From an uncultured Arenicella sp. (GTDB lineage Bacteria > Pseudomonadota > Gammaproteobacteria > Arenicellales > Arenicellaceae), in contig CALIVT010000001.1 in assembly GCA_938048185.1 (NCBI GenBank), positions 186,001-250,000 on the forward strand: 64,000 bases of DNA. The letters are read 5' to 3'. The position numbers and the translations under genes are program-made. The notes below the pieces were generated by a model, which saw only the letters and a program-made list of their open reading frames with translations, was not told the origin of the DNA and did not search any database. Every line of letters begins with the position of its first letter. The first letter of the stretch is position 1. Positions 1 through 64,000 of this stretch are shown in pieces.

Positions 1-2
1 AG

Positions 3-113
3 TGGCGTCAGGAGATGACTGAGTTTGGCTCTTACCTAGACAGCTTCGGAGATCGCTTACCGCCTGAGCTGCGCAAGCAACACCAACAAGTACTATCAGC
101 TCTGGCGTCGTAG
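3..113 (+). CDS. C-terminal end of a protein, possibly GTP-type PEP carboxykinase
   Basis: The third plus-strand frame is open from the window edge to a TAG stop and gives the last 36 residues of a protein whose start lies outside. The visible tail has the pattern W..E, then a tyrosine, then FGDRLPPEL and a final Q..L.AL. This resembles the C-terminus of GTP-dependent phosphoenolpyruvate carboxykinases (gluconeogenesis, oxaloacetate to PEP), which end with FGxxLPxEL followed by a short helix. The active site is outside the window, so the assignment rests on this short tail only. ppsA, another PEP-forming enzyme, lies at 35.9-38.3 kb but is not linked to it. Confidence 0.4.
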   Translation, partial: WRQEMTEFGSYLDSFGDRLPPELRKQHQQVLSALAS

Positions 114-155
114 TGGTTGGCGGCTATAAGGTATAAGCGTAAAAATTTGATGTAT

Positions 156-193
156 AAAAAAGTCGGCTTACCCATTTCTGCTAAGCCGACTTT
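156..193. terminator. Bidirectional rho-independent terminator
   Basis: The arms AAAGTCGGCTTA and TAAGCCGACTTT pair perfectly over 12 bp around an 11-nt loop. Read on the minus strand, the hairpin is followed by a run of T, so it fits the end of the minus-strand gene at 218-565. On the plus strand only three T follow, so it would stop the gene ending at 113 less efficiently. Confidence 0.8.
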
Positions 194-217
194 CTGGTCA
201 TTATGTAGCCGACGAGT

Positions 218-565
218 TTATCGTGCTTTAAATGCTCGTACCGCAACGTTGAATTCTTCAGCGACCTTGGTGAGTGCATCAACCGATGCGCTGTCTAAGG
301 CTAGAATTGCCGCTTTTTGCGCGTCAATGTCTTCAGCGTCGAGTGGTACGCCTTTTTCTTTCTCTTCAAGACAACCACGATACGTATCAATATTCGCTTC
401 AAATTCTTTATAGGCGCCTTGGGCTGCTACTAACTCGTCTTTGCTCGCAACATTACCATCAGGGATGATAGGGGCAGTTGGCAACGCACAGTCTTCGGCC
501 AAGGCGCTAGTGCTAAAGCCAACCAGCATTACGCCAGCAATTAGAGTTTTGGAAAATCGAGTCAT
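218..565 (-). CDS. Small exported periplasmic protein of unknown function
   Basis: This is a 115-residue protein with a signal peptide: MTRFSK, then a hydrophobic stretch, ending SALA-ED, a good signal peptidase I site near residue 24. The mature part is acidic and mostly helical in character, with two cysteines (in DCALP and YRGCLEE) that could form a disulfide. The start is the ATG at 565 and not the longer open frame, because GGAGG lies 6 nt before it and the signal peptide begins there. The gene stands alone between the terminator at 156-193 and the cytochrome c4 gene. I do not recognise a characterised family. Confidence 0.75.
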   Translation of the reverse strand: MTRFSKTLIAGVMLVGFSTSALAEDCALPTAPIIPDGNVASKDELVAAQGAYKEFEANIDTYRGCLEEKEKGVPLDAEDIDAQKAAILALDSASVDALTKVAEEFNVAVRAFKAR

Positions 566-691
566 CAGAGCCTCCGTCGGCAATTTTATTTTAATAGTGT
601 AAGATTTTAACTGGGCGCGGCAGATTGTCAAACCGACTAAAATTTAAGTAATCAATTGAGGGCAACCGTTCAGGCAAGTGGGTTGAGGACA

Positions 692-716
692 CAAAAAAGC
701 CCGCACAGGGCGGGCT
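692..716 (-). terminator. Rho-independent terminator of the cytochrome c4 gene
   Basis: The arms AGCCCGC and GCGGGCT form a perfect 7-bp GC-rich stem around a 5-nt loop. On the minus strand the hairpin is followed by a T run of five to six. It lies about 20 nt past the stop codon of the cytochrome c4 gene. Confidence 0.85.
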
Positions 717-738
717 CTCTTAATATTAAATCAACAAC

Positions 739-1413
739 CTACTTGAATACCTCTGCTTGCGGCGCGGATAAACCACCTTCTTGAGAGGCGTACCAGGCCG
801 ACAACGCTTTGATGTCGCTGATTGTAAGTGTGCCAGCAAAGCCCGCCATAATCGCGTTTTGGCGATCGCCCGAGCGGTAATCTTTCAAGGCTTGCACCAG
901 ATAGTTTTCGTATTGGCCGGCAAGTTTTGGGAAAGTTGCTTGATCGCCATTGCCGTCAGCGCCATGACAGCTTGCGCATTGAACTGATTTCTCCTTGCCT
1001 GTAGCCGCTTTAGCCGCGTTCACTAGACTTGGTCGCGATCGGCCAGCAATGCTGCCGTAAAATGCTGCGATGTCGGTCATGTCTTGATCAGACAAGTTTG
1101 AAGCCTGCGCTTGCATGGTTTTATGTCCACGCGTTTTGGCTTTGTAAGCCTGCAAAGCACTGACAATATAGTCAGGGTGTTGGCCGCCAATCATGGGAAT
1201 GTTGTATACCGGGCCTGGGTTGCGAAGGCCGGGTGCACCATGACAACCTTGACAGGTTTGCGCTAGCTTTTCGCCACGTGCTGCATCCGCTGCTAGGGCG
1301 GTGTTTACGCTTGATAAGCTCACAACGGAACTCAAAACGACAGTAAACAATGAAGTGGCTGCTAACGATGCTGAGACAGAAGAAAAAAGTGTGTGGCGGA
1401 TTTTATTTAACAT
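739..1413 (-). CDS. Cytochrome c4, periplasmic dihaem electron carrier
   Basis: This 224-residue protein has a long signal peptide (cleavage near residue 42, after ALA) and two haem c domains. Haem sites are CQGCH (C54, C57, H58) and CASCH (C146, C149, H150). Probable axial methionines lie in HKTM (about M100) and NAIM (about M189). The two-domain layout and length match cytochrome c4, which passes electrons from the bc1 complex to cbb3-type or other terminal oxidases in the periplasm. Haem attachment would rely on the ccm operon at 41.3-48.5 kb. The gene is monocistronic, with its own terminator downstream. Confidence 0.93.
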   Translation of the reverse strand: MLNKIRHTLFSSVSASLAATSLFTVVLSSVVSLSSVNTALAADAARGEKLAQTCQGCHGAPGLRNPGPVYNIPMIGGQHPDYIVSALQAYKAKTRGHKTMQAQASNLSDQDMTDIAAFYGSIAGRSRPSLVNAAKAATGKEKSVQCASCHGADGNGDQATFPKLAGQYENYLVQALKDYRSGDRQNAIMAGFAGTLTISDIKALSAWYASQEGGLSAPQAEVFK

Positions 1414-1761
1414 AGATTTAAAACGTGGTTTTAGTCAGGAAACAATTTATGCTTTCACAAGCAATGTTTTCTGAATTATCGCCGACAAACCTTTTGTTGG
1501 TGTGGATTGCTGCGGCTTTAAAAATGCTAGGCGGACTTTAAGGAAGGTTGCCTGCGAACTCAAGTTATTTCGCCGCTATTTTACATTTTCTTGTGAACTA
1601 TTTGTGGTTATTTTGATACTCAATTTTTCGCTGTAAGCCGATAAGGCTGCGCTTTGTTATTAGCCATTATACTCAGTGGGTGACTGAGCTTGGCTCAGCC
1701 ACGGCTTTACGCAATAATGGCCTGAATTGAGAGCTTCATAACAAGAGCCGGGAATAGACAT
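1414..1761. other. Intergenic region with a nested inverted repeat upstream of ppx
   Basis: This 348-base gap separates divergent cytochrome c4 and ppx genes, so it should hold both promoters. I see no ORF with coding character. A nested dyad occupies 1662-1721: outer arms GCCATTAT and ATAATGGC enclose an inner hairpin CTGAGC-TTG-GCTCAG (1684-1698). A TATACT hexamer at 1667-1672 could be a -10 box for ppx, but no good -35 box precedes it. The dyad would then be in the ppx leader. Confidence 0.5.
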
Positions 1762-3291
1762 TTGTTAGAAAATAACGAACAAGAGCCATCTGGCTTGACT
1801 GAAATTGGTAAAGATTGCTACGCCGCGATTGATCTCGGGTCAAATAGCTTTCATTTGGTTATCTCGCGCTACGATCACGGTGAGTTTACCGTGTTGGACC
1901 GTCAGCGCGAAGTGGTGCGCTTGGCTGCGGGTTTGGACAGCGAGAACCGACTTTCCGATGCGGTCGCAGAACGCGCTTTGTTGTGTCTAACGCAGTTTAG
2001 TCAGTTGCTTCGAAACTTACCCCCTGAAAACATTCGGGCGGTGGGTACCAATGCCTTGCGACGCTTGCAGTCAAAGAACAAGTTCCTAGAACGAGCCGAG
2101 ACGGCTCTAGGTCACAGTATCGAGATTATTGCTGGGCGAGAGGAAGCTCGTTTGATTTACTTGGGGGTCTCGAAATGGTCGGCGCGTGGCGACGAGTCGC
2201 GCTTGGTGATTGATATTGGCGGTGGCAGCACCGAAATTATCGCTGGCAAGGGCGACACCGCGCTTTGTCGTGAGAGTTTGGAGGTGGGCTGCGTGGTCTT
2301 GAGTAAGCAGTTCTTTAGTGATGGTAAGCTCACTAAGAAACGCTTTAAAAAAGCCGTGTTAGCGGCTGAACTGGCTATTCAACCCGTGGTTAGTGAGTTT
2401 CGCGCGCATGGCTGGTCACAAGTGATTGGTTGCTCGGGCACCATGAAGTCGATGGCATTAGCGCTTATCGATGGCGGGTTGTCAAAAGACGGCATTCACC
2501 CTGATGGTTTGCAAACCTTATTAAGTCAGGCGATCGAGGCTGAGCATATCGATAACCTCGCACTCCCTGGCGTCAGCAAGGACCGTATGCCGGTGTTTGC
2601 CGGGGGGCTTGCGATTCTTCTCGCCTTAGTTGATTTGTTTGATATCCAAGAAATGTCAGTGTCGGATATCGCGCTGCGCGAAGGCGTTCTATATGACTTA
2701 GTAGGTCGATCTTCGTCCGAGGATATTCGCGACACCACGGTCAGCGCTATGTTAAGTCGTTGGGCGGTTGATTTAAGGCATGGTAATAAAGTGCGTGATA
2801 CCGCCATTGGGATGTATCAACAAATTGGGGTTTCTTGGGATATTCAAGACTCGTTATTCGAGTCTATTTTAGGGTGGTCCGCGCAGTTGCACGAGCTTGG
2901 CTTGCAAATCAGTCATGATCGTTACAATAAGCACGGAGCCTACCTGCTCGCCAATGCTGACATGGCCGGGTTCGCGCGACGGGACCAATTACTGTTGTCA
3001 GCCTTAGTAATGGGTCACCGGCGTAAGTTCCCGCTTGGCTTATTCGAAGAGTTGCCATCAAACTTGGTAACACCGGCTAAGCGCGTCGCCGTCATTTTAA
3101 GGCTGTCGGCGCTATTGCATCGCGGGCGAGGTGTGCGCCACAACACGACGATTCATGCGCACGCGGAAGGGCAACAACTTAAGTTGAAATTTAGGCCAGG
3201 TTGGCTCGAAAATAACCCGTTGACCGAAGCTGACTTAAAGCAAGAACAAGCCTGGTTAAAAGCGATTGGTATAAAGTTGTCATTTAGCTAA
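1762..3291 (+). CDS. ppx: Exopolyphosphatase, Ppx/GppA family
   Basis: This 509-residue protein removes terminal phosphate from polyphosphate, or hydrolyses pppGpp in the related GppA. The N-terminal actin-like ATPase fold is visible: AAIDLGSNSFHLVI near residue 20, GTNALR near 95, and the phosphate-binding loop VIDIGGGSTE near 150. The C-terminal part has the HD-like domain of the long proteobacterial form (HELGL, then YNKHGAYLL). The start is taken as TTG at 1762, preceded by a weak Shine-Dalgarno sequence, because no ATG lies before the conserved IDLGSNS motif. The gene is convergent with ppk1, only about 40 bp away. Ppx is preferred over GppA because of length and this neighbour. Confidence 0.9.
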   Translation: MLENNEQEPSGLTEIGKDCYAAIDLGSNSFHLVISRYDHGEFTVLDRQREVVRLAAGLDSENRLSDAVAERALLCLTQFSQLLRNLPPENIRAVGTNALRRLQSKNKFLERAETALGHSIEIIAGREEARLIYLGVSKWSARGDESRLVIDIGGGSTEIIAGKGDTALCRESLEVGCVVLSKQFFSDGKLTKKRFKKAVLAAELAIQPVVSEFRAHGWSQVIGCSGTMKSMALALIDGGLSKDGIHPDGLQTLLSQAIEAEHIDNLALPGVSKDRMPVFAGGLAILLALVDLFDIQEMSVSDIALREGVLYDLVGRSSSEDIRDTTVSAMLSRWAVDLRHGNKVRDTAIGMYQQIGVSWDIQDSLFESILGWSAQLHELGLQISHDRYNKHGAYLLANADMAGFARRDQLLLSALVMGHRRKFPLGLFEELPSNLVTPAKRVAVILRLSALLHRGRGVRHNTTIHAHAEGQQLKLKFRPGWLENNPLTEADLKQEQAWLKAIGIKLSFS

Positions 3292-3331
3292 ACCCATGCC
3301 GGCGCGTTTAGCGTTGATTTAATCGAGTGAA

Positions 3332-5416
3332 TCAGTAGGTGTCCGAATAATGCGCTAGCAAGGCATTTTGGGCATTAAAGTCTGTTGCGTCTTCGCCGGT
3401 ATTTATTGCTTGTACGTACTGTCCATCGGGCTGCATTAACCACGCATTGGTGTTGTCTTTAAGGTATTTCTTTAGGTTTTCAAGAACGGCTTCTTTGAGC
3501 AGAGGGTCTTGAATTGGGGTGCATTGTTCGATGCGGTTGCGTAAATTACGTGGCATCAGGTCAGCGCTCGATAGAAAAAGCTCGCTTTCAGCGTCGTGAT
3601 TTTCAAAGTAAAACACGCGCGCGTGCTCTAAAAAACGACCGACAACTGAGCGCACCTCAATGTTCTCAGATAAACCCTCGAGGCCGGGTCGCAGGCAACA
3701 TATGCCGCGCACAATCAACTCAATTTTTACGCCGGCCTGCGACGCCTCATACAGCGACGTGATGATGCTTGGGCTAGACAATCCGTTCACCTTCGCGATT
3801 ATCGAGGCTGGTTTGCCTTGGCGCGCATTGTCAGCTTCACGCGCTACTCGCTCAACAAACATATCGCTGATGCCGTATGGCGACTGAAACAGTTTGCTCA
3901 AGTCAGGGTTTGGTCCTTGGGTGGTGAGTTGCATGAAAATTTCATGCACGTCCTGAGTGATCTCTTTGTCGCTGGTGAGCAACCCGTAATCGGTATAAAT
4001 TCGCGTGTTAGCTTGATGGTAGTTGCCTGTGCCAAGGTGCACATAGCGACGCAGTTTCCGGCCTTCGCGGCGCACCACCATTAACATCTTGGCGTGGGTT
4101 TTTTTGCCGACCATGCCGTATACCACGTGTGCACCTGCTGTTTGCAGCGTTTGCGCAGTACTTAAGTTGTTTTCCTCGTCAAACCGAGCCATCAATTCGA
4201 TGATTACAGTAACCTCTTTACCCGAGCGCGCGGCAGCGGCTAAATGCTGCACCATCACGGACTCGGAGCCAGTTCTGTACAACGTTTGCTTTATCACCAA
4301 CACATTAGGGTCGCTTGCTGCTTGTCGCAGGAAATCAACGACCGGTGCGAACGATTGAAATGGGTGGTGCAGTAGTAAATCGCTGTTGGTAATTGTTTCA
4401 AATAAACTGGTTTGGGGGCCGAGGTTATCTGGCACCGAGGGCGTAAAAACTGGGTAGCGAATTTGTGGACGGTTTACCAAATCAGGCAAGGTTATTAGAC
4501 GGTTTAGGTTAACTGGGCCGTTAACGTGGTAAATAAAATCGTCGTGTATTTGAAAACGGTTTTTGAGGAACTTTAAGATTCGACCAGGGCAGTTCTCCGA
4601 TACTTCTAAGCGGATTGCTTCGCCGTACAGCCTTGACGGTAATTCGCCCTCTAATGTTCGAGCTAGATCTTCAACTTCTTCTAAGTCCACATATAGGTCA
4701 CTGTTTCGCGTAATCCGAAATTGGTAGCAGCCAAGTACCTTAACATTGGAGAATAAACGTTTGATGTTCGAGTGAATAATTGACGAGAGAAATACGTATT
4801 CATACTCCGCGTCGCATAATTCTTCAGGCAGGCGTATGTAGCGCGGAAGGGCTCTCGGCGCGGGTACAACCGCTATGTTGTGAGAGTCGTCGCGATCCGG
4901 GTCATATAGGTCGACGACAATGCTTAAGCCTTTATTGATGGTCAATGGAAAGGGGTGCGCCGGATCGAGTCGTATAGGCGTGAGAATCGGCAATACCTCG
5001 CGCTTAAAATAGCTTTTCAGCCATTTACTTTGCTCTATATTCCAATCGTCTCGAGCTAGAAACTTAATACCATAGTCCCCGAGCTCGGGAAGAACCTGAT
5101 CGTTTAAGGTTTCATATTGCAGCTTTACTAGGTCGTGGGCGCGCACGCTAATTTGCTCTAAGGCGAGTTGCGGCGACAACCCATCAAAACTTTCTCCTGA
5201 TACCGCGCTCTCGGCTTTCGCTTTTAGTCCCGAGACTCTAATCTCGAAGAACTCATCCATGTTTGCGCTGAATATGCAAAGAAACTTTAGGCGCTCAAGC
5301 AAAGGGGTTTTTGGGTTCAACGCCATATTCAACACACGCTCATGAAAAGACAATAGGCTTAACTCAGTGTGTAGAAAGAGGGTCTGGTGCTGGTCACTCA
5401 AATTGCTGTCGCTCAT
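3332..5416 (-). CDS. ppk: Polyphosphate kinase 1
   Basis: This 694-residue enzyme reversibly polymerises the gamma-phosphate of ATP into inorganic polyphosphate. The sequence shows the N-terminal PPK domain (ELSLLSFHERVL), the middle head domain and the two phospholipase D-like C-terminal domains. The autophosphorylated histidine is in KKTHAKMLM, and the second conserved histidine in FLEHARVF. A late SSADLMPRNL motif is also typical. A GTG sits directly before the ATG; I use the ATG at 5416. The gene is convergent with ppx, giving a synthesis-breakdown pair arranged tail to tail rather than as the ppk-ppx operon of Escherichia coli. Confidence 0.95.
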   Translation of the reverse strand: MSDSNLSDQHQTLFLHTELSLLSFHERVLNMALNPKTPLLERLKFLCIFSANMDEFFEIRVSGLKAKAESAVSGESFDGLSPQLALEQISVRAHDLVKLQYETLNDQVLPELGDYGIKFLARDDWNIEQSKWLKSYFKREVLPILTPIRLDPAHPFPLTINKGLSIVVDLYDPDRDDSHNIAVVPAPRALPRYIRLPEELCDAEYEYVFLSSIIHSNIKRLFSNVKVLGCYQFRITRNSDLYVDLEEVEDLARTLEGELPSRLYGEAIRLEVSENCPGRILKFLKNRFQIHDDFIYHVNGPVNLNRLITLPDLVNRPQIRYPVFTPSVPDNLGPQTSLFETITNSDLLLHHPFQSFAPVVDFLRQAASDPNVLVIKQTLYRTGSESVMVQHLAAAARSGKEVTVIIELMARFDEENNLSTAQTLQTAGAHVVYGMVGKKTHAKMLMVVRREGRKLRRYVHLGTGNYHQANTRIYTDYGLLTSDKEITQDVHEIFMQLTTQGPNPDLSKLFQSPYGISDMFVERVAREADNARQGKPASIIAKVNGLSSPSIITSLYEASQAGVKIELIVRGICCLRPGLEGLSENIEVRSVVGRFLEHARVFYFENHDAESELFLSSADLMPRNLRNRIEQCTPIQDPLLKEAVLENLKKYLKDNTNAWLMQPDGQYVQAINTGEDATDFNAQNALLAHYSDTY

Positions 5417-5733
5417 CACTCAGTAAAATACAGTGTGTTTCGATAGGTTAACGGTTGATAGTGTCGCAGTATTATTACGCCGCTATTTCAATTGCGCTAC
5501 TTTGAAGCAAACCAGTTATGTGAACCAAGCCAGTTAGTAGCTCAATTGCTTGATTGCGAGACAATAAAGCGTTTTATAAGCAGGGTTTTGCGAACGCTTT
5601 TAAGTAACGACGTGATATATTATCACTACCACTATGATTTGGTTGTAATTATTGCTTCGGCGGCTAACAAGACGTCTGACGATGCGACCTAGAACAAAGC
5701 GCTCAAGATCGAGCCGACTCGTACCAAAGACCG
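5417..5733. other. Divergent ppk/DAHP synthase promoter region with two dyads
   Basis: This 317-base gap lies between divergent genes. No convincing ORF is present. Two dyads are visible: AAAGCGTT (5566-5573) and AACGCTTT (5593-5600), separated by 19 nt, and a compact palindrome GTGATA-TAT-TATCAC (5612-5626). The second has the size of a repressor operator and lies about 110 bp before the DAHP synthase start. It does not match the TyrR or TrpR consensus. I see no clear PhoB box. Confidence 0.4.
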
Positions 5734-6798
5734 ATGAAACAAACCGACGATTTACGCATAGCCGAAACCAAAGAGTTGATCGCGCCTGTGCACATACATG
5801 AACAATTTCCGTTAACAGAGGCGTCTGCTGAAACCACCGCTAAAGCGCGTCAAGAAGTACAAGCCGTAATGGCGGGTGAGGATCAGCGTCTAGTGGTAGT
5901 GGTCGGGCCGTGTTCAATTCATGATCCTAAATCGGCGACCGAGTACGCCGAGCGCTTGCTTAAGTTGAAAACTGAACTGGCCGACGACCTGATAATTATT
6001 ATGCGGGTGTATTTTGAGAAGCCGCGCACCACGGTCGGCTGGAAGGGACTTATTAATGACCCTGATCTAGACAATAGTTTTAGTGTGAATAAGGGCTTAG
6101 GTATCGCGCGCAACTTATTATTATCCATAAACGACATGGGTGTTCCGGCTGGTTGCGAGTACTTAGATTTGATTACACCGCAATATACCGGTGACGTTGT
6201 ATCGTGGGGCGCAATTGGCGCGCGCACCACTGAGAGTCAATGTCATCGGGAACTGGCATCGGGCTTATCGTGCCCTGTGGGCTTTAAAAACGGCACCGAC
6301 GGCAATCTGAAAATTGCAGTTGACGCGATTGGTGCGGCGAGCAACCCGCATCACTTCTTGTCCGTTACTAAAGCTGGGCGTACCGCTATTGTGAATAGTA
6401 CTGGCAATGAATATACGCACATTATTTTGCGTGGTGGCAGCAGCGAACCGAATTACTCCGCTGTGCATGTCGAGCAGTCCGCACAGATGTTAGAGAAAGC
6501 CGGTTTGCGACCTAATATTATGGTCGATTTTAGCCATGCAAATAGTCATAAAGATCCAGCTCGTCAACGTGACGTTAGTGATGATGTTTGTGCACAGTTA
6601 GAAAGCGGTGAATCGCGTATTTTTGGCGTAATGATTGAATCGCATTTGGTCGCTGGTAATCAGAAAGTTGTGGCAGGTCAGCCGCTGACTTATGGTCAGA
6701 GTATTACCGACGGTTGCATCGATTGGGCTGAAACGGAAGAACTTTGCCGAAATCTTGCAAATGCGGTACGATCAAGACGGACAGCAAGCTCGGCATAG
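5734..6798 (+). CDS. DAHP synthase, class I (3-deoxy-7-phosphoheptulonate synthase)
   Basis: This 354-residue enzyme condenses PEP with erythrose 4-phosphate, the first step of the shikimate pathway. Class I (AroF/G/H type) motifs are clear: VGPCSIHDP with the metal-ligand cysteine near residue 60, RVYFEKPRT near 91-99, GARTTESQ near 162-169 and GFKNGTDG near 183-190. The proline in LITPQY and the serine in GLSCPVG, positions that affect feedback inhibition in AroG-type enzymes, are retained. I cannot tell which aromatic amino acid inhibits it. It heads the run aroE-aroB-aroQ, so it probably supplies this pathway, although about 100 bp separate it from aroE. Confidence 0.95.
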   Translation: MKQTDDLRIAETKELIAPVHIHEQFPLTEASAETTAKARQEVQAVMAGEDQRLVVVVGPCSIHDPKSATEYAERLLKLKTELADDLIIIMRVYFEKPRTTVGWKGLINDPDLDNSFSVNKGLGIARNLLLSINDMGVPAGCEYLDLITPQYTGDVVSWGAIGARTTESQCHRELASGLSCPVGFKNGTDGNLKIAVDAIGAASNPHHFLSVTKAGRTAIVNSTGNEYTHIILRGGSSEPNYSAVHVEQSAQMLEKAGLRPNIMVDFSHANSHKDPARQRDVSDDVCAQLESGESRIFGVMIESHLVAGNQKVVAGQPLTYGQSITDGCIDWAETEELCRNLANAVRSRRTASSA

Positions 6799-6901
6799 GG
6801 CTTGGTTGGCGGCAGTGGCATGCGACGTCAACCAGCAAGCGCCGATTATTCACGTACCAAGTCAGTTGTATCGGCGCGGTAGCTAATTCATAAGGTATGA
6901 T

Positions 6902-7750
6902 TTGAAAAGATTTGCGTTATTAGGGGAACCGTTGGGGCACAGTATGAGCCCAGCGCTGCACAAAGCGATATATCGTCAACTTGAAATTGACGATGCTTCC
7001 TATCGAACCGTCGAGCTGCCCCAAGAACGCTTAAAAAGCTTTTTCACTGGCTTCAGGGTGGGCGGATTTGATGGCGTCAATGTGACTATTCCGCACAAGG
7101 CCAGTGTTATCGACATGTTGGATGAGGTTGATAGCAAAGCGCGCTTACTTAACGCTGTAAATTGCGTCAATCGTACTGGCAACAAGCTGACCGGTTACAA
7201 CACCGATTTGCTCGGCTTTGCTTATTCATTGCGTCAAAACAATGTCGAGATCGAAGGTAATCAATTCGCGATAGTAGGCGCGGGTGGCAGCGCCCAAGCC
7301 GTTGGCGCAGTCTTGGCCGAAGGCGAAGCTAAGATTATTTTCATCGTCAATCGCACTCCTGAGCGCGCTGAGCGGCTCAAAGAGACCATATTAAGTGTTA
7401 ACGATGCCGTTAGCGTTAATATCGTTAGCGCTGAGGAGTTAGCGAAACACTCGAAAGACCTCGACTGCGTTATAAATACCACCTCCATAGGTATGAGCCC
7501 TAACACCAAAGAAGCGCCATTACCTGCTGGCTTTTTCAGTGCGAACACCTTGGCGTTTGATCTGGTCTATAACCCACTTGAAACTCAATTTCTCAAAGAC
7601 GCCCAAAGCCAGGGTGCCTCAACAGTTAATGGTGTGCAAATGTTGGTTGCGCAAGCGGTCTATTCGGTCGAAATTTGGATGGGTGGTAATATAGTTGCGC
7701 ATGTTGATATGAATGCGCTGGTCAGAGACCTAGAGAAAACGATAAAATAA
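6902..7750 (+). CDS. aroE: Shikimate dehydrogenase
   Basis: This 282-residue NADP-dependent enzyme reduces 3-dehydroshikimate to shikimate. Motifs: GHSMSPALH near residue 13 (shikimate binding), NVTIPHK near 59-65 with the catalytic lysine, NTDLLGF near 100 with the catalytic aspartate, the GAGGSAQA nucleotide-binding loop near 127, and NRTPERA, the NADP-selecting NRTxxR-like motif. The start is TTG at 6902, with AAGG about 9 nt upstream. Length and motif positions fit this start. It lies between DAHP synthase and aroB on the same strand. Confidence 0.95.
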   Translation: MKRFALLGEPLGHSMSPALHKAIYRQLEIDDASYRTVELPQERLKSFFTGFRVGGFDGVNVTIPHKASVIDMLDEVDSKARLLNAVNCVNRTGNKLTGYNTDLLGFAYSLRQNNVEIEGNQFAIVGAGGSAQAVGAVLAEGEAKIIFIVNRTPERAERLKETILSVNDAVSVNIVSAEELAKHSKDLDCVINTTSIGMSPNTKEAPLPAGFFSANTLAFDLVYNPLETQFLKDAQSQGASTVNGVQMLVAQAVYSVEIWMGGNIVAHVDMNALVRDLEKTIK

Positions 7751-7825
7751 GCGTTTAACCATCGGCCATTTTTACTGATCGGCCACTAATTGACTTTAGC
7801 GCGTGCACCATAGCGCCACTTCTAA

Positions 7826-8938
7826 ATGAATTCCTCAATTTCTCAAATTGTTCCCCTAGCGCTGGGTGAGCATTCGTATGATATTAGCGTGGGCTTTGGC
7901 TTACGTTCAGAACTTGCCGATATCTTGGCGCCTTGGAATCAAGGCCAACAATGGGTCGTGCTAACTCAACGCGCGATTTACGATCTGTACAAGCCCGTTA
8001 TTGATCAGTTGAAGTCGGCAGGCTATCGCATTGATACCATCGTGGTGCCGGGTGACGAGTCTGCTAAAAACATTCGCCACGCCGAAGACGTATGGACCCA
8101 AATGGTTCAATTAGGCTGTGATCGATCTTCTATTTTGCTGGCACTTGGTGGAGGGGTAGTGGGTGACCTGGGCGGCTTTGTCGCCGCGACTTACATGCGC
8201 GGAATTCCGTTTATTCAAGTGCCGACAACGCTGCTGGCGATGATCGATTCCGCGATCGGTGGTAAAACGGCCGTTAATTTAGCGGCAGGTAAAAATTTGG
8301 TGGGCGCTATTTATCAGCCCAAGGCCGTGCTAGTTGACCCGGGCTTTTTGCAAACGTTGCCCCGTCGCAATGTGATTTCATCACTCGCAGAGGCCATTAA
8401 ATATGGTTTTATTCGCGATCGTTCGATCTTCGACACAATCGAAAAACGCTTCGATGATTTAGTCAGTTTGAACGATCAAGCGTTGCTGAGCGAAATTATT
8501 GCCAAGAGTTGCAAAATCAAAGCTGAAATTGTGTCGAACGATCAATTTGAGAACGGTGAGCGGCGCTTGCTCAATTATGGTCACACGATTGGTCATGCCT
8601 TTGAAACCATTCAGGAATACGGTGGCCTTTATCATGGCGAAGCGGTGCTCTATGGCATGAAGTGTGCGAATTTTATATCGCACAAAAAAGGGCTAATCAG
8701 CGATGAGCTTTTTCACCGTGCACAAGCGGTATTGCACCGTTTTGAATTGCCTGAGCTCGGCCAGCTTGCACCAGAACGTGTGCTGGAAGTTGTGTCCCAT
8801 GATAAGAAAAACATCAACGGCAAACTGAATTTCATTTTAATTGACGATATCGGCAATGGTCTGGTGTCCACCGACGTAAGCGAAGACGATATTGTCGAGA
8901 GCTTGCAGGCGGTGACAACAACGCAAACAAGGACTTAA
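7826..8938 (+). CDS. aroB: 3-Dehydroquinate synthase
   Basis: This 370-residue NAD- and metal-dependent enzyme converts DAHP to 3-dehydroquinate, the second step of the shikimate pathway. The signature runs are present: VPGDESAKN near residue 74, GGGVVGDLGGF near 110, PTTLLAMIDSAIGGKTAVN near 131-149 and the metal-binding NYGHTIGHAFE near 250-260. The gap to aroE (75 bp) contains two direct copies of ATCGGCCA and no hairpin. The next gene, aroQ, begins 3 nt after the stop, so they are almost surely cotranscribed. Confidence 0.96.
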   Translation: MNSSISQIVPLALGEHSYDISVGFGLRSELADILAPWNQGQQWVVLTQRAIYDLYKPVIDQLKSAGYRIDTIVVPGDESAKNIRHAEDVWTQMVQLGCDRSSILLALGGGVVGDLGGFVAATYMRGIPFIQVPTTLLAMIDSAIGGKTAVNLAAGKNLVGAIYQPKAVLVDPGFLQTLPRRNVISSLAEAIKYGFIRDRSIFDTIEKRFDDLVSLNDQALLSEIIAKSCKIKAEIVSNDQFENGERRLLNYGHTIGHAFETIQEYGGLYHGEAVLYGMKCANFISHKKGLISDELFHRAQAVLHRFELPELGQLAPERVLEVVSHDKKNINGKLNFILIDDIGNGLVSTDVSEDDIVESLQAVTTTQTRT

Positions 8939-8941
8939 TAT

Positions 8942-10485
<1,544 letters not shown>

Positions 10486-10577
10486 TTCGCGCTTAATTTT
10501 TTAGCCATTTGCACAAAAATCAGGCAAGTGGCTGTCTGTAACTAGAATATTGACCATATTTAGATAGGTAACTTCGC

Positions 10578-10910
10578 ATGAACGACGTATTAAGCTTTTT
10601 TATTTCTGACGCAATGGCGCAAACCGCCGGCGCGGGAGGCCAAGGCGGCATTATGACTTTCTTGCCCATGATCGCCTTATTCGTGATCTTTTATTTTTTG
10701 CTAATTCGTCCCCAGCAAAAACGTCAAAAAGAGCACAAGAATATGGTTGCTGGGCTCGCTAAGGGTGATGAAATCGTTACCATGGGTGGCGTGTTGGGCA
10801 AGATCATCGCGGTTGACGATAACTTTATTACCTTGGAAGTTGCCAAGGGTACTGAAGTGAAGGTTCAGCGCATGTCAGTTCAAGCAATGATGCCAAAGGG
10901 CACCATTTAG
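10578..10910 (+). CDS. yajC: Sec translocase accessory subunit YajC
   Basis: This 110-residue inner-membrane protein associates with SecDF in protein export. After an Ala/Gly-rich N-terminus it has one membrane helix (about residues 25-44, FLPMIALFVIFYFLLIRP), followed by the typical QQKRQKEHKNM basic stretch and the GDEIVTMGGVLGKI motif. AGGTAA lies a few bases before the ATG. It is followed by secD after 56 bp and belongs to the yajC-secD-secF operon. Confidence 0.95.
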   Translation: MNDVLSFFISDAMAQTAGAGGQGGIMTFLPMIALFVIFYFLLIRPQQKRQKEHKNMVAGLAKGDEIVTMGGVLGKIIAVDDNFITLEVAKGTEVKVQRMSVQAMMPKGTI

Positions 10911-10966
10911 CAAACCAAATAGAGACGGATGCCGTTTGCAATTCGTGCGTCGGCGGCTAAATAATC

Positions 10967-12820
10967 ATGAATAAAAACCCAACCTGGAAGTATCTGCTTC
11001 TGCTGTTAATCGTTGCCTTTGGCGTGATTTACGCAACCCCCAATCTGTATCAAGCTGAACCTGGCTTGCAGATAATCGGCGCGCGTAATGCTGAGGTTGA
11101 TCAAACGATTCTTGATCGCGCTAAGCGTGCCCTAGAGTCTTCTAACATCGAAGTAAAGCAGATTTTGATGGATGGCGATAAAGTTCGTGTTCGCCTAACA
11201 TCGGAAGAAGATCAAACACGCGGCCAGGAAGTCTTGCGTGCTAAGTTGGGTAATTTATACCCCGTAGCCTTAGCCGATATGCCGACAACGCCAAATTGGT
11301 TGCAAGGCTTAGGTGCGGCGCCGATGTATCTCGGTTTGGATTTACGTGGTGGTGTGCATTTCTTAATGCAAGTCGACATGGCAGCCGCTGAGCGCAAGGC
11401 TAACGACAACTACTACGAAGATATCCGCAAGTTAATGCGTGAAGAGAAGCTGCGTTACAGCGGGCTTAATCGCCAGCCTAACGGTGCGATCGACCTGCGT
11501 TTTAGTAGCGAAGAGGTTCGCGATCAAGCGTCTAACAAGGCTACAAGAGAAAACCCTGAGTTAGTTGCGACGACTAACGACGATGGTAATAATTATTCGC
11601 TTAGTTTGCAGTTAACAGAGCCCGCCGTCGCTGAAATTCGCAAAGCCGCGCTAAAGAAAAATATGTTGGCGATTCGCAATCGAATCGACCAACTTGGTGT
11701 GTCTGAACCGGTTATTCAGCAGCAAGGCACCGATAGAATTGTCGTTCAGTTACCAGGTGTCAAAGACCCATCGATTGCTAAGGATATATTAGGTAAGACC
11801 GCTACCTTACAAATTCATTTGGTAGACGAAGACAACACAGCCTCGACTGTGCGCGGGCGTGTTCCTGCGGGCTCGCAACGTTTTTTCTTTCGCGATAAAA
11901 CACCGATCTTATTGAAAAAGCGCGTGCTTTTTTCAGGCGATAACATTATTGATGCCAGTGCGACCATAGATGAGACAGGTGGCGCTGCGGTTAGCATCAC
12001 GCTTGACTCTAAAGGTGCGAATGTTAACTCGGATATCACCGGCGACAATATCGGCAACCGTATGGCGGTGGTCTATGTTGAGACGCTCGGCGAGACTAAG
12101 ATTGATTCAAAAGGTGATGCCAAGCTTGTCACGCGAGAAATTAAAGAAGTCATTACAGCCCCCGTCATTCGAGACCAACTGGGTAGGCGCTTCAATATCA
12201 CCGGCCTTGGCGGTCAAAAAGAAGCACAAGATTTGTCATTGTTGCTGCGCGCGGGCTCGCTTGCTGCCCCTGTTTTTATTATCGAAGAGCGCACTGTTGG
12301 CCCGAGTTTAGGCGCTGAAAATATCGCTAAGGGTTTTAAATCAGTACTTTTCGGTTTCTTGGCGGTACTGGTCTTTATGGTGATTTTTTATCGTGTCTTC
12401 GGCGCGGTGGCAAGTTTCGCGCTGGTGTTAAATTTAGTGATCATCGTTGGTGTGTTGTCGCTATTGCAGGCCACGCTTACTTTGCCAGGAGTCGCTGGCA
12501 TGGTGTTGACCGTGGGTATGGCGGTAGACGCCAACGTGCTGATCTTTGAACGAATACGTGAAGAAGTAGGGTCGGGCGCGGCACCGCAGCTATCGATTCA
12601 CCGCGGATACGACAATGCCTTTTCGACCATTATTGATGCTAACTTAACAACCTTAATTGCGGCGCTTGTTCTTTTTCAATTTGGAACTGGCCCTATTAAA
12701 GGTTTCGCAATTACCTTAAGCATAGGTATCGCTACCTCAATGGTCACCGCCATTTTCGTGTCTCGAATTTTAGTCAACCTGTTCTATGGCGGTCGTCGCC
12801 TAGACAAACTCGCAATTTAG
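10967..12820 (+). CDS. secD: Protein translocase subunit SecD
   Basis: SecD works with SecF and YajC to use proton-motive force for late steps of export through SecYEG. The 617-residue protein has an N-terminal membrane helix, the D1 motif LGLDLRGGVHF near residue 120, a large periplasmic domain, and five C-terminal membrane helices beginning near 455. The D4-type motif GMAVDANVLIFERIREE is near 520-536. Length matches the gammaproteobacterial form. It is 17 bp from secF. Confidence 0.97.
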   Translation: MNKNPTWKYLLLLLIVAFGVIYATPNLYQAEPGLQIIGARNAEVDQTILDRAKRALESSNIEVKQILMDGDKVRVRLTSEEDQTRGQEVLRAKLGNLYPVALADMPTTPNWLQGLGAAPMYLGLDLRGGVHFLMQVDMAAAERKANDNYYEDIRKLMREEKLRYSGLNRQPNGAIDLRFSSEEVRDQASNKATRENPELVATTNDDGNNYSLSLQLTEPAVAEIRKAALKKNMLAIRNRIDQLGVSEPVIQQQGTDRIVVQLPGVKDPSIAKDILGKTATLQIHLVDEDNTASTVRGRVPAGSQRFFFRDKTPILLKKRVLFSGDNIIDASATIDETGGAAVSITLDSKGANVNSDITGDNIGNRMAVVYVETLGETKIDSKGDAKLVTREIKEVITAPVIRDQLGRRFNITGLGGQKEAQDLSLLLRAGSLAAPVFIIEERTVGPSLGAENIAKGFKSVLFGFLAVLVFMVIFYRVFGAVASFALVLNLVIIVGVLSLLQATLTLPGVAGMVLTVGMAVDANVLIFERIREEVGSGAAPQLSIHRGYDNAFSTIIDANLTTLIAALVLFQFGTGPIKGFAITLSIGIATSMVTAIFVSRILVNLFYGGRRLDKLAI

Positions 12821-12837
12821 AATAGGGAAGGTCAATC

Positions 12838-13791
12838 ATGCAATTATTTTCCAAGCTAACCACCATCGACTTTATTGGTCTGCGTAAGTTTGCCGTGGTT
12901 GTCTCGATTATTTTAATCGCGGCTGGCGCTTATTCATTGTCAACGTCTGGTTTGAATTACGGCATCGATTTCTCCGGTGGTACCAAAATTGAATTGGGTT
13001 ATCAGCAAGAAGTGTCGGTGATCGATATACGTTCAACCTTGGCGTCAAATGGGTACCCCGAGGCCGTGGTTCAGTTCTTTGGTACAAACAAAGACATCCT
13101 AATTCGAGTGCCGTTGTCGCAAGAAAATAGCGATGATAGGGTCAGTACCAAAATTGTCGATTTACTCGCCGCGTCACCGGTTGGTTCAGGCGAGGTTCGC
13201 AGCGTTGAGTTTGTCGGCCCCACCTTTGGTAAAGAGCTGTTTGAGAAAGGCATTCTTGCCTTAGTCTATGCGTTAATCGGCGTAATGATCTATGTGGCTT
13301 TTCGTTTTGAGTGGAAGTTTTCCTTGGGCTCAGTGGTGGCGTTGATTCACGATGTAATTATCACGCTCGGCATATTTTCATTGTTGAAGTTAGAATTTAC
13401 CTTGCCGGTGTTGGCCGCGTTACTCGCGGTGATAGGCTACTCCTTGAACGATACCATCGTGGTTTTTGATCGTATTCGTGAAAACTTCCGAAAGTTGCGT
13501 GAAACCGATACTGAAGAGACCATGAACGTGTCTATCAACCAGACACTTCCTAGAACAATTCTTACCTCGCTAACCACCTTGTTGGTGTTACTCGCGCTGT
13601 ATTTTTACGGCGGCGACGCGCTTAGCGGTTTCGCTGCAACCCTGATTATTGGTGTTTTGATTGGTACCTATTCCTCTATTTTCGTCGCCAGCCCAACCGT
13701 GTTGGTGTTGGGTGCAAAAGCCGAAGACTTAATTGTCGAAGTGGTTGAGAAAGAGGGCGCTGACCAACCAGATCAACCTTACATGCCTTAG
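12838..13791 (+). CDS. secF: Protein translocase subunit SecF
   Basis: This 317-residue membrane partner of SecD shows the N-terminal helix, the NYGIDFSGGTKIELG motif near residue 38, the SVEFVGPTFG segment before the second helix, and the GYSLNDTIVVFDRIREN motif near 200-216. Six membrane segments can be counted. The C-terminal tail is short and acidic. The gene ends the yajC-secD-secF operon; glyA follows after 75 bp without a strong terminator. Confidence 0.97.
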   Translation: MQLFSKLTTIDFIGLRKFAVVVSIILIAAGAYSLSTSGLNYGIDFSGGTKIELGYQQEVSVIDIRSTLASNGYPEAVVQFFGTNKDILIRVPLSQENSDDRVSTKIVDLLAASPVGSGEVRSVEFVGPTFGKELFEKGILALVYALIGVMIYVAFRFEWKFSLGSVVALIHDVIITLGIFSLLKLEFTLPVLAALLAVIGYSLNDTIVVFDRIRENFRKLRETDTEETMNVSINQTLPRTILTSLTTLLVLLALYFYGGDALSGFAATLIIGVLIGTYSSIFVASPTVLVLGAKAEDLIVEVVEKEGADQPDQPYMP

Positions 13792-13866
13792 TCGGTGGTG
13801 GCTTGCTAACCACTTACTAATTACGGCAGTAAAAGATTTAAAATTTTTCACGGAGTAACTCCTCTC

Positions 13867-15144
13867 ATGTTTAAAAAAAGTGACAGCATCGCCAACGTTG
13901 ACCCAGAATTATGGGCCGCTATAGTTGATGAGAATACGCGTCAAGAAGAACACATCGAACTTATCGCGTCTGAGAACTACGCCAGTGCCGCGGTGATGCA
14001 GGCACAAGGCACTAAACTTACCAATAAGTACGCCGAGGGTTACCCAGGTAAACGTTATTACGGTGGTTGTGCGTATGTCGATGTGGCTGAAGACTTGGCC
14101 ATTGATCGCTTGAAAAAATTGTTCGGTGCTGATTATGTAAACGTACAACCTCACTCCGGCTCGTCAGCCAATATTGCGGTTTACCAAGCGGTGTTAAATC
14201 CGGGCGATACGGTGTTGGGCATGAGCCTAGATCATGGTGGCCACTTAACTCACGGCGCGAAAGTTAACTTCTCTGGTCGAATCTATAAGTCGGTGCAATA
14301 TGGTTTAGTTGAAGCTACCGGTGAGATTGACTACGATCAAGTCGAAGCACTCGCGTTAGAGCACAAGCCAAAGATGATTATCGCCGGTTTCAGTGCGTAT
14401 TCTCGCGTGGTTGATTGGCAGCGTTTTCGTGACATTTCCGATAAAGTTGGTGCAGTCATGATGTGTGACATTGCTCACGTTGCAGGCCTAATTGCTGCGG
14501 ATTTATACCCAAGCCCTATACAGATTGCAGACGTGTGTACCACCACTACCCACAAAACGCTACGTGGGCCGCGCGGTGGCGTTATTATGGCGAAATCTAA
14601 CCCTGAACTCGAGAAAGCGTTTAATTCACGCGTTTTTCCTGGTACTCAAGGCGGGCCACTGATGCACGTGATTGCGGCAAAAGCAGTTGCCTTTCACGAG
14701 GCCTTGCAACCTGAATTTAAAAAATACCAACAGCGTGTCCTTGACAACTCACGCGCACTTGCCGCTGGTTTGAAAGCACGTGGTTATTCACCGGTATCCG
14801 GGGGCACGGACAATCACCTCAGTTTAATAAGCCTGATCGATAAAGGCATCACCGGTAAAGCCGCGGAGGCTGCCCTTGGTGCGGCTAATATCACGGTTAA
14901 CAAGAATAGTGTTCCTAGCGATCCTCAGAGTCCGTTTGTAACCAGTGGTATTCGAATTGGGACACCGGCTATTACCACACGCGGTTTTGGTCTTGCTGAT
15001 ATGCAACAACTTGCAACGTGGATGGCTGATGTTATGGACTCCGTCGATCAAGATGGCGGCTTTGACGCGAGCGTTAGCGCCCGAGTTAAAGGCGAAGTGT
15101 TAGAGCTTTGCAGTCGCTATCCAGTCTACGACTTTTCAGACTAG
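13867..15144 (+). CDS. glyA: Serine hydroxymethyltransferase
   Basis: This 425-residue PLP enzyme interconverts serine and glycine with tetrahydrofolate, feeding one-carbon units. Motifs: [10 protein letters not shown] near residue 31, [13 protein letters not shown] near 55-67, and the PLP-lysine region [13 protein letters not shown] near 224-236. A clear GGAG ribosome-binding site lies 11 nt before the ATG, paired with CTCC in a tiny stem. I looked upstream for a glycine riboswitch or PurR site and saw neither. nrdR and the rib genes follow on the same strand, a common order in Gammaproteobacteria. Confidence 0.97.
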
Positions 15145-15190
15145 GCGCGCTTTGATTAAGAGCCGCTCCGTTCAACTAACTAGCTAATAT

Positions 15191-15718
15191 ATGCGTTGTC
15201 CTTTTTGCCAAAATGATGATACCCGCGTTGTCGATTCTCGCTTAGCGGAAGATCGCGACGCGGTGCGTCGGCGGCGTGCCTGTGAGGCCTGTGGTGAGCG
15301 CTTTAGTACGCTCGAAGAGGCCAATCTAAAACTTCCGTATATCGTTAAAACAAACGGTGATCGCGAACATTACGACGAGTCGAAACTTGCACGTGGATTA
15401 GAGCGAGCTTTGGAAAAACGTCCGGTTGACTCTGAGGAAATCGAACATATTCTGCATCGCATAAAGCACAAGTTGCTTACCTGCGGCGAGCGCGAAATCA
15501 ACGCACGCGATATCGGTGAGTTGGTCATGAATGAGTTGCGTGAAGTCGATCAAGTTGCCTATGTGCGCTTTGCATCAGTTTATCGTTCGTTTCAAGACGT
15601 CGACGCGTTTAGTAATGAGATTAAGCGTCTGCAAGCAGAGACGGTTCGCGGCAGAAAAGCGTCACGTACTAAAGCGCAAGCCAGCATTAATGCCAATAAC
15701 ACCCCACCTAAGCGTTAG
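15191..15718 (+). CDS. nrdR: Transcriptional repressor NrdR
   Basis: NrdR senses ATP/dATP and represses ribonucleotide reductase genes. The 175-residue protein has the N-terminal zinc ribbon (MRCPFC near residues 1-6, then CEACGERF near 30-37) followed by an ATP-cone from about 48 to 138. The tail after residue 150 is basic and disordered in character. It lies between glyA and ribD, the usual gammaproteobacterial position, 12 bp before ribD. Confidence 0.96.
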   Translation: MRCPFCQNDDTRVVDSRLAEDRDAVRRRRACEACGERFSTLEEANLKLPYIVKTNGDREHYDESKLARGLERALEKRPVDSEEIEHILHRIKHKLLTCGEREINARDIGELVMNELREVDQVAYVRFASVYRSFQDVDAFSNEIKRLQAETVRGRKASRTKAQASINANNTPPKR

Positions 15719-15730
15719 ATATCAATTTAT

Positions 15731-16873
15731 ATGACCAGCTCAAAACCCAGATTTAGCGACATGGAGTTAATGCAGCGCACGCTCGAGCTCGCCAAACAAG
15801 GGCAACACACTACTCAGCCAAATCCAATGGTTGGCTGCGTCATCGTCAACGACGGTGAAGTGGTTGGTGAGGGGTTTCATCATATGGCGGGCGAACTTCA
15901 TGCTGAGCGTGTTGCCTTGCAACAAGCCGGAGAGAAGGCGCGCGGCGCAACGGCATACGTCAACTTAGAGCCGTGCTGTCATCAAGGTCGCACCCCGCCG
16001 TGCACCGACGCTTTAATTGATGCTGGCATCTCGCGTGTTGTTGCCGCAATGCGCGACCCAAACCCGCTCGTTGAGGGTGGTGGGTTTGAATTATTGACTG
16101 CGGCAGGCGTTGAGTCTGAGTCGGGTATTTTGGAGGAAGAGGCGTGTTGGTTAAACCGAGGCTTTGTTAGCCGCATGACACGCAAACGGCCCTGGGTCGT
16201 GTTGAAGTCTGCAGCCACCTTGGATGGCAGAACCGCCGCATACGATGGCGACAGTAAGTGGATCACCAGTGAGCCCGCGCGGCACGAAGTTCAAAAGCTA
16301 CGTGCGTCCTGTTCGGCCGTATTAACGGGTATTGGCACCGTGCTCGCCGACGACCCGACTATGAATGTGCGCTTAGATAATACCGAGCGCCAACCTTGGC
16401 GCGTTGTGCTTGATGGCGATTTGAAAATTCCCCTAGATGCCAGAATTATTGGTGCTGACGAGCGCTTAGTTATATTTACTCACTCAGATGATCTAGATAA
16501 AACCAGCGCGTTGATTGAAGCGGGTGCTGAAGTGATACAACTCAAGGCAGTCAGTACACAAGGTTCTGGAGCGAGTACGCTAGACTTAAATTTGGTGTTA
16601 GACGAGCTCGCAAGGTGGCAGTGTAACGAGGTGTTGGTTGAGGCCGGTCGCACGGTAAGCGGTGCATTTGTGCAGGCTGACTTAGTCGACGAGCTAAGCC
16701 TGTTCTACGCCGGCAGTGTGCTTGGCGACCAAGGCAAAGCGATGTTCAAGTTCGACGCACCATTGGCCTTTCCAAACAAGGTCGAATATCGAGTTAGTAA
16801 TACCGAAATGATTGGCGCCGACATTCGCGTAAGCGCGGTCAATGTCGCTAGTTTAGCGAGCTTAAGCAGCTAG
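15731..16873 (+). CDS. ribD: Bifunctional riboflavin deaminase/reductase
   Basis: This 380-residue protein deaminates and then reduces the pyrimidine product of GTP cyclohydrolase II in riboflavin synthesis. The N-terminal zinc deaminase domain shows GELHAERVAL near residue 53 and LEPCCHQGRTPPC near 77-89. The C-terminal reductase domain begins near 150 (RPWVVLKSAATLDGRTA) and includes the WITSEPARHEVQ segment. It starts 12 bp after nrdR and lies 41 bp before riboflavin synthase. Confidence 0.96.
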   Translation: MTSSKPRFSDMELMQRTLELAKQGQHTTQPNPMVGCVIVNDGEVVGEGFHHMAGELHAERVALQQAGEKARGATAYVNLEPCCHQGRTPPCTDALIDAGISRVVAAMRDPNPLVEGGGFELLTAAGVESESGILEEEACWLNRGFVSRMTRKRPWVVLKSAATLDGRTAAYDGDSKWITSEPARHEVQKLRASCSAVLTGIGTVLADDPTMNVRLDNTERQPWRVVLDGDLKIPLDARIIGADERLVIFTHSDDLDKTSALIEAGAEVIQLKAVSTQGSGASTLDLNLVLDELARWQCNEVLVEAGRTVSGAFVQADLVDELSLFYAGSVLGDQGKAMFKFDAPLAFPNKVEYRVSNTEMIGADIRVSAVNVASLASLSS

Positions 16874-16914
16874 TTAAATTCACCTAATCAAGCGATACAT
16901 TATAAGAGAAAACC

Positions 16915-17562
16915 ATGTTTACCGGAATTGTAGAAACCATTGGCACTGTCAAATCGACCCAGAAAGTGGGCGGTGATGTGCGCATTACGATTAGTGCGCC
17001 CGATTTTTCTAGCCGCGCAGTTAAGTTAGGTGACAGCATAGCGATCAACGGGGTGTGTTTAACCGTCGTTGAACATAATAATGCTGATTTTGCGTTTGAT
17101 GTGTCGGTCGAGTCGATTAACCACAGTTTAATTGGTGAATGGCAGGTCGGGGTAAAAGTAAACTTAGAGATGGCGCTATTGCCGACCACCCGGTTAGGCG
17201 GTCATTTAGTTTCTGGCCACGTTGACGGTCTAGCGACCCTGGTGGCTATGAGTGACGATGCGCGATCATGGCGGATGGAGTTTAAACTGCCTGAGGACTT
17301 GAAAAAATACGTTGCTAAGAAGGGCTCTATTACGATTAATGGAATCAGCTTAACGGTTAACTCGGTTAATGACGATGTGTTTGATATCAATGTGATACCG
17401 CACACCTTTGAGGTGACAACGCTCGGCAATTTAGAGGTTGGCGACCGAGTACACATTGAAGTTGACTTGATCGCACGCTACCTTGAGCGCCTGTTAACTG
17501 GAAATACTCAGTCTAGTTCAAATTTGAGTGAGTCATTCTTAGCCGAACATGGTTTTAGCTAG
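16915..17562 (+). CDS. ribE: Riboflavin synthase, alpha subunit
   Basis: This 215-residue enzyme dismutates two 6,7-dimethyl-8-ribityllumazines to riboflavin. It begins MFTGIVE, the hallmark of the family, and contains two lumazine-binding repeats of about 97 residues. The motif GDSIAINGVCLTV in the first repeat is matched by KGSITINGISLTVN in the second; GGHLVSGHVDG opens the second. It is the third gene of the nrdR-ribD-ribE run. The symbol ribC is used for the same gene in some species. Confidence 0.96.
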   Translation: MFTGIVETIGTVKSTQKVGGDVRITISAPDFSSRAVKLGDSIAINGVCLTVVEHNNADFAFDVSVESINHSLIGEWQVGVKVNLEMALLPTTRLGGHLVSGHVDGLATLVAMSDDARSWRMEFKLPEDLKKYVAKKGSITINGISLTVNSVNDDVFDINVIPHTFEVTTLGNLEVGDRVHIEVDLIARYLERLLTGNTQSSSNLSESFLAEHGFS

Positions 17563-17589
17563 TCGCACGGTGAACTTAGAGCTTTAGCG

Positions 17590-17985
17590 ATGACAATTGT
17601 TACCCCATTTTTTGCAGCGATTTTAGCTATGGTTTATCTGGCGCTGTCGTTGAATGTGTCTCGTTACCGTATCAGCCACAAGATTTCGCTTGGCTCGGGT
17701 GATAACCGGCATTTACGCTACGCCATACGCGCGCACGCAAATTTTATTGAATACGTTCCGCTGTCGCTATTACTAATTTGGTTTCTAGAAAGCTTGACGT
17801 TGTCGGCTAAACTACCGTTTTGGTTAGGCGCGGTATTGCTTACCGCGCGCGTTGCCCATGCTCTAGGCTTGTTTTACCCGAGGGAACTGTTTATTTTACG
17901 CCAAATCGGTTCGGTAGCCACGTTGTCGGTGTTACTTGTCGCGAGCGCAGCTATTTTACTTTTTTACCTACCGGTTTCGATTTGA
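17590..17985 (+). CDS. MAPEG-family membrane protein inserted in the riboflavin operon
   Basis: This 131-residue protein has four predicted membrane helices (about residues 3-22, 55-75, 78-97 and 105-128). Between the first and second is RAHANFIEYVPLSLLL, the conserved MAPEG signature (membrane-associated proteins in eicosanoid and glutathione metabolism). Bacterial members include glutathione transferase-like proteins and YecN-type proteins of unknown substrate. It lies 27 bp after riboflavin synthase and 130 bp before ribB on the same strand, so it is probably cotranscribed with rib genes. I see no functional reason for that link. Confidence 0.85.
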   Translation: MTIVTPFFAAILAMVYLALSLNVSRYRISHKISLGSGDNRHLRYAIRAHANFIEYVPLSLLLIWFLESLTLSAKLPFWLGAVLLTARVAHALGLFYPRELFILRQIGSVATLSVLLVASAAILLFYLPVSI

Positions 17986-18115
17986 ATTAGGTCTACTTTT
18001 ACTCATATTGGACTCGATCTATCCGCGCTAATACCGCACTATCACGTTATTATATCCACCTCGATTTTACCGGCTTTTAGCGATTGCGTTCACGCGACAT
18101 TCTTACGGCACTCAT

Positions 18116-19210
18116 ATGGCACTTTGCAGCATCGAAGAAATTTTAGAAGATTACCGTAACGGAAAAATGGTCATTATCACTGACGATGAAGACCGAGAAA
18201 ACGAAGGTGATTTGATGATGGCGGCTGATAAAGTTACCGCCGAGCACATCAATTTTATGGCACGGTATGGTCGTGGCTTGATCTGTTTAACGTTGACTGA
18301 AGAGCGTTGCCAACAGATTGGTTTACCGTTAATGGTTGGCGACAACAACGGCGCGCGTTTCTCAACCAATTTCACAATGTCGATCGAAGCCGCCGAAGGC
18401 GTCACCACCGGTATTTCGGCGGCGGACAGAGCGCGAACCGTTCAAGCTGCCGTGGCGCAAGACGCAAAGCCATCTGATATTGTTATGCCGGGGCATATAT
18501 TTCCAATCATGGCGGTTCCGGGCGGTGTAATGAGTCGCGCTGGGCATACTGAAGCGGGCGTAGATTTTTCGCGTTTAGCCGGGTGTGATCCGTCGAGTGT
18601 AATTTGTGAAATTCTGAACGAAGACGGCACGATGGCGCGATTGCCTGATTTGGAAGTTTTTGCAAAAGAGCACGATCTGAAAATTTGTTCAATCGCCGAA
18701 TTAATTCGATACCGCTTGGAAAAAGAACCAACCGTGGTACCGATTAAAGACACGGTAATTGAAACTGAAAAAGGCGCGTTAAGAACCGTTGTTTTCAATG
18801 ACATCGAGCGTGACGAAACACACGTCGCGTTTGTCTGTGGTGACATAGACGCGGACACACCTGTGCCGGTTCGCATTCACGTAGAGTCTGACTTTTTGAG
18901 CGTGCTTAAAGGGCTTAATAATCAGGCCAAGTTCCCAGTGCAAGACGCAGTAGACTATATTCTCGACCAAGGCTCGGGTATTGTGGTGATTGTACGTTAC
19001 GCGCAGAATGGCGAAGAAGTGATTTACGACTTGGAACAATTGCAAGAGACTAAGCGACCGGGAGGTCAGGGGCATTTGCGCCTGTTAGGCACCGGTAGTC
19101 AAATATTATCGAGTTTAGGTGCGGGTAAAATTCGCGTGCTGGGCAAAGAACGTAAAACCCACGGCCTGTCAGGCTTCGGGATAGAAATCGTTGATTACCT
19201 TCAACGTTAA
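18116..19210 (+). CDS. ribB: 3,4-Dihydroxy-2-butanone 4-phosphate synthase with degenerate RibA-like domain (RibBX type)
   Basis: Residues 1 to about 200 are a complete RibB domain making the four-carbon precursor of riboflavin: DDEDRENEGDL near 22-32, RYGRGLICL near 50, and GHTEAGVDFSRLAG near 142-155. Residues about 215-364 align in outline with RibA (GTP cyclohydrolase II) but lack its zinc cysteines (the C..C.C of RCDCG) and the RQEGRGIGL catalytic region. The corresponding part instead reads VRYAQNGEEV. Such fusions, called RibBX, are known in Proteobacteria and are not expected to have cyclohydrolase activity. A separate ribA must lie elsewhere. I see no FMN riboswitch in the 130 bp upstream. 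Confidence 0.93.
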   Translation: MALCSIEEILEDYRNGKMVIITDDEDRENEGDLMMAADKVTAEHINFMARYGRGLICLTLTEERCQQIGLPLMVGDNNGARFSTNFTMSIEAAEGVTTGISAADRARTVQAAVAQDAKPSDIVMPGHIFPIMAVPGGVMSRAGHTEAGVDFSRLAGCDPSSVICEILNEDGTMARLPDLEVFAKEHDLKICSIAELIRYRLEKEPTVVPIKDTVIETEKGALRTVVFNDIERDETHVAFVCGDIDADTPVPVRIHVESDFLSVLKGLNNQAKFPVQDAVDYILDQGSGIVVIVRYAQNGEEVIYDLEQLQETKRPGGQGHLRLLGTGSQILSSLGAGKIRVLGKERKTHGLSGFGIEIVDYLQR

Positions 19211-19232
19211 GTATTAGATTTTAGAGAACGCT

Positions 19233-19700
19233 ATGACACACACAACCATCTCCGGCGATTTAGTTGGCCAACAACAAAAACTTGGCATTGTATTGGGTCG
19301 CTTCAATAGTTTTATTGGTGACGCACTGCTCAACGGCGCAATCGACGTTTTAGCGCGCCATGGCGTAGACACGTCAAATATTACCGTGGTGAACGTACCG
19401 GGTGCATTTGAAATTCCGCTTGCAGTTAAAAAGATGGCCGCCAGCGCTAACTACGATGGTGTGATCGCGCTCGGTGCGGTCATTCGTGGTTCAACACCAC
19501 ATTTTGATTTTGTTGCCGGTGAATGCGCTAAAGGCCTAAATTCGGTGCAACTCGAAACCGGCGTGCCAGTAGGTTTTGGCGTATTAACCGTAGACACCAT
19601 CGAGCAAGCTATCGAGCGAGCTGGCACGAAAGCGGGAAACAAAGGCGCCGAAGCCGCGATGACGGTCCTGGAAATGGTGAATGTGATGGCGAAGCTATAA
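19233..19700 (+). CDS. ribH: 6,7-Dimethyl-8-ribityllumazine synthase
   Basis: This 155-residue enzyme condenses the RibB and RibD products to lumazine, the substrate of RibE. Family motifs: [14 protein letters not shown] near residue 23-36, VPGAFEIP near 56-63, [14 protein letters not shown] near 82-95 with the catalytic histidine, and [12 protein letters not shown] near 114-125. It lies 22 bp after ribB and 2 bp before nusB, so the rib and nusB genes are translationally close. Confidence 0.97.
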
Positions 19701-19702
19701 GT

Positions 19703-20116
19703 ATGTCATCGAATCGACACAACGCACGCAAGGCCGCAGTGCAAGCGCTATATCAATGGGATTTAACTAAGCAAGATGCCGGGGATATCGAAACGCAATT
19801 CAGTCAAATTCACGACATGCAAAACGTAGATAAAAAGTTTCTGCGCGAAATCATGTCGGAAGTGCCTAAGGTTGAAGCCGAGCTAGAAGCTGCGATCACA
19901 CCGTTTATTGGCCGTGACTTCAGCGCGTTAGACCCTGTTGAGCGTGCAATTCTGAGGCTCGGCGCATATGAGCTTAGCTACCGAAGCGACGTACCAACAC
20001 GTGTGGTGATGAATGAAATGATTGAGCTCGCGAAAACCTTTGGTTCAGATCATAGCTATAAATTCATAAACGGGGTTATGGACAAGCTTGGCAAGAACTT
20101 GCGTCAAGCTGACTAA
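19703..20116 (+). CDS. nusB: Transcription antitermination factor NusB
   Basis: NusB binds the boxA element of rRNA leader transcripts together with NusE (S10) in the antitermination complex. The 137-residue all-helical protein has the N-terminal RKAAVQALYQWDL motif near residue 9, the PVERAILRLGAYEL motif near 77-90 and the C-terminal KFINGVMDKL motif near 121. It starts 2 nt after ribH stops, the conserved ribH-nusB order. Confidence 0.97.
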   Translation: MSSNRHNARKAAVQALYQWDLTKQDAGDIETQFSQIHDMQNVDKKFLREIMSEVPKVEAELEAAITPFIGRDFSALDPVERAILRLGAYELSYRSDVPTRVVMNEMIELAKTFGSDHSYKFINGVMDKLGKNLRQAD

Positions 20117-20133
20117 GCAGGCCCGAGCATTCT

Positions 20134-21108
20134 ATGACGGAATTTTCCATCATCGAAGAGTATTTTAGTGGGGTTGGTCCGCGTCATCGTGATACCGCGC
20201 TAGCGGTCGGCGATGACGCCGCTGTGATTCATGTGCCGACTGACATGGAATTGGCAATAAGTGTTGATTCAATGGTTGTTGGCGTTCACTTTCTCGCAAA
20301 CGCCGACCCTGCCGCGCTTGCACACAAATTATGCGCCGTTAATTTAAGCGATATGGCGGCGATGGGCGCTGACCCTAAGTGGGCCACTCTAACGCTGACC
20401 CTACCTGAGATTGACCGCACGTGGCTGAGCGCGTTTTCCGCCTCGCTAAAAACGGTGGCTGAACAATATAATGTGCAGCTTATTGGGGGGGATACAACGA
20501 AGGGCCCGCTAAATTTATCTATCACTATCATGGGGTTAGTGCCTAAAGGTAAGGTTTTGTCTCGAAGCGGTGCACGACCGGGCGATGATGTGTATGTGTC
20601 GAATATAATTGGCGATTCGGCCTTGGGGTTGCAGTGTCTGCAGGGTCAATTGCAGCTCGACAACGAGCATCACGCACAGGTAATACAGGCATTGGAATGG
20701 CCAACACCGCGCGTCACCTTGGGCCAAGCTTTGCGCGAAATCGCGAGCGCTTGCTTAGATATCTCTGATGGTCTTATCGGAGACCTCACTCATATTTGTC
20801 AGCGTAGCCGAGTCGCAATCGAAATTGACGTTGATAAACTCCCGCTATCATTGGCTTACCGTTCTTACTTGTTAAGTGGCGGTGACCTAAGTGCTGCATT
20901 GACCGGCGGCGATGACTATGAGCTGGCGTTTACCGCATCACCTGCCGTTCGCCAAGCCATCGAGCAGCTTAGTGATCAATGCAAACTCGCCATAACTCGA
21001 ATCGGCACCGTGAGCGAAACTAAGCCCGCGGATCAAAAAGTAAGTTTGAGTCGTGCCGGCCACGCGTATACTTTACCGAATACTATCGGCTTTGAACATT
21101 TTTCATAA
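20134..21108 (+). CDS. thiL: Thiamine-monophosphate kinase
   Basis: This 324-residue enzyme phosphorylates thiamine monophosphate to the active cofactor thiamine pyrophosphate. Motifs: VGDDAAV near residue 26, NLSDMAAMGADP near 69-80, IGGDTTKGP near 116-124, CLDISDGLIGDL near 206-217 and GGDDYELAF near 256. It is 17 bp after nusB, and its TAA stop overlaps the ATG of pgpA (TAATG), as is frequent in the nusB-thiL-pgpA arrangement. Confidence 0.96.
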   Translation: MTEFSIIEEYFSGVGPRHRDTALAVGDDAAVIHVPTDMELAISVDSMVVGVHFLANADPAALAHKLCAVNLSDMAAMGADPKWATLTLTLPEIDRTWLSAFSASLKTVAEQYNVQLIGGDTTKGPLNLSITIMGLVPKGKVLSRSGARPGDDVYVSNIIGDSALGLQCLQGQLQLDNEHHAQVIQALEWPTPRVTLGQALREIASACLDISDGLIGDLTHICQRSRVAIEIDVDKLPLSLAYRSYLLSGGDLSAALTGGDDYELAFTASPAVRQAIEQLSDQCKLAITRIGTVSETKPADQKVSLSRAGHAYTLPNTIGFEHFS

Positions 21109-21617
21109 TGACGCAATCGGTTAAATTTCAAGTTACCAATCCAGTACATTTTTTCGCATTGGGTTTTGGTTCCGGCTTAATAAAACCTGCGCCCGGTACC
21201 TGGGGTACTTTAGCCGCTGTGCCATTGTATTGCTTGCTCATGCAATTTATTGCCGGCGACACTTTGGCGTACTTAGCGGTGATTGTCGTTAGCTTTGTGA
21301 TTGGTATATACCTATGCGGTAAGACCGCCGCAGACGTTGGTGTGCACGACCACGGGGCAATTGTTTGGGATGAAATTGTTGGTTTTCTGATCACCATGGC
21401 GGTGGTGCCAGCGTCGTGGACGAATATTATTCTCGGTTTTATTTTGTTTCGAATCTTCGACATTCTCAAGCCGTGGCCGATTAAGCTGCTCGATCAACAC
21501 GTACACGGTGGCTTTGGCATCATGATTGATGACGTGCTGGCAGGGATCTTCGCGTGGGTGTTGCTGTACTTAGCCCAACCCTACCTAGCCCAACCTTACT
21601 TGGCTCAATTGTTTTAA
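21108..21617 (+). CDS. pgpA: Phosphatidylglycerophosphatase A
   Basis: This 169-residue inner-membrane enzyme dephosphorylates phosphatidylglycerophosphate to phosphatidylglycerol. It shows GLIKPAPGTWGTL near residue 25-37, the acidic VWDEIVGF motif near 85-92, and the GFGIMIDDVLAGI motif near 130-142; about three to four membrane segments are visible. The last 16 residues are a tandem repeat of YLAQP encoded by three 15-bp units (see the repeat at 21567-21611), an extension I would not expect in the family. Confidence 0.94.
   Translation: MTQSVKFQVTNPVHFFALGFGSGLIKPAPGTWGTLAAVPLYCLLMQFIAGDTLAYLAVIVVSFVIGIYLCGKTAADVGVHDHGAIVWDEIVGFLITMAVVPASWTNIILGFILFRIFDILKPWPIKLLDQHVHGGFGIMIDDVLAGIFAWVLLYLAQPYLAQPYLAQLF
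21567..21611 (+). repeat. Three tandem 15-bp repeats at the 3' end of pgpA
   Basis: Three in-frame 15-bp units, starting TACTTAGCCCAACCC, TACCTAGCCCAACCT and TACTTGGCTCAATTG, encode YLAQP, YLAQP and YLAQL. The first two differ at two positions; the third is more diverged. The unit length keeps the reading frame, so copy number can vary without damage. The repeat ends two codons before the pgpA stop. Confidence 0.85.
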
Positions 21618-21622
21618 CCTGT

Positions 21623-22171
21623 ATGCAGTTAGATTTAGGCTCAGGTCTTATCACGCAGGCAAGGTATTTGCCGTCTCCGAATTGCGATGAGCGAGAACAT
21701 CACACGGCACCCGAGGTCATCATTGTGCATTGCATTAGCTTACCTCCTGGAGAGTACGGGCAGGGCGCCGTGCATCGCTTTTTTCAAAACCAGCTATCCG
21801 CTGATGAGCACCCTTATTATCAGAGCATGGCGCACCTTACGGTGTCATCACATTTTCTAATTGAACGCGACGGAGCGCTAGTGCAGTTTGTGCCGGCTCA
21901 TCAACGTGCCTGGCACGCCGGCGAGTCGGTGTGCCTTGCTAAACCAAAGGTTAACGACTTTTCTATTGGTATCGAGCTTGAAGGCCTAGACACAGACCCA
22001 GCAGGGTTTACTGAGTCTCAATACGACGCACTAAATGAATTGTGCGCGTGTTTGCGCGTAGCGTACCCGATGATCGGTGCGGACAATATTTTCGCACACA
22101 GTGATATCGCGCCAGGTCGCAAGCCCGACCCCGGTCGATACTTCGACTGGTCGAAAATTAAACTAACTTAG
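21623..22171 (+). CDS. ampD: 1,6-Anhydro-N-acetylmuramyl-L-alanine amidase AmpD
   Basis: This 182-residue cytoplasmic zinc amidase cleaves the stem peptide from anhydro-muropeptides in cell-wall recycling. Zinc ligands are visible as the histidine in IIVHCISLP (about 35), the histidine in FAHSDIAPGRKPDPG (about 155) and the following aspartate. SIGIELEGLD and the catalytic-region HLTVSSHFLI are also typical. The start is the ATG at 21623, 5 nt after the pgpA stop; the longer open frame would overlap the pgpA repeat. No ampE follows. Confidence 0.94.
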   Translation: MQLDLGSGLITQARYLPSPNCDEREHHTAPEVIIVHCISLPPGEYGQGAVHRFFQNQLSADEHPYYQSMAHLTVSSHFLIERDGALVQFVPAHQRAWHAGESVCLAKPKVNDFSIGIELEGLDTDPAGFTESQYDALNELCACLRVAYPMIGADNIFAHSDIAPGRKPDPGRYFDWSKIKLT

Positions 22172-22206
22172 TTGACAATCAGTCCAGCTAAACACGCAAG
22201 CGTAAA

Positions 22207-22232
22207 CGATAGTTTGCTATTATTCTCTATCG
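22207..22232. promoter_or_regulatory. Dyad in the fadI upstream region
   Basis: CGATAG and CTATCG form an inverted repeat with a 14-nt AT-rich spacer, 40 bp upstream of the fadI start. The position suits an operator for a fatty-acid regulator, but it does not match the FadR or PsrA consensus that I know. A TTGACA hexamer at 22172-22177 has no good -10 partner. Confidence 0.25.
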
Positions 22233-22271
22233 AACACGACACATTTACACCAATGCATAGGGGATTCGTCC

Positions 22272-23555
22272 ATGTCTACTTCATCTAACCGGGTCGCGGT
22301 CATAGCTGGTTCACGCACACCGTTCTTACGCATCGCCACCGGCTATAGCACCGTGCCCGCGCGCCTTCTGAGTGCACATTTGGTTGCCGACCTAATTGAA
22401 CGCGCTGATATCGATAAGAAATTAGTAGAAAAATTAGTCTTCGGGCAAGTGGTGATGTCACCGGACGCACCCAATATCGCGCGTGAAGTCGTCATGGGCG
22501 CTAACTTACCCGCTGCAACCGATGCTTACAGTGTTTCGCGCGCGTGTGCGTCGAGCTATCAGTCCGCTGCCGATATCGCGATGAATATACAAGCGGGCGT
22601 AATCGATACCGGGCTTGCTGGGGGCTGTGATGTGATGTCGCAACCGCCAATTAGTTTTAACAAGAAAATGACCGAAGCCATGGTGCGCTCTAGCTACAGC
22701 AAAGCGGGTAAGTTAAAAGCATTTAAAGGGATTGGTTTGAAAGACCTAATACCAACTCAGCCGGCGATCAAAGAACCGTCCTCCGAGCTCACCATGGGGC
22801 AAGCGGCAGAGAAAATGGCGAAAGAGAATGGCATTTCACGTGATGATCAAGATGCGCTAGCGCATCGCTCACATCTTAACTCTGCTAAAGCCTGGGAAGA
22901 GGGCTGGTTTGACGAGCAAGTAATGAGTGTCATTATGGGGCCTAAATATGAGCCGATTTCTAAGGATAATCTTGTACGTGCGGGCTCAGAGCTGGGTAAA
23001 TACGCTAAGTTAAAACCCGTGTTTGACCGCGAGAATGGTTCGGTGACGGCCGCCAATAGCTCGCCGTTGACCGATGGCGCCTCGGCCGTGATCTTAATGA
23101 GCGAAGCCAAGGCAAACGCGCTGGGTTATACGCCATTAGGCTATATTAAAAGCTACGCCTTCGCGGCCATCGATCCGAATTGGCAAATGTTAATGGGGCC
23201 GTCTTTTGCGACGCCAAAAGCGTTAGACTTGGCTGGTTTAAGCCTTAAAGAGATCGATTTAATCGATATGCACGAAGCCTTCGCCGCGCAGGTATTATCA
23301 AATACTCAAGCGTTTGCGTCCAAAAAATTCGCGCAAGAGCGCTTGAACAGAAGTGAGGCGATTGGCGAAATCGATTTTGATAAATTCAACGTATCAGGCA
23401 GTTCAATTTCACTGGGTCATCCGTTTGCCGCAACCGGCACACGCCAGCTTACGCAGATGCTTTATGATTTAAAGCGTACCGGCACTCAGCATGGTTTGAT
23501 CACCGCATGCGCGGCTGGCGGTTTGGGTGCCGCAATGATTCTGGAAGCCGCTTAG
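22272..23555 (+). CDS. fadI: Acetyl-CoA C-acyltransferase (thiolase), FadI type
   Basis: This 427-residue thiolase carries out the last step of fatty acid beta-oxidation, releasing acetyl-CoA. The acyl-accepting cysteine lies in SRACASSYQS near residue 97, the catalytic histidine in SLGHPFAATG near 381, and the second cysteine in ITACAAGGLGAAM near 412; DMHEAFAAQ near 335 is also conserved. AGGGGA lies just before the ATG. It is followed after 48 bp by the fadJ-type subunit, giving the fadIJ order of the second beta-oxidation complex rather than fadBA. Confidence 0.94.
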   Translation: MSTSSNRVAVIAGSRTPFLRIATGYSTVPARLLSAHLVADLIERADIDKKLVEKLVFGQVVMSPDAPNIAREVVMGANLPAATDAYSVSRACASSYQSAADIAMNIQAGVIDTGLAGGCDVMSQPPISFNKKMTEAMVRSSYSKAGKLKAFKGIGLKDLIPTQPAIKEPSSELTMGQAAEKMAKENGISRDDQDALAHRSHLNSAKAWEEGWFDEQVMSVIMGPKYEPISKDNLVRAGSELGKYAKLKPVFDRENGSVTAANSSPLTDGASAVILMSEAKANALGYTPLGYIKSYAFAAIDPNWQMLMGPSFATPKALDLAGLSLKEIDLIDMHEAFAAQVLSNTQAFASKKFAQERLNRSEAIGEIDFDKFNVSGSSISLGHPFAATGTRQLTQMLYDLKRTGTQHGLITACAAGGLGAAMILEAA

Positions 23556-23603
23556 GCCTCTGATGTAACGTTGGCAATAGCAAAGATAAGATAGGAAAAT
23601 ATA

Positions 23604-25718
23604 ATGAGTTCTTTTAGCTTAGAGAAAAACGAGGGCTTGGCGATTGTCACGATGGACACGCCAGATTCACCGCAAAACGTGCTAAACCAAGCGGTTGGCG
23701 AAGAGTTCGAAGCCATAATCAGCGATATTGAGGATGACGCTTCGCTAAAATCGCTGATTTTTCGATCTGCTAAGCCCGGCTGCTTTATTGCTGGCGCCGA
23801 TATTTCGATGCTGCAAACCATTGAGAGTGAGCAGCAAGCTGAAGCGTCGTGTCACATGTTGCACGGCTTATTTCAGCGCATCGCTGACCTTAAAATAACC
23901 ACCGTAGCGGCGATTGACGGAGTTTGTTTAGGGGGGGGCTTAGAATTAGCACTGGTGTTTGACTTTCGTGTTGCCACCTCAGAAAAGGCAACTAAAATTG
24001 GCGTGCCCGAAGTACAGTTGGGCTTACTTCCTGGCGGCGGCGGCACCACACGGTTGCCTCGTATGATCGCCTTGCCAACTGCGCTGGACTTGATTCTGAC
24101 CGGCAAGCAACTTAATGCGAAACGAGCGAAAGGCGTCGGCTTAGTTGACAAAGTAGTATTGCCGCAGGTCTTGCTATCAAGTGCCAAACGCTACGCCGCA
24201 AAGACTAAGCCCATTCGTTCGCAAAGCATTAAAGATAGGCTAATGAAGTTCGGCCCAGTTCGTAACTTTGTGATTTCGCAAGCGCGCAAACAAACGCTCA
24301 AATTGACCAAGGGTAAATACCCGGCACCGCTTAAGATTCTAGACGTGATCGAGAACGGCTTAGCCACGACTTTGCCAAACGCTCTAGAGCTCGAAGCCAA
24401 GGGCTTTGCTGAACTGCTGATGACCCCTGAATCTAAGCAGCTAGTGAATATTTTCTTTGCGGTTACTGATCTAAAGAAAGACCCAGGTGTTGATTCGGAC
24501 GAGCAAGCCCGCATTGTCGATAACGTCGGCGTGCTTGGTGCAGGATTGATGGGCGCAGGCATTAGCTATGTAACGGTCGATAAAGCCAAGACCACCGTTA
24601 GACTAAAAGACATTAGCGTTGACGGCTTAGCTAAAGGCATTGCCTATGTTGGTAAATTGCTCGACAAGAAGTTGGCACGCCGACACATCAGCGGGCTTGA
24701 CCGTCAGAACACAATGGCGCGCTTAACCGGTGGTATTGATTATCGGGGTTTGAAGAACAGCGACGTCGTTATTGAGGCTGTGTTCGAAAGCCTCGACTTA
24801 AAGCAACGCATGGTGGCTGACATAGAGGCCTTGGATGCAAGCAAAGAAACTATTTTCGCGACCAACACCTCGGCCATTCCGATTGATGACGTTGCGGCTA
24901 AGGCTAAGCACCCTGAGCGCATTGTCGGCATGCATTACTTTTCGCCGGTAGAAAAAATGCCGTTACTCGAAGTTATTAACGGCACTAAGACGGCCGACTG
25001 GGCCACCGCAACGGCCGTTGAGCTGGGTAAGAAACAAGGTAAAACCGTTATCGTCGTGAACGATGGGCCAGGGTTTTACACCACGCGTATTTTGGTGCCT
25101 TACGGTAACGAAGCGATTCGCTTAGTACTTGAAGGCGTGTCGATTGAGGACGTGGATAGCGCCATGGAGGACTTCGGCATGCCAGTAGGCCCAATCAAAT
25201 TGATGGATGAGGTTGGTATCGACGTGGGCGCTCACATTGTGGTGACCCTGAACCAAGCCTTCGGCGAACGCGTGCCGTTAATCGACGGCGTTGAAAAATT
25301 ATTGGACGATGATCGCAAGGGCAAAAAGAATGGTCGCGGTTTTTACGATTACGGTGACGAATCAAAAGGTAAGAATGTTGATTCCAGCATCTACGTGGTG
25401 ATGGGCGTTGATAACCCAGGGCGCACGGAGTTAAGTCGCAGTGAGATTACCGAACGTATTATTTTAACCATGCTTAACGAGGCGGCGTATTGCCACGGCG
25501 AGGGCATACTGCGCAGCGCCAGAGACGGTGATATTGGCGCTATATTTGGTTTGGGCTTTCCGCCATTTTTGGGTGGTCCTTTTCGTTACATGGACAGCAT
25601 AGGCGCCGCTGCCGTGGTTGAAAAATTAAGTACTTTACAAGCCGAACATGGCGCGCGTTTCACCCCAGCCCCAGTGCTGCTAGAACTCGCGCAAGCCGAT
25701 AAAGGTTTCTACGACTAG
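23604..25718 (+). CDS. fadJ: Multifunctional enoyl-CoA hydratase/3-hydroxyacyl-CoA dehydrogenase, FadJ type
   Basis: This 704-residue protein carries the hydratase and NAD-dependent dehydrogenase steps of beta-oxidation. Residues 1 to about 190 form the crotonase domain, with the oxyanion motif CLGGGLELAL and the catalytic glutamate in GVPEVQLGLLPGGGG. The dehydrogenase begins near 310 with the NAD loop VLGAGLMGAGI; the catalytic histidine is in MHYFSPVEKMPLLEV near 446-460. The C-terminal helical repeat (VGPIKLMDEVG, then FPPFLGGPFRYMD) completes the fusion. AGGAAA precedes the ATG. It pairs with FadI. The hydroxylase gene starts only 7 bp later. Confidence 0.94.
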   Translation: MSSFSLEKNEGLAIVTMDTPDSPQNVLNQAVGEEFEAIISDIEDDASLKSLIFRSAKPGCFIAGADISMLQTIESEQQAEASCHMLHGLFQRIADLKITTVAAIDGVCLGGGLELALVFDFRVATSEKATKIGVPEVQLGLLPGGGGTTRLPRMIALPTALDLILTGKQLNAKRAKGVGLVDKVVLPQVLLSSAKRYAAKTKPIRSQSIKDRLMKFGPVRNFVISQARKQTLKLTKGKYPAPLKILDVIENGLATTLPNALELEAKGFAELLMTPESKQLVNIFFAVTDLKKDPGVDSDEQARIVDNVGVLGAGLMGAGISYVTVDKAKTTVRLKDISVDGLAKGIAYVGKLLDKKLARRHISGLDRQNTMARLTGGIDYRGLKNSDVVIEAVFESLDLKQRMVADIEALDASKETIFATNTSAIPIDDVAAKAKHPERIVGMHYFSPVEKMPLLEVINGTKTADWATATAVELGKKQGKTVIVVNDGPGFYTTRILVPYGNEAIRLVLEGVSIEDVDSAMEDFGMPVGPIKLMDEVGIDVGAHIVVTLNQAFGERVPLIDGVEKLLDDDRKGKKNGRGFYDYGDESKGKNVDSSIYVVMGVDNPGRTELSRSEITERIILTMLNEAAYCHGEGILRSARDGDIGAIFGLGFPPFLGGPFRYMDSIGAAAVVEKLSTLQAEHGARFTPAPVLLELAQADKGFYD

Positions 25719-25725
25719 GACCTGC

Positions 25726-26955
25726 ATGGATTTAATTCTATTTGCTGTACCATTTTTTTTTGGGCTGATTGCCCTAGAGCTTGTCGCCGACCGAGCGCGC
25801 GGGCGCAGCCACTATAGATTAAATGATTCACTGACAAGTTTAGCGACGGGTTCGATAAGCCAATTGGTCGCTGTGGCGCAAAAACTTGTGCCGTTTGCCG
25901 CGTATGTATTGGTCTATGAGCAGTTTGCGATGTTCGATTTAGGCGACTCAGCGGTGATATGGGTGATCGCCTTTGTACTCTATGATTTCTGTTATTACTG
26001 GGTGCACCGCTTTGGTCACGAGGTGAATATACTTTGGGCGGCACACGTTGTTCACCACTCCAGCGAAGAGTACAACTTAACCACCGCGCTAAGACAGACT
26101 GGTAGTGGTTTTTTGACCTTTGTTTTTTATTTGCCGCTCGCCGTGCTTGGAATTGATCCGGTGATACTTGTGACTGTTGGTGCGCTGAACTTGATCTACC
26201 AATTCTGGGTGCACACACAGCATATTGGTAAACTGGGTTGGTACGAAAAAATATTTGTTACCCCCTCTAACCATCGCGCACATCACGCGCAAAATACGGT
26301 GTATATCGATCGTAACTATGGCGGCGTCTTCATTATTTGGGACAGGCTATTCGGCAGCTACCAGGAAGAGCTTGATGACGATCCCGTGGTCTATGGTATT
26401 CGCGGCGCAGTACAAACCTGGAACCCTTTGTGGGTGAATTGGCAAGTCTATAATCAACTGTGTTGGGACGCGATTCATACTAAAAACTGGTGGCACAAGC
26501 TCACACTTTGGTTTCGCCGCACTGGCTGGCGACCACCGGATGTCAGTGAGGCATATCCGGTGGTGAAGAATGATGATCTTAGTCTGTTTAAAAAATTTGA
26601 AACCCAAATATCTATGCCACTAAAAGCGCATTGTCTTATCCAATATATCGCCACCGCGCTCATCTCGCTTAGCTTTGCGACAGGTGCGCCAGACATGGAA
26701 CTTCTGGAACAAGTCGGCCTGGTAGGGTTTGTACTAGTAAGCAGCTATTCAATTGGCGTGATGATGGAGAACCGATATTACTCCGCTATGTTAGAAACAA
26801 TTCGCTTGAGCGCATTATTAATTGCTGTGGCATGGTTGCCAATGTCACAAACGCTTGCGGTTTTTCTCGGGCTATCGGCGCTAATAGGGATGCCACTGTT
26901 GTTCATCGGCCGTCAGAAAGTCTTAGGTGAAGAAGCGTTGGATCAAAGCCGCTAA
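25726..26955 (+). CDS. Membrane di-iron fatty acid hydroxylase/sterol desaturase family protein
   Basis: This 409-residue integral membrane protein has the histidine boxes of the fatty acid hydroxylase superfamily: HRFGH (near residue 94), HVVHH (near 107), HTQH (near 164) and NHRAHH (near 183-188). About six to eight membrane segments are visible. The arrangement resembles bacterial relatives of alkylglycerol monooxygenase, which cleaves ether lipids, but it could instead hydroxylate or desaturate another lipid. The substrate cannot be read from the sequence. It lies 7 bp after fadJ, so it is probably in the fadIJ operon and may provide or modify acyl chains for beta-oxidation (inference). 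The last third (after about 300) is less conserved membrane sequence. Confidence 0.85.
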   Translation: MDLILFAVPFFFGLIALELVADRARGRSHYRLNDSLTSLATGSISQLVAVAQKLVPFAAYVLVYEQFAMFDLGDSAVIWVIAFVLYDFCYYWVHRFGHEVNILWAAHVVHHSSEEYNLTTALRQTGSGFLTFVFYLPLAVLGIDPVILVTVGALNLIYQFWVHTQHIGKLGWYEKIFVTPSNHRAHHAQNTVYIDRNYGGVFIIWDRLFGSYQEELDDDPVVYGIRGAVQTWNPLWVNWQVYNQLCWDAIHTKNWWHKLTLWFRRTGWRPPDVSEAYPVVKNDDLSLFKKFETQISMPLKAHCLIQYIATALISLSFATGAPDMELLEQVGLVGFVLVSSYSIGVMMENRYYSAMLETIRLSALLIAVAWLPMSQTLAVFLGLSALIGMPLLFIGRQKVLGEEALDQSR

Positions 26956-26992
26956 GGTTTGCGTCTTTAATGGTAAGTGATAGGATGCGCGC

Positions 26993-28030
26993 ATGAATGT
27001 ATCTGATTTTTCTTTTGACCTGCCTGACGATTTAATAGCGCAATACCCGCCAGAAAAACGCGGTGATAGCCGACTGTTAAAGGTAATGCAGGGCCGCGAG
27101 TTTGAAGACAGTGACTTCGCGTCAATTGTCGATGAGTTCCGAGAAGGGGACTTGCTCGTGTTAAACGACACCAAGGTCGTTCCGGCGAGAGTGTTTGGTA
27201 AAAAGGACACCGGCGGTAAGCTCGAAATTCTATTAGAACGAGTTACTGGCGAACATACCTTCTTAGCACAAATCAAAGCCAGCAGGGCACCCAAGGTAGG
27301 GCAAGCTATTTTCGTCGACGAAGATACCAGTGTCACGCTAATAGTGAACGGACGACAAGGTATGTTTTTTGACGTGGCCGTTAATCAAACCGGCAGCTTA
27401 TTCGACTGGTTTGAGAAAGTAGGGCACATGCCACTGCCGCCATATATCGACCGCAATGATGAGCTAGGCGACAGCGACCGCTATCAAACCGTGTTTGCCA
27501 AAGAACAAGGGGCCGTCGCCGCACCGACCGCAGGGCTGCACTACGACGATGACCTGCTCGCGAAAATTAAAGCCAAAGGTGTGAGGGTCGAAACGATTAC
27601 ACTGCACGTTGGCGCAGGCACCTACCAACCAGTACGCGTGGACAGCATAGACGATCATCAAATGCATTCTGAATACGTCGAAGTGTCGCAGGGTGTGTGC
27701 GACGCAATTGTTGCTACAAAGGAAAAAGGCGCGAGTGTAATCGCAGTAGGCACCACGGTTGTGCGCTCCCTAGAAAGCGCAGCACAGGTAACAGAAGGTC
27801 GACTAATACAACCGTTCTACGGTGAAACGGATATATTTATTTACCCGGGTTTCAAATTCAACGTTGTCGATGTATTACAAACCAATTTTCACTTGTCAGA
27901 GTCAACGCTATTAATGTTGGTAAGCGCATTCTCCGGCGCCGACAAAATTCGCCAAGCTTACCAGCATGCAATCGAGCAAGAATATCGATTCTTTAGCTAC
28001 GGTGACGCCATGTTGCTACAACGTGCGTGA
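26993..28030 (+). CDS. queA: S-adenosylmethionine:tRNA ribosyltransferase-isomerase
   Basis: This 345-residue enzyme transfers and isomerises ribose from SAM to preQ1 in tRNA, forming epoxyqueuosine after Tgt has acted. It starts MNVSDFSFDLPDDLIAQYP, the usual N-terminus, and contains LNDTKVVPAR near residue 56, GAVAAPTAGLHY near 172-183, LHVGAGTYQPVR near 203-214 and TNFHLSESTLLMLVSAF near 295-311. It is apart from tgt (9370-10485). The 37 bp after the hydroxylase gene contain no obvious terminator. Confidence 0.96.
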   Translation: MNVSDFSFDLPDDLIAQYPPEKRGDSRLLKVMQGREFEDSDFASIVDEFREGDLLVLNDTKVVPARVFGKKDTGGKLEILLERVTGEHTFLAQIKASRAPKVGQAIFVDEDTSVTLIVNGRQGMFFDVAVNQTGSLFDWFEKVGHMPLPPYIDRNDELGDSDRYQTVFAKEQGAVAAPTAGLHYDDDLLAKIKAKGVRVETITLHVGAGTYQPVRVDSIDDHQMHSEYVEVSQGVCDAIVATKEKGASVIAVGTTVVRSLESAAQVTEGRLIQPFYGETDIFIYPGFKFNVVDVLQTNFHLSESTLLMLVSAFSGADKIRQAYQHAIEQEYRFFSYGDAMLLQRA

Positions 28031-28226
28031 ACGTCTGCCACCCTCCTAGTAATCGAATGCCTGAAAACTAGGTGTTAACGTCAACAGTTTTATAGTCTCT
28101 TGTCGCGTTCAGGCCAATAAAGCTGGTTAATATCTCAAATAGCGAAAATGCCAGTTGTGCTGGCATGGATGTTGCGGAAACGTGTATTTCCTTTTTAAGG
28201 CGTTGAGTATCATAGAATAGAAAGGT

Positions 28227-28493
28227 ATGTTGTCATTTTCACCCAGAATTTTAATAACGACACTGTTCTGGTTATGGGTTTTTCTCGCGTTAACCTTTTG
28301 TGGGGCATTTTTTGGTTTTATGATTAATTTAATCGTCAATCAAAAGAAGTTCTATCCTTTAGCGGTTTATGGTTTTACTGCGATTGGTTTTCTTATCGGT
28401 TTATATAAAGCGGAACGCTTAAGAAGAAGGCGCGCTCTTCCTGAACACATGGGTAAGCCTCTTGAAACACCTGAGGTTCTCGAAAAAATCTGA
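28227..28493 (+). CDS. Small membrane protein of unknown function (88 aa)
   Basis: The protein has two hydrophobic segments (about residues 8-37 and 44-62) and then a basic cytoplasmic-type tail (KAERLRRRRALPEH) ending in an acidic stretch. AAAGG lies immediately before the ATG, too close for an ideal ribosome-binding site, so the start is uncertain. Codon use is more AT-rich than in the flanking housekeeping genes. It is the first of several small membrane proteins in the 28-30.5 kb stretch. I do not recognise a family. Confidence 0.6.
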   Translation: MLSFSPRILITTLFWLWVFLALTFCGAFFGFMINLIVNQKKFYPLAVYGFTAIGFLIGLYKAERLRRRRALPEHMGKPLETPEVLEKI

Positions 28494-28599
28494 GGTTGAT
28501 GGTGAAAAATGAAGCAAACTATTAGTACTCAGGCAGAATATTATTTGCCTACTATCGGGCATCGCGTTAATGCGTCTCCCCTAGCAAGGTGATAGTGGT

Positions 28600-29055
28600 A
28601 TGACTGTCGCGTTAAAAATCGTACTGGTAATTCTTCTTGCGTTAATCGGGTTTGAATTAAAACTAATACTTGAGTTTTTTTGGTATAAAAATGTATTCGG
28701 GAAATTCAATTACGGAACTATTTTCGGCTTTACCGAGATAGCATCATTGGTAGCAGCGACACCCGGAGCCATTCTTTACTTCGCTATGGGTTTGCTTCTT
28801 TTTAATGAAAGCTCTAAATATATTTGGGCCTTTGCACTCGCAGTCTTGGTTTTAGAAGTTACTTTGATCAGTCATGGTTTTACCGAACATTCTACGTTGC
28901 AAATAAAAATTTGGGCTTATTTGTCATATTTTCTGCCTAGTCTTTTCGCTATTATGGGTAATAAGTTAAGCCAACGATTAGCACGTTACAAAACAACGGC
29001 CACGGATCGGGCACACAGCAAACCTAAGTCTTTCGCAAAAAGGCTGAGGTTATAG
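28600..29055 (+). CDS. Membrane protein of unknown function (151 aa)
   Basis: Four hydrophobic segments are visible (about residues 3-28, 42-68, 73-94 and 105-124), followed by a basic tail rich in Arg, Lys and Ser (about 125-151). AAGG lies 13 nt before the ATG. The gene is AT-rich compared with the neighbouring housekeeping genes. It lies about 100 bp after the 88-residue membrane protein on the same strand. No conserved motif that I know is present. Confidence 0.6.
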   Translation: MTVALKIVLVILLALIGFELKLILEFFWYKNVFGKFNYGTIFGFTEIASLVAATPGAILYFAMGLLLFNESSKYIWAFALAVLVLEVTLISHGFTEHSTLQIKIWAYLSYFLPSLFAIMGNKLSQRLARYKTTATDRAHSKPKSFAKRLRL

Positions 29056-29104
29056 ATAGAAAGAGAACAGTATGAGCGTGCCGAAAGAGTTTTGAACTGA
29101 ACCG

Positions 29105-29341
29105 TTGAACAATAATCTGACTGACTACCTAGAAAGACAACTAAATGCTGAATGGTTTTATCAGGAACAGCATCGCGGAGATACCAATGATGATGATTAC
29201 CCTGATCTTCTGCCGTCCGCGCAAATAGAGTCAATCGCGACAAGGCAGGTGTTCTTTGATGAGCCTTGGTTCAATATCGACTATAAAGGCATGAGAACCC
29301 TGATCAATCATATGGACTCATTCTCGCGCACTCATAAGTAA
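29105..29341 (+). CDS. Small acidic soluble protein of unknown function (78 aa)
   Basis: The frame starts at TTG directly after an in-frame stop and encodes a hydrophilic acidic protein: NNNLTDYLERQLNAEWFY, a DTNDDDYPD run near residues 26-34, and a C-terminal part with FFDEPWFNIDY and HMDSFSRTHK. Residue composition looks like a real protein, but there is no good ribosome-binding site and no ATG, so translation is uncertain. It lies 50 bp after a membrane protein gene and may belong to it. I do not recognise a family. Confidence 0.45.
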   Translation: MNNNLTDYLERQLNAEWFYQEQHRGDTNDDDYPDLLPSAQIESIATRQVFFDEPWFNIDYKGMRTLINHMDSFSRTHK

Positions 29342-29648
29342 ATCTAGCGTTGAAAAAAGAATCAATGAAATCAAACCATAAGCTCAAAAACACTAAAAAA
29401 TTGGGCGCGAAGGTTATCTAAATAAAAATAGTACATGTTCGACCCAAGTTTCAGAAGTTGTAGAAAGTTCTTCGTTTAGCGACATGCCAGCGAAAATTGC
29501 ACTCCAGTCTAAGAGGTGTTCCCAAGCAAATAAAGTAATCGAGAGGGATCGCCCGAACGGAAAAGATACAGAAGAATGCGATGATAAAATCTGGTGTTGC
29601 GTATCTGTACTCTGAAGAAATGAAATTTCGGTTGTCAAACTACAATCT
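29342..29648. other. AT-rich gap without a confident gene
   Basis: This 307-base stretch has short open frames on both strands (a plus frame of about 60 codons from near 29430 without a good start, and a minus frame at 29414-29638), but neither has a ribosome-binding site or recognisable protein features. It could be a decayed gene or simple spacer. I see no hairpin terminator. Confidence 0.4.
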
Positions 29649-30098
29649 ATGAGCTCGGCAAAACAATTATACTTGGCGAAAGCGGCAATGATGTTGGTGG
29701 CGTTTGTATCGATTTCGGTGGTGATTGCCCATATGTCCTGTATTTGGTTGGGGCCCGAATGTTTTGCGGCTCAACGTGCACCGTTGTCGATTGTTGAGTC
29801 TTCTCGAGCGGGTACGTGGATAGCACCTGTTGGCACCGCAGGGGTTTCACTATTATTTTTGATCAGTGGCCTCTATGCACTGTCTGGCGGTCAGGTCATT
29901 ACTAAGTTGCCGCTGTTAAATGTTGCGATCTATACAATTGCTACTGTGTGTATCGCCCGCGCGATTATTGTTATACCTTTGCTCCTCAGATACGAACACC
30001 TTAGAAGTAGGTTTGAAGTCATTGCTTGTATAATATGGTTTCTGTGTGGTGTTCTATTGGTTTTTGGGCACCGATACTTCGAATCAACTAAGGCATAG
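29649..30098 (+). CDS. Conserved-looking four-helix membrane protein (149 aa)
   Basis: Four hydrophobic segments are visible: about residues 10-33, 58-80, 90-110 and 125-141. Between the first two is HMSCIWLGPECFAAQRAP, a segment with two cysteines that looks constrained, and then a loop with SSRAGTWIAP. My impression from memory is that small proteobacterial membrane proteins with a similar H-S-C-x(5)-P-x-C pattern exist without assigned function, but I cannot confirm it here. The next gene starts 9 bp later and is also a four-helix protein, so the two probably form a pair. Confidence 0.65.
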   Translation: MSSAKQLYLAKAAMMLVAFVSISVVIAHMSCIWLGPECFAAQRAPLSIVESSRAGTWIAPVGTAGVSLLFLISGLYALSGGQVITKLPLLNVAIYTIATVCIARAIIVIPLLLRYEHLRSRFEVIACIIWFLCGVLLVFGHRYFESTKA

Positions 30099-30107
30099 CG
30101 AATTCTC

Positions 30108-30485
30108 ATGACTAAACTTTACCTATTCTTATTGTTCATTGTTGGCGTGATTAATTTTCTACCGGTGATCGGTGTGTTATCAATCGACAGAATTAATCAA
30201 GCGTATGGTTTAAACGTTGGCGACAACAATATGGCTATTTTGCTGCGTCATCGAGCATTGCTTTTTGGCTTAATCGGAGGCTTTGTTTTTTATTCGATAT
30301 TCAATCCGCAATATCAAAATGCGGCGATAACGTTGGCCGCTATTTCAATGATCGGTTATTTGTGCTTTTTCTGGTCTGTTGGTGGTTCGAATAGCGAGTT
30401 ATTGAAAGTGGCTCAAATTGATATTGTGGGCGTGGTCGTATTAGCGGTTGCGATAGTCGTCAAATATTTTCTTAATGACGGTTAG
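30108..30485 (+). CDS. Conserved-looking four-helix membrane protein (125 aa)
   Basis: The protein starts MTKLYLFLLFIVGVINFLP, followed by VIGVLSIDRINQAYG, a periplasmic-type loop, RHRALLFGLIGG and two more hydrophobic segments; four helices in total (about residues 3-25, 45-62, 67-86 and 100-119). The pattern LLRHRALLFGL is typical of a widespread small membrane family that is sometimes mislabelled as phosphopantetheine adenylyltransferase; it has no nucleotidyltransferase motifs. It lies 9 bp after the 149-residue membrane protein, and its end is close to the racemase gene start. Confidence 0.65.
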   Translation: MTKLYLFLLFIVGVINFLPVIGVLSIDRINQAYGLNVGDNNMAILLRHRALLFGLIGGFVFYSIFNPQYQNAAITLAAISMIGYLCFFWSVGGSNSELLKVAQIDIVGVVVLAVAIVVKYFLNDG

Positions 30486-30522
30486 CCGATTTCAAGTATT
30501 AGAAATATATTGTTATAACACG

Positions 30523-31215
30523 ATGAAAAAAATTGGTTTACTAGGTGGAATGAGTTGGGAGAGCAGTGCCCACTATTATCGGCTGATTAACGAGGGTGTT
30601 AAACGCCGTTTGGGCGGCTTTCATTCGGCCGAAATAGTCATGATTAGTATTGATTTCGAACCCATAGAAGAACGTCAGCGCATGGGGGATTGGGGTAGTG
30701 CAGCGAACATTTTAATTAAGGCGGCACAAAGTATTGAGGCCGGCGGTGCGGATTTTTTGCTTATCTGCACCAATACTATGCACAAGCTGGCGCCCGAAAT
30801 TGAGGCGGCCATTGAAATCCCCGTGCTTCATATCGCCGACGCGACTGCTGATGCCCTAGTTGCTCAAGGTGTTGCTTGCGCCGGCTTACTCGGCACGGCA
30901 TTCACTATGGAGCAAGATTTTTATAAAGGACGGCTTCTAGATAAACACGGCCTTGAGGTGTTGGTGCCGAGCAAAGATGATCGAAAAATTGTTCATGAGA
31001 TTATTTATCAAGAGCTGTGTTTAGGTAAAACTAGGCGTGAATCAAAAGCTCAGTATTTGCGTGTCATCGAGTGGTTGGCGAGCGAGGGTGCTGAGGCAGT
31101 GATACTTGGGTGCACGGAGATTGGTATGTTGATCAATCAGTCGGATACTGAGATAAGGTTGTTAGACACCACCGTCATTCACGCAGAAAAGGCAGTGGAG
31201 TTTGCTATTGCCTAA
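30523..31215 (+). CDS. Aspartate/glutamate racemase family protein
   Basis: This 230-residue PLP-independent racemase-family protein has the N-terminal KKIGLLGGMSWESS motif and the two catalytic cysteines in LLICTNTMHK (near residue 84) and VILGCTEIG (near 197). Length and motifs match the YgeA/RacX type, which racemises several amino acids with low specificity. The start is set at the ATG at 30523, directly before the conserved glycine-rich motif; the open frame begins earlier but would overlap the preceding gene. Substrate is unknown. Confidence 0.88.
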   Translation: MKKIGLLGGMSWESSAHYYRLINEGVKRRLGGFHSAEIVMISIDFEPIEERQRMGDWGSAANILIKAAQSIEAGGADFLLICTNTMHKLAPEIEAAIEIPVLHIADATADALVAQGVACAGLLGTAFTMEQDFYKGRLLDKHGLEVLVPSKDDRKIVHEIIYQELCLGKTRRESKAQYLRVIEWLASEGAEAVILGCTEIGMLINQSDTEIRLLDTTVIHAEKAVEFAIA

Positions 31216-31260
31216 GCCAGCACGATTTACCGTTTAAATTAACACGAGAGAGAGGAGTCT

Positions 31261-32034
31261 ATGAGAAAATTATTGTTACTTTCAGTCATTATTTTATGGT
31301 CGGGCGCTGTTTTCGCTGAACCAGAGATTAAAGGCACCCCACAGGAGTTAAAAGCGTTTCTTTACCCCACTGATAAGGTAGTAACGATTAATGCGCAAGC
31401 TGAACAAACCGCGTACTCTGATAAGGCCATAGTGAGTTTGGTTATCACTACTGAAGCTGGCCGTCTTGCCGTGGCTATTTCTAAGAATAGTGAGTTGCGG
31501 CAAGATATTACCAAATCGCTTATCGATTCAGGTGTTGCAGCCGGCTCAATTAGAAGTTCAACGTTTTCGTCTTCGCCACAGTACGGATGGTTTGGTAAGA
31601 AACCGTCAAGTTATCGAGTGGTTAACCGGATGGCTGTCTCAATTGAAAACGAGAGATTACTCAAAGATATCGCCGAGGTTGCTGATAAGAATGATGAAGT
31701 TGAGTTATCTGACACTTCGTTCGAGCACACGAAGAAAGATGAGTTTAATAGCAAGGTAAAGGCCGATGCGCTCGCAAAGATTATCAAGCAAAAAGAATTT
31801 TATGAAAATTCTCTCGGCGTAAAACTCACAACCATTGGTGTGAGAGACGCAAGCACGGCTCAGCGCGCGACGCGCGGTGCGTTGATGCTAGAAGAAGTGG
31901 TCGTCAATGCGGCTAAACCTCAACAAGATAGCTTTTCATCGGCCAGTAAGTATCGCGGTCAAAATAGAGGTTCGTCGTTTGACGAGGTTCGATATGAGGC
32001 TAACTTGGTGGTAGATTTTAAAATTGAGCCATAG
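31261..32034 (+). CDS. SIMPL-domain (DUF541) periplasmic protein
   Basis: This 257-residue protein begins with a signal peptide (MRKLLLLSVIILWSGAVFA, cleavage after residue 19). The mature part is a SIMPL domain: repeated beta segments such as VVTINAQAEQTAYSDKAIVSLVI near residue 40-62 and VVNRMAVSIEN near 120, then helices and a final ANLVVDFKI strand. Family members (for example YggE of Escherichia coli) are linked to stress protection, but the biochemical role is unclear. A strong GAGAGAGGAG ribosome-binding site lies just before the ATG. Confidence 0.85.
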   Translation: MRKLLLLSVIILWSGAVFAEPEIKGTPQELKAFLYPTDKVVTINAQAEQTAYSDKAIVSLVITTEAGRLAVAISKNSELRQDITKSLIDSGVAAGSIRSSTFSSSPQYGWFGKKPSSYRVVNRMAVSIENERLLKDIAEVADKNDEVELSDTSFEHTKKDEFNSKVKADALAKIIKQKEFYENSLGVKLTTIGVRDASTAQRATRGALMLEEVVVNAAKPQQDSFSSASKYRGQNRGSSFDEVRYEANLVVDFKIEP

Positions 32035-32182
32035 TGGAGCGGCTCATTTGTAGAAATAAAATTTGATCTGATACTTTGGCTCACGAGGTTCGGCAACGTC
32101 TGAGAGTGGTCGTAAAATATTCATAGCGTATGTTCAAGCCGATAGTTACTCTCAACTTTAAACTAGTGCTTGGAGACAACTT

Positions 32183-33118
32183 ATGTTGCTAAATGGTATT
32201 TACGCGCAGCTCATTCTAATTTGGGCAACTATTTTGTGGTTTGCATTTTCCAGTCGTCGAAGCAAACTAGAGTCCGTGATTAAAACCCTTAGTGTCATGT
32301 TAACTCTTTTAGGTTTATGGCTTGGAGGGATATGGGTATATCCTCCCGTTTATGGATTAGCCGTTATTTGTATAGTGTTCTTTGGTCTAGTTGTACTCCA
32401 TTTTAGAAAGCCAAGACGTGCATCCAGTAAGTTAAAATTGTTTTGTTCAAACGCGCCACTACTGCTTATTTTGCCACTGGCATGTTTTATGGTGTGGCAA
32501 GGCGTAGCTGGTCGAAAAACTCCAGTTGGTGAATTTATCGAACTCGATCCTCCGTTTAGAAAAAATGATGGTGCGTGCGTCTTATCGGGAGGTATCTCAC
32601 CGCTACTGAATTTTCATATATTCCCGAGTGATGAGCCTCGAGATTTAGGACAGCAGTATGCGCTTGATATCATTAAAGTTGGCCCCTCCGGCTTTAGAGT
32701 CAAAGAAGGATTTAGGGCAAGGCCTAAACCAAAAAATATCGAAGCGTATGAAATGTTCGAGAACACAGTCTATTCGCCTTGTGATGGTGTGGTCGTGCAA
32801 CAAGAGAGTAAGCTAGCTGATCAACCAATAGGCGGTTCCGATAAAATCAATACTGGCGGTAACGGTATTGTCTTGCAATGTGGAAACTATCATGTCCACT
32901 TACACCATATGAAGCTGGGAAGCGTGTTAGTCGACCTGGGTGACCAAGTAAAAACGGGGCAGGAAATCGGAGAGATTGGGAACTCTGGTAATACGCTTGA
33001 ACCTCACCTTCATATGCATGCCGAAACAGTCATTGAAGAGGGCGACGCTCACGTTCACGGTTCGCCCGTTCATATGAAGTTTGGCGACAGATTTATGGCC
33101 AGAGGTGACTGTTTTTAA
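32183..33118 (+). CDS. Membrane-anchored M23/LytM-like peptidase family protein with altered metal site
   Basis: The 311-residue protein has three to four N-terminal membrane segments (about residues 5-20, 33-53, 57-75 and 95-110) and a C-terminal LytM-like domain. The HxH motif lies in GNTLEPHLHMH near 270-280, and an earlier histidine pair in YHVHLHHMKLGS. In active LytM enzymes the first zinc ligand is the histidine of HxxxD; here the matching stretch reads QYALD, so glutamine replaces the ligand. It may be inactive or use another residue. GGAGA precedes the ATG. Such domains act on peptidoglycan or as binding modules in the periplasm. Confidence 0.78.
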   Translation: MLLNGIYAQLILIWATILWFAFSSRRSKLESVIKTLSVMLTLLGLWLGGIWVYPPVYGLAVICIVFFGLVVLHFRKPRRASSKLKLFCSNAPLLLILPLACFMVWQGVAGRKTPVGEFIELDPPFRKNDGACVLSGGISPLLNFHIFPSDEPRDLGQQYALDIIKVGPSGFRVKEGFRARPKPKNIEAYEMFENTVYSPCDGVVVQQESKLADQPIGGSDKINTGGNGIVLQCGNYHVHLHHMKLGSVLVDLGDQVKTGQEIGEIGNSGNTLEPHLHMHAETVIEEGDAHVHGSPVHMKFGDRFMARGDCF

Positions 33119-33237
33119 CGTCTATTGAAGGCAATTATTCTAAGAGTAATGGGTGATCTCTTTATGTGCGCGCGTCTTACTGGTGCGTCTATCGCCATAC
33201 TCAATCTCAATTAGATCTCTGCAAATAGACTTATTTT

Positions 33238-34830
33238 TCAAGCAAACAAGCCTTGTAAAAACCATTGTCTTTGAACTCTGTCATAGAATATCCATAACAA
33301 CCTACCGCTTCGTTGCCGAGCGATGAAGTAGTCGCGACTTTGCAGTTTTGACCACCAATGGCTGCTTACACGGTTGGGGCCGTGAATTAGATTGAGCGGG
33401 CCTTCTAGGTTAACTTGATTGTTGAATTGGGGTAATCGTTTCGGGTTTTCGAGTAGCCATAAAGGTTCGTCTTTAAATGGTTTTTCTACCGGCTTATTCG
33501 CAGGGCGATATGTCGTTGCATCCTCTCGTGTTTCTTGGGCTGCGTTTCTACGGCCATTAGCCAATTCAGGTAAGTGCTCGCTTTCTGAGCTTACTCTAAA
33601 CAATGCGGCATGGCCTAGACGGCTGCTGAGTTTGTCGATTAATTGATTGAATTGTTCTTGGCTTGGTTTCGGGTCAAATAGGTCATCGTTGTAAAGTTGT
33701 ATTGGGCAAAACTGCTTGCTGCTTAGTTCAATGCTGGTGAACTCCCAATCCAGTTTAATGCTTGCTAGTTTTAGGTCGGTAAGTTCTTTGAACACTTTGG
33801 CAATGTTTTGTTTTGCGCTAACGCCGATAGTGATGGTTTTTAGCAAACGATCATTCTTGTAACTATTCGCATGCTGGTGATTGCCTTGATGAAAGAAACG
33901 CCAAGTGAAGCTTCGGCAAATGAGTTGTCTGCTTGTGATGAAGTGCGTTAAGTCATTAAGCAGGCGTTCTAGTTGTTGTTGAATCCACGTGAAATTATGA
34001 ATCGGTTCTGCAAAGTCTGCGCTGGCATGAAATGTTTCTGGCGGAGTGATGCCTTTTTGTGGGTCGGCTACTCGACCCCAAAGTTGGTCTAAGTAGAGTA
34101 GGGTGTCTTTGCCAAATCGTTCGCCCAGTTCAGCACTAGGGATGTTTGTTAAATCACCCAAAGAATTGAAGCCGCAATTCAATAATTTCTGGATAATTTT
34201 TTTATCCAGATCGAGCATTGTTAGTTCTGCGCAGTCTAGTTTTTTTTGATAACCATTGAGCGTGTGTTGATTGCCATAACTTAATACACGCGCCGCCTTG
34301 GGCGTGAGGCCAAGCCCTATAGAAGTCTGAATTTTAAAGTTGCCTAGATCGTTGTTAAGTAAATTAATTAAGTGATCTAAACCATTGAATAATTTGGAGC
34401 TTTTGCCAATTTCAATAAGTAATATTTGGTCTTTTTGGCTGCGAACTAAACTCTCGCAACTGACTAAAGAGCTAAAACGGTAAGCCCAATAACTGAGCTC
34501 ACTGAGCTTGTTGGCTTCTGTTTTGATATCACGCTCAATGAAGAGCAAGTGCGGCGCTAGAATTAAGGCATGGTTAATACTCATGCCTGCTTCAATTCCG
34601 ATTTTATTTGCCGCTAAATTGCATTGCCAAATAGCGTTTTGATCGGTAATGGCCAACGGCTTAATGGGGTCTTGTTGCGCGGCTTTTTGATTAGCAGCTT
34701 CAACAAAATAAGCATGCCCTAATGCATTCAAGCTTATATGCGTAAAGCGTAAACAAAGCCAAACTTCAGTTGGGCTATGTGATTTTTTAGAGGGCTTTCG
34801 CCCTTGGTTTTTTTCACCAATCTGTCTCAT
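33238..34830 (-). CDS. imuB: ImuB, catalytically inactive Y-family polymerase homologue
   Basis: This 530-residue protein is the adaptor of the ImuA-ImuB(-DnaE2) mutasome used in SOS-induced mutagenesis. It has the Y-family fold outline: an N-terminal VWLCLRFTHISLNAL segment where active polymerases have their D.D metal site, a helix-hairpin-helix-like region (CGFNSLGDLTNIPSAELGERFG near residue 210-230, followed by a typical QLWGR), and the C-terminal PLWLLENPKRLP segment found in ImuB. Acidic catalytic residues are missing, as known for the family. It starts 13 nt after imuA. No dnaE2/imuC follows; the next gene is convergent and unrelated. Confidence 0.9.
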   Translation of the reverse strand: MRQIGEKNQGRKPSKKSHSPTEVWLCLRFTHISLNALGHAYFVEAANQKAAQQDPIKPLAITDQNAIWQCNLAANKIGIEAGMSINHALILAPHLLFIERDIKTEANKLSELSYWAYRFSSLVSCESLVRSQKDQILLIEIGKSSKLFNGLDHLINLLNNDLGNFKIQTSIGLGLTPKAARVLSYGNQHTLNGYQKKLDCAELTMLDLDKKIIQKLLNCGFNSLGDLTNIPSAELGERFGKDTLLYLDQLWGRVADPQKGITPPETFHASADFAEPIHNFTWIQQQLERLLNDLTHFITSRQLICRSFTWRFFHQGNHQHANSYKNDRLLKTITIGVSAKQNIAKVFKELTDLKLASIKLDWEFTSIELSSKQFCPIQLYNDDLFDPKPSQEQFNQLIDKLSSRLGHAALFRVSSESEHLPELANGRRNAAQETREDATTYRPANKPVEKPFKDEPLWLLENPKRLPQFNNQVNLEGPLNLIHGPNRVSSHWWSKLQSRDYFIARQRSGRLLWIFYDRVQRQWFLQGLFA

Positions 34831-34843
34831 TGTTGCTATGCGC

Positions 34844-35770
34844 CTAGTGAACTATTCCTAGTGCTGAATAGGACGACAGCAGCGTGACTTTGGTGCTGTT
34901 TATTAGGTCTGGCTTTTGCTTTGCGTGTTGTTTGTGTGTGCTTGAATGAGGCAGTAATTCAACGGGAATTCTACGCCAATTTTCATAATGCGGGTGCAGG
35001 CTTAAATCACATTCTTGGCCACCCCAGCCATTTGGTTGTTTGAGTATCTTCGCCGTCAGTTGGCTATAAGGGTTCGGGTTAAGTTGTATGCGTAAACCGG
35101 CTACTGATGATTGCTCTAGACAACGAGTATGTCTGAGTAATACATTCCACGTTTGACTTTTTTCGGTTGCAAGTTGTAGGCGCCGCAGCGCTTGGGTTGT
35201 TAGGTTATAAGAGCCTGTCCAGCCGAGCACCGCAGCGCAGCAAGCGGCATTAATCGACTGTTCCATACTCCAAAGCGTGTCTTGAATGTTGTTGGTTTTT
35301 ACAACCGTGAGTTTGTCGATTTGAATGCCTTCTTTCTCCCACGCTGGGGCAAAGGGTAAGTAGGGAGGGTTCACCAAGATAATGTTAGTTTGTAATGAAT
35401 TTTCTTGTAAGGCTCTTAACGCCGGAAGCAACATCCGAAGTTCGCCTATGCCGCCATGGCTTAGGCCTATCTCAGTTAGTGCCTTACTCGGCCAGCCATT
35501 GCCGTGGAGGGCTTTATCCAGTGCTTCAAAGCCTGTCTTTATATATTTTTGTTGTGCCTTGAGTTGTTGTTGCGCGGTATTACCACGCCATATTTTTCCG
35601 GCTAAGGAGTTGCCATGATTGTCGATAAACTGATCTAACTGCTTATCTCGCTTTTGTTTTAAGGCTGCTGCTTTTGCATCGGCTGTTAGATCTGCTTGAA
35701 TTGTCGTTGGGTTTTTGGGGGCGTTAGTTAGGTCTGTTGTTAAGGCTGGTTTTGAATCGTTATTAAGCAT
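34844..35770 (-). CDS. imuA: ImuA, RecA/SulA-like translesion synthesis factor
   Basis: This 308-residue protein is the first gene of the SOS mutagenesis cassette. The RecA-like part begins near residue 85 with TGFEALDKALHGNGWP and continues LTEIGLSHGGIGELRMLLPAL, then VNPPYLPFAPAW near 140, all typical of ImuA (also annotated SulA-like or ImuA). The Walker A motif is degenerate, as usual. The start is the ATG at 35770; an upstream in-frame start at 35815 would lie inside the palindrome and overlap the promoter-like sequence. The N-terminal 80 residues are hydrophilic and of low complexity. It is upstream of imuB in one operon. Confidence 0.88.
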   Translation of the reverse strand: MLNNDSKPALTTDLTNAPKNPTTIQADLTADAKAAALKQKRDKQLDQFIDNHGNSLAGKIWRGNTAQQQLKAQQKYIKTGFEALDKALHGNGWPSKALTEIGLSHGGIGELRMLLPALRALQENSLQTNIILVNPPYLPFAPAWEKEGIQIDKLTVVKTNNIQDTLWSMEQSINAACCAAVLGWTGSYNLTTQALRRLQLATEKSQTWNVLLRHTRCLEQSSVAGLRIQLNPNPYSQLTAKILKQPNGWGGQECDLSLHPHYENWRRIPVELLPHSSTHKQHAKQKPDLINSTKVTLLSSYSALGIVH

Positions 35771-35777
35771 AAATAGA

Positions 35778-35813
35778 GTATATATTGAATAGTGTACATA
35801 ATTCAATATATAC
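35778..35813. promoter_or_regulatory. 36-bp near-perfect palindrome and promoter-like sequence of imuA
   Basis: Arms GTATATATTGAAT (35778-35790) and ATTCAATATATAC (35801-35813) pair perfectly, and the centre contains the palindrome TGTACA. On the minus strand TTGAAT (35806-35801) and TATATA (35784-35779) are separated by 16 nt, a reasonable sigma-70 promoter ending about 8 bp from the imuA start codon. By symmetry the same pair exists on the plus strand. The dyad fits an operator over the promoter, as expected for LexA control of imuAB, but it is not the CTGT-N8-ACAG consensus of Gammaproteobacteria. The regulator is therefore unknown. Confidence 0.65.
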
Positions 35814-35818
35814 AAAAA

Positions 35819-35849
35819 AAGCCCACCTGAAACTAATCAGATGGGCTTA
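35819..35849. terminator. Bidirectional rho-independent terminator after ppsA
   Basis: AAGCCCACCTGA and TCAGATGGGCTT form a 12-bp stem with one mismatch (or G-U in RNA) and a 6-nt loop. Seven T follow on the minus strand, matching ppsA termination about 60 nt past its stop codon. Five T close after the stem on the plus strand would stop any transcript leaving the imuA palindrome in the other direction. Confidence 0.85.
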
Positions 35850-35909
35850 GTTTTTGGTCTTAATTCGTTTTTAGATTACTAGGCTAGCTTACCGAAAAGC
35901 TCAAACCAC

Positions 35910-38294
35910 TCAAAGTTTCGCTAACCGTTCCCAAGTTTCGATTACCGAGTCAGGATTTAATGATACCGAATCGATTCCTTGTTCAAATAGCCATTCAGCG
36001 AAATCAGGGTGGTCGCTTGGGCCTTGACCACAAATGCCGATGTATTTCTCCGCGTCGTTACAGGCTTGAATTGCCATTGAAAGCATCTTCTTAACAGCCG
36101 GGTTACGTTCATCAAATAGGTGCGACACAATACCAGAGTCACGGTCTAAGCCGAGGGTGAGCTGGGTCATATCGTTAGAGCCAATTGAGAAGCCATCAAA
36201 ATATTTCAAGAAGTCAGAGGCGAGTAGGGCGTTAGACGGTAGTTCACACATCATAATCACTTTTAAACCATTCTCGCCCCGTTTCAGGCCGTTTTTGGCG
36301 AGCAAGTCGATAACCTGTTCGGCTTCACCGGTGGTTCTGACGAACGGAATCATGATCTCGACGTTGCTTAAGCCCATTTCATCGCGTACGTATTTAACCG
36401 CCTTGCATTCCATTTCGAAGCAGTCTTGCATGTTTGGGGCGATGTAACGCGAGGCGCCACGAAAACCGAGCATTGGGTTTTCTTCATCAGGTTCGTAGTC
36501 GTGGCCGCCAACCATGTGAGCGTACTCGTTTGACTTGAAGTCCGACAAGCGCACGATCACGCGTTTGGGGCTATACGCGCAGCCTAAAGTAGCAATGCCT
36601 TCCGCTAGCTTTTTAATAAAGAAGTCGGTGGGTGAGTCATAACCCGCTTTATATTCATCGATAATGGCTTTGACGTCAGGGGATTGCTTGTCGTATTCAA
36701 TTAACGCCTTGGGATGCACGCCTATCATGCGGTTGATAATAAACTCTAAGCGTGCCAGGCCGATACCTTCATGTGGCAATTGTGCAAAGGTAAATGCACG
36801 GTCTGGGTTGCCGACGTTTTGCATGATCTTGAAGGGTATTTCTGGCATTTTATCGAGTCGCGTTTCTTGCTTCTCGAAATCAAGTTCGCCTGCGTAGATA
36901 TAGCCCGTGTCGCCTTCGGCGCAAGAGACGGTGACCGCCGCGCCATCGTCTAATTTTTCAGTCGCGTCGCCGCAGCCGACAATTGCAGCAACACCAAGCT
37001 CGCGCGCAATAATAGCGGCGTGGCAGGTTCGCCCGCCGCGGTTTGTGACAATGGCCGACGCGCGTTTCATAACTGGCTCCCAGTCGGGGTCTGTCATGTC
37101 GGTAACCAGGATATCGCCCTCTTGCACGATGTCCATTTCATTGATGCTGAGTACTTTACGAACTTTACCCGACGCAATTCTTTGACCAATTGAACGGCCT
37201 TCAGCGAGCACCGTACTTTGTTCGTGCAGCTTGTATGAGACTTTAACGTTGGCATCTGCTTGACTAGCAACGGTTTCGGGGCGTGCCTGCACGATATACA
37301 ATTGTTGATCATCGCCGTCTTTGGCCCACTCAATGTCCATTGGGCGGCCGTAATGTTTCTCAATAATCATTGCTTGTTTGGCGAGTGACTCGACATCGGC
37401 ATCGCTAATAGAGAATCGCTGGCGTTCAGTTATATCAACGTCCACGGTGTCGACAGAGCGGCCGGCCGTAGTTTCGTTTGAATAGACCATCTTGATCAAC
37501 TTGCTGCCGAGATTGCGGCGCACAACCGCCGGGCGGCCTGCTTGCAACGTTGGTTTGTGCACATAGAATTCGTCAGGGTTAACTGACCCTTGGACCACCG
37601 TTTCGCCTAGACCATAGGATGACGTTACGAACACTACTTGGTCAAAACCTGACTCGGTATCGAGCGTGAACATAACGCCGGCCGAACCGGTTTCACTGCG
37701 TACCATGCGCTGAATGCCGGCTGAAAGGGCTACGTTTTCATGGGCATAGCCTTGATGCACGCGATATGAGATAGCGCGGTCGTTAAACAAAGAGGCGAAT
37801 ACTTCATGCACTGCGTGCTTAACCGCGGCGATGCCTTCTATGTTTAGAAAGGTCTCTTGCTGGCCTGCAAATGAAGCGTCTGGCAGGTCTTCAGCCGTCG
37901 CTGATGAGCGCACAGCTACTTTCAAATTCTGATTTCCGCCTTGCATTTCTAAAAACGCGGCTTCAAGGCTGGCGTCAAAGGCTTTGGGGAAAGGCGTTTC
38001 GATAATCCATTTGCGGATGTCCGCACCGGCGGAGGTTAAATCAGCGATGTTATCAACGTTCAAAGCGTCAAGTCGATCGTTGATGCGCCGGTCTAAACCG
38101 TCGGTTGCCAAGAACTCGCGATAGGCGTCTGCGGTGGTGGCAAAGCCGTTGGGTACGGATACCCCAAGCGAGCTTAAATTACCGATCATTTCGCCGAGTG
38201 AGGCGTTCTTGCCACCGACTTTTTCAACGTCGTTTATGGTAAGCTGATCGAATTCGAGAATGTAGTGTTGGTTAATCGTATGCTGGTTAATCAT
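35910..38294 (-). CDS. ppsA: Phosphoenolpyruvate synthase
   Basis: This 794-residue enzyme converts pyruvate and ATP to PEP, AMP and phosphate in gluconeogenesis. It has the N-terminal ATP-binding domain ([13 protein letters not shown] near residue 25, [20 protein letters not shown] near 130), the phosphohistidine domain [15 protein letters not shown] near 420, and the C-terminal PEP-binding barrel with [17 protein letters not shown] near 700 and GICGQGPSD near 750. The ATG at 38294 is preferred over the TTG two codons upstream. It is divergent from ppsR, its likely regulator. Confidence 0.97.
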
Positions 38295-38425
38295 AGTCAA
38301 AGCTTAATCCTCTCTCGTGGATTAATTATTCGTGGACGCGTAGTTTAACATGCTCGGGCTAATTAGAAGCATTAGCAACTCGCTATGCATCCATAATTTC
38401 GGCATTTCGCGATTTAATAAACGGC

Positions 38426-39265
38426 ATGAAACGCAAAGTATTTTTCCTTTCTGACAGCACCGGCATGACCGCTGAAAATCTCGGTCGTAGTTTGCTTGCT
38501 CAATTCCCCGACATTCAATTTGAGAGCGTTACCAAGCCTTTTATTGATACGCCAGAAAAAGCAGCGCATATCGCTCGTGAGATAAACCAAGAAAGACAAA
38601 CCTCGGCCGAGCGCCCAATTGTGATTGATACGATATTAAGCACTGAGTCGAGTGACACGATTCGTGCCGCCGACTGCTTCTATATCGATATTTTCTCAAC
38701 GTTTTTGTCGCCGCTTGAAAACGAGCTAGGCGTGCGCTCATCGCACACCGTGGGCCATCCTGCAATTTTTAAGGAAGACAGTCGCAGTGTTGACCGCAAC
38801 TACATGCAACGCATAGACGCGGTGCATTTCGCCTTGGCGAACGACGATGGCATGCATCTGCACCGGTATTCAGAGGCGGATATTATCTTGATCGGTGTGT
38901 CGCGCACCGGTAAAACGCCGTCTAGCGTATATTTAGGAATGCAGTATGGCGTTAAGGCTGCTAATTACCCGTTGATTCCCGATGACCTAGAGATCAATAA
39001 AATTCCGAATGCGTTGCGAGAGCATACTAAAAAGCTGTTTGGTCTCACTATTCGTCCTGGACGACTATCGGAGATTCGTAACGAGCGCAAACCCAATAGT
39101 CATTACGCTGCGCTTAGAACGTGTGTTGACGAGGTGCGGCAGGCTGAGGCGTTATACCGCCAGTATCGAATTCCGTATATCGATGCGACTCAATTATCGG
39201 TAGAAGAAATTGCGGCGCGAATGCTTCAGCGTGCGGGAATCGAGCGTCGCGTAGCCAGTTTATAA
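38426..39265 (+). CDS. ppsR: PEP synthase regulatory protein (bifunctional kinase/pyrophosphorylase)
   Basis: This 279-residue protein (DUF299) inactivates PpsA by ADP-dependent phosphorylation of a threonine next to the catalytic histidine, and reactivates it by Pi-dependent dephosphorylation. It begins RKVFFLSDSTGMTAENLG and contains the P-loop ILIGVSRTGKTP near residues 151-162. KLFGLTIRP and YIDATQLSVEEIA are also typical. It is divergently placed to ppsA with a 131-bp shared upstream region, the classic arrangement. The next gene tadA starts 11 bp after the stop. Confidence 0.95.
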   Translation: MKRKVFFLSDSTGMTAENLGRSLLAQFPDIQFESVTKPFIDTPEKAAHIAREINQERQTSAERPIVIDTILSTESSDTIRAADCFYIDIFSTFLSPLENELGVRSSHTVGHPAIFKEDSRSVDRNYMQRIDAVHFALANDDGMHLHRYSEADIILIGVSRTGKTPSSVYLGMQYGVKAANYPLIPDDLEINKIPNALREHTKKLFGLTIRPGRLSEIRNERKPNSHYAALRTCVDEVRQAEALYRQYRIPYIDATQLSVEEIAARMLQRAGIERRVASL

Positions 39266-39276
39266 GGTCTAGTTGT

Positions 39277-39726
39277 ATGGATGATGAACGCTGGATGGCG
39301 AGAGCCATAGAACTTGCTAAGTTTGCCGAGTCAAACGCTGAAGTACCGGTTGGCGCGGTATTGGTGCGTGACAACGAGCTATTAGCCGAAGGTCATAATG
39401 CGCCAATTTCGAATCATGACGCCAGCGCGCACGCTGAAATTCAAGCTATTCGGGCTGCGTGCTTAGTCGACGAAAATTACCGGCTGCCAGATGCAACGCT
39501 GTACGTGACGCTTGAGCCCTGCGCTATGTGTGCCGGGGCCATTGTGCATGCGCGCATTGCGCGTGTGGTTATCGCAGCCAAAGAACCGCGCGCCGGGGCG
39601 GGCGGTTCGGTGTTAAATGTGTTGCAGAATGAGAATTTTAATCATCGCTGCGATGTCGAATTTGGATTGATGGGCGAGCAAAGTGCTGCAATGCTCAAGG
39701 CGTTTTTTCGGGCGCGCAGAAAATAG
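39277..39726 (+). CDS. tadA: tRNA-specific adenosine deaminase
   Basis: This 149-residue zinc deaminase converts A34 to inosine in tRNA-Arg(ACG). The zinc and proton-shuttle motifs are clear: DASAHAEIQAIRAA near residue 48-61 (histidine ligand and catalytic glutamate) and LEPCAMCAGAIVHARI near 79-94 (two cysteines). The start MDDERWMARAIELA is normal. It lies 11 bp after ppsR and probably shares its transcript, although the functions are unrelated. Confidence 0.95.
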   Translation: MDDERWMARAIELAKFAESNAEVPVGAVLVRDNELLAEGHNAPISNHDASAHAEIQAIRAACLVDENYRLPDATLYVTLEPCAMCAGAIVHARIARVVIAAKEPRAGAGGSVLNVLQNENFNHRCDVEFGLMGEQSAAMLKAFFRARRK

Positions 39727-39775
39727 GCATCTTTAGCGTCGTACCACAACTCTTGTCGCATGCATAATAACGGGT

Positions 39776-40189
39776 TCAAAAGCCGCTGCGAATCTTCTCG
39801 GCCATTGCCTCTAAACGCGCGTGCTCAGCGCTCACCGAAGAATGTGCTTTCGCGGTTAAGTAGCTCCCGGGCAGAATATGAAAATGGATATGTGGTACGG
39901 TTTGACCCGCCTGTTCGCCATTTAACTGAAACAGCGTAATACCGTCCGCACTGAGCCCTTTTTTTACCGCCGCGGCGACCATCTTAACCTTCTTAATTAG
40001 GTTGGCCGCGCCTTCATCTGACAGGTCATGAATAGTCTCTGCAGCCTCTTTTGGGATCACCAATGTGTGCCCGTCGGCCTGCGGCATAATGTCCATAAAC
40101 GCTAAGGTTTGCTCATCTTCGTAGACTTTGATGCAAGGGATCTCGCCTCTGAGTATTTTGGCGAAGATATTATTGTTGTCGTAGCTCAT
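39776..40189 (-). CDS. HIT-family nucleotide hydrolase (HinT-like)
   Basis: This 137-residue protein has the histidine-triad motif VPHIHFHILPG near residue 96-106 and the N-terminal FAKILRGEIPC signature of HinT-type purine nucleoside phosphoramidases. GHTLVIPKEAAETIHDL near 39-55 is also typical. It lacks extra domains. The gene is convergent with tadA and divergent from the flavin reductase-like gene, so it is a single-gene transcript. Confidence 0.92.
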   Translation of the reverse strand: MSYDNNNIFAKILRGEIPCIKVYEDEQTLAFMDIMPQADGHTLVIPKEAAETIHDLSDEGAANLIKKVKMVAAAVKKGLSADGITLFQLNGEQAGQTVPHIHFHILPGSYLTAKAHSSVSAEHARLEAMAEKIRSGF

Positions 40190-40308
40190 GGTGTGGCGCT
40201 TGGGTTAATGAAGTTAGGGGCTTAGACAATAGCCAAACACGTCATTTGTTTCAATCATCACCGAAAAAGTTGATAATGAGCGCAGACTAAAAAATATCAG
40301 AATGAATC

Positions 40309-40794
40309 ATGACAGAAGTTAAACAGCATCGCTCATTGCGCGATGCCTTTGGACAGTTTGCGACAGGCGTAACCGTGGTTACAGCTCTTGATGAAAACGA
40401 CAATCCAGTTGGCCTAACCGCGAACAGTTTTGCCTCCGTGTCACTTGAGCCGCCGTTGGTGTCATGGTGTATTGATAAAGGGTCCACACGTTTTAGTGAG
40501 TTTGCCGACGCGCAACATTTCACCATTAGTGTGCTTAGTGCAGAACAGCAAGAACTTTCTAACTTGTTCGCGATGCGCAGTTGGGACGACACCGTGTTCA
40601 GCGATACTGAATGGTCATCGGGTCATCACAATGTTCCCCAACTTCCTGGTGTAAGTGCCCGTTTTCATTGTGAAACTGCTCATGTTTACGAAGGGGGGGA
40701 TCATCTAATAATTGTTGGCGCTGTGCTTGACTACGAGTGCGACCCGAAGGAAGCCTTACTATTTTTTCAGGGTGATTATCGCGCTTTGTCTTAG
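40309..40794 (+). CDS. Flavin reductase-like, FMN-binding split-barrel protein
   Basis: This 161-residue protein has the flavin reductase-like domain: LRDAFGQFATGVTVVTA near residue 10-26, GLTANSFASVSLEPPLVSWC near 36-55, and HFTISVLSAEQQ near 70-81. Members reduce FMN or FAD with NAD(P)H, often as the partner of a two-component monooxygenase, or bind flavin only. No monooxygenase gene is next to it, so the partner is unknown. It is followed after 25 bp by the membrane methyltransferase-like gene. Confidence 0.86.
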   Translation: MTEVKQHRSLRDAFGQFATGVTVVTALDENDNPVGLTANSFASVSLEPPLVSWCIDKGSTRFSEFADAQHFTISVLSAEQQELSNLFAMRSWDDTVFSDTEWSSGHHNVPQLPGVSARFHCETAHVYEGGDHLIIVGAVLDYECDPKEALLFFQGDYRALS

Positions 40795-40819
40795 CTAAGC
40801 GCCGTTTCTTATTGAAGGC

Positions 40820-41290
40820 ATGAGGTTCTTAGAAAACAGAATTCCGCCACCGTTAGTTTTGTTGGCAACACTGATTTTCATGGCGATCCTTGCACGCGTC
40901 GATAAAACCCACGCCTTACAATTTACGCCGTCGCTTATTAATACCATTGTTTGTGTTCTGTTGATAGTCGCGGGGCTAGTTATTGCAATACGAGGTGTCC
41001 GCGCGTTTAAGCATGCGCAGACGACAATTAACCCATTGCGACCAAACCGAGCGTCAAGCTTGATTCGGTCCGATGTATATAAGATCAGCCGTAATCCTAT
41101 GTATTTGGGTATGCTGTTGTTTACGCTGGGCGCGGCCAGTTATTTAGCCAGCCTTTGGAGCTTACTCGGGGTGCTGTTCTTTTTTGGATTTATAACGCGC
41201 TTTCAGATTGTGCCTGAGGAGCGCGCACTGCGAGACCTGTTCGGTGGTGAGTTTAACGATTACTGCAAACGCACTCGACGCTGGCTTTGA
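40820..41290 (+). CDS. Isoprenylcysteine carboxyl methyltransferase (ICMT)-like membrane protein
   Basis: This 156-residue protein has four or five membrane segments (about residues 10-25, 38-58, 90-105 and 108-125). The conserved C-terminal pattern YKISRNPMYLGMLL near 86-99, then VPEERALRDLFGGEFNDYCKRTRRW near 131-156 matches bacterial ICMT/PEMT-like membrane methyltransferases that bind SAM with the RNPxYxG and EExxL regions. The bacterial substrate is unknown. Its stop is about 37 bp from the convergent ccmI stop. Confidence 0.85.
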   Translation: MRFLENRIPPPLVLLATLIFMAILARVDKTHALQFTPSLINTIVCVLLIVAGLVIAIRGVRAFKHAQTTINPLRPNRASSLIRSDVYKISRNPMYLGMLLFTLGAASYLASLWSLLGVLFFFGFITRFQIVPEERALRDLFGGEFNDYCKRTRRWL

Positions 41291-41327
41291 CTGCTCAGTA
41301 GGGTTGATGGTTAAGGACGCTAAAAGC

Positions 41328-42542
41328 CTATTCAACTACTTCTGAGATTATTAATTCTATCGTTTCAGGATTTGAGTTTTTGCTCGAGACTTTGGCGGAT
41401 TGAAGGTCTCCAGCTTGAGCCGTAGGTTGGCCGCTTTTCGAAACGCGAGCGCTGACTAAGACGTCTTCAAATGCCGAGAGCTTAAATTGTTCAATCATTG
41501 AATCAGCGTCGCTCAAGCTAAGTGTTAGCGGTAGATCAGACACTCTGATACGTTTAACCGCAAGTGGCGCAGGCGGGCCGTTCTGTGCGCGTGCAAAGAC
41601 GAACACAAAGTCATTTGGTGAGGCTTTACTCGCGAGGCTTTGATCCAAGCTTACGGAAACTGTAAGCGCGTCAGCGATCGAACGCTCAGAGTTTTCTTTG
41701 GCAAGCATTGGTGGTTCGTCTATGCTTTGCGCGATAATTTCACGTAATTCCTGCTGTTGGTCAGGCACGCTATCGAGCAATGGCACCAAGCGCCCCCAAT
41801 AGTTTCGTGCGCCGACTTTCTCGCCTTTTTGCATCGCACCGAGGCCCGCCAGCCAAAGAGCTTGGCGGTTGTTTGGGTTGAGTTCTAGCGCCTTTAAGGC
41901 GTATTTCAATGCTTGCGCAGTTACCTGGCCACCGGCCTTTAAACCGGTCGCATCCGCGAGCGATGCGTAAGTGTCGGCAGATTCGCCACCGAGTTCAAGC
42001 ACACGCAGATAACCTTTTTGCGCTTCACCGTATCGACCCAGTGCTAAATAGGTTTGCGAGAGTATTTGCCAACCTTGTAAATCATCGGGGTTTTCAGCCA
42101 AGCGGCGTTCAACATTTGTTATTAAATCTGTTATCTGTTGAGCATTCGGCTGCGAACTGACTTTAGGCGTTATAGACTCGGGCGAGCCGGTGATCATATA
42201 AACACCAATCGCTGAAAGTGGCACGAAGAGGCAGAGGAGGCTAATAGAAAACTTGTTAGAGCGGCGCGGCTGGTCGCCTTGAGTTTTCTGGGCTTGGTTC
42301 GCGATATCAATGTCATGCGCTAAAGTGCTTTCAATTTCGAGCTTTAGTGCTTCGTAATCAGTCGCGGAGATCACCGCATTTTTAAGCTGTGCTTCAAGTT
42401 CTTGTAATCGCTCTTTGGCAAAGTGAATATTTTGCGCGTGCCGCTCATAGGAAATAGTGTTGCGGGTGCGTTTGAGTGGCCAAATGAGTAGCGCTAAAGT
42501 GATAACGGTAATCAGCGCGGCGATTAAGATAAATGCGGTCAT
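41328..42542 (-). CDS. ccmI: Cytochrome c biogenesis protein CcmI
   Basis: This 404-residue inner-membrane protein presents apocytochrome c to the CcmFH haem ligase. It has two N-terminal membrane helices (about residues 4-21 and 98-117) around a cytoplasmic coiled-coil-like loop, then a periplasmic TPR region (about 130-280; PDDLQGWQILSQTYLALGRY is typical) and a C-terminal domain. Length matches fused CcmI. It is the last gene of the ccm operon, 2 nt after ccmH. Confidence 0.92.
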   Translation of the reverse strand: MTAFILIAALITVITLALLIWPLKRTRNTISYERHAQNIHFAKERLQELEAQLKNAVISATDYEALKLEIESTLAHDIDIANQAQKTQGDQPRRSNKFSISLLCLFVPLSAIGVYMITGSPESITPKVSSQPNAQQITDLITNVERRLAENPDDLQGWQILSQTYLALGRYGEAQKGYLRVLELGGESADTYASLADATGLKAGGQVTAQALKYALKALELNPNNRQALWLAGLGAMQKGEKVGARNYWGRLVPLLDSVPDQQQELREIIAQSIDEPPMLAKENSERSIADALTVSVSLDQSLASKASPNDFVFVFARAQNGPPAPLAVKRIRVSDLPLTLSLSDADSMIEQFKLSAFEDVLVSARVSKSGQPTAQAGDLQSAKVSSKNSNPETIELIISEVVE

Positions 42543-42544
42543 GT

Positions 42545-43075
42545 TTAGTTGTCTATGTGCTGTCTATTTTGGCCCGGTTGGTGGCCTGAATCGAGTTCTG
42601 GAGAGTTGTGCAGCAGGTTTCTAACCTTTACCCGTTCACCATCATTCATCGCATGTGTTGGTTTAAGCAATTCTTCATTTTGTCGTCGTCTTATATTGAT
42701 AATAAGCCCGACAAGTACTGCCAATAATAATGCAAATGGGCCTAACCAAAGAAACGCGGTGGCGGCGTTAAACGGTGGCTCGTACAATACAAAGTCGCCA
42801 TAGCGCTCGCGCATAAATGTCTTAATTTCGGTATCACTCGCCCCAGACTTGAGCATGTTAGCGGTGATTTCGCGCAAGTCTTTGGCGAGTGGCGCGTCCG
42901 AACCTGCTAAGTTTTGGTTTTGACAAACCAAGCAACGTAAGTCGTCGATCAAGCTCCGATATCGGGCTTCGAGTTTGGGGTTTTCAAATTCCACGGCCTC
43001 AATAACCGCGGCACTTTGCGGCGCGTAAGCGAGCGCGAATAAGGCCAACGCGCAGGTAAGTAAAATCGATTTCAT
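42545..43075 (-). CDS. ccmH: Cytochrome c maturation thiol oxidoreductase CcmH (CycL)
   Basis: This 176-residue protein reduces apocytochrome CXXCH thiols before haem ligation. A signal peptide of about 23 residues is followed by the active-site motif LRCLVCQNQNLAGSDA near 47-62, and a C-terminal membrane helix (about 105-127). It is the short form without the CcmI part, which is a separate gene here. Its ATG overlaps the ccmG stop by 4 nt. Confidence 0.95.
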   Translation of the reverse strand: MKSILLTCALALFALAYAPQSAAVIEAVEFENPKLEARYRSLIDDLRCLVCQNQNLAGSDAPLAKDLREITANMLKSGASDTEIKTFMRERYGDFVLYEPPFNAATAFLWLGPFALLLAVLVGLIINIRRRQNEELLKPTHAMNDGERVKVRNLLHNSPELDSGHQPGQNRQHIDN

Positions 43076-43617
43076 GGTGATTGTATCGCCGGGTTAGCGG
43101 GTGCCGTGATCAGTGGCCACATCTCTTTAGCAACCAGTTCACGGGTAATTGGCCCACTGTGTTTGTATATGACTGTACCCGTTTCATCGATAATAAAGGT
43201 CTCGGGCACGGCGATAACGCCCCATTCAATACCGGCACTGCCTTTATTGTCGGCGGGTGTGGCAACGTAGGGATTGCCGCGTTCGGCTAGCCACTGTATG
43301 GCCTCAGGATCGGTGTCTTTGTAGTTTAGCCCAACGATCGGTACCGCACCGCTGGCGGCAAGCTCGTTTAGGATTGGGTGTTCGTAGCGGCATGAGACGC
43401 ACCAAGATGCCCAAACATTAAGAATCCAGCGTTTGCCCGTAAGGTCTTTTGGCGCGAAGTTCTGCTTTCTATCATCGAGCAGCGGCAAGTCGAACGCGGG
43501 CGCAGTTTTACCGATCATGGTGGACGGAACCGCTTTGGGGTCTAAGGTTAAGCCAATGCCGAGGAGTACGGCCATGGCGAGAAAACCGATGAGTGGAATG
43601 AGGTATTTAAGTTTCAT
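43072..43617 (-). CDS. ccmG: Thiol:disulfide interchange protein CcmG (DsbE)
   Basis: This 181-residue membrane-anchored periplasmic thioredoxin delivers reductant to CcmH or apocytochrome. One N-terminal helix (about residues 7-25) precedes the thioredoxin domain with NVWASWCVSCRYEHP near 70-84 as its active site, and GVIAVPETFIID near 135-146 containing the cis-proline. The start is set to the ATG at 43617, 1 nt after the ccmF stop; an earlier in-frame codon would overlap ccmF. Confidence 0.95.
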   Translation of the reverse strand: MKLKYLIPLIGFLAMAVLLGIGLTLDPKAVPSTMIGKTAPAFDLPLLDDRKQNFAPKDLTGKRWILNVWASWCVSCRYEHPILNELAASGAVPIVGLNYKDTDPEAIQWLAERGNPYVATPADNKGSAGIEWGVIAVPETFIIDETGTVIYKHSGPITRELVAKEMWPLITAPANPAIQSP

Positions 43618-43618
43618 C

Positions 43619-45592
43619 TTAGACGCTGACCGCATCTGCCAGTTGCTGTTTGTTCATCTGCTTGATAGGGCGTCGATAACGACGGTCCGCTGTTGCGATT
43701 AAACCACCCAAGGCCATGAGTAATCCGCCGAGCCATATGCAGGCGACGAATGATCTAAGGTAAATGCGCACACTCCACGCGCCACCTTTTAAATCGTCGC
43801 CTAATGAAACGTATACATCACGGCTTAAACTTGAGTTAATTGCAGCTTCGGTCATTGGATTCCCCGAAGAATAAAAGCGTTTTTGTGGTTTCAAGCTAAA
43901 CGGCTTGCCGCCAGCTTTTGCAACCACCATAAAACGACCTTCATTGGCTTGGTAGTTTTGTTCTCTTACTTGCGTGACTCCGTCAAAGGTAAAAGTGTAG
44001 CCGCCCAATTCATAGGTCTCACCGGCGGCCAAACGGATGTCTTTTTCTTGGCTATAGGTGTTTACGTGAGTGACGCCGATCACAAATACTGCGATGCCTA
44101 GGTGTGCCACGCTCATGCCCCAAATCGACGCTGGAATTTTACGTAACCCGTCGAGTTTATCGCTTTGATGTTTTAAGCGCTCAACAATACTGTATACCGC
44201 CCACAGCATTACCCAAATACCCAGGGTCAGGCCCGCGAAGCCACCCCAAGCAAAACCATCTAGACTCAATTGCCAGGTGAAAATAGCGCTGATTACTAAA
44301 CTTACCGGCAAAATAATAATAGTTTGTGGGCTAAAGCGTTTGAGCGTATCGCGCTTCCAACGGCTAGTAGAGCCAATGCCAACTGCTACAGCAAGTGGAA
44401 TTGTTAGCAAGGCAAACATAAAGTCGAAGTAGGGTGCACCGACTGATATTTTTTTGCCCAAGGCGTCCATCAAAATGGGAGCCAGCGTGCCGACCAAAAC
44501 CATAAACGCTGCAATCACTAGTAAAATATTGTTGAGTAATAAGCTGGTTTCTTTGGAAAACAAGCCATAGTGCACATTGCTGGTGAGTTTGTGCGCGCGC
44601 ATGGCGTATAACAGCAAAGACCCGCCTACTACAATCAACAAGAAGCATAAGATAAATAAGCCACGAGTTGGGTCGGTCGCGAATGAGTGTACTGAGGTTA
44701 AAACCCCGGAGCGAACCAGAAAAGTACCAAGCAAACTCAGTGAGAACGCAAGTATTGCCAGCAGTACCGTCCAGGCTTTAAATGCCCCGCGTTTTTCGGT
44801 GACCGCGAGCGAGTGTATTAACGCGGTGCCCACTAGCCACGGCATGAAAGACGCGTTTTCGACTGGGTCCCAGAACCACCAACCGCCCCAACCAAGTTCG
44901 TAGTAGGCCCACCAACTGCCTAGCACAATACCGATGGTTAAAAATAACCAAGCGACGGTAGTCCAAGGGCGTGACCAACGTGCCCAAGCGGTGTCTAGCT
45001 TGCCGCTCAACATCGCCGCAATCGCGAACGCAAACACCACACTGAAACCCACGTAGCCCATATAGAGCATTGGCGGGTGAATTAGAAAGCCCGGGTCTTG
45101 TAAGAGTGGGTTTAGTTCCTGGCCGTCTAAGGGTACTTGTAAGAGGCGCGCAAATGGGTTGGAGGTAAGCAAGGTGAAACCAATAAAGCCAATACTCACC
45201 ATGCCCAGTACCGCGAGCACGCGCGCCACCATGTCGCGTGGTATACCACGACTGAAACGCGCGACTAACGCGCTCCAACTGCTGAGCATTAGTATCCAGA
45301 GCAATAACGAACCCTCGTGGCCGCCCCACACGCCAGACAGTCGGTAGACTAACGGCTGGGATAGGTTTGAAGTGCGTGCGACGTACTCGATTGAAAAGTC
45401 GTTCAGGTAAAACGCATAGGTTAATATCAGGTATGAGGCCACAACGAGTAGCCATTGGGTGTAGGCCGCAGAGCGTCCGAACATCATCCAGCTTTGTCGG
45501 TTTCGGACCGTACCGGCTAATGGAATGATGCTTTGCACCACCGACACGCAGAGCGCTAATACCAAACAAAAATTACCCAACTCGCCTAACAT
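43619..45592 (-). CDS. ccmF: Haem lyase subunit CcmF
   Basis: This 657-residue membrane protein of the haem-handling family joins haem from CcmE to apocytochrome. About 14-15 membrane segments are visible. The tryptophan-rich WWD signature region appears as WAYYELGWGGWWFWDPVENASF near residue 228 onward (given here in part: GGWWFWDPVENA), and conserved HSLAVTEKRG follows. It sits between ccmE and ccmG. A 263-residue minus-strand frame inside it is a shadow without homology features. Confidence 0.97.
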   Translation of the reverse strand: MLGELGNFCLVLALCVSVVQSIIPLAGTVRNRQSWMMFGRSAAYTQWLLVVASYLILTYAFYLNDFSIEYVARTSNLSQPLVYRLSGVWGGHEGSLLLWILMLSSWSALVARFSRGIPRDMVARVLAVLGMVSIGFIGFTLLTSNPFARLLQVPLDGQELNPLLQDPGFLIHPPMLYMGYVGFSVVFAFAIAAMLSGKLDTAWARWSRPWTTVAWLFLTIGIVLGSWWAYYELGWGGWWFWDPVENASFMPWLVGTALIHSLAVTEKRGAFKAWTVLLAILAFSLSLLGTFLVRSGVLTSVHSFATDPTRGLFILCFLLIVVGGSLLLYAMRAHKLTSNVHYGLFSKETSLLLNNILLVIAAFMVLVGTLAPILMDALGKKISVGAPYFDFMFALLTIPLAVAVGIGSTSRWKRDTLKRFSPQTIIILPVSLVISAIFTWQLSLDGFAWGGFAGLTLGIWVMLWAVYSIVERLKHQSDKLDGLRKIPASIWGMSVAHLGIAVFVIGVTHVNTYSQEKDIRLAAGETYELGGYTFTFDGVTQVREQNYQANEGRFMVVAKAGGKPFSLKPQKRFYSSGNPMTEAAINSSLSRDVYVSLGDDLKGGAWSVRIYLRSFVACIWLGGLLMALGGLIATADRRYRRPIKQMNKQQLADAVSV

Positions 45593-45676
45593 AATTTACC
45601 TAACAATCGTTTACCCAATCTGGTCTATTCGGCACTCAGTAATTTACTTATCTGAATGCTTGATTCGTCTTACTAT

Positions 45677-46150
45677 CTAGTACGTTACTGCGCCGTCGGC
45701 GTCATTACATTTATTTGCCTGTTGCAGCATCACCGCATCGGCGGCTTCGCTTGGCACGTAGTTCTCGTCATGCTTAGCCAGCACTTGGTCGGCTACTAGC
45801 ATTGGCGCCGAGTTGTGCTCAGTGAATTGGCCCACGGTTACAATGGCTTGGCCCTCTCGAAAGAGGTCAGGCAAAATACCAGTGTATTGTACCGTGATGT
45901 CTTGCTCGCAATCAGTAATGTTAAAACGTTGGGTTACACCGTCTTCTAGGCGCGCCACGCTACCTTTTCGCACTAACCCGGCGATTCGATAACTGCGTTG
46001 TCCTTCGAAGCCCTCTGAATTAATTTGCGTGGGTGTTTTGAAATACTCGAAACTGCTTTGCATCGACATAATAGCGAGGAAGGTCGCAACACCAACGCCG
46101 GTAATGACAAGGCCAACAATGGCTAAACGTTTTTTCTGACTGGGACTCAT
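45677..46150 (-). CDS. ccmE: Haem chaperone CcmE
   Basis: This 157-residue periplasmic protein binds haem covalently through a histidine and hands it to CcmF. It has the N-terminal anchor (MSPSQKKRLAIVG, then a hydrophobic stretch), the beta-barrel part with FNITDCEQDITVQYTGILPDLFREGQ near 73-98 (typical core: GILPDLFREGQ), and the haem-binding motif VLAKHDENYVP near 125-135. The ATG at 46150 is chosen over a longer frame because it matches the family start. ccmD lies 25 bp upstream and ccmF 84 bp downstream. Confidence 0.96.
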   Translation of the reverse strand: MSPSQKKRLAIVGLVITGVGVATFLAIMSMQSSFEYFKTPTQINSEGFEGQRSYRIAGLVRKGSVARLEDGVTQRFNITDCEQDITVQYTGILPDLFREGQAIVTVGQFTEHNSAPMLVADQVLAKHDENYVPSEAADAVMLQQANKCNDADGAVTY

Positions 46151-46175
46151 GAGGTTTGGCTGATCGTTTACGTAG

Positions 46176-46358
46176 TTAAGGCGCGGTATTCTCAAGGCGA
46201 GTTTCGCGAGCTATTTGCCGCTTGATTTCGTGCTTGATTCTAGCATTTCGATGTTTGGGGATAATCACAAACCAGAGCAACACCAGTAGGGTTAGGCCCC
46301 ATGAGGTCCACACTTCAAATGCATACCCTCCCATATTAAAAAACTCAGCCCAATTCAT
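46176..46358 (-). CDS. ccmD: Haem exporter subunit CcmD
   Basis: This 60-residue single-helix membrane protein helps release holo-CcmE from the CcmABC complex. It begins MNWAEFFNMGGYAFEVWTSWG, with the conserved GGYAFEVW before the helix (about residues 18-36), then a basic tail. The ATG at 46358 overlaps the ccmC stop (ATGA), which decides the start. It is too short to be placed by most methods without this context. Confidence 0.94.
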   Translation of the reverse strand: MNWAEFFNMGGYAFEVWTSWGLTLLVLLWFVIIPKHRNARIKHEIKRQIARETRLENTAP

Positions 46359-47128
46359 ATTGATTCGCCCATTGCTAATGCACGAACCCATTTGCTTTTG
46401 CGCTCGTTGATTAGCACACGGTTACGCATAGTCAAGAACAGTGCGTAACCATAAAAAAACATAAAACCCACCGCCATAAATGCCAATGGCAGCAACATCG
46501 ACGGCGGCATTTTGGGGCCGCCTTCTGCGAATACAGTTACGCCCTGATGCAGGCTACTCCACCACTCTACCGAATAGTGAATGATGGGCACAATAACGAC
46601 CCCGACCACCGACAGCAGCGCCGCCGCTTTTTCAGCGGTTTTGCGCTCTTCAAAGGCGTAATAAACCGCCATGATTCCGAAGTACAGAAACAACAGAATC
46701 AACTCGGACGTTAGACGTGCGTCCCACACCCAATAGGTGCCCCAAATGGGCTTGCCCCAGATTGATCCAGTGAGCAAGGCCAGCGCGGTAAACGCCGCGC
46801 CAATAGGCGCTGAACAAATTGTCACGACAAACGCCATCTTCATGCGCCAAATCAAGCCTATAGCGCCGGCAACCGCCATCACCACATACACAAACAGTGA
46901 CATCCACGCCACCGGTACGTGTACAAACAAAATTCTAAAGGCGTCACCCTGTTGGTAGTCGGCCGGTGCCACAAACAGACCAAAATAGGCACCCAGAGCG
47001 CTGAGTGTTAAGAACAAGAAACCAAAGACCGGCGTCACATAACGACTGATACGGTAAAACTCACGTGGCGAACCTAGGCGGTGATAGGTCGTCGAGAGAA
47101 AGGTCCAAATACTGGTAAATGGGTTCAC
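46355..47128 (-). CDS. ccmC: Haem exporter/handling protein CcmC
   Basis: This 257-residue membrane protein of the haem-handling family loads haem onto CcmE. Six membrane segments are visible. The WWD-type region appears as GKPIWGTYWVWDARLTSELI near residue 124-143, flanked by conserved histidines in LFVHVPVAWMS and IIHYSVEWWSSLHQG. The predicted start is GTG at 47128. It lies between ccmB (23 bp) and ccmD (4-nt overlap). Confidence 0.96.
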   Translation of the reverse strand: MNPFTSIWTFLSTTYHRLGSPREFYRISRYVTPVFGFLFLTLSALGAYFGLFVAPADYQQGDAFRILFVHVPVAWMSLFVYVVMAVAGAIGLIWRMKMAFVVTICSAPIGAAFTALALLTGSIWGKPIWGTYWVWDARLTSELILLFLYFGIMAVYYAFEERKTAEKAAALLSVVGVVIVPIIHYSVEWWSSLHQGVTVFAEGGPKMPPSMLLPLAFMAVGFMFFYGYALFLTMRNRVLINERKSKWVRALAMGESI

Positions 47129-47151
47129 AACGGTTGCTTGATCGGTATTTG

Positions 47152-47817
47152 TTAGTTAATGGTTACTCTGAGTGCGCCAGCAATCGCGAATGGCGACAGT
47201 GTTAACGCAAGCGTTAAAATCGCGGCTAGGGCGTACAGTTGACTTGTTACGTCTAAGCCTTGTGTGGCTTGTGTCAACATACCCGCCCCAAAAATCAAGA
47301 TAGGTATGTAGAGCGGCAATATAATGATCGCAATAAGTACGCCACCGCGCCGTAATGTGACCGTTAACGCGGCACCAATGGCGCCGATTAACGTTAGCGA
47401 CGGCGTGCCCAGCAAAAGCCCAGCGAATAATACCCAAATTTGGTCCGAGGGTATATTGAATGTGAGGCATAAAACGGGTGAGAAGAGGCTTAAAACAAGA
47501 CCGGTTGCGGTCCAATGTGCGAGCGCTTTACCCAGCATGGCCAGCGGTAAGGAGCGCGGATGTATCAGCATTTGCTCTAAGGTACCGTCGTGATAGTCCG
47601 AATGGAACATGCTCTCGAGACTCAGCAGCGTAGCGAGCACGGCTGACACCCAAATAACACCGCCGCCAATACGCTGTAATAGGGCGTTTTCAGCGGGCAG
47701 GCTAAATGGAAAAAGCAGGGCGATGATGATAAAGAAAGTAAGCGGTTGAATCAGCGAGCTGGTGTTGCGAAACATCAGTTGCCATTCGCGGCGAAAGTAC
47801 AGCGTCAGAGTATTCAT
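47152..47817 (-). CDS. ccmB: Haem exporter permease CcmB
   Basis: This 221-residue permease is the membrane partner of the CcmA ATPase, needed to release CcmE-bound haem. Six membrane helices are visible, with the family motif WVSAVLATLLSLESMFHSDY near residue 55 and DGTLEQMLIHP just after. The second half has LGTPSLTLIGAIGAALT. Its ATG overlaps the ccmA stop (4 nt), as is common for this pair. Confidence 0.95.
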   Translation of the reverse strand: MNTLTLYFRREWQLMFRNTSSLIQPLTFFIIIALLFPFSLPAENALLQRIGGGVIWVSAVLATLLSLESMFHSDYHDGTLEQMLIHPRSLPLAMLGKALAHWTATGLVLSLFSPVLCLTFNIPSDQIWVLFAGLLLGTPSLTLIGAIGAALTVTLRRGGVLIAIIILPLYIPILIFGAGMLTQATQGLDVTSQLYALAAILTLALTLSPFAIAGALRVTIN

Positions 47818-48473
47818 GAGCCGTCCAGTTCGCTTAGTTTAAGCTCTTTTCGATAAGCGTTTATTGGGCTGTCAATCAGAGACTGGTGGTGGGTTAGGAT
47901 AATTACACCCCCTTTTTCTAAGTGCTCAACACACAGTTCTTCAATCAGGGCACGACCGTTTTTATCGATGCCAGTAAACGGTTCGTCCAGAATCCACAAA
48001 GAGAAGTTGGAGACTAATAATCGCGCAAACGCGAGTCGACGGCGTTGGCCAAAAGAGAGTTGCTGAGCGCTAAGGTCTGCGCACTGCAATATCTTTAAGC
48101 GATCAAGCGCTTCGTCTAACGCTTCTTCATTTTGATCGCTGTTCGAATTATTGCTCTCGAGTTGTTGGTAGTAGCGTAAATTTTCAATTGCTGTGAGTTC
48201 GTTTTTCAGGCCGTCTTTGTGCGCAATGTACGCGCACGCTGCGAAAAAGCTCAGGTTCACTAAGGCGTTTTCGTTATTCCAAACCAGTTCACCGGTCTCA
48301 GAGCGATTGATGCCTGCGATTATTCGTAAAAGACTGGTCTTGCCGCTGCCGTTCTCGCCAGTCACGTGCAAACACTCACCGCTTACGATCGAAAAATTGA
48401 GATTTTCGAACAACAGTTTGTCGCCGCGGGTGCAGGAGAGGTTTTTGGCAGAAATCGCTTGAGTGCTGGGCAT
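47814..48473 (-). CDS. ccmA: Haem exporter ATP-binding protein CcmA
   Basis: This 219-residue ABC ATPase drives CcmB. It shows Walker A VTGENGSGKTSLLR near residue 37-50, the signature LSFGQRRRLAFARLL near 133-147, and Walker B LWILDEPFTGID near 155-166, followed by the LTHHQ switch. The start is set to the ATG at 48473, just before the domain; the open frame continues upstream but those 35 residues are not CcmA-like. It is the first gene of the nine-gene ccm operon, divergent from ppk2 across about 108 bp. Confidence 0.94.
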   Translation of the reverse strand: MPSTQAISAKNLSCTRGDKLLFENLNFSIVSGECLHVTGENGSGKTSLLRIIAGINRSETGELVWNNENALVNLSFFAACAYIAHKDGLKNELTAIENLRYYQQLESNNSNSDQNEEALDEALDRLKILQCADLSAQQLSFGQRRRLAFARLLVSNFSLWILDEPFTGIDKNGRALIEELCVEHLEKGGVIILTHHQSLIDSPINAYRKELKLSELDGS

Positions 48474-48581
48474 CAGCGTAAGGTTTACCTTGGTTTTGCA
48501 AAACACGGAGTTTATCAATACCATGAGCTGCTTGCACAACAATAATTGCTCGCAAATAATGGCGTAGCGCGGAGACAATAA

Positions 48582-49391
48582 ATGAATTTTGATAAATACA
48601 AGTTTACTGGCGAGAGCGTACGTTTGGGCGACATAGCCACAAAATACAATGGCAAATTAGACAACGACGAACTTGATAAACGACGTGACGATGCGTGGGA
48701 AGAGCTTGCTGACCTACAAGAAAAACTCTACGCGGAGAATAAGCAATCGCTGCTGATTGTGCTGCAAGCCATGGATGCGGCGGGTAAAGACAGCACGATC
48801 GGCAAGCTAACCAAAAATTTGAACGCGCAAGGTTGCCAAATACACAGTTTCAAAAAGCCAAGCAAGGCCGAACTTGCGCAAGATTTTTTATGGCGAATAC
48901 ACGCCGCCGCGCCCGCGTCTGGTGGTATCACGATATTTAACCGGTCGCACTACGAAGACGTATTGATTGTGAAAGTACACGGCTGGAAAAGCCCTGAAAA
49001 AATTGCCGCTCGTTACCATCATATTAATAACTTCGAGTCATTGCTTGCCGACAGAGGCACGCGAGTGATTAAATTTATGCTGCACGTTTCGCCTGACTAT
49101 CAACTTGAGCGCTTCAAACGTAGGCTTGATATTCCCGGCAAAAATTGGAAGTTTAATCCAGGTGATTTAGACGAACGTCAACATTGGGCTGATTACATGG
49201 CCGCCTTTGAATCTGCGATTGAACAATGTGGCAGCGAAAAATCGCCATGGTATGTCGTGCCAGCTGAGAATCGGAAATTCAGAGACTATATGATCGCGTC
49301 CGTGATTAAAGATGCGCTGCAAGAAATGAGCCCTGAGTATCCAGTGCCAGAGTTTGACCCAGCGGAATTTAACTCAGATTCGATAAAATAG
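48582..49391 (+). CDS. ppk2: Polyphosphate kinase 2 (PPK2) family phosphotransferase
   Basis: This 269-residue enzyme transfers phosphate between polyphosphate and nucleotides (often polyP to AMP or ADP). Walker A LQAMDAAGKDSTIGK near residue 58-72 and the Walker B-like FNRSHYEDVLIVKVH near 112-126 are clear, as is HVSPDYQLERFKRRLDIPGKNWKF near 160-183 (core: LERFKRRL). Length and motif spacing fit the single-domain class III type, but the nucleotide preference is not readable by eye. GGAGA lies before the ATG. It is convergent with the Sel1-repeat gene. Confidence 0.93.
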   Translation: MNFDKYKFTGESVRLGDIATKYNGKLDNDELDKRRDDAWEELADLQEKLYAENKQSLLIVLQAMDAAGKDSTIGKLTKNLNAQGCQIHSFKKPSKAELAQDFLWRIHAAAPASGGITIFNRSHYEDVLIVKVHGWKSPEKIAARYHHINNFESLLADRGTRVIKFMLHVSPDYQLERFKRRLDIPGKNWKFNPGDLDERQHWADYMAAFESAIEQCGSEKSPWYVVPAENRKFRDYMIASVIKDALQEMSPEYPVPEFDPAEFNSDSIK

Positions 49392-49393
49392 CC

Positions 49394-49415
49394 GTTATCG
49401 TCATATGGCGATAAC
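49394..49415. terminator. Weak hairpin between convergent ppk2 and Sel1 genes
   Basis: GTTATCG and CGATAAC pair over 7 bp around an 8-nt loop, directly after the ppk2 stop. No clear T run follows on the plus strand, and only four T on the minus strand after a short gap. It could be a weak or rho-assisted stop for both genes. Confidence 0.35.
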
Positions 49416-49456
49416 TGATACGGCCAGGTCAGTTGCGCTAGTTAAGAATAGGGGGC

Positions 49457-51244
49457 TTAAGGCGTAACGCCAAGCGCGTCGAGATTACGTTTAGCCACGT
49501 TGTCCCCTTGTTTAGCGGCTCGCTGGAACCATTCGATCGCCGTTTTCCGGCTGGCCTCAACACCTCGACCTCGTGCGTACATCATGCCTAAATTGGTTTG
49601 TGCGCCGGGGTAACCTTGGTTGGCCGCTAACTCATACCATTTGAATGCATCGTTATAGTCGCGTGGTAAGACTAGCCCATCTTCATATAGGCTTGCCAAG
49701 TCTGATTGCGCCCATGCTCGCCCATCGTTAGCGAATCGCTGAATAGCGGGTAAAGCAGCACGAATCATGGTATCGGCAGTTTTTCTGTTTTTCTCAAAGC
49801 CTCGACCGAGAAAGTACATATACGCAAGTCTGAATTGCGCCCGCGCGATGCCTTTATCGGCGAGTGGTTGTAATAGCGCTGCAGCAATGCCGTACTCGCC
49901 TTGGTAGTAGGCTTCTAAGCCCTGCTTAAGATATTGTCGATCAAAGGTTTGCTGCTCGTTAGTCTGCGCTGACACCGGCTTGGTCGCGGGTTTTGGCGTA
50001 TCGATTGTGGAAATTGAGGGCTCACTTGCGGCCACCGAGTCAGTTTCCTCTTCTACCTCTTGGTCTTGAACTTCTTGGGCTTTTTCGGCCAATGGCTTGG
50101 CGCGTGTTATCAAGGCTTCGATCAATGGAATGGAATCGTGCGTCGAGTCGATAACGCTGACGGTTGCTAGATGAGCAGATGCCGCTTGGAAGTCACCCTC
50201 GATAACCGCATTATTCGCTTTACCGACGAAGGTATCGGCGATCTTCTTGATACCTAACAAGGCTTTTCCGTTCTTTGGTTCTATGTCTAAAACTTGCTGA
50301 TAAAAATACAGAGCGTTCGAGCGTGCGGGCAAAATAAGCGCGTTCTTTTTAGTTGCCGCGCTCGCTTTGCTGAAGAGTTCGTCGATCGCTTTATTGGTCT
50401 TCCAAGTATCGATGGCTGTGGCAAACTCTGCCGCTTCGTCAGATTGAGCGTCAATTTTATTCAGGCCGGCGAGTACCGACTCGGCGACCGTTAGTTTGTC
50501 TTTTTCAAGTGCGCTATAACCTGCGCTCATAAATCGCGACTTTAAATAATCGATGCCTTCTCGTGCCGCCGAGTTGCGTGGGCTGATCGCGAGAATTGCT
50601 TCGTAAGAGAGCAATGCATTGGCGTCGACAGGCTTGATTAGCTCACCTTTAGATATATATTGCTTGGCTTGGTCTAATAGGGCTCTGATTTGTAGGTCTT
50701 GTGCGTCTTGAGACCGGTATTCACCAGCGCGGTCTAAGTCTGTGTCGCGACTGAACGATAACTCGGGGTCGCTTGCCTCGCTCTCGAGTATCTCTTTCTG
50801 TTCATCAATAGAGAGATCGGTTTCACCAAGCCGGCCTTGTGTTGCCAAATTAGGCGCGGTGGTTTCTAAGGTCGATTTTTTGTTGTTTGGCCAAAAAAAG
50901 GCGAGCAGAATCAGCATGACGATAAAGGTCGCAACCCAATTGCTGATGCTCATATTGCTGTAACGGCTAAATATGCCAAGCTTGGGCTTGTTAGACACAC
51001 CGCTTAAATTACCACCAATAACTTGTTGTCGCCGTGGAGGCGCATTTAAGTCGAATTCGCCAGTGGGCGGTGTGGGGCGAGCCGTCTTCGAGTTGACCTT
51101 GGTGCGGCCTGATAGCGCAGTCTCTATCTCTGAGCGTGAGGGTGCTTTCGGTTCACTCGTTATCGAGTCGGTTTGCCCGAGGCTTTGCTCTTGGTTTTTC
51201 CCTGTAGAGCTGGAACCCGTATTGGTGCGTGACGCGTTTGACAT
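49457..51244 (-). CDS. Membrane-anchored Sel1/TPR-repeat protein
   Basis: The 595-residue protein has a polar, low-complexity cytoplasmic N-terminus (to about residue 95), one membrane helix (NWVATFIVMLILLAFFWP near 102-119) and a long periplasmic part. Weak TPR-like helices occupy about 180-380; an acidic linker (EEVEEETD type) follows near 400; Sel1 repeats come after 460, for example AQFRLAYMYFLGRGFEKNRKTA and TNLGMMYARGRGVEASRKTA. Such proteins usually act as scaffolds in envelope processes. Partner and role are unknown. It shares strand and a short gap with the following lipoprotein gene upstream. Confidence 0.82.
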   Translation of the reverse strand: MSNASRTNTGSSSTGKNQEQSLGQTDSITSEPKAPSRSEIETALSGRTKVNSKTARPTPPTGEFDLNAPPRRQQVIGGNLSGVSNKPKLGIFSRYSNMSISNWVATFIVMLILLAFFWPNNKKSTLETTAPNLATQGRLGETDLSIDEQKEILESEASDPELSFSRDTDLDRAGEYRSQDAQDLQIRALLDQAKQYISKGELIKPVDANALLSYEAILAISPRNSAAREGIDYLKSRFMSAGYSALEKDKLTVAESVLAGLNKIDAQSDEAAEFATAIDTWKTNKAIDELFSKASAATKKNALILPARSNALYFYQQVLDIEPKNGKALLGIKKIADTFVGKANNAVIEGDFQAASAHLATVSVIDSTHDSIPLIEALITRAKPLAEKAQEVQDQEVEEETDSVAASEPSISTIDTPKPATKPVSAQTNEQQTFDRQYLKQGLEAYYQGEYGIAAALLQPLADKGIARAQFRLAYMYFLGRGFEKNRKTADTMIRAALPAIQRFANDGRAWAQSDLASLYEDGLVLPRDYNDAFKWYELAANQGYPGAQTNLGMMYARGRGVEASRKTAIEWFQRAAKQGDNVAKRNLDALGVTP

Positions 51245-51350
51245 TGATGTGGAATATAAGTGTGATTTTTATCGTTAGGCGACAATCCCGATCACAAATA
51301 TTACCATAGTGTCGTACACCGATAAGTGATTTGCGCACGGGCGGCGGTAA

Positions 51351-51995
51351 TTAGTCGACCGGTAAGAAGCCACGTTTTCGATCCGTTGATTCCACCTCAA
51401 ACCAGCCATCTTGTTGATTAATAACATAGATACCGGTGCCGGGCTCTAGTCGTGCAATGGTCGATGAGTACGGATTGGGTTTAGTTAACACGGTGTATGC
51501 TCGATCAACAATAATGAGTTGCGGCCCTTGGCTTAACGGTGCGGCTTCTTTAAGTTGCGAACTGATGCCTGTTTTTCGAGCCGCGTTTTTTTGATTTATC
51601 TTGTCTTCAAAGTTTATGCGAGACAGTAATGTCATGCGCTCTAGCCATTTGAGGTTTAACTCCGATAGGTGGCCATTTGCGGTGCTAATGTCATTCTGTA
51701 TTTCGAACTGGCGAATTGCCTTGGCTGAGCGCGGGCCCCAAAGGCCGTCTACTGCGCCGATCCTAAAGCCAAGTTTTAGTAGTGCTGTTTGTGCGAATCG
51801 AACATCTTTTTTCGATGCGTTGACGATTTTTTCAGAGCTGTATTGCAAGGCCTGAACCGAGCTGGGCGCTGGTTTAGGCTCTTCAATTTCAGGTTTTTTC
51901 TTGCTGGGTATACAAGCAGATAGCCCCCCAAGCAGGATTAACAGTACGGTGAAAACTAAGTTATTCGACGTTTTTTTACTAATTCTTGGGTACAT
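51351..51995 (-). CDS. Lipoprotein with peptidoglycan-binding and SH3-like domains
   Basis: This 214-residue protein has a signal peptide with lipobox LGGLSAC (cysteine near residue 28). Residues about 65-100 match the PG_binding_1 fold (QTALLKLGFRIGAVDGLWGPRS, then AIRQFE), and the C-terminus (about 160-213) looks like a bacterial SH3 domain (LEPGTGIYVINQQDGWFEVE). Both modules bind cell wall. It is 106 bp upstream of the Sel1-repeat gene on the same strand, so the two may be cotranscribed and act together in the envelope (inference). Confidence 0.82.
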   Translation of the reverse strand: MYPRISKKTSNNLVFTVLLILLGGLSACIPSKKKPEIEEPKPAPSSVQALQYSSEKIVNASKKDVRFAQTALLKLGFRIGAVDGLWGPRSAKAIRQFEIQNDISTANGHLSELNLKWLERMTLLSRINFEDKINQKNAARKTGISSQLKEAAPLSQGPQLIIVDRAYTVLTKPNPYSSTIARLEPGTGIYVINQQDGWFEVESTDRKRGFLPVD

Positions 51996-52204
51996 ATTAT
52001 CCGATAAGAAAACCCAGCAGACGCGAGTCGATCTTAATATTGCACTCTATTTTTAGCTTACAAAATGATCTTTGGTACAAAATAAGCTAATGCACCGCCA
52101 ACTGCCAGGTTGGGTAATTTGGTGAGCCGATGTTGGAGTCAACCATCTCTCATATCGCCATTTATAACGTATTTGAGCAGCGTATTAAAGCGAAACAAAG
52201 ATTG

Positions 52205-52765
52205 TCATAAATGCTTGACCGTCATTAGGCCGGTTTTTGCGTCGGAATTCACTTCAACAATGGCGCCAAACTCAAGCTGTAAGCGAAAGAGATGAGTCAT
52301 CGGTGTTTCTAAAATATAGCCGTGAATAAGGCGCTGCACGCCAGAGTGCGTGACTATAGCGATGCTTGCATGCGGTTGGTGAATGACTTCCTGCCAAAAA
52401 TCGTCAACCCGTTTGTGCATGCTCAACATGCTGTCGCCGTTTGGCGCTGCTTGGTCAACAAAATGATTCATCCAGGTTTTCGCTTCCTCAGTTTTAAACT
52501 CGTTCCAAGGTAGTAGCTCCCAGTCACCAAAATTGTATTCCATTAGACGAGGGTCGCTCACGCGTTGCTCTGTGGTCACGTATTCGGCAAGTCTGGCGCA
52601 GCGCTTTAGTGGGCTAGTATAAACCACATCGTATTGTGGCAATATTTTGCTGAGCACCACGTCCTTTTCCTGCATAAAGCTATCGGCTAGATCAAGGTCT
52701 GTCTGTCCATAGCAAATGCCGCTGTCAATTTGCGGTGTGGTGTGACGAATAAGATGAATGAGCAT
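52205..52765 (-). CDS. cobC: Histidine phosphatase, probable alpha-ribazole phosphatase
   Basis: The 186-residue phosphoglycerate mutase-like protein has the catalytic histidine in LIHLIRHTTP (near residue 8), a second arginine/glutamate region (YTSPLKRCARLAEY near 48-61, NFGDWELLPW near 78) and the late histidine in IVTHSGVQRLIHG near 143. In the B12 pathway CobC removes phosphate from alpha-ribazole 5'-phosphate or cobalamin phosphate. The role is inferred from the family plus its position as the last gene of the cobalamin operon, 47 bp after cobS. Confidence 0.87.
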   Translation of the reverse strand: MLIHLIRHTTPQIDSGICYGQTDLDLADSFMQEKDVVLSKILPQYDVVYTSPLKRCARLAEYVTTEQRVSDPRLMEYNFGDWELLPWNEFKTEEAKTWMNHFVDQAAPNGDSMLSMHKRVDDFWQEVIHQPHASIAIVTHSGVQRLIHGYILETPMTHLFRLQLEFGAIVEVNSDAKTGLMTVKHL

Positions 52766-52812
52766 GGGTTAAGGAGTGCACTGGTTTATATAGTAGAGAG
52801 TCCGCGCTAACG

Positions 52813-53604
52813 CTAAGCGAGGCTTGCAGCGGCGGCGAGGTAGAACGCTAGCTCGGACAACTGTTGGGTCGCGCCTAAGATATCGCCGGTGTACCCGCCT
52901 AGGCGGCGGTCACAGTAGTTAATAAATACCTTCGCGGTTAGCATTGCGATTGCGCTGGCGATTAACAAGGTGAGCGGGGCAAGAATGCCTAGTACCAGCA
53001 TTGGTACGGCACAGATCGCAATGCTAAAGCGCTTGTCGATAGAATTGAAACGTTGTTCGGTGATTGGTTTTACCTTGCTCAAATCAATATCTTGTACATA
53101 GTCGTGCGAGTCGATCACCATCGATGAAATTTGACGACTCAAGGTGTGCGCACTGATATAAATAGCCGCAAAACAGATAGGGTAAGCGCCAGAGGCCAGC
53201 TCGACCAACGTCAATAGTTTGATCGCGAGCATAAAAAACAAGCCAACCGTGGCATAGGTACCGACGCGGCTGTCTTTCATAATGGTGAGTACTTGTTCTG
53301 TGCTCCAACCACCGCCTAATCCGTCGCAACTGTCAGCGAAACCGTCTTCGTGAAACGCGCCGGTGGCGAGCAACGTGGCGACCATTGATAAGGCGACGCT
53401 TAGCGTGGTTCCAAACAGTAAACTCGCAACGCCAAATACCAAAATGGCAATGGTGCCGATGACAATGCCAACCGCTGGAAAATACTTACGTGACCGGTTT
53501 AAGATGTGTTGCGAATGTTGCGCCGAAGCCGGCACTGGAATGCGCGTGTAGAACATCAGCGCGGCCCAGAAGTAGTCTTGCTCACGCGCGGCTTGGTCAG
53601 TCAC
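52813..53604 (-). CDS. cobS: Adenosylcobinamide-GDP ribazoletransferase (cobalamin synthase)
   Basis: This 263-residue inner-membrane enzyme joins alpha-ribazole(-phosphate) to adenosylcobinamide-GDP, the last step of B12 assembly. Motifs: MFYTRIPVP near residue 18-26, GAFHEDGFADSCDGLGGGW near 86-104 with acidic metal-binding residues, and MKDSRVGTYATVGL near 112-125. Seven or so membrane segments are visible. The start is GTG at 53604, overlapping the preceding gene's stop by 8 nt. Confidence 0.95.
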   Translation of the reverse strand: MTDQAAREQDYFWAALMFYTRIPVPASAQHSQHILNRSRKYFPAVGIVIGTIAILVFGVASLLFGTTLSVALSMVATLLATGAFHEDGFADSCDGLGGGWSTEQVLTIMKDSRVGTYATVGLFFMLAIKLLTLVELASGAYPICFAAIYISAHTLSRQISSMVIDSHDYVQDIDLSKVKPITEQRFNSIDKRFSIAICAVPMLVLGILAPLTLLIASAIAMLTAKVFINYCDRRLGGYTGDILGATQQLSELAFYLAAAASLA

Positions 53605-54577
53605 TTAACGCCCCACGTTTAGCGCGTGCCTGGTCGAGCTGGGTGCAAATCGATTCGATGCCTAGAAGAATGCGCACGGTATGTCGTTGTATATGGTCGG
53701 GGTCAACAAAGAACAAATTGCCATGCTTTACTGCGTCCAGGCTTTGCCATTGTTGCCAGTCGTCAAGCCAGTCGGGGCGCGCGTCTGACATGCCGCTGGC
53801 GATAATGGCTTGCGGGTTGCGTTCTAAAATTGACTCAATATTAATGATCGGCGCAATTGTTTTTTCACTGGCGTAAATGTTCTCACCACCACACACTTTA
53901 ATGGCGTCGCTAATGATGTGCTTGCCGTTGATCGTCTGTAGTGGTGAGTTCCATACCTGATAAAATGTGGTTACGCGTGGCTTAGCTTGGTAGCGAGTGG
54001 TGAACGAGTTTAGGCTCTCTAAATACTCACGCATCGCGTTATCTGCGTATTCGAAATGTCCGCTAAGCGTACCAATATCACGCACACTTTTTGCGAGGTC
54101 ATCAAGCGTATCCGGTTGATCAACGTACACCGGGTAACCTAGTTCCTTGATACGAGCGACACTGGCATCTGAGTTACCTGACTCCCATGCGATTACTAGG
54201 TCTGGGTTTAGCTCCAAAATTTTCTCAAGATTCGTCTTTGCATAACCGCCCACCAGCGGCAAGGTTCGTGCCGCCTCGGGGAAGTCACTGTACGAAACCA
54301 CGCCGACTAATTGTTGGCCTGCGCCGGCAGTAAACACGTTCTCGACAATATGCGGGGCTAAGGCAACGATGCGCTGTGCTGGTTTGGCTAAACGCACACT
54401 ATTGCCTGTAAAATCGGTGACTTCAATTGCCGAGCTCTTGACCAAAGGTGTGCCGTTGTTCTCAACCGCGCCTACTTTGGCTTGGGCTTCTGGTCTCGTC
54501 GGGTCGGCTGACTTAAGTTCACCACAAGCCGCCAGCAGAATGAAAATTGTAAACAGAAAAATGACACGCATTGTCAT
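53597..54577 (-). CDS. btuF: BtuF-like cobalamin-binding protein of an ABC importer
   Basis: This 326-residue protein has a lipoprotein-type signal (FILLAACGE, cysteine near residue 18) and a periplasmic binding domain with RIVALAPHIVENVFTAGAG near 69-87, then PLVGGYAKTNLEKILELNPDLV near 105 and IASGMSDARPDWLDDW near 262. The pattern is that of BtuF/FecB class III binding proteins. It overlaps cobT by 4 nt upstream. The matching permease and ATPase genes lie 4 kb away in the same operon, separated by four synthesis genes. Confidence 0.85.
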   Translation of the reverse strand: MTMRVIFLFTIFILLAACGELKSADPTRPEAQAKVGAVENNGTPLVKSSAIEVTDFTGNSVRLAKPAQRIVALAPHIVENVFTAGAGQQLVGVVSYSDFPEAARTLPLVGGYAKTNLEKILELNPDLVIAWESGNSDASVARIKELGYPVYVDQPDTLDDLAKSVRDIGTLSGHFEYADNAMREYLESLNSFTTRYQAKPRVTTFYQVWNSPLQTINGKHIISDAIKVCGGENIYASEKTIAPIINIESILERNPQAIIASGMSDARPDWLDDWQQWQSLDAVKHGNLFFVDPDHIQRHTVRILLGIESICTQLDQARAKRGALSD

Positions 54578-55611
54578 GCTGCACTCACTCCTGCGTCCGC
54601 GAAACTTGCCATCTCGTTGTGTAAAGCCAAAGCGCTGCGAATCACTGCGACGGCGACACCTGCGCCGCTGCCTTCGCCTAAGCGCATGCCTAAGTCTAAT
54701 AGTGGGCGTGCTCTTAGTTCGGATAACGCGAGCGCATGTGCAGGCTCGGCCGACTTATGTGCGAACAGCATCCAGTTCCGACAGCTTGGGTTAATTTGCA
54801 CTGCGAGCAGTGCGGCCGCAGTGGTAATAAAACCATCAACAAGTACCGGAACGCCCGCTTGCGCAGCGGCGATATAGGCACCACACAAACCGGCTATCTC
54901 TAAACCGCCGACGGTACGCAGAATATCCAATGGCGAGTTATTATGCTCCGCATGCAGGCTAAATGCCTGATACAGCGCTTTTTGTTTGGCGCCGATACCC
55001 GCAGCGTCAACGCCAGTACCGGGCCCAACGGTGGTCTCAGGCGACTGGTTTAGAATCAAGCTATAGATAGCCGAGGCAGACGTGGTATTGGCAATGCCCA
55101 TGTCGCCACCGATAAATAGCTGGGCGTCAGTCTTAAGCTGATCGCGGCCCGCTGCGAGCGCCGCCAGCATAAGCTCGTATGACATCGCGGGTCCTTGTGT
55201 AAAGTCATTCGTGCCGGGCGCGAGCGCAAGGTTTACTAAACCCTCAGCGTCCTCGATAGACCTAGCAAGCCCCATGTTGACCACACTAAAATGTGCCCGC
55301 AACTGTTTGGCGAGCACGCTAATCGCAGCGCCACCAGCCAAAAAGTTATAGACCATTTGCGTGGTTACTTCTTGGGGGAAGGCCGATACTCCTTGTTGAC
55401 AAACACCGTGATCAGCCGCGAACACGCAAACCTGAATGTCGTCTATTTGCGGTGTGTTGCGCGCCTGCCAACCGCAGAAATCGATAGCAATTTCTTCTAA
55501 ATACCCCAATGAACCCGCTGGCTTGGTGAGCAATTTTTGGTGTGCCTCAGCACTATTGATCGCCGTAGAATCAGGGTCTGCAGCGTCTTGGTGAAACCAA
55601 TGGTTTGTCAT
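54574..55611 (-). CDS. cobT: Nicotinate-nucleotide-dimethylbenzimidazole phosphoribosyltransferase
   Basis: This 345-residue enzyme makes alpha-ribazole phosphate from nicotinate mononucleotide and a lower-ligand base such as dimethylbenzimidazole. Motifs: KPAGSLGYLEEIA near residue 31-43, VFAADHGVCQQGVSAFPQEVT near 64-84 (core: ADHGVCQQGVS), GGDMGIANTTSASAI near 167, VGPGTGVDAAGIG near 191, and MRLGEGSGAG near 313-322 with the catalytic glutamate. No bluB is in the window, so the base may come from outside or another locus. Confidence 0.96.
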   Translation of the reverse strand: MTNHWFHQDAADPDSTAINSAEAHQKLLTKPAGSLGYLEEIAIDFCGWQARNTPQIDDIQVCVFAADHGVCQQGVSAFPQEVTTQMVYNFLAGGAAISVLAKQLRAHFSVVNMGLARSIEDAEGLVNLALAPGTNDFTQGPAMSYELMLAALAAGRDQLKTDAQLFIGGDMGIANTTSASAIYSLILNQSPETTVGPGTGVDAAGIGAKQKALYQAFSLHAEHNNSPLDILRTVGGLEIAGLCGAYIAAAQAGVPVLVDGFITTAAALLAVQINPSCRNWMLFAHKSAEPAHALALSELRARPLLDLGMRLGEGSGAGVAVAVIRSALALHNEMASFADAGVSAA

Positions 55612-55636
55612 AAATCGTTGTTGTTTGATTAAGTTG

Positions 55637-56680
55637 TTAGTTGTGGGTGCGTGTTAGGCTATTCGCTAAACGCAAAAAATGTTTGCCTGGGAGCGAAAAA
55701 CGCAACCAGTTTTGCCCGTTTTGGCGATCACCCAAACGCGTCCAAATCTGTTCTTTTGCAAGCGATTGATGCGCTATACGCAGGCGAGCATCGTCGCCCA
55801 AAATTGTGGTGAAAAGGCCCTGGCTTTTAACGGAAGCGTTAACGGCGTCACCAAAATATTGCTTAAGAAGTGTACTTAATTCAACACTTTGAGCCAGTAC
55901 TCGTTGAATTTGTTGTTGCTGCCACGCAGTGTCTTTGAGTGCTTTTTTAGCCAGTTCCTGCGCTGCACCATTTATGCTCCAAGGGCCGAGGAGTGATGTT
56001 AAGGCGTTGGCAAGCGGGTGATTTGAGACGACAAAACCGATGCGTGCGCCGGCCAAGCCAAAGAACTTTCCTAAAGAACGCAGGATAACGATATTGTCCA
56101 GTGCAAGTTCTGACGACAGACTAAGAGTCTTATCGAGATCAGCGAATGCTTCGTCAACCACGACCACACCTGCCACGCGTTTAGACAGTGTGACTAGTGT
56201 CTGCTTTGGCATCATGGCGCCGCTGGGGTTGTTTGGGTTTATAACCACTAGACTATCAATTTCGCGCGCGTTAACCAGCGAGTGAAGTTCTTCAATCGAA
56301 GCATAATAAACGACCTCGTGCCCCGCATTTTGCCAAGCGAAGCTATGCTCTTGATAGCCTAATCTTGGAATGGCAACACGATGAGTTTGAGCTATAAGCG
56401 TTGGCAGCAAGCGGATAGCCAACTGGGTTCCCGGTGTTACGCCGATACTCGTTAGACTGCAACCGTAATAAGCGGCGGCGGCTTCGAGTAAGGCGTCTGG
56501 CGGGGCGGGTAAATTTCGCCAGTGCTCTGAATCGACATGCTTAGACGCAGCCGGGTATGCCCAAGGGCTAATTCCGGTAGACAAATCCAGCCAATCTATA
56601 GGCTTACCGCCATAGCACTTTATGGCGTGATGCAAGTTACCACCGTGGCGTGGTGCCGCGGGTAATTCGTTAACCGTCAT
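55637..56680 (-). CDS. cobD: Threonine-phosphate decarboxylase-like aminotransferase (aminopropanol linker of B12)
   Basis: The 347-residue PLP fold-type I protein has HGGNLHHAIK near the N-terminus, DLSTGISPWAYP near residue 31, VINPNNPSGAMM near 143, VVVDEAFADLD near 170 and the PLP lysine in LRSLGKFFGLAGARIGF near 198-214. It is the CobD-type enzyme of Salmonella (called CobC in Pseudomonas denitrificans), making (R)-1-amino-2-propanol phosphate for CbiB. The ATG at 56680 is chosen because it is the first that does not overlap cbiB. Naming differs between systems. Confidence 0.92.
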   Translation of the reverse strand: MTVNELPAAPRHGGNLHHAIKCYGGKPIDWLDLSTGISPWAYPAASKHVDSEHWRNLPAPPDALLEAAAAYYGCSLTSIGVTPGTQLAIRLLPTLIAQTHRVAIPRLGYQEHSFAWQNAGHEVVYYASIEELHSLVNAREIDSLVVINPNNPSGAMMPKQTLVTLSKRVAGVVVVDEAFADLDKTLSLSSELALDNIVILRSLGKFFGLAGARIGFVVSNHPLANALTSLLGPWSINGAAQELAKKALKDTAWQQQQIQRVLAQSVELSTLLKQYFGDAVNASVKSQGLFTTILGDDARLRIAHQSLAKEQIWTRLGDRQNGQNWLRFSLPGKHFLRLANSLTRTHN

Positions 56681-56690
56681 GTTGTTAAAC

Positions 56691-57611
56691 CTAGTACAAC
56701 CATAGCGCAAGATCGATTAAAAGAATGACCGCGCACCAGAGCACCATTGCGCGCAAGACTAGCGCGTTGGCGGTCTTGATATGCTGGCGACTGGGTGGTA
56801 TCGACCCGCCAAAACTGAGTTTGTCGACCACACTACCGTCGTAATAGGCTTCACCGCCCAACTCAAGGTTCAAGCTTCCAGCACCGGCTGTCATTACTGG
56901 GCCTGCATTGGGGCTGTCGAGCTGTTTTGCTTCACTTAACCAACACTGTATTGCGAGTTTAAATTTTCCGCACAGCGCGTAGCTAAAGGCGGTTAGCCGT
57001 GCCGGCACGTAGTTTAAGATGTCGTCTAAGCGGGCGGCTATTTTACCGAAATATTCAAAGCGCGTAGTCCGGTAGCCCCACATCGCGTCGAGCGTGTTAA
57101 CCAATCGATAGAAAACGACCATTGGCGCGCCGCCAAGTAGAAACCAAAACAACGTACCAAAGACCGAGTCACAACCATTTTCAAGGCTCGACTCGATACT
57201 TGCTGAAGCGATCTGTCGTTTATTCATGTGGTCGGTGTCGCGACTTACAATTCTCGCGACGGCTTCACGTGCCGCACTCAGATCACGACTCGAAAGTGCC
57301 GCAAAAACTGCGTGTGTATGTTGCTGCATACTCTTAAATCCGATTGCCCAATAGACAACTATGGCGCTTACAAGCCAAGCGAAGTCGCCACTAAGCTGGA
57401 GCAATATAAACACGAGCAATACTGGCGGTAGAACCAACAGAGTTAAGCTGAACGCACCATACGCGAGCAAGTCCTTATTGGAGCCACCGCAATTTAGTGC
57501 GCGTTCGAACCAGTTTGCGCAGTGGCCAAAACCAACCAATGGGTGAAAGTGTTTCGGCTCGCCGAAGAATTGGTCTAGAGCTAAGGCGAGGCTGATGATC
57601 GCAATGTTCAT
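56691..57611 (-). CDS. cbiB: Adenosylcobinamide-phosphate synthase
   Basis: This 306-residue membrane protein attaches aminopropanol phosphate to adenosylcobyric acid. Motifs: ALDQFFGEPKHFHPLVGFG near residues 11-29, SRDTDHMNKRQIASASIESS near 123-142 (core: SRDTDHMNK), NTLDAMWGYRT near 186, and AGSLNLELGGEAYYDG near 241-256. Four or so membrane segments are visible. It lies between cobU (5 bp) and the aminotransferase gene. It is the CobD of Pseudomonas nomenclature. Confidence 0.95.
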   Translation of the reverse strand: MNIAIISLALALDQFFGEPKHFHPLVGFGHCANWFERALNCGGSNKDLLAYGAFSLTLLVLPPVLLVFILLQLSGDFAWLVSAIVVYWAIGFKSMQQHTHAVFAALSSRDLSAAREAVARIVSRDTDHMNKRQIASASIESSLENGCDSVFGTLFWFLLGGAPMVVFYRLVNTLDAMWGYRTTRFEYFGKIAARLDDILNYVPARLTAFSYALCGKFKLAIQCWLSEAKQLDSPNAGPVMTAGAGSLNLELGGEAYYDGSVVDKLSFGGSIPPSRQHIKTANALVLRAMVLWCAVILLIDLALWLY

Positions 57612-57616
57612 GAGCC

Positions 57617-58234
57617 TTAAAAGTTTTGCACTGGTTTTAGTTTCATTGGAAGGCCCGCGACCACCAGCGTTACGTCACTGCATATTGCGGCGAGCTGCTG
57701 ATGTAGCCAACCGCTTTGGTCGACAAATTGTCGGGACAGCTTGCCCATCGGTACAATGCCTGAGCCGACCTCGTTGCTGACCATAATAATAGTGGCGTCG
57801 CTTGCGCTTAGCGCGTCTATAAAGTCCGCTTTTTGAATTTCCCAGCATTCTTGGTGTAAACAATTGCTCAACCATAAGGTTAGGCAGTCGATTAATACCA
57901 CCGACCCGTCTGTAATGTTTGTCAGCGCGCAGGCTAAGTTCATTGGCTCTTCGACTGTTTGCCAATGCGTGGTTTGAGATTGGTTTTGCTGCTCACGCCG
58001 CGCTTGATGATGGTTGATGCGTGCGGCCATTTCAAGATCGCCAGCAGTGCCGGTCGCAAGGTAGATCAACGGGTTCTGCTGCGTTGCAGACGAGGCGACG
58101 TTTTGGGCGTTTGACGGCTTAGGTTGACTTTGGGTTTGAATCCGGGTTTGCGCATGCGTTGCTAGCGCTAAGCGCTCAGCATAAGCACTTTTGCCGCTGC
58201 GCGCGCCGCCGAGAATGAGATGTGCGTTGATCAT
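57617..58234 (-). CDS. cobU: Bifunctional adenosylcobinamide kinase/guanylyltransferase
   Basis: This 205-residue enzyme phosphorylates adenosylcobinamide and then makes adenosylcobinamide-GDP. The P-loop LILGGARSGKSAYAER is near residues 6-21, LIDCLTLWLSN near 118-128, and VSNEVGSGIVP near 153-163 are the family motifs. A stretch of Gln, Thr and Pro-rich sequence near 30-50 looks like a small insertion. It is 21 bp after the ATPase gene and 5 bp before cbiB. The name is cobP in some species. Confidence 0.95.
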   Translation of the reverse strand: MINAHLILGGARSGKSAYAERLALATHAQTRIQTQSQPKPSNAQNVASSATQQNPLIYLATGTAGDLEMAARINHHQARREQQNQSQTTHWQTVEEPMNLACALTNITDGSVVLIDCLTLWLSNCLHQECWEIQKADFIDALSASDATIIMVSNEVGSGIVPMGKLSRQFVDQSGWLHQQLAAICSDVTLVVAGLPMKLKPVQNF

Positions 58235-58254
58235 TAATAGAGTTTTAACATCAT

Positions 58255-59040
58255 CTAGAGGCCAATCACAACAGGTGAGCCGTTGTTAGGGTGTAATGCG
58301 ATTTTTGAATCGACGTTAAATAGGGCTTTGATATTGTCAGCAGTAATGACGTCTTTAGTGGTGCCAAACGCCAGGCGTTGACTGCACAGCAGAGCCAGCA
58401 CTCGGTCTGCGTATTGCGCAGTTAGGTTGATGTCATGCAAGACCATGATTATGGCTACTCCTTGCGTGGCGAACGTTTTTAAAGCTCGCATTAAGAGCTG
58501 TTGGTGACCAAGATCTAAAGCCGTTGTTGGTTCATCAAGTAATAGTAAACGAGTGCCTTGCTCAGCATCGTCTGATTGCCAAATTTGCGCTAACACTCGT
58601 GCTAATTGTACGCGTTGCTTTTCGCCGCCTGAAAGTTCGGTATAAAGACGGTCATGCAGATAGTCAGCATCCATAGCGGTGAGCGCTTCGCCTACGATTT
58701 CACTGTCGCGTAAACGTCCAGTCGCGTGGGGAATTCGAGCCAGTTCAACCACTTGCGACACGCGATAGGGAAAGTTGAGAAGGCTAAGCTGGGGCAGTAC
58801 TGCAATTTGCCGTGCGCGCAACTTAGGCTCGGTCGCTACCCCCATGATATCGATGCTTCCTTGATAGTCTAAGTCGCCGGCAATGGCACTAACAAGGCTG
58901 GATTTGCCCGCGCCGTTTGGCCCGATAATCGCTAATATTTCGCCTGCGTTGACGTGGCAGCTCACTGAGTCAAGCAAGACAGCGTGACGTGCGTTAGGTG
59001 AGTGGATAGAGACCTCATCGACGTTGAGTAGTGGCCGCAT
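58255..59040 (-). CDS. btuD: ABC importer ATP-binding protein, B12-operon ATPase with HmuV-like sequence
   Basis: This 261-residue ATPase has Walker A IIGPNGAGKSSLVSA near residue 38-52, the signature LSGGEKQRVQLARVLAQ near 135-151, and Walker B LLLLDEPTTALDLGHQ near 165-180. LPQLSLLNFPYRVSQVVELARIPH (core: NFPYRVSQVV) is a pattern I associate with haem ABC transporter ATPases (HmuV). Context is the B12 operon: permease 3 bp upstream, cobU 15 bp downstream, so a corrinoid substrate is inferred, though haem cannot be excluded. Confidence 0.85.
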   Translation of the reverse strand: MRPLLNVDEVSIHSPNARHAVLLDSVSCHVNAGEILAIIGPNGAGKSSLVSAIAGDLDYQGSIDIMGVATEPKLRARQIAVLPQLSLLNFPYRVSQVVELARIPHATGRLRDSEIVGEALTAMDADYLHDRLYTELSGGEKQRVQLARVLAQIWQSDDAEQGTRLLLLDEPTTALDLGHQQLLMRALKTFATQGVAIIMVLHDINLTAQYADRVLALLCSQRLAFGTTKDVITADNIKALFNVDSKIALHPNNGSPVVIGL

Positions 59041-59042
59041 CG

Positions 59043-60074
59043 TTAGCGCATTCCGTAATCGTGTCGATGCCGAAGCAAGGAGATAAAGAAGGGTGCCCCA
59101 AGCAATGCCGTGACTAAGCCAACAGGGAGTTCGATGGGCGCGAAAATAGTGCGTGCGATGGTGTCGGACAACAGTAACAGAATCGCACCGCCAGCCGCCG
59201 ATAGCGGTAGTAGGAGGCGGTGGTCTGGCCCGACTAATAGACGCATAATATGCGGAATTACGAGCCCGACAAATGCGATGGTGCCGGCTAAGGCGACCGA
59301 CACTCCGACACCAGCGGCGACTAGCAGAATGAGACCGATCTTTATATTTTGTACGGCTAAACCTAAGTGCCTCGCCTCAGACTCGCCGAGTAATAGGGCA
59401 TTTAATGCGGTACTGAAACGCGGCAATATGGTTAAGACAACGGCGCTGAAAATCATCGCTATAACGACTCGTGAATAGCTCGCGCCGTCTAAGCCGCCCA
59501 TGCGCCATAAGCTTATGCGCCTTAGCATTTCATCATTACCGAAGAACTCTAAAATACTGGTCAAGCTACCGGCAATGGCCGTGATGGCGATGCCCGCTAG
59601 CAGCATGGTCGCCACTGACGTGCCTCGGCTATTGGTGGCCATGCTATAAACTAAAATCACCGCCAAAGCGCCCCCCAGGAATGCGCCAAACGAAATAAGA
59701 CTTAAACCCGAAAGACCGCCCAAATTCGAAATGCTGCTAGCGAAAAAAATGGCAAGTGCGGCACCAGCAGACGCGCCCGCTGTCACACCAATCAGTGATG
59801 GGTCTGCCAATGGGTTGCGAAAAAGGCCTTGCGTAGTTGCGCCGCAAATACCGAGCAGGGCGCCAACTAAGGCCGCCAGTATGGCTCTGGGAAGCCGTAT
59901 TTGTTGAATCACTAAGTCGCTACGATTAACGCTGGCGTCATTAGCGCTGTGTGTTAATGCTAATAAGGCGTCGTAGATTGGAATTGATACTGTGCCGAAT
60001 GCGAGCGCGACCAACACGCTGAGCGGCACTAAGGCGACAACAATGCATATGGTTCTTGTCTGCGCCGTTAACAT
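59043..60074 (-). CDS. btuC: FecCD/BtuC-family ABC importer permease
   Basis: This 343-residue permease has about ten membrane helices. Family motifs: [19 protein letters not shown] near residue 58 onward (core: [12 protein letters not shown]), [15 protein letters not shown] near 84-98, and [19 protein letters not shown] near 262-280 with the coupling helix sequence LVGPDHR. Such permeases carry iron-siderophores, haem or B12. It overlaps cobQ by 7 nt and is 2 bp from the ATPase gene. B12 is the likely substrate because of the operon. Confidence 0.88.
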
Positions 60075-61600
60075 GTGCGTTTTAAGCTTTGAGTAAAGTC
60101 GGGGTTTAGGTGTTCTTCTAAACAGTCGGCGAGACGTTCAAGCTGGTGTTCGCGGATTTCAGACAAATCCGCAGCGCTATCGCTTTCGAGGCCTGCCCAA
60201 TTTAGTATGGCGTTGGCGGCGCTGGGTTCGTCAAATAGGCCATGTAAATAGGTGCCAAAAACATTGCCGTCGTTGTTTATAAAACCGTCGTTTTGGCCTG
60301 ATGAGAGTGTGAGTAGTTGGTTATTCCGCTCGCCGCTGGGCTGGCTGACTCCGCAATGAATCTCATAGCCTTTGATTTTTGCACGCCCAAAGCCGGGTGC
60401 GATAAACTCGGCGTCAACTTGCTTAAGCTGCTTTTCTGGGAACAAGGTGGTGTCAATATTCAGTAAGCCAAAGCCCGTTGTTTTACCAATGGCTGTTTCG
60501 ATTTCATGTGGGTCGGCTAAGGTGTTACCGAGCATTTGATAGCCGCCACAAATCCCAATTACTTTGCCACCGTAGCGCAGATGCTTTTCAATGTGAGTGT
60601 GCCAACCGGCCAATTTTAGTGCGGCTAAGTCGCCAAGAACATTCTTTGAGCCGGGCAGTATGATTAGATCAGCGGCCGGGCAGGGTTGATCGACAGCGAC
60701 AAAATTTAGGTCGACGTTAGGGTGCATCCTCAATGCATCAAAATCGGTGTGATTACTGATTCGGGCAAGCACCGGCACCACGACTTTCAAACTTTCGCGT
60801 TGGTCTTGGTTGTCGTTTGTGACTTGTGCTGTTGAAATAGCGTCTTCTGCGTCTAGAAAGAAGTTGCTGAGGTACGGCACGACGCCGATTACCGGTTTGC
60901 CGGTGCGCTCTTCAAGCCAGGTCAAGCCTGGTTCAAGCAGTTTAATGTCGCCTCTAAAACGGTTGATGATAAAGCCGATAACTCTATTTTGTTCACTTGG
61001 CGACAGTAAATCCAGAGTGCCAACCAAGTGCGCGAACACGCCGCCTCGGTCTATGTCGGCGATCAGAACCACCGGGCAATCGACGGCTTCGGCAAACCCC
61101 ATATTGGCGATGTCATTGTGACGTAGATTGATCTCAGCGGGGCTGCCCGCGCCTTCGACAATGATTTTTTGATAACGGCTATCTAGCCGTTGATGTGATT
61201 CTAAAACAGCCTGTTTGGCGACCTTTTTATAGTCATGATACTTACTCGCTTGCATTGCGCCAATTGCGTGGCCGTGCACAATAACTTGCGCCCCGGTGTC
61301 GCTTGATGGCTTCAAAAGAATAGGGTTCATGTCTGTGTGGGGTTCAATATTGCACGCTTGCGCTTGCACCGCTTGCGCCCGCCCGATTTCACCGCCATCG
61401 ATTGTTACTGCACTGTTAAGCGCCATGTTTTGCGGCTTGAACGGCGCGACCGAGACACCAGCGCGCGCTGCTATTCGGCATAAGCCAGCGACCATAACGC
61501 TCTTACCGGCGTCCGACGTGCAACCTTGTACCATCAAGGTATTGGGTGCGCTGAACGCCACGCGGCCAGGCTCATCAGGGCAGAATTTATGCGCTGTCAA
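60068..61600 (-). CDS. cobQ: Cobyric acid synthase
   Basis: This 510-residue glutamine amidotransferase amidates four side chains of adenosylcobyrinic acid a,c-diamide. The N-terminal P-loop [18 protein letters not shown] is near residue 22-39, [10 protein letters not shown] near 54, [12 protein letters not shown] near 129, and the amidotransferase cysteine in [11 protein letters not shown] near 345; the catalytic histidine is in GTYLHGLFD near 460. The start is taken as TTG at 61600, 1 nt after the cobO stop; an ATG at 61534 (residue 23) would leave the P-loop almost intact and is an alternative. Confidence 0.94.
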
Positions 61601-61601
61601 A

Positions 61602-62216
61602 TCAGCAATCCACGCCCTTGCGGGCTTTTATTCCAGCTTTATAGGCGTGCTTGATATTCTTTACATCAGAGACCGTATCCATAACTTCGCGTAATTCTCG
61701 GCCACCGCCACGCCCAGTCACCACCACGCTTTGTTCGCGCGGGCGCTTGGCGATGGCGTCGACAATTTTTGCTCGATCAAGGTATTTATAGCCAATCATA
61801 TAGGTTAGCTCGTCGAGAACGACTAAGTCGAACGACTCGTCGCTGAGCATGCGTTCGGCGACTTTCCAGGTTCGTTCTGAGGCGTCGATATCGGCCGCTT
61901 TGTCTTGCGTGTTCCAAGTGAAACCGGTGCCCATTTGATAAATTTCCGCGTCGGGGCAGTGGGCCTGAATGAAGTTGACTTCTCCGGATTCTTGGGCGCC
62001 TTTGATAAATTGCACAATGCCAACTTTCTGACCATAACCTAGGGCTCGAAATACCATACCAAACGCTGAGCTGGTTTTGCCCTTGCCATTACCGGTCATC
62101 AGAATTGCCACGCCTCGCTCGATATTCGAGGCCGCAATATGCGCGTCAACCTTGTCTTTTTGTTTCTGCATTTTTTCCTTATGCAGCTCGTCGTCGGTTT
62201 TAACGTTCTTTGTCAT
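61602..62216 (-). CDS. cobO: Cob(I)yrinic acid a,c-diamide adenosyltransferase, CobA/CobO type
   Basis: This 204-residue enzyme adds the adenosyl group to Co(I) corrinoids. The P-loop [16 protein letters not shown] is near residue 38-53, [14 protein letters not shown] near 66-79, [18 protein letters not shown] near 128-145, and [16 protein letters not shown] near 164-179. It is BtuR/CobA-type rather than PduO-type. It lies 102 bp downstream of btuB and 1 bp upstream of cobQ. The start matches the basic N-terminal region of the family. Confidence 0.95.
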
Positions 62217-62260
62217 AGCCCAGTATGATAACCCCAGTATGATAGTTAAGTTACAAGTAA

Positions 62261-62285
62261 TAAGGGCTCTTGATCAGAGCCCTTA
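62261..62285. terminator. Hairpin between btuB and cobO
   Basis: TAAGGGCTCT and AGAGCCCTTA pair perfectly over 10 bp around a 5-nt loop, about 35 nt past the btuB stop. T content after the stem on the minus strand is low (TTACTTG), so it may be an attenuator, processing site or weak terminator that lowers transcription of the synthesis genes behind btuB. A further copy of GAGCCCTTGAT follows at 62296 in plus-strand order. Confidence 0.55.
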
Positions 62286-62318
62286 TTTGGACCGAGCCCT
62301 TGATGGGTGTCGCTTGTT

Positions 62319-64000
62319 TTAGAAGCTAAAGCGAACACTCACTTTGGCCTGGCGCCCCTCGGTGTTGAAACGTTCGGTCGAGCCTATCAAGTTTACCGTA
62401 TGGTCTTTATCAAACACATTATCGACATTGGCGAATAACTTGATCTTGTCGTTGATTTGATAGGTCGCGCTAATATCGAATAAGGCATAACTTGCTAGCT
62501 CGGTTCCACGATTGTCAAAACGCCCACTCTCAGACTTTACTTTAAACGCTAAGTTCAGTTGACTAAATTGGCGTGAGGCTTCAAGTGCAATAGTTTGCTC
62601 TGCGCGGTCGTCTAGCTCTATGCCGGTCATTTTGTTTTCGGCCGATAATAGGTCAGCATTTAACGCAAGCTGCCAATTCGCAAGTTCGGTGATAATGCTC
62701 GCTTCAACGCCTTTAATTTCGGCTTCGCCAATATTAGCAGCTAAGAACGTATCTGGGTTGAAGCTAAATAGGTTAGTGAAATCACTTTGATACGCAGCGA
62801 CATACCAAGTAAACGCGCCACCACTTCGCCCCGAGAGTTTGACTTCAACGCTCTCTGATTCTTCCGGCAAGATATCTGGGTTACCAAAGAACGGAAAGTA
62901 CAGAAAATTAAACGAGGGTGCTGAAAAAGCGGTGCCATAGTTAATTGATGCGGTTAGCCTGTCGTTTAAGTCGTAACTTAGTGCCAGGCCGCCATTGGTC
63001 TCGGTTCCGTACGCCGAGTTATCGTCATAGCGTGCGCTGGCGGCGAAGCCGAACGCACCGGCACGACTGGTGATTTGAGCGAATACGCCTGAATTATCGC
63101 GCTCAGTCACAGGAAAGACAGTAGTAGGAGAGACAATTTCTTCCTCGTAGTAATCTACCCCGGCGGTAATAGTCGTAGCCTCGCCCAAGCCAACTATAAA
63201 CTCGGTGCCCAGGCTATTACGCTCGGTGGTTAAGTCTGACGGAAACGCGCCATTCGTGACGGACTGGTCTTCATTAACACCAAGCGTTGTATTCCATTGA
63301 ATATTGCTATTTAGGCGACTGTTAATCGCCAGCGCGGCACTCAAGGTCTCGGTGTCGGTGGTCAGGCCAGGGTCAGAGCCGAACGTGTTATCGAACTCAA
63401 CCGTGTTATCGCTCGCCAACACATTTAAGCTGGCGCTGGTGTTATCGCTGAAACTTACTTTACCGCCAATGCTTAGTGCGGTCTCTTCGAAGCCGTCAAT
63501 ATCGTCGTTACCGCCGGATAAGATACTGGTGCGGTCAATGCCGTCGGTGTCTTCTGAGTGCGCCGAAATATGAAAACTATTAATTTCATTACCGCCATTG
63601 AGAACAAGGTCATATTCTTGCAGCGAGTTACTGCCGAGCGTGGCTTTTACCGAGCCCAAACCAGGGCCGCCTTTTTTGGTAAATAATTGAACCACACCGC
63701 CAGCCGCGTCCGCGCCGTAGATGCCAGAAAACGGTCCTTTGATTATTTCTATTCGGGCGATTGCCTCAATCGGGTAGCTATTGAGTGCTGCCGCGCCTAA
63801 GGTCGCGCTGCCAACTCGCACGCCGTCGATCAACACAATGGTTTGTGAACTTGACGCACCGCGAACGAAGACGCCGGTAGCCGAGCCTCGGCCCCCTGAG
63901 TCGCGGAAGTTAATGCCGGCGATTTGGTCGATTAACGCCGGAATATCTTTGGCTTGAGATGCTTCAATATCTTCGAGTGACAGTACGTGTGTCGTCTGTA
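62319..64000 (-). CDS. btuB: TonB-dependent cobalamin receptor BtuB (N-terminus outside window)
   Basis: This frame stays open to the window edge, so the N-terminus with signal peptide and TonB box is missing; 559 residues are visible. The end-proximal part is the plug domain (LSLEDIEASQAKDIPALIDQ, then RGSATGVFVRGASSSQTIVL), followed by LIDGVRVGSATLG and EIIKGPFSGIYGADAAGGVVQLFT, a BtuB-like signature (core: GVRVGSATLG). The rest is an outer-membrane beta-barrel ending in VSVRFSF with terminal phenylalanine. It heads the B12 operon. A cobalamin riboswitch, if present, lies outside the window. Confidence 0.92.
   Translation of the reverse strand, partial: QTTHVLSLEDIEASQAKDIPALIDQIAGINFRDSGGRGSATGVFVRGASSSQTIVLIDGVRVGSATLGAAALNSYPIEAIARIEIIKGPFSGIYGADAAGGVVQLFTKKGGPGLGSVKATLGSNSLQEYDLVLNGGNEINSFHISAHSEDTDGIDRTSILSGGNDDIDGFEETALSIGGKVSFSDNTSASLNVLASDNTVEFDNTFGSDPGLTTDTETLSAALAINSRLNSNIQWNTTLGVNEDQSVTNGAFPSDLTTERNSLGTEFIVGLGEATTITAGVDYYEEEIVSPTTVFPVTERDNSGVFAQITSRAGAFGFAASARYDDNSAYGTETNGGLALSYDLNDRLTASINYGTAFSAPSFNFLYFPFFGNPDILPEESESVEVKLSGRSGGAFTWYVAAYQSDFTNLFSFNPDTFLAANIGEAEIKGVEASIITELANWQLALNADLLSAENKMTGIELDDRAEQTIALEASRQFSQLNLAFKVKSESGRFDNRGTELASYALFDISATYQINDKIKLFANVDNVFDKDHTVNLIGSTERFNTEGRQAKVSVRFSF

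Follow-up and report, generated by a model that had tools for sequence, protein, structure and literature searches.

The window, by which we mean the whole 64-kb stretch of DNA that was analysed, comes from an Arenicella genome of 3.1 Mb in 42 contigs that is 98% complete. It contains imuA, which exceeds the curated NF033429 cut-off and so belongs to the ImuA family, and a Y-family gene that we name imuB from its position behind imuA (Table 1). The upstream neighbour, ppsA, stands outside this system. Its terminator ends so close to a long palindrome in front of imuA that there is little room for another imuA promoter, the region being about 45 bp.

Table 1. Features at and around the imuA promoter of the window.
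Feature	Position	Strand	Basis and remarks
imuA CDS, 308 aa	34844-35770	-	NF033429, E 6e-53; 179 bits against a cut-off of 150
imuB-like CDS, 530 aa, Y-family	33238-34830	-	PF00817, E 1.4e-9
ppsA, phosphoenolpyruvate synthase	35910-38300	-	Gene match
Intrinsic terminator of ppsA, stem 35848-35819	35819-35848	-	Terminator scan; directly before the palindrome
-35 hexamer TTGAAT	35801-35806	-	Promoter scan; inside the left operator arm
-10 hexamer TATACT, spacer 18	35777-35782	-	Separated from the ATG by 6 nt and from the core operator by 2 bp; in 10/10 promoters of the type
Predicted transcription start, A of the imuA ATG	35770	-	Placed from the near-constant distance of 6-7 nt
Core operator (predicted), TTGA-ATTAT-GTAC-ACTAT-TCAA	35785-35806	-	22 bp, 9/11 pairs; arms TTGA/TCAA, core GTAC
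Outer arm, imuA side	35778-35784		Mostly part of the -10 element
Outer arm, ppsA side (gtatata)	35807-35813		Only in the window's genome among 10 promoters of the type

The palindrome at 35778-35813 reads GTATATATTGAAT AGTGTACATA ATTCAATATATAC, that is, two 13-nt arms around 10 central bases. Sixteen of its 18 pairs match, and the two mismatched pairs are adjacent. No second 36-bp stretch with at least 16 of 18 matched pairs is present in the window, and 60 simulated versions of it (order-1 Markov) did not yield a single one. An earlier note on this DNA gave the palindrome with its correct sequence and coordinates, and the scan and simulations support its rarity. The hexamers are also as that note read them: TTGAAT-16-TATATA is found on both strands, with 8 nt from the minus-strand TATATA to the imuA ATG (35770-35768).

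The promoter was compared across 18 genomes of the genus (labelled G000-G017, G000 being the window's; loci are given L numbers). imuA is found in 13 of them, with no match in G002, G009, G011, G013 and G017, and the inner 22 bp of the palindrome, TTGA-N5-GTAC-N5-TCAA, stand at imuA in ten of these 13 (L003-L012). Two of the ten sites (L009, L011) have TCAT instead of TCAA as the right arm. All ten promoters share one geometry, TTGAWT-N17/18-TATACT-N6/7-ATG, where TATACT lies 6 nt before the ATG in nine and 7 nt in one. Judged by eye, the sequence upstream of the site differs among these relatives and the inner 22 bp are kept, indicating that the site is not part of ppsA.

As a functional unit the 36 bp are therefore rejected, since the far outer arm occurs in one of the ten promoters. 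The 36-bp palindrome with its TATATA as -10 element, as described in the earlier note, does exist, but the conserved -10 is TATACT and the conserved unit is the inner 22 bp. That note also saw a twin promoter on the plus strand; it would require the far outer arm, and because nine relatives lack this arm the twin promoter is probably a by-product of the symmetry.

A consensus promoter scan lists 35806-35777, with a spacer of 18, as the sole promoter-like site, where shuffled sequences give a mean of 0.6 sites. At sigma-70 promoters transcription begins roughly 7 nt downstream of the -10 element. Because the ATG lies 6-7 nt behind TATACT, the first transcribed base of imuA is predicted to be the A of the ATG or one beside it, and the mRNA to be leaderless, in all ten genomes. 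The nearly leaderless start proposed earlier for the window thus agrees with all ten promoters of the type. In other families of the order (L019, L021, L027, L031, L032) a LexA-type box is present and the imuA ATG, judged by eye, also lies a few bases behind a likely -10; a very short imuA leader may for this reason be old.

The window's genome encodes a second S24 protein (L070), a UmuD of 220 aa with an N-terminal extension (HGGARPGAGRP..EPTKAIRVP). Its start codon carries CATTTGATTAGTTGTACACTAATCAAATG, with spacers of N6/N5 and the ATG following the right arm. When the genome is searched with TTGAN{4,6}GTACN5TCAA, four places are found: imuA, the start of this umuD-like gene and two inside ORFs. 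Searching the inner site with three mismatches gives one place in this genome, where a control pattern also matched once, and across the 18 genomes it gives the imuA sites mixed with other, mostly weaker ones. The spaced pattern also matches places in the other genomes. With that one place and the two extra ones inside ORFs in the window's genome, a wider regulon was rejected under these patterns; a looser GTNAC pattern is found at 7 places in the genome, so that a wider regulon may exist.

The C-terminal part of the extended UmuD is an S24/UmuD domain (PF00717, E 6e-33; NF007621, E 7e-46), and the Ala-Gly site (A102, G103) and the Ser/Lys dyad (S138, K175) show no variation across 51 extended UmuD sequences. 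The extension matches no Pfam family. A structure predicted from 51 rows has a pLDDT of 76, good for the S24 part only, and shows one helix (35-46) and no visible DNA-binding fold in the N-terminal part; a first model from 14 rows (pLDDT 35) was useless. From its sequence we would guess that the extension may bind DNA through a GRP motif resembling an AT-hook, together with a short strand and a helix.

In the fetched DNA around the extended umuD of the genus, umuC was not found. At the extended-umuD loci of other lineages, some of which end at contig ends, umuC is present in 32 of 49, one case being known from annotation. UmuC was also not found in the window's genome at its 98% completeness: the sole match reaches 81 bits against a cut-off of 431 and is a frame of 364 aa, which we take to be the size of DinB. 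Since no UmuC is seen, a Pol V role for the extended UmuD of this genome is unlikely. Better UmuC matches exist in G003, G007, G008 and G010, on contigs with a non-extended umuD. Behind the umuD-like gene of the window's genome, in place of umuC, there is a weakly YefM-like antitoxin ORF (E 0.0003; L194, 2682-2954, G000:C5).

The site tends to accompany the extended UmuD. Extended umuD genes were taken from 54 loci of a contig collection, the 30 best loci of a class sample of 369 genomes, the genus and two named records. A site was counted at 11 or more of the 12 arm and core bases, with spacers of 4-6 and within 220 nt before the extension; excluded were 3 loci with cut upstream DNA (L068, L126, L172) and 14 rows at least 90% identical to another. 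Within the genus all 12 non-redundant extended-umuD genes have the site directly before the ATG (11 with 12/12 bases, one with 11). Outside it the site is found at 30 of 42 (11 with all 12 bases), leaving 12 without a site under this rule. The corresponding numbers for UmuD/S24 genes without the extension are 0/15 outside the genus and 1/7 within it (L208), although here the compared regions end at the matched S24 start instead of at the extension and thus hold less non-coding DNA. Mononucleotide-shuffled DNA of the same regions gives a site rate of 0.2-0.9%.

Members of other orders also pair the site with an extended umuD, as do records named Nitrosomonas and Gallionella. Further, an extended UmuD is encoded in all ten genomes with the imuA site. 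The spacers differ by one base, N5/N5 at imuA versus N6/N5 at part of the umuD sites of the genus, so the predicted operator measures 22 bp at imuA and 22-23 bp at the umuD-like gene, around a 4-bp GTAC core. At imuA of other Gammaproteobacteria the site was found in none of 30 loci, the best-scoring ones of 113 genomes over the cut-off among 369, and imuA as a target is therefore known from one genus only.

Some of the sites deserve separate mention. Two Legionella loci (L143, L144) and one of Gallionella (L119) have extended umuD genes with GTAAC cores, for example TTGAAAAATGTAACATTTTTCAA, which is nearly the UmuDAb operator of Acinetobacter. Four Methylophaga genes (L130, L132, L135, L139) are preceded by long palindromes with another core, TTGATTAACTGTTTCAATTAATCAA in three of them; these genes, with their odd core GTTTC, count among the 30 of 42, and the palindromes are perhaps a drifted operator. 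Before the non-extended umuD of G007 (L208) a LexA-type box is followed by TTTATTATTGTACAAATTTCAA. Three more non-extended genes (L209, L210 and L211, in G010, G008 and G005) show, by eye, GTAC and then a right arm near the start, and their genomes also encode the extended UmuD. Among L208-L211 a LexA-type box lies ahead of the GTAC core and right arm in two, and by eye the core-and-arm elements of all four may be half-operators. A further short-umuD locus, L207, yielded no ORF. Because non-extended umuD genes show GTAC and a right arm, the regulon may extend to Pol V genes in genomes that have them.

Regulation by a UmuD protein is described for Acinetobacter, which has no LexA; its repressor is UmuDAb, a UmuD that depends on an N-terminal extension to repress (excerpts of PMC11332147 and PMC4807011). 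According to the same excerpts its operator consists of TTGA/TCAA arms and a GTnAC core, the core outweighs the arms and one arm is enough; another study, cited in them, finds both arms needed. The excerpts also treat the extension as a possible acquisition of Acinetobacter, and those of PMC11332147 report that UmuDAb binds its site in gel-shift work. UmuDAb control is described there and in parts of PMC8565304 for Moraxellaceae only, and some features of the operator are called unique to Acinetobacter.

Our reference for UmuDAb is locus L158 of A. baumannii. It encodes a 203-aa protein with A83-G84, S119 and K156, and has TTGAAAATGTAACTTTTTCAA in front as well as a divergent 83-aa ORF; the residues and the upstream site agree with the descriptions of UmuDAb (excerpts of PMC4807011 and PMC11332147). 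When a profile of the 51 extended UmuD N-termini, with no Acinetobacter and one Alkanindiges among them, is run with hmmsearch, it finds the UmuDAb N-terminus of A. baumannii at E 1.6e-17, and the best of 1000 shuffled decoys in the same search reaches E 0.05. The N-terminus of LexA from the window's genome is not reported by this profile, even at E up to 1000. Since a profile without Acinetobacter finds UmuDAb and LexA is not reported, the Arenicella extension is, judged by its sequence, homologous to the N-terminal domain of UmuDAb.

In general the Arenicella protein resembles UmuDAb: both are S24 UmuD-like proteins with a homologous extension and conserved cleavage residues, a GT(n)AC core flanked by TTGA/TCAA arms marks both their own promoters and error-prone polymerase genes (here imuAB), and no umuC is found beside the gene in Arenicella. 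However, a few differences can be observed. Arenicella also has a LexA with its own boxes, the target is imuAB, and binding is a prediction. Further, the site is 22-23 bp with a GTAC core, compared to 21 bp and N4-GTAAC-N4 in Acinetobacter; by its bases it is a relative of the UmuDAb operator and not that operator itself. None of the 18 genus genomes matches the 83-aa ORF of L158 at E 0.001, in a search with no positive control where the ORF was taken as DdrR from its place. The record of L158 (NZ_CP077849.1, 3.66 Mb) is filed as a plasmid, yet it carries umuDAb, which suggests that it is a chromosome. Three Alkanindiges loci (L149-L151) have an extended umuD followed by umuC; we take this genus to belong to the Moraxellaceae. 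The fellow Moraxellaceae of Acinetobacter are said to lack umuD homologues in excerpts of PMC3978071.

What the sequences show is the site, how far it and its geometry are conserved, its second occurrence at the umuD-like gene, the N-terminal homology and the cleavage residues, and together these point to the orphan extended UmuD. With a probability of about 0.8 we consider imuAB to be repressed by this RecA-cleavable, UmuDAb-type protein, which would coexist with LexA. Binding, repression, cleavage and the leaderless start are inferred as follows. RNA polymerase would read the minus-strand TTGAAT-N18-TATACT and begin transcription with the A of the imuA ATG or a base beside it, producing a leaderless mRNA. 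A dimer of the extended UmuD, or a pair of dimers, on TTGA-N5-GTAC-N5-TCAA would cover the -35 element and the spacer, end 2 bp before the -10 and shut the promoter. The extended UmuD would also repress its own gene, where the start codon comes immediately after a similarly built site. Upon DNA damage, self-cleavage at Ala102-Gly103 by Ser138/Lys175 would be stimulated by RecA filaments and would detach the DNA-binding part; imuAB and the gene of the repressor would then be switched on, and autoregulation would restore repression.

Three other explanations have to be weighed. imuAB is LexA-controlled in many bacteria, and the host LexA could bind the palindrome as a non-canonical operator and repress imuAB. 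Within other families of the order, 10 of 17 imuA loci have a lexA-like gene as neighbour and CTG-N10-CAG boxes occur at 7; at class level, a LexA-like gene is present in the fetched DNA of 26 of 30 imuA loci and a CTG-N10-CAG box at 2 of the remaining 4; and three imuA genes of the genus itself have boxes of this type. LexA is over its cut-off in 15 of the 18 genus genomes, including the window's. The gammaproteobacterial LexA box is CTGT-N8-ACAG, and boxes of this type are found in the window's genome at recA (CTGTATAAATTAACAG) and, with one change from the canonical form, at lexA (CTGGATATTAAAACAG), but the 400 nt that precede imuA in the window contain no CTG-N10-CAG. Searches of the genome for the palindrome and for its inner part, of the kind that the earlier note proposed, gave no place at lexA or recA. 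LexA was therefore rejected as the binder, a role in which it is very unlikely. What holds of the earlier proposal is that the site looks like an operator overlying the imuA promoter, probably serving a damage regulator; the note's bracketed option, another regulator, is better supported than LexA, the candidate being the orphan UmuD with its UmuDAb-type extension.

It is also highly improbable that no regulator is involved, the symmetry then being incidental to a promoter that works in both directions or belonging to a longer ppsA terminator. The palindrome does abut this terminator and promoter-like hexamers do occur on both strands, but such symmetry is rare by chance, and by eye the inner 22 bp are kept where the upstream sequence differs, and the far outer arm is not. 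An unrelated regulator, for example of TetR or MarR type, might instead act on both imuAB and the umuD-like gene, in which case UmuD would not be a DNA-binding protein. A shared site does not name the protein that binds it, and the extension has no Pfam match and is poorly modelled. We nevertheless find this unlikely: the site accompanies extended umuD in other orders, Nitrosomonas and Gallionella, it is missing from the 15 genes without extension outside the genus, and UmuDAb, with its homologous extension, binds such a site in gel shifts (excerpts of PMC11332147).

With the extended UmuD as the preferred repressor, the ten promoters can be compared with the three remaining imuA genes of the genus. 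These (L013-L015, in G012, G008 and G004) have CTGT-N8-ACAG boxes before imuA. Two of the three genomes encode an extended UmuD, G008 with a LexA box only and G004 with both kinds of site at one promoter, where TTGAAAAGAGTACGTTAATCAA, a UmuD-type site, follows 6 nt behind the LexA-type box. This double site (L196 / L015, G004:C31, about 10079-10122) is possibly an intermediate in a change of control. Because the ten and the three divide along one branch of the ImuA tree, with moderate support (84/68), one change of control suffices; the direction is not given by the tree. LexA control is suggested to have come first, since the order-level imuA loci often adjoin a lexA-like gene or bear CTG-N10-CAG.

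The third gene of the mutasome, dnaE2, is placed differently in the two groups. It is close to imuA on the same contig in the LexA-boxed genomes G012, G004 and G008, and on another contig than imuA in six of the ten site-bearing genomes (G000, G003, G005, G007, G014, G015). G010 has only a partial match, on another contig, and the only match in G001, G006 and G016, all less than 90% complete, is of DnaE1-like identity (30-32%). In the six genomes, and in G017, an integrase frame lies directly before dnaE2. For G000, on which alone the profile was run, it is an integron integrase (TIGR02249, 388 bits versus 265). A box of CTGT-N8-ACAG type precedes the integrase in four of five readable promoters (G000, G015, G007, G014), none being found in G005; two further promoters stand outside this count, as contigs or fetched stretches end there. 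Integrase and dnaE2 apparently form one operon (L226, G000:C29:73500-78018; also L237, L239, L240), and in G015 (L237) two 84-nt repeats, which to us look like attC sites, lie beside them. From the UmuD-type site at imuAB and the LexA-type box before integrase-dnaE2, it appears that imuAB answers to the UmuD-type repressor and dnaE2 to LexA.

The lexA2-imuA-imuB-dnaE2 arrangement is a known form of the LexA-controlled mutasome cassette. Arenicella has the same mutasome genes, and in G004, G008 and G012 imuA is LexA-boxed with dnaE2 near. In contrast, the window's imuAB is without a LexA-type box, and its dnaE2 is found on a different contig, preceded by a LexA-boxed integron integrase. HdiR and the S24 repressors of Bacteroidetes are also non-LexA S24 proteins that govern error-prone polymerases, but they are phage-repressor-like, those of Bacteroidetes being COG2932 (excerpts of PMC8565304); the Arenicella protein is UmuD-like and differs in its N-terminal part and site. 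Earlier cases of non-LexA S24 control are given in these excerpts for Streptococcaceae and Moraxellaceae. Among the matches listed in the open-licence literature we found no report of UmuDAb-type control outside Moraxellaceae or of imuA, and the excerpts of PMC7273328, PMC13148647, PMC3765255 and PMC3978071 contain nothing on either.

Control by a self-cutting UmuD-type repressor is known so far from Acinetobacter. Tentatively, and at slightly less than even odds, we suggest that UmuDAb did not arise as a speciality of Acinetobacter but belongs to a broad class of UmuD-type repressors, cleavable with RecA, in Gamma- and Betaproteobacteria. Acting at GT(n)AC operators, this class would keep mutagenic polymerases silent, in some genomes beside LexA. 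In Arenicella the UmuD-type repressor would have taken over imuAB from LexA, with dnaE2 behind a LexA-boxed integron integrase, so that a functional ImuA-ImuB-DnaE2 mutasome would require the removal of both repressors, as if induced mutagenesis were under a lock with two keys. If this is true, UmuD-type repressors are a second, widespread damage switch that is able to coexist with LexA, and what the N-terminal extension of UmuD does could be tested in bacteria other than Acinetobacter. It would also be a case of a mutasome passing between repressors, G004 having the two site types together at imuA, and would connect induced mutagenesis with the control of integrons.
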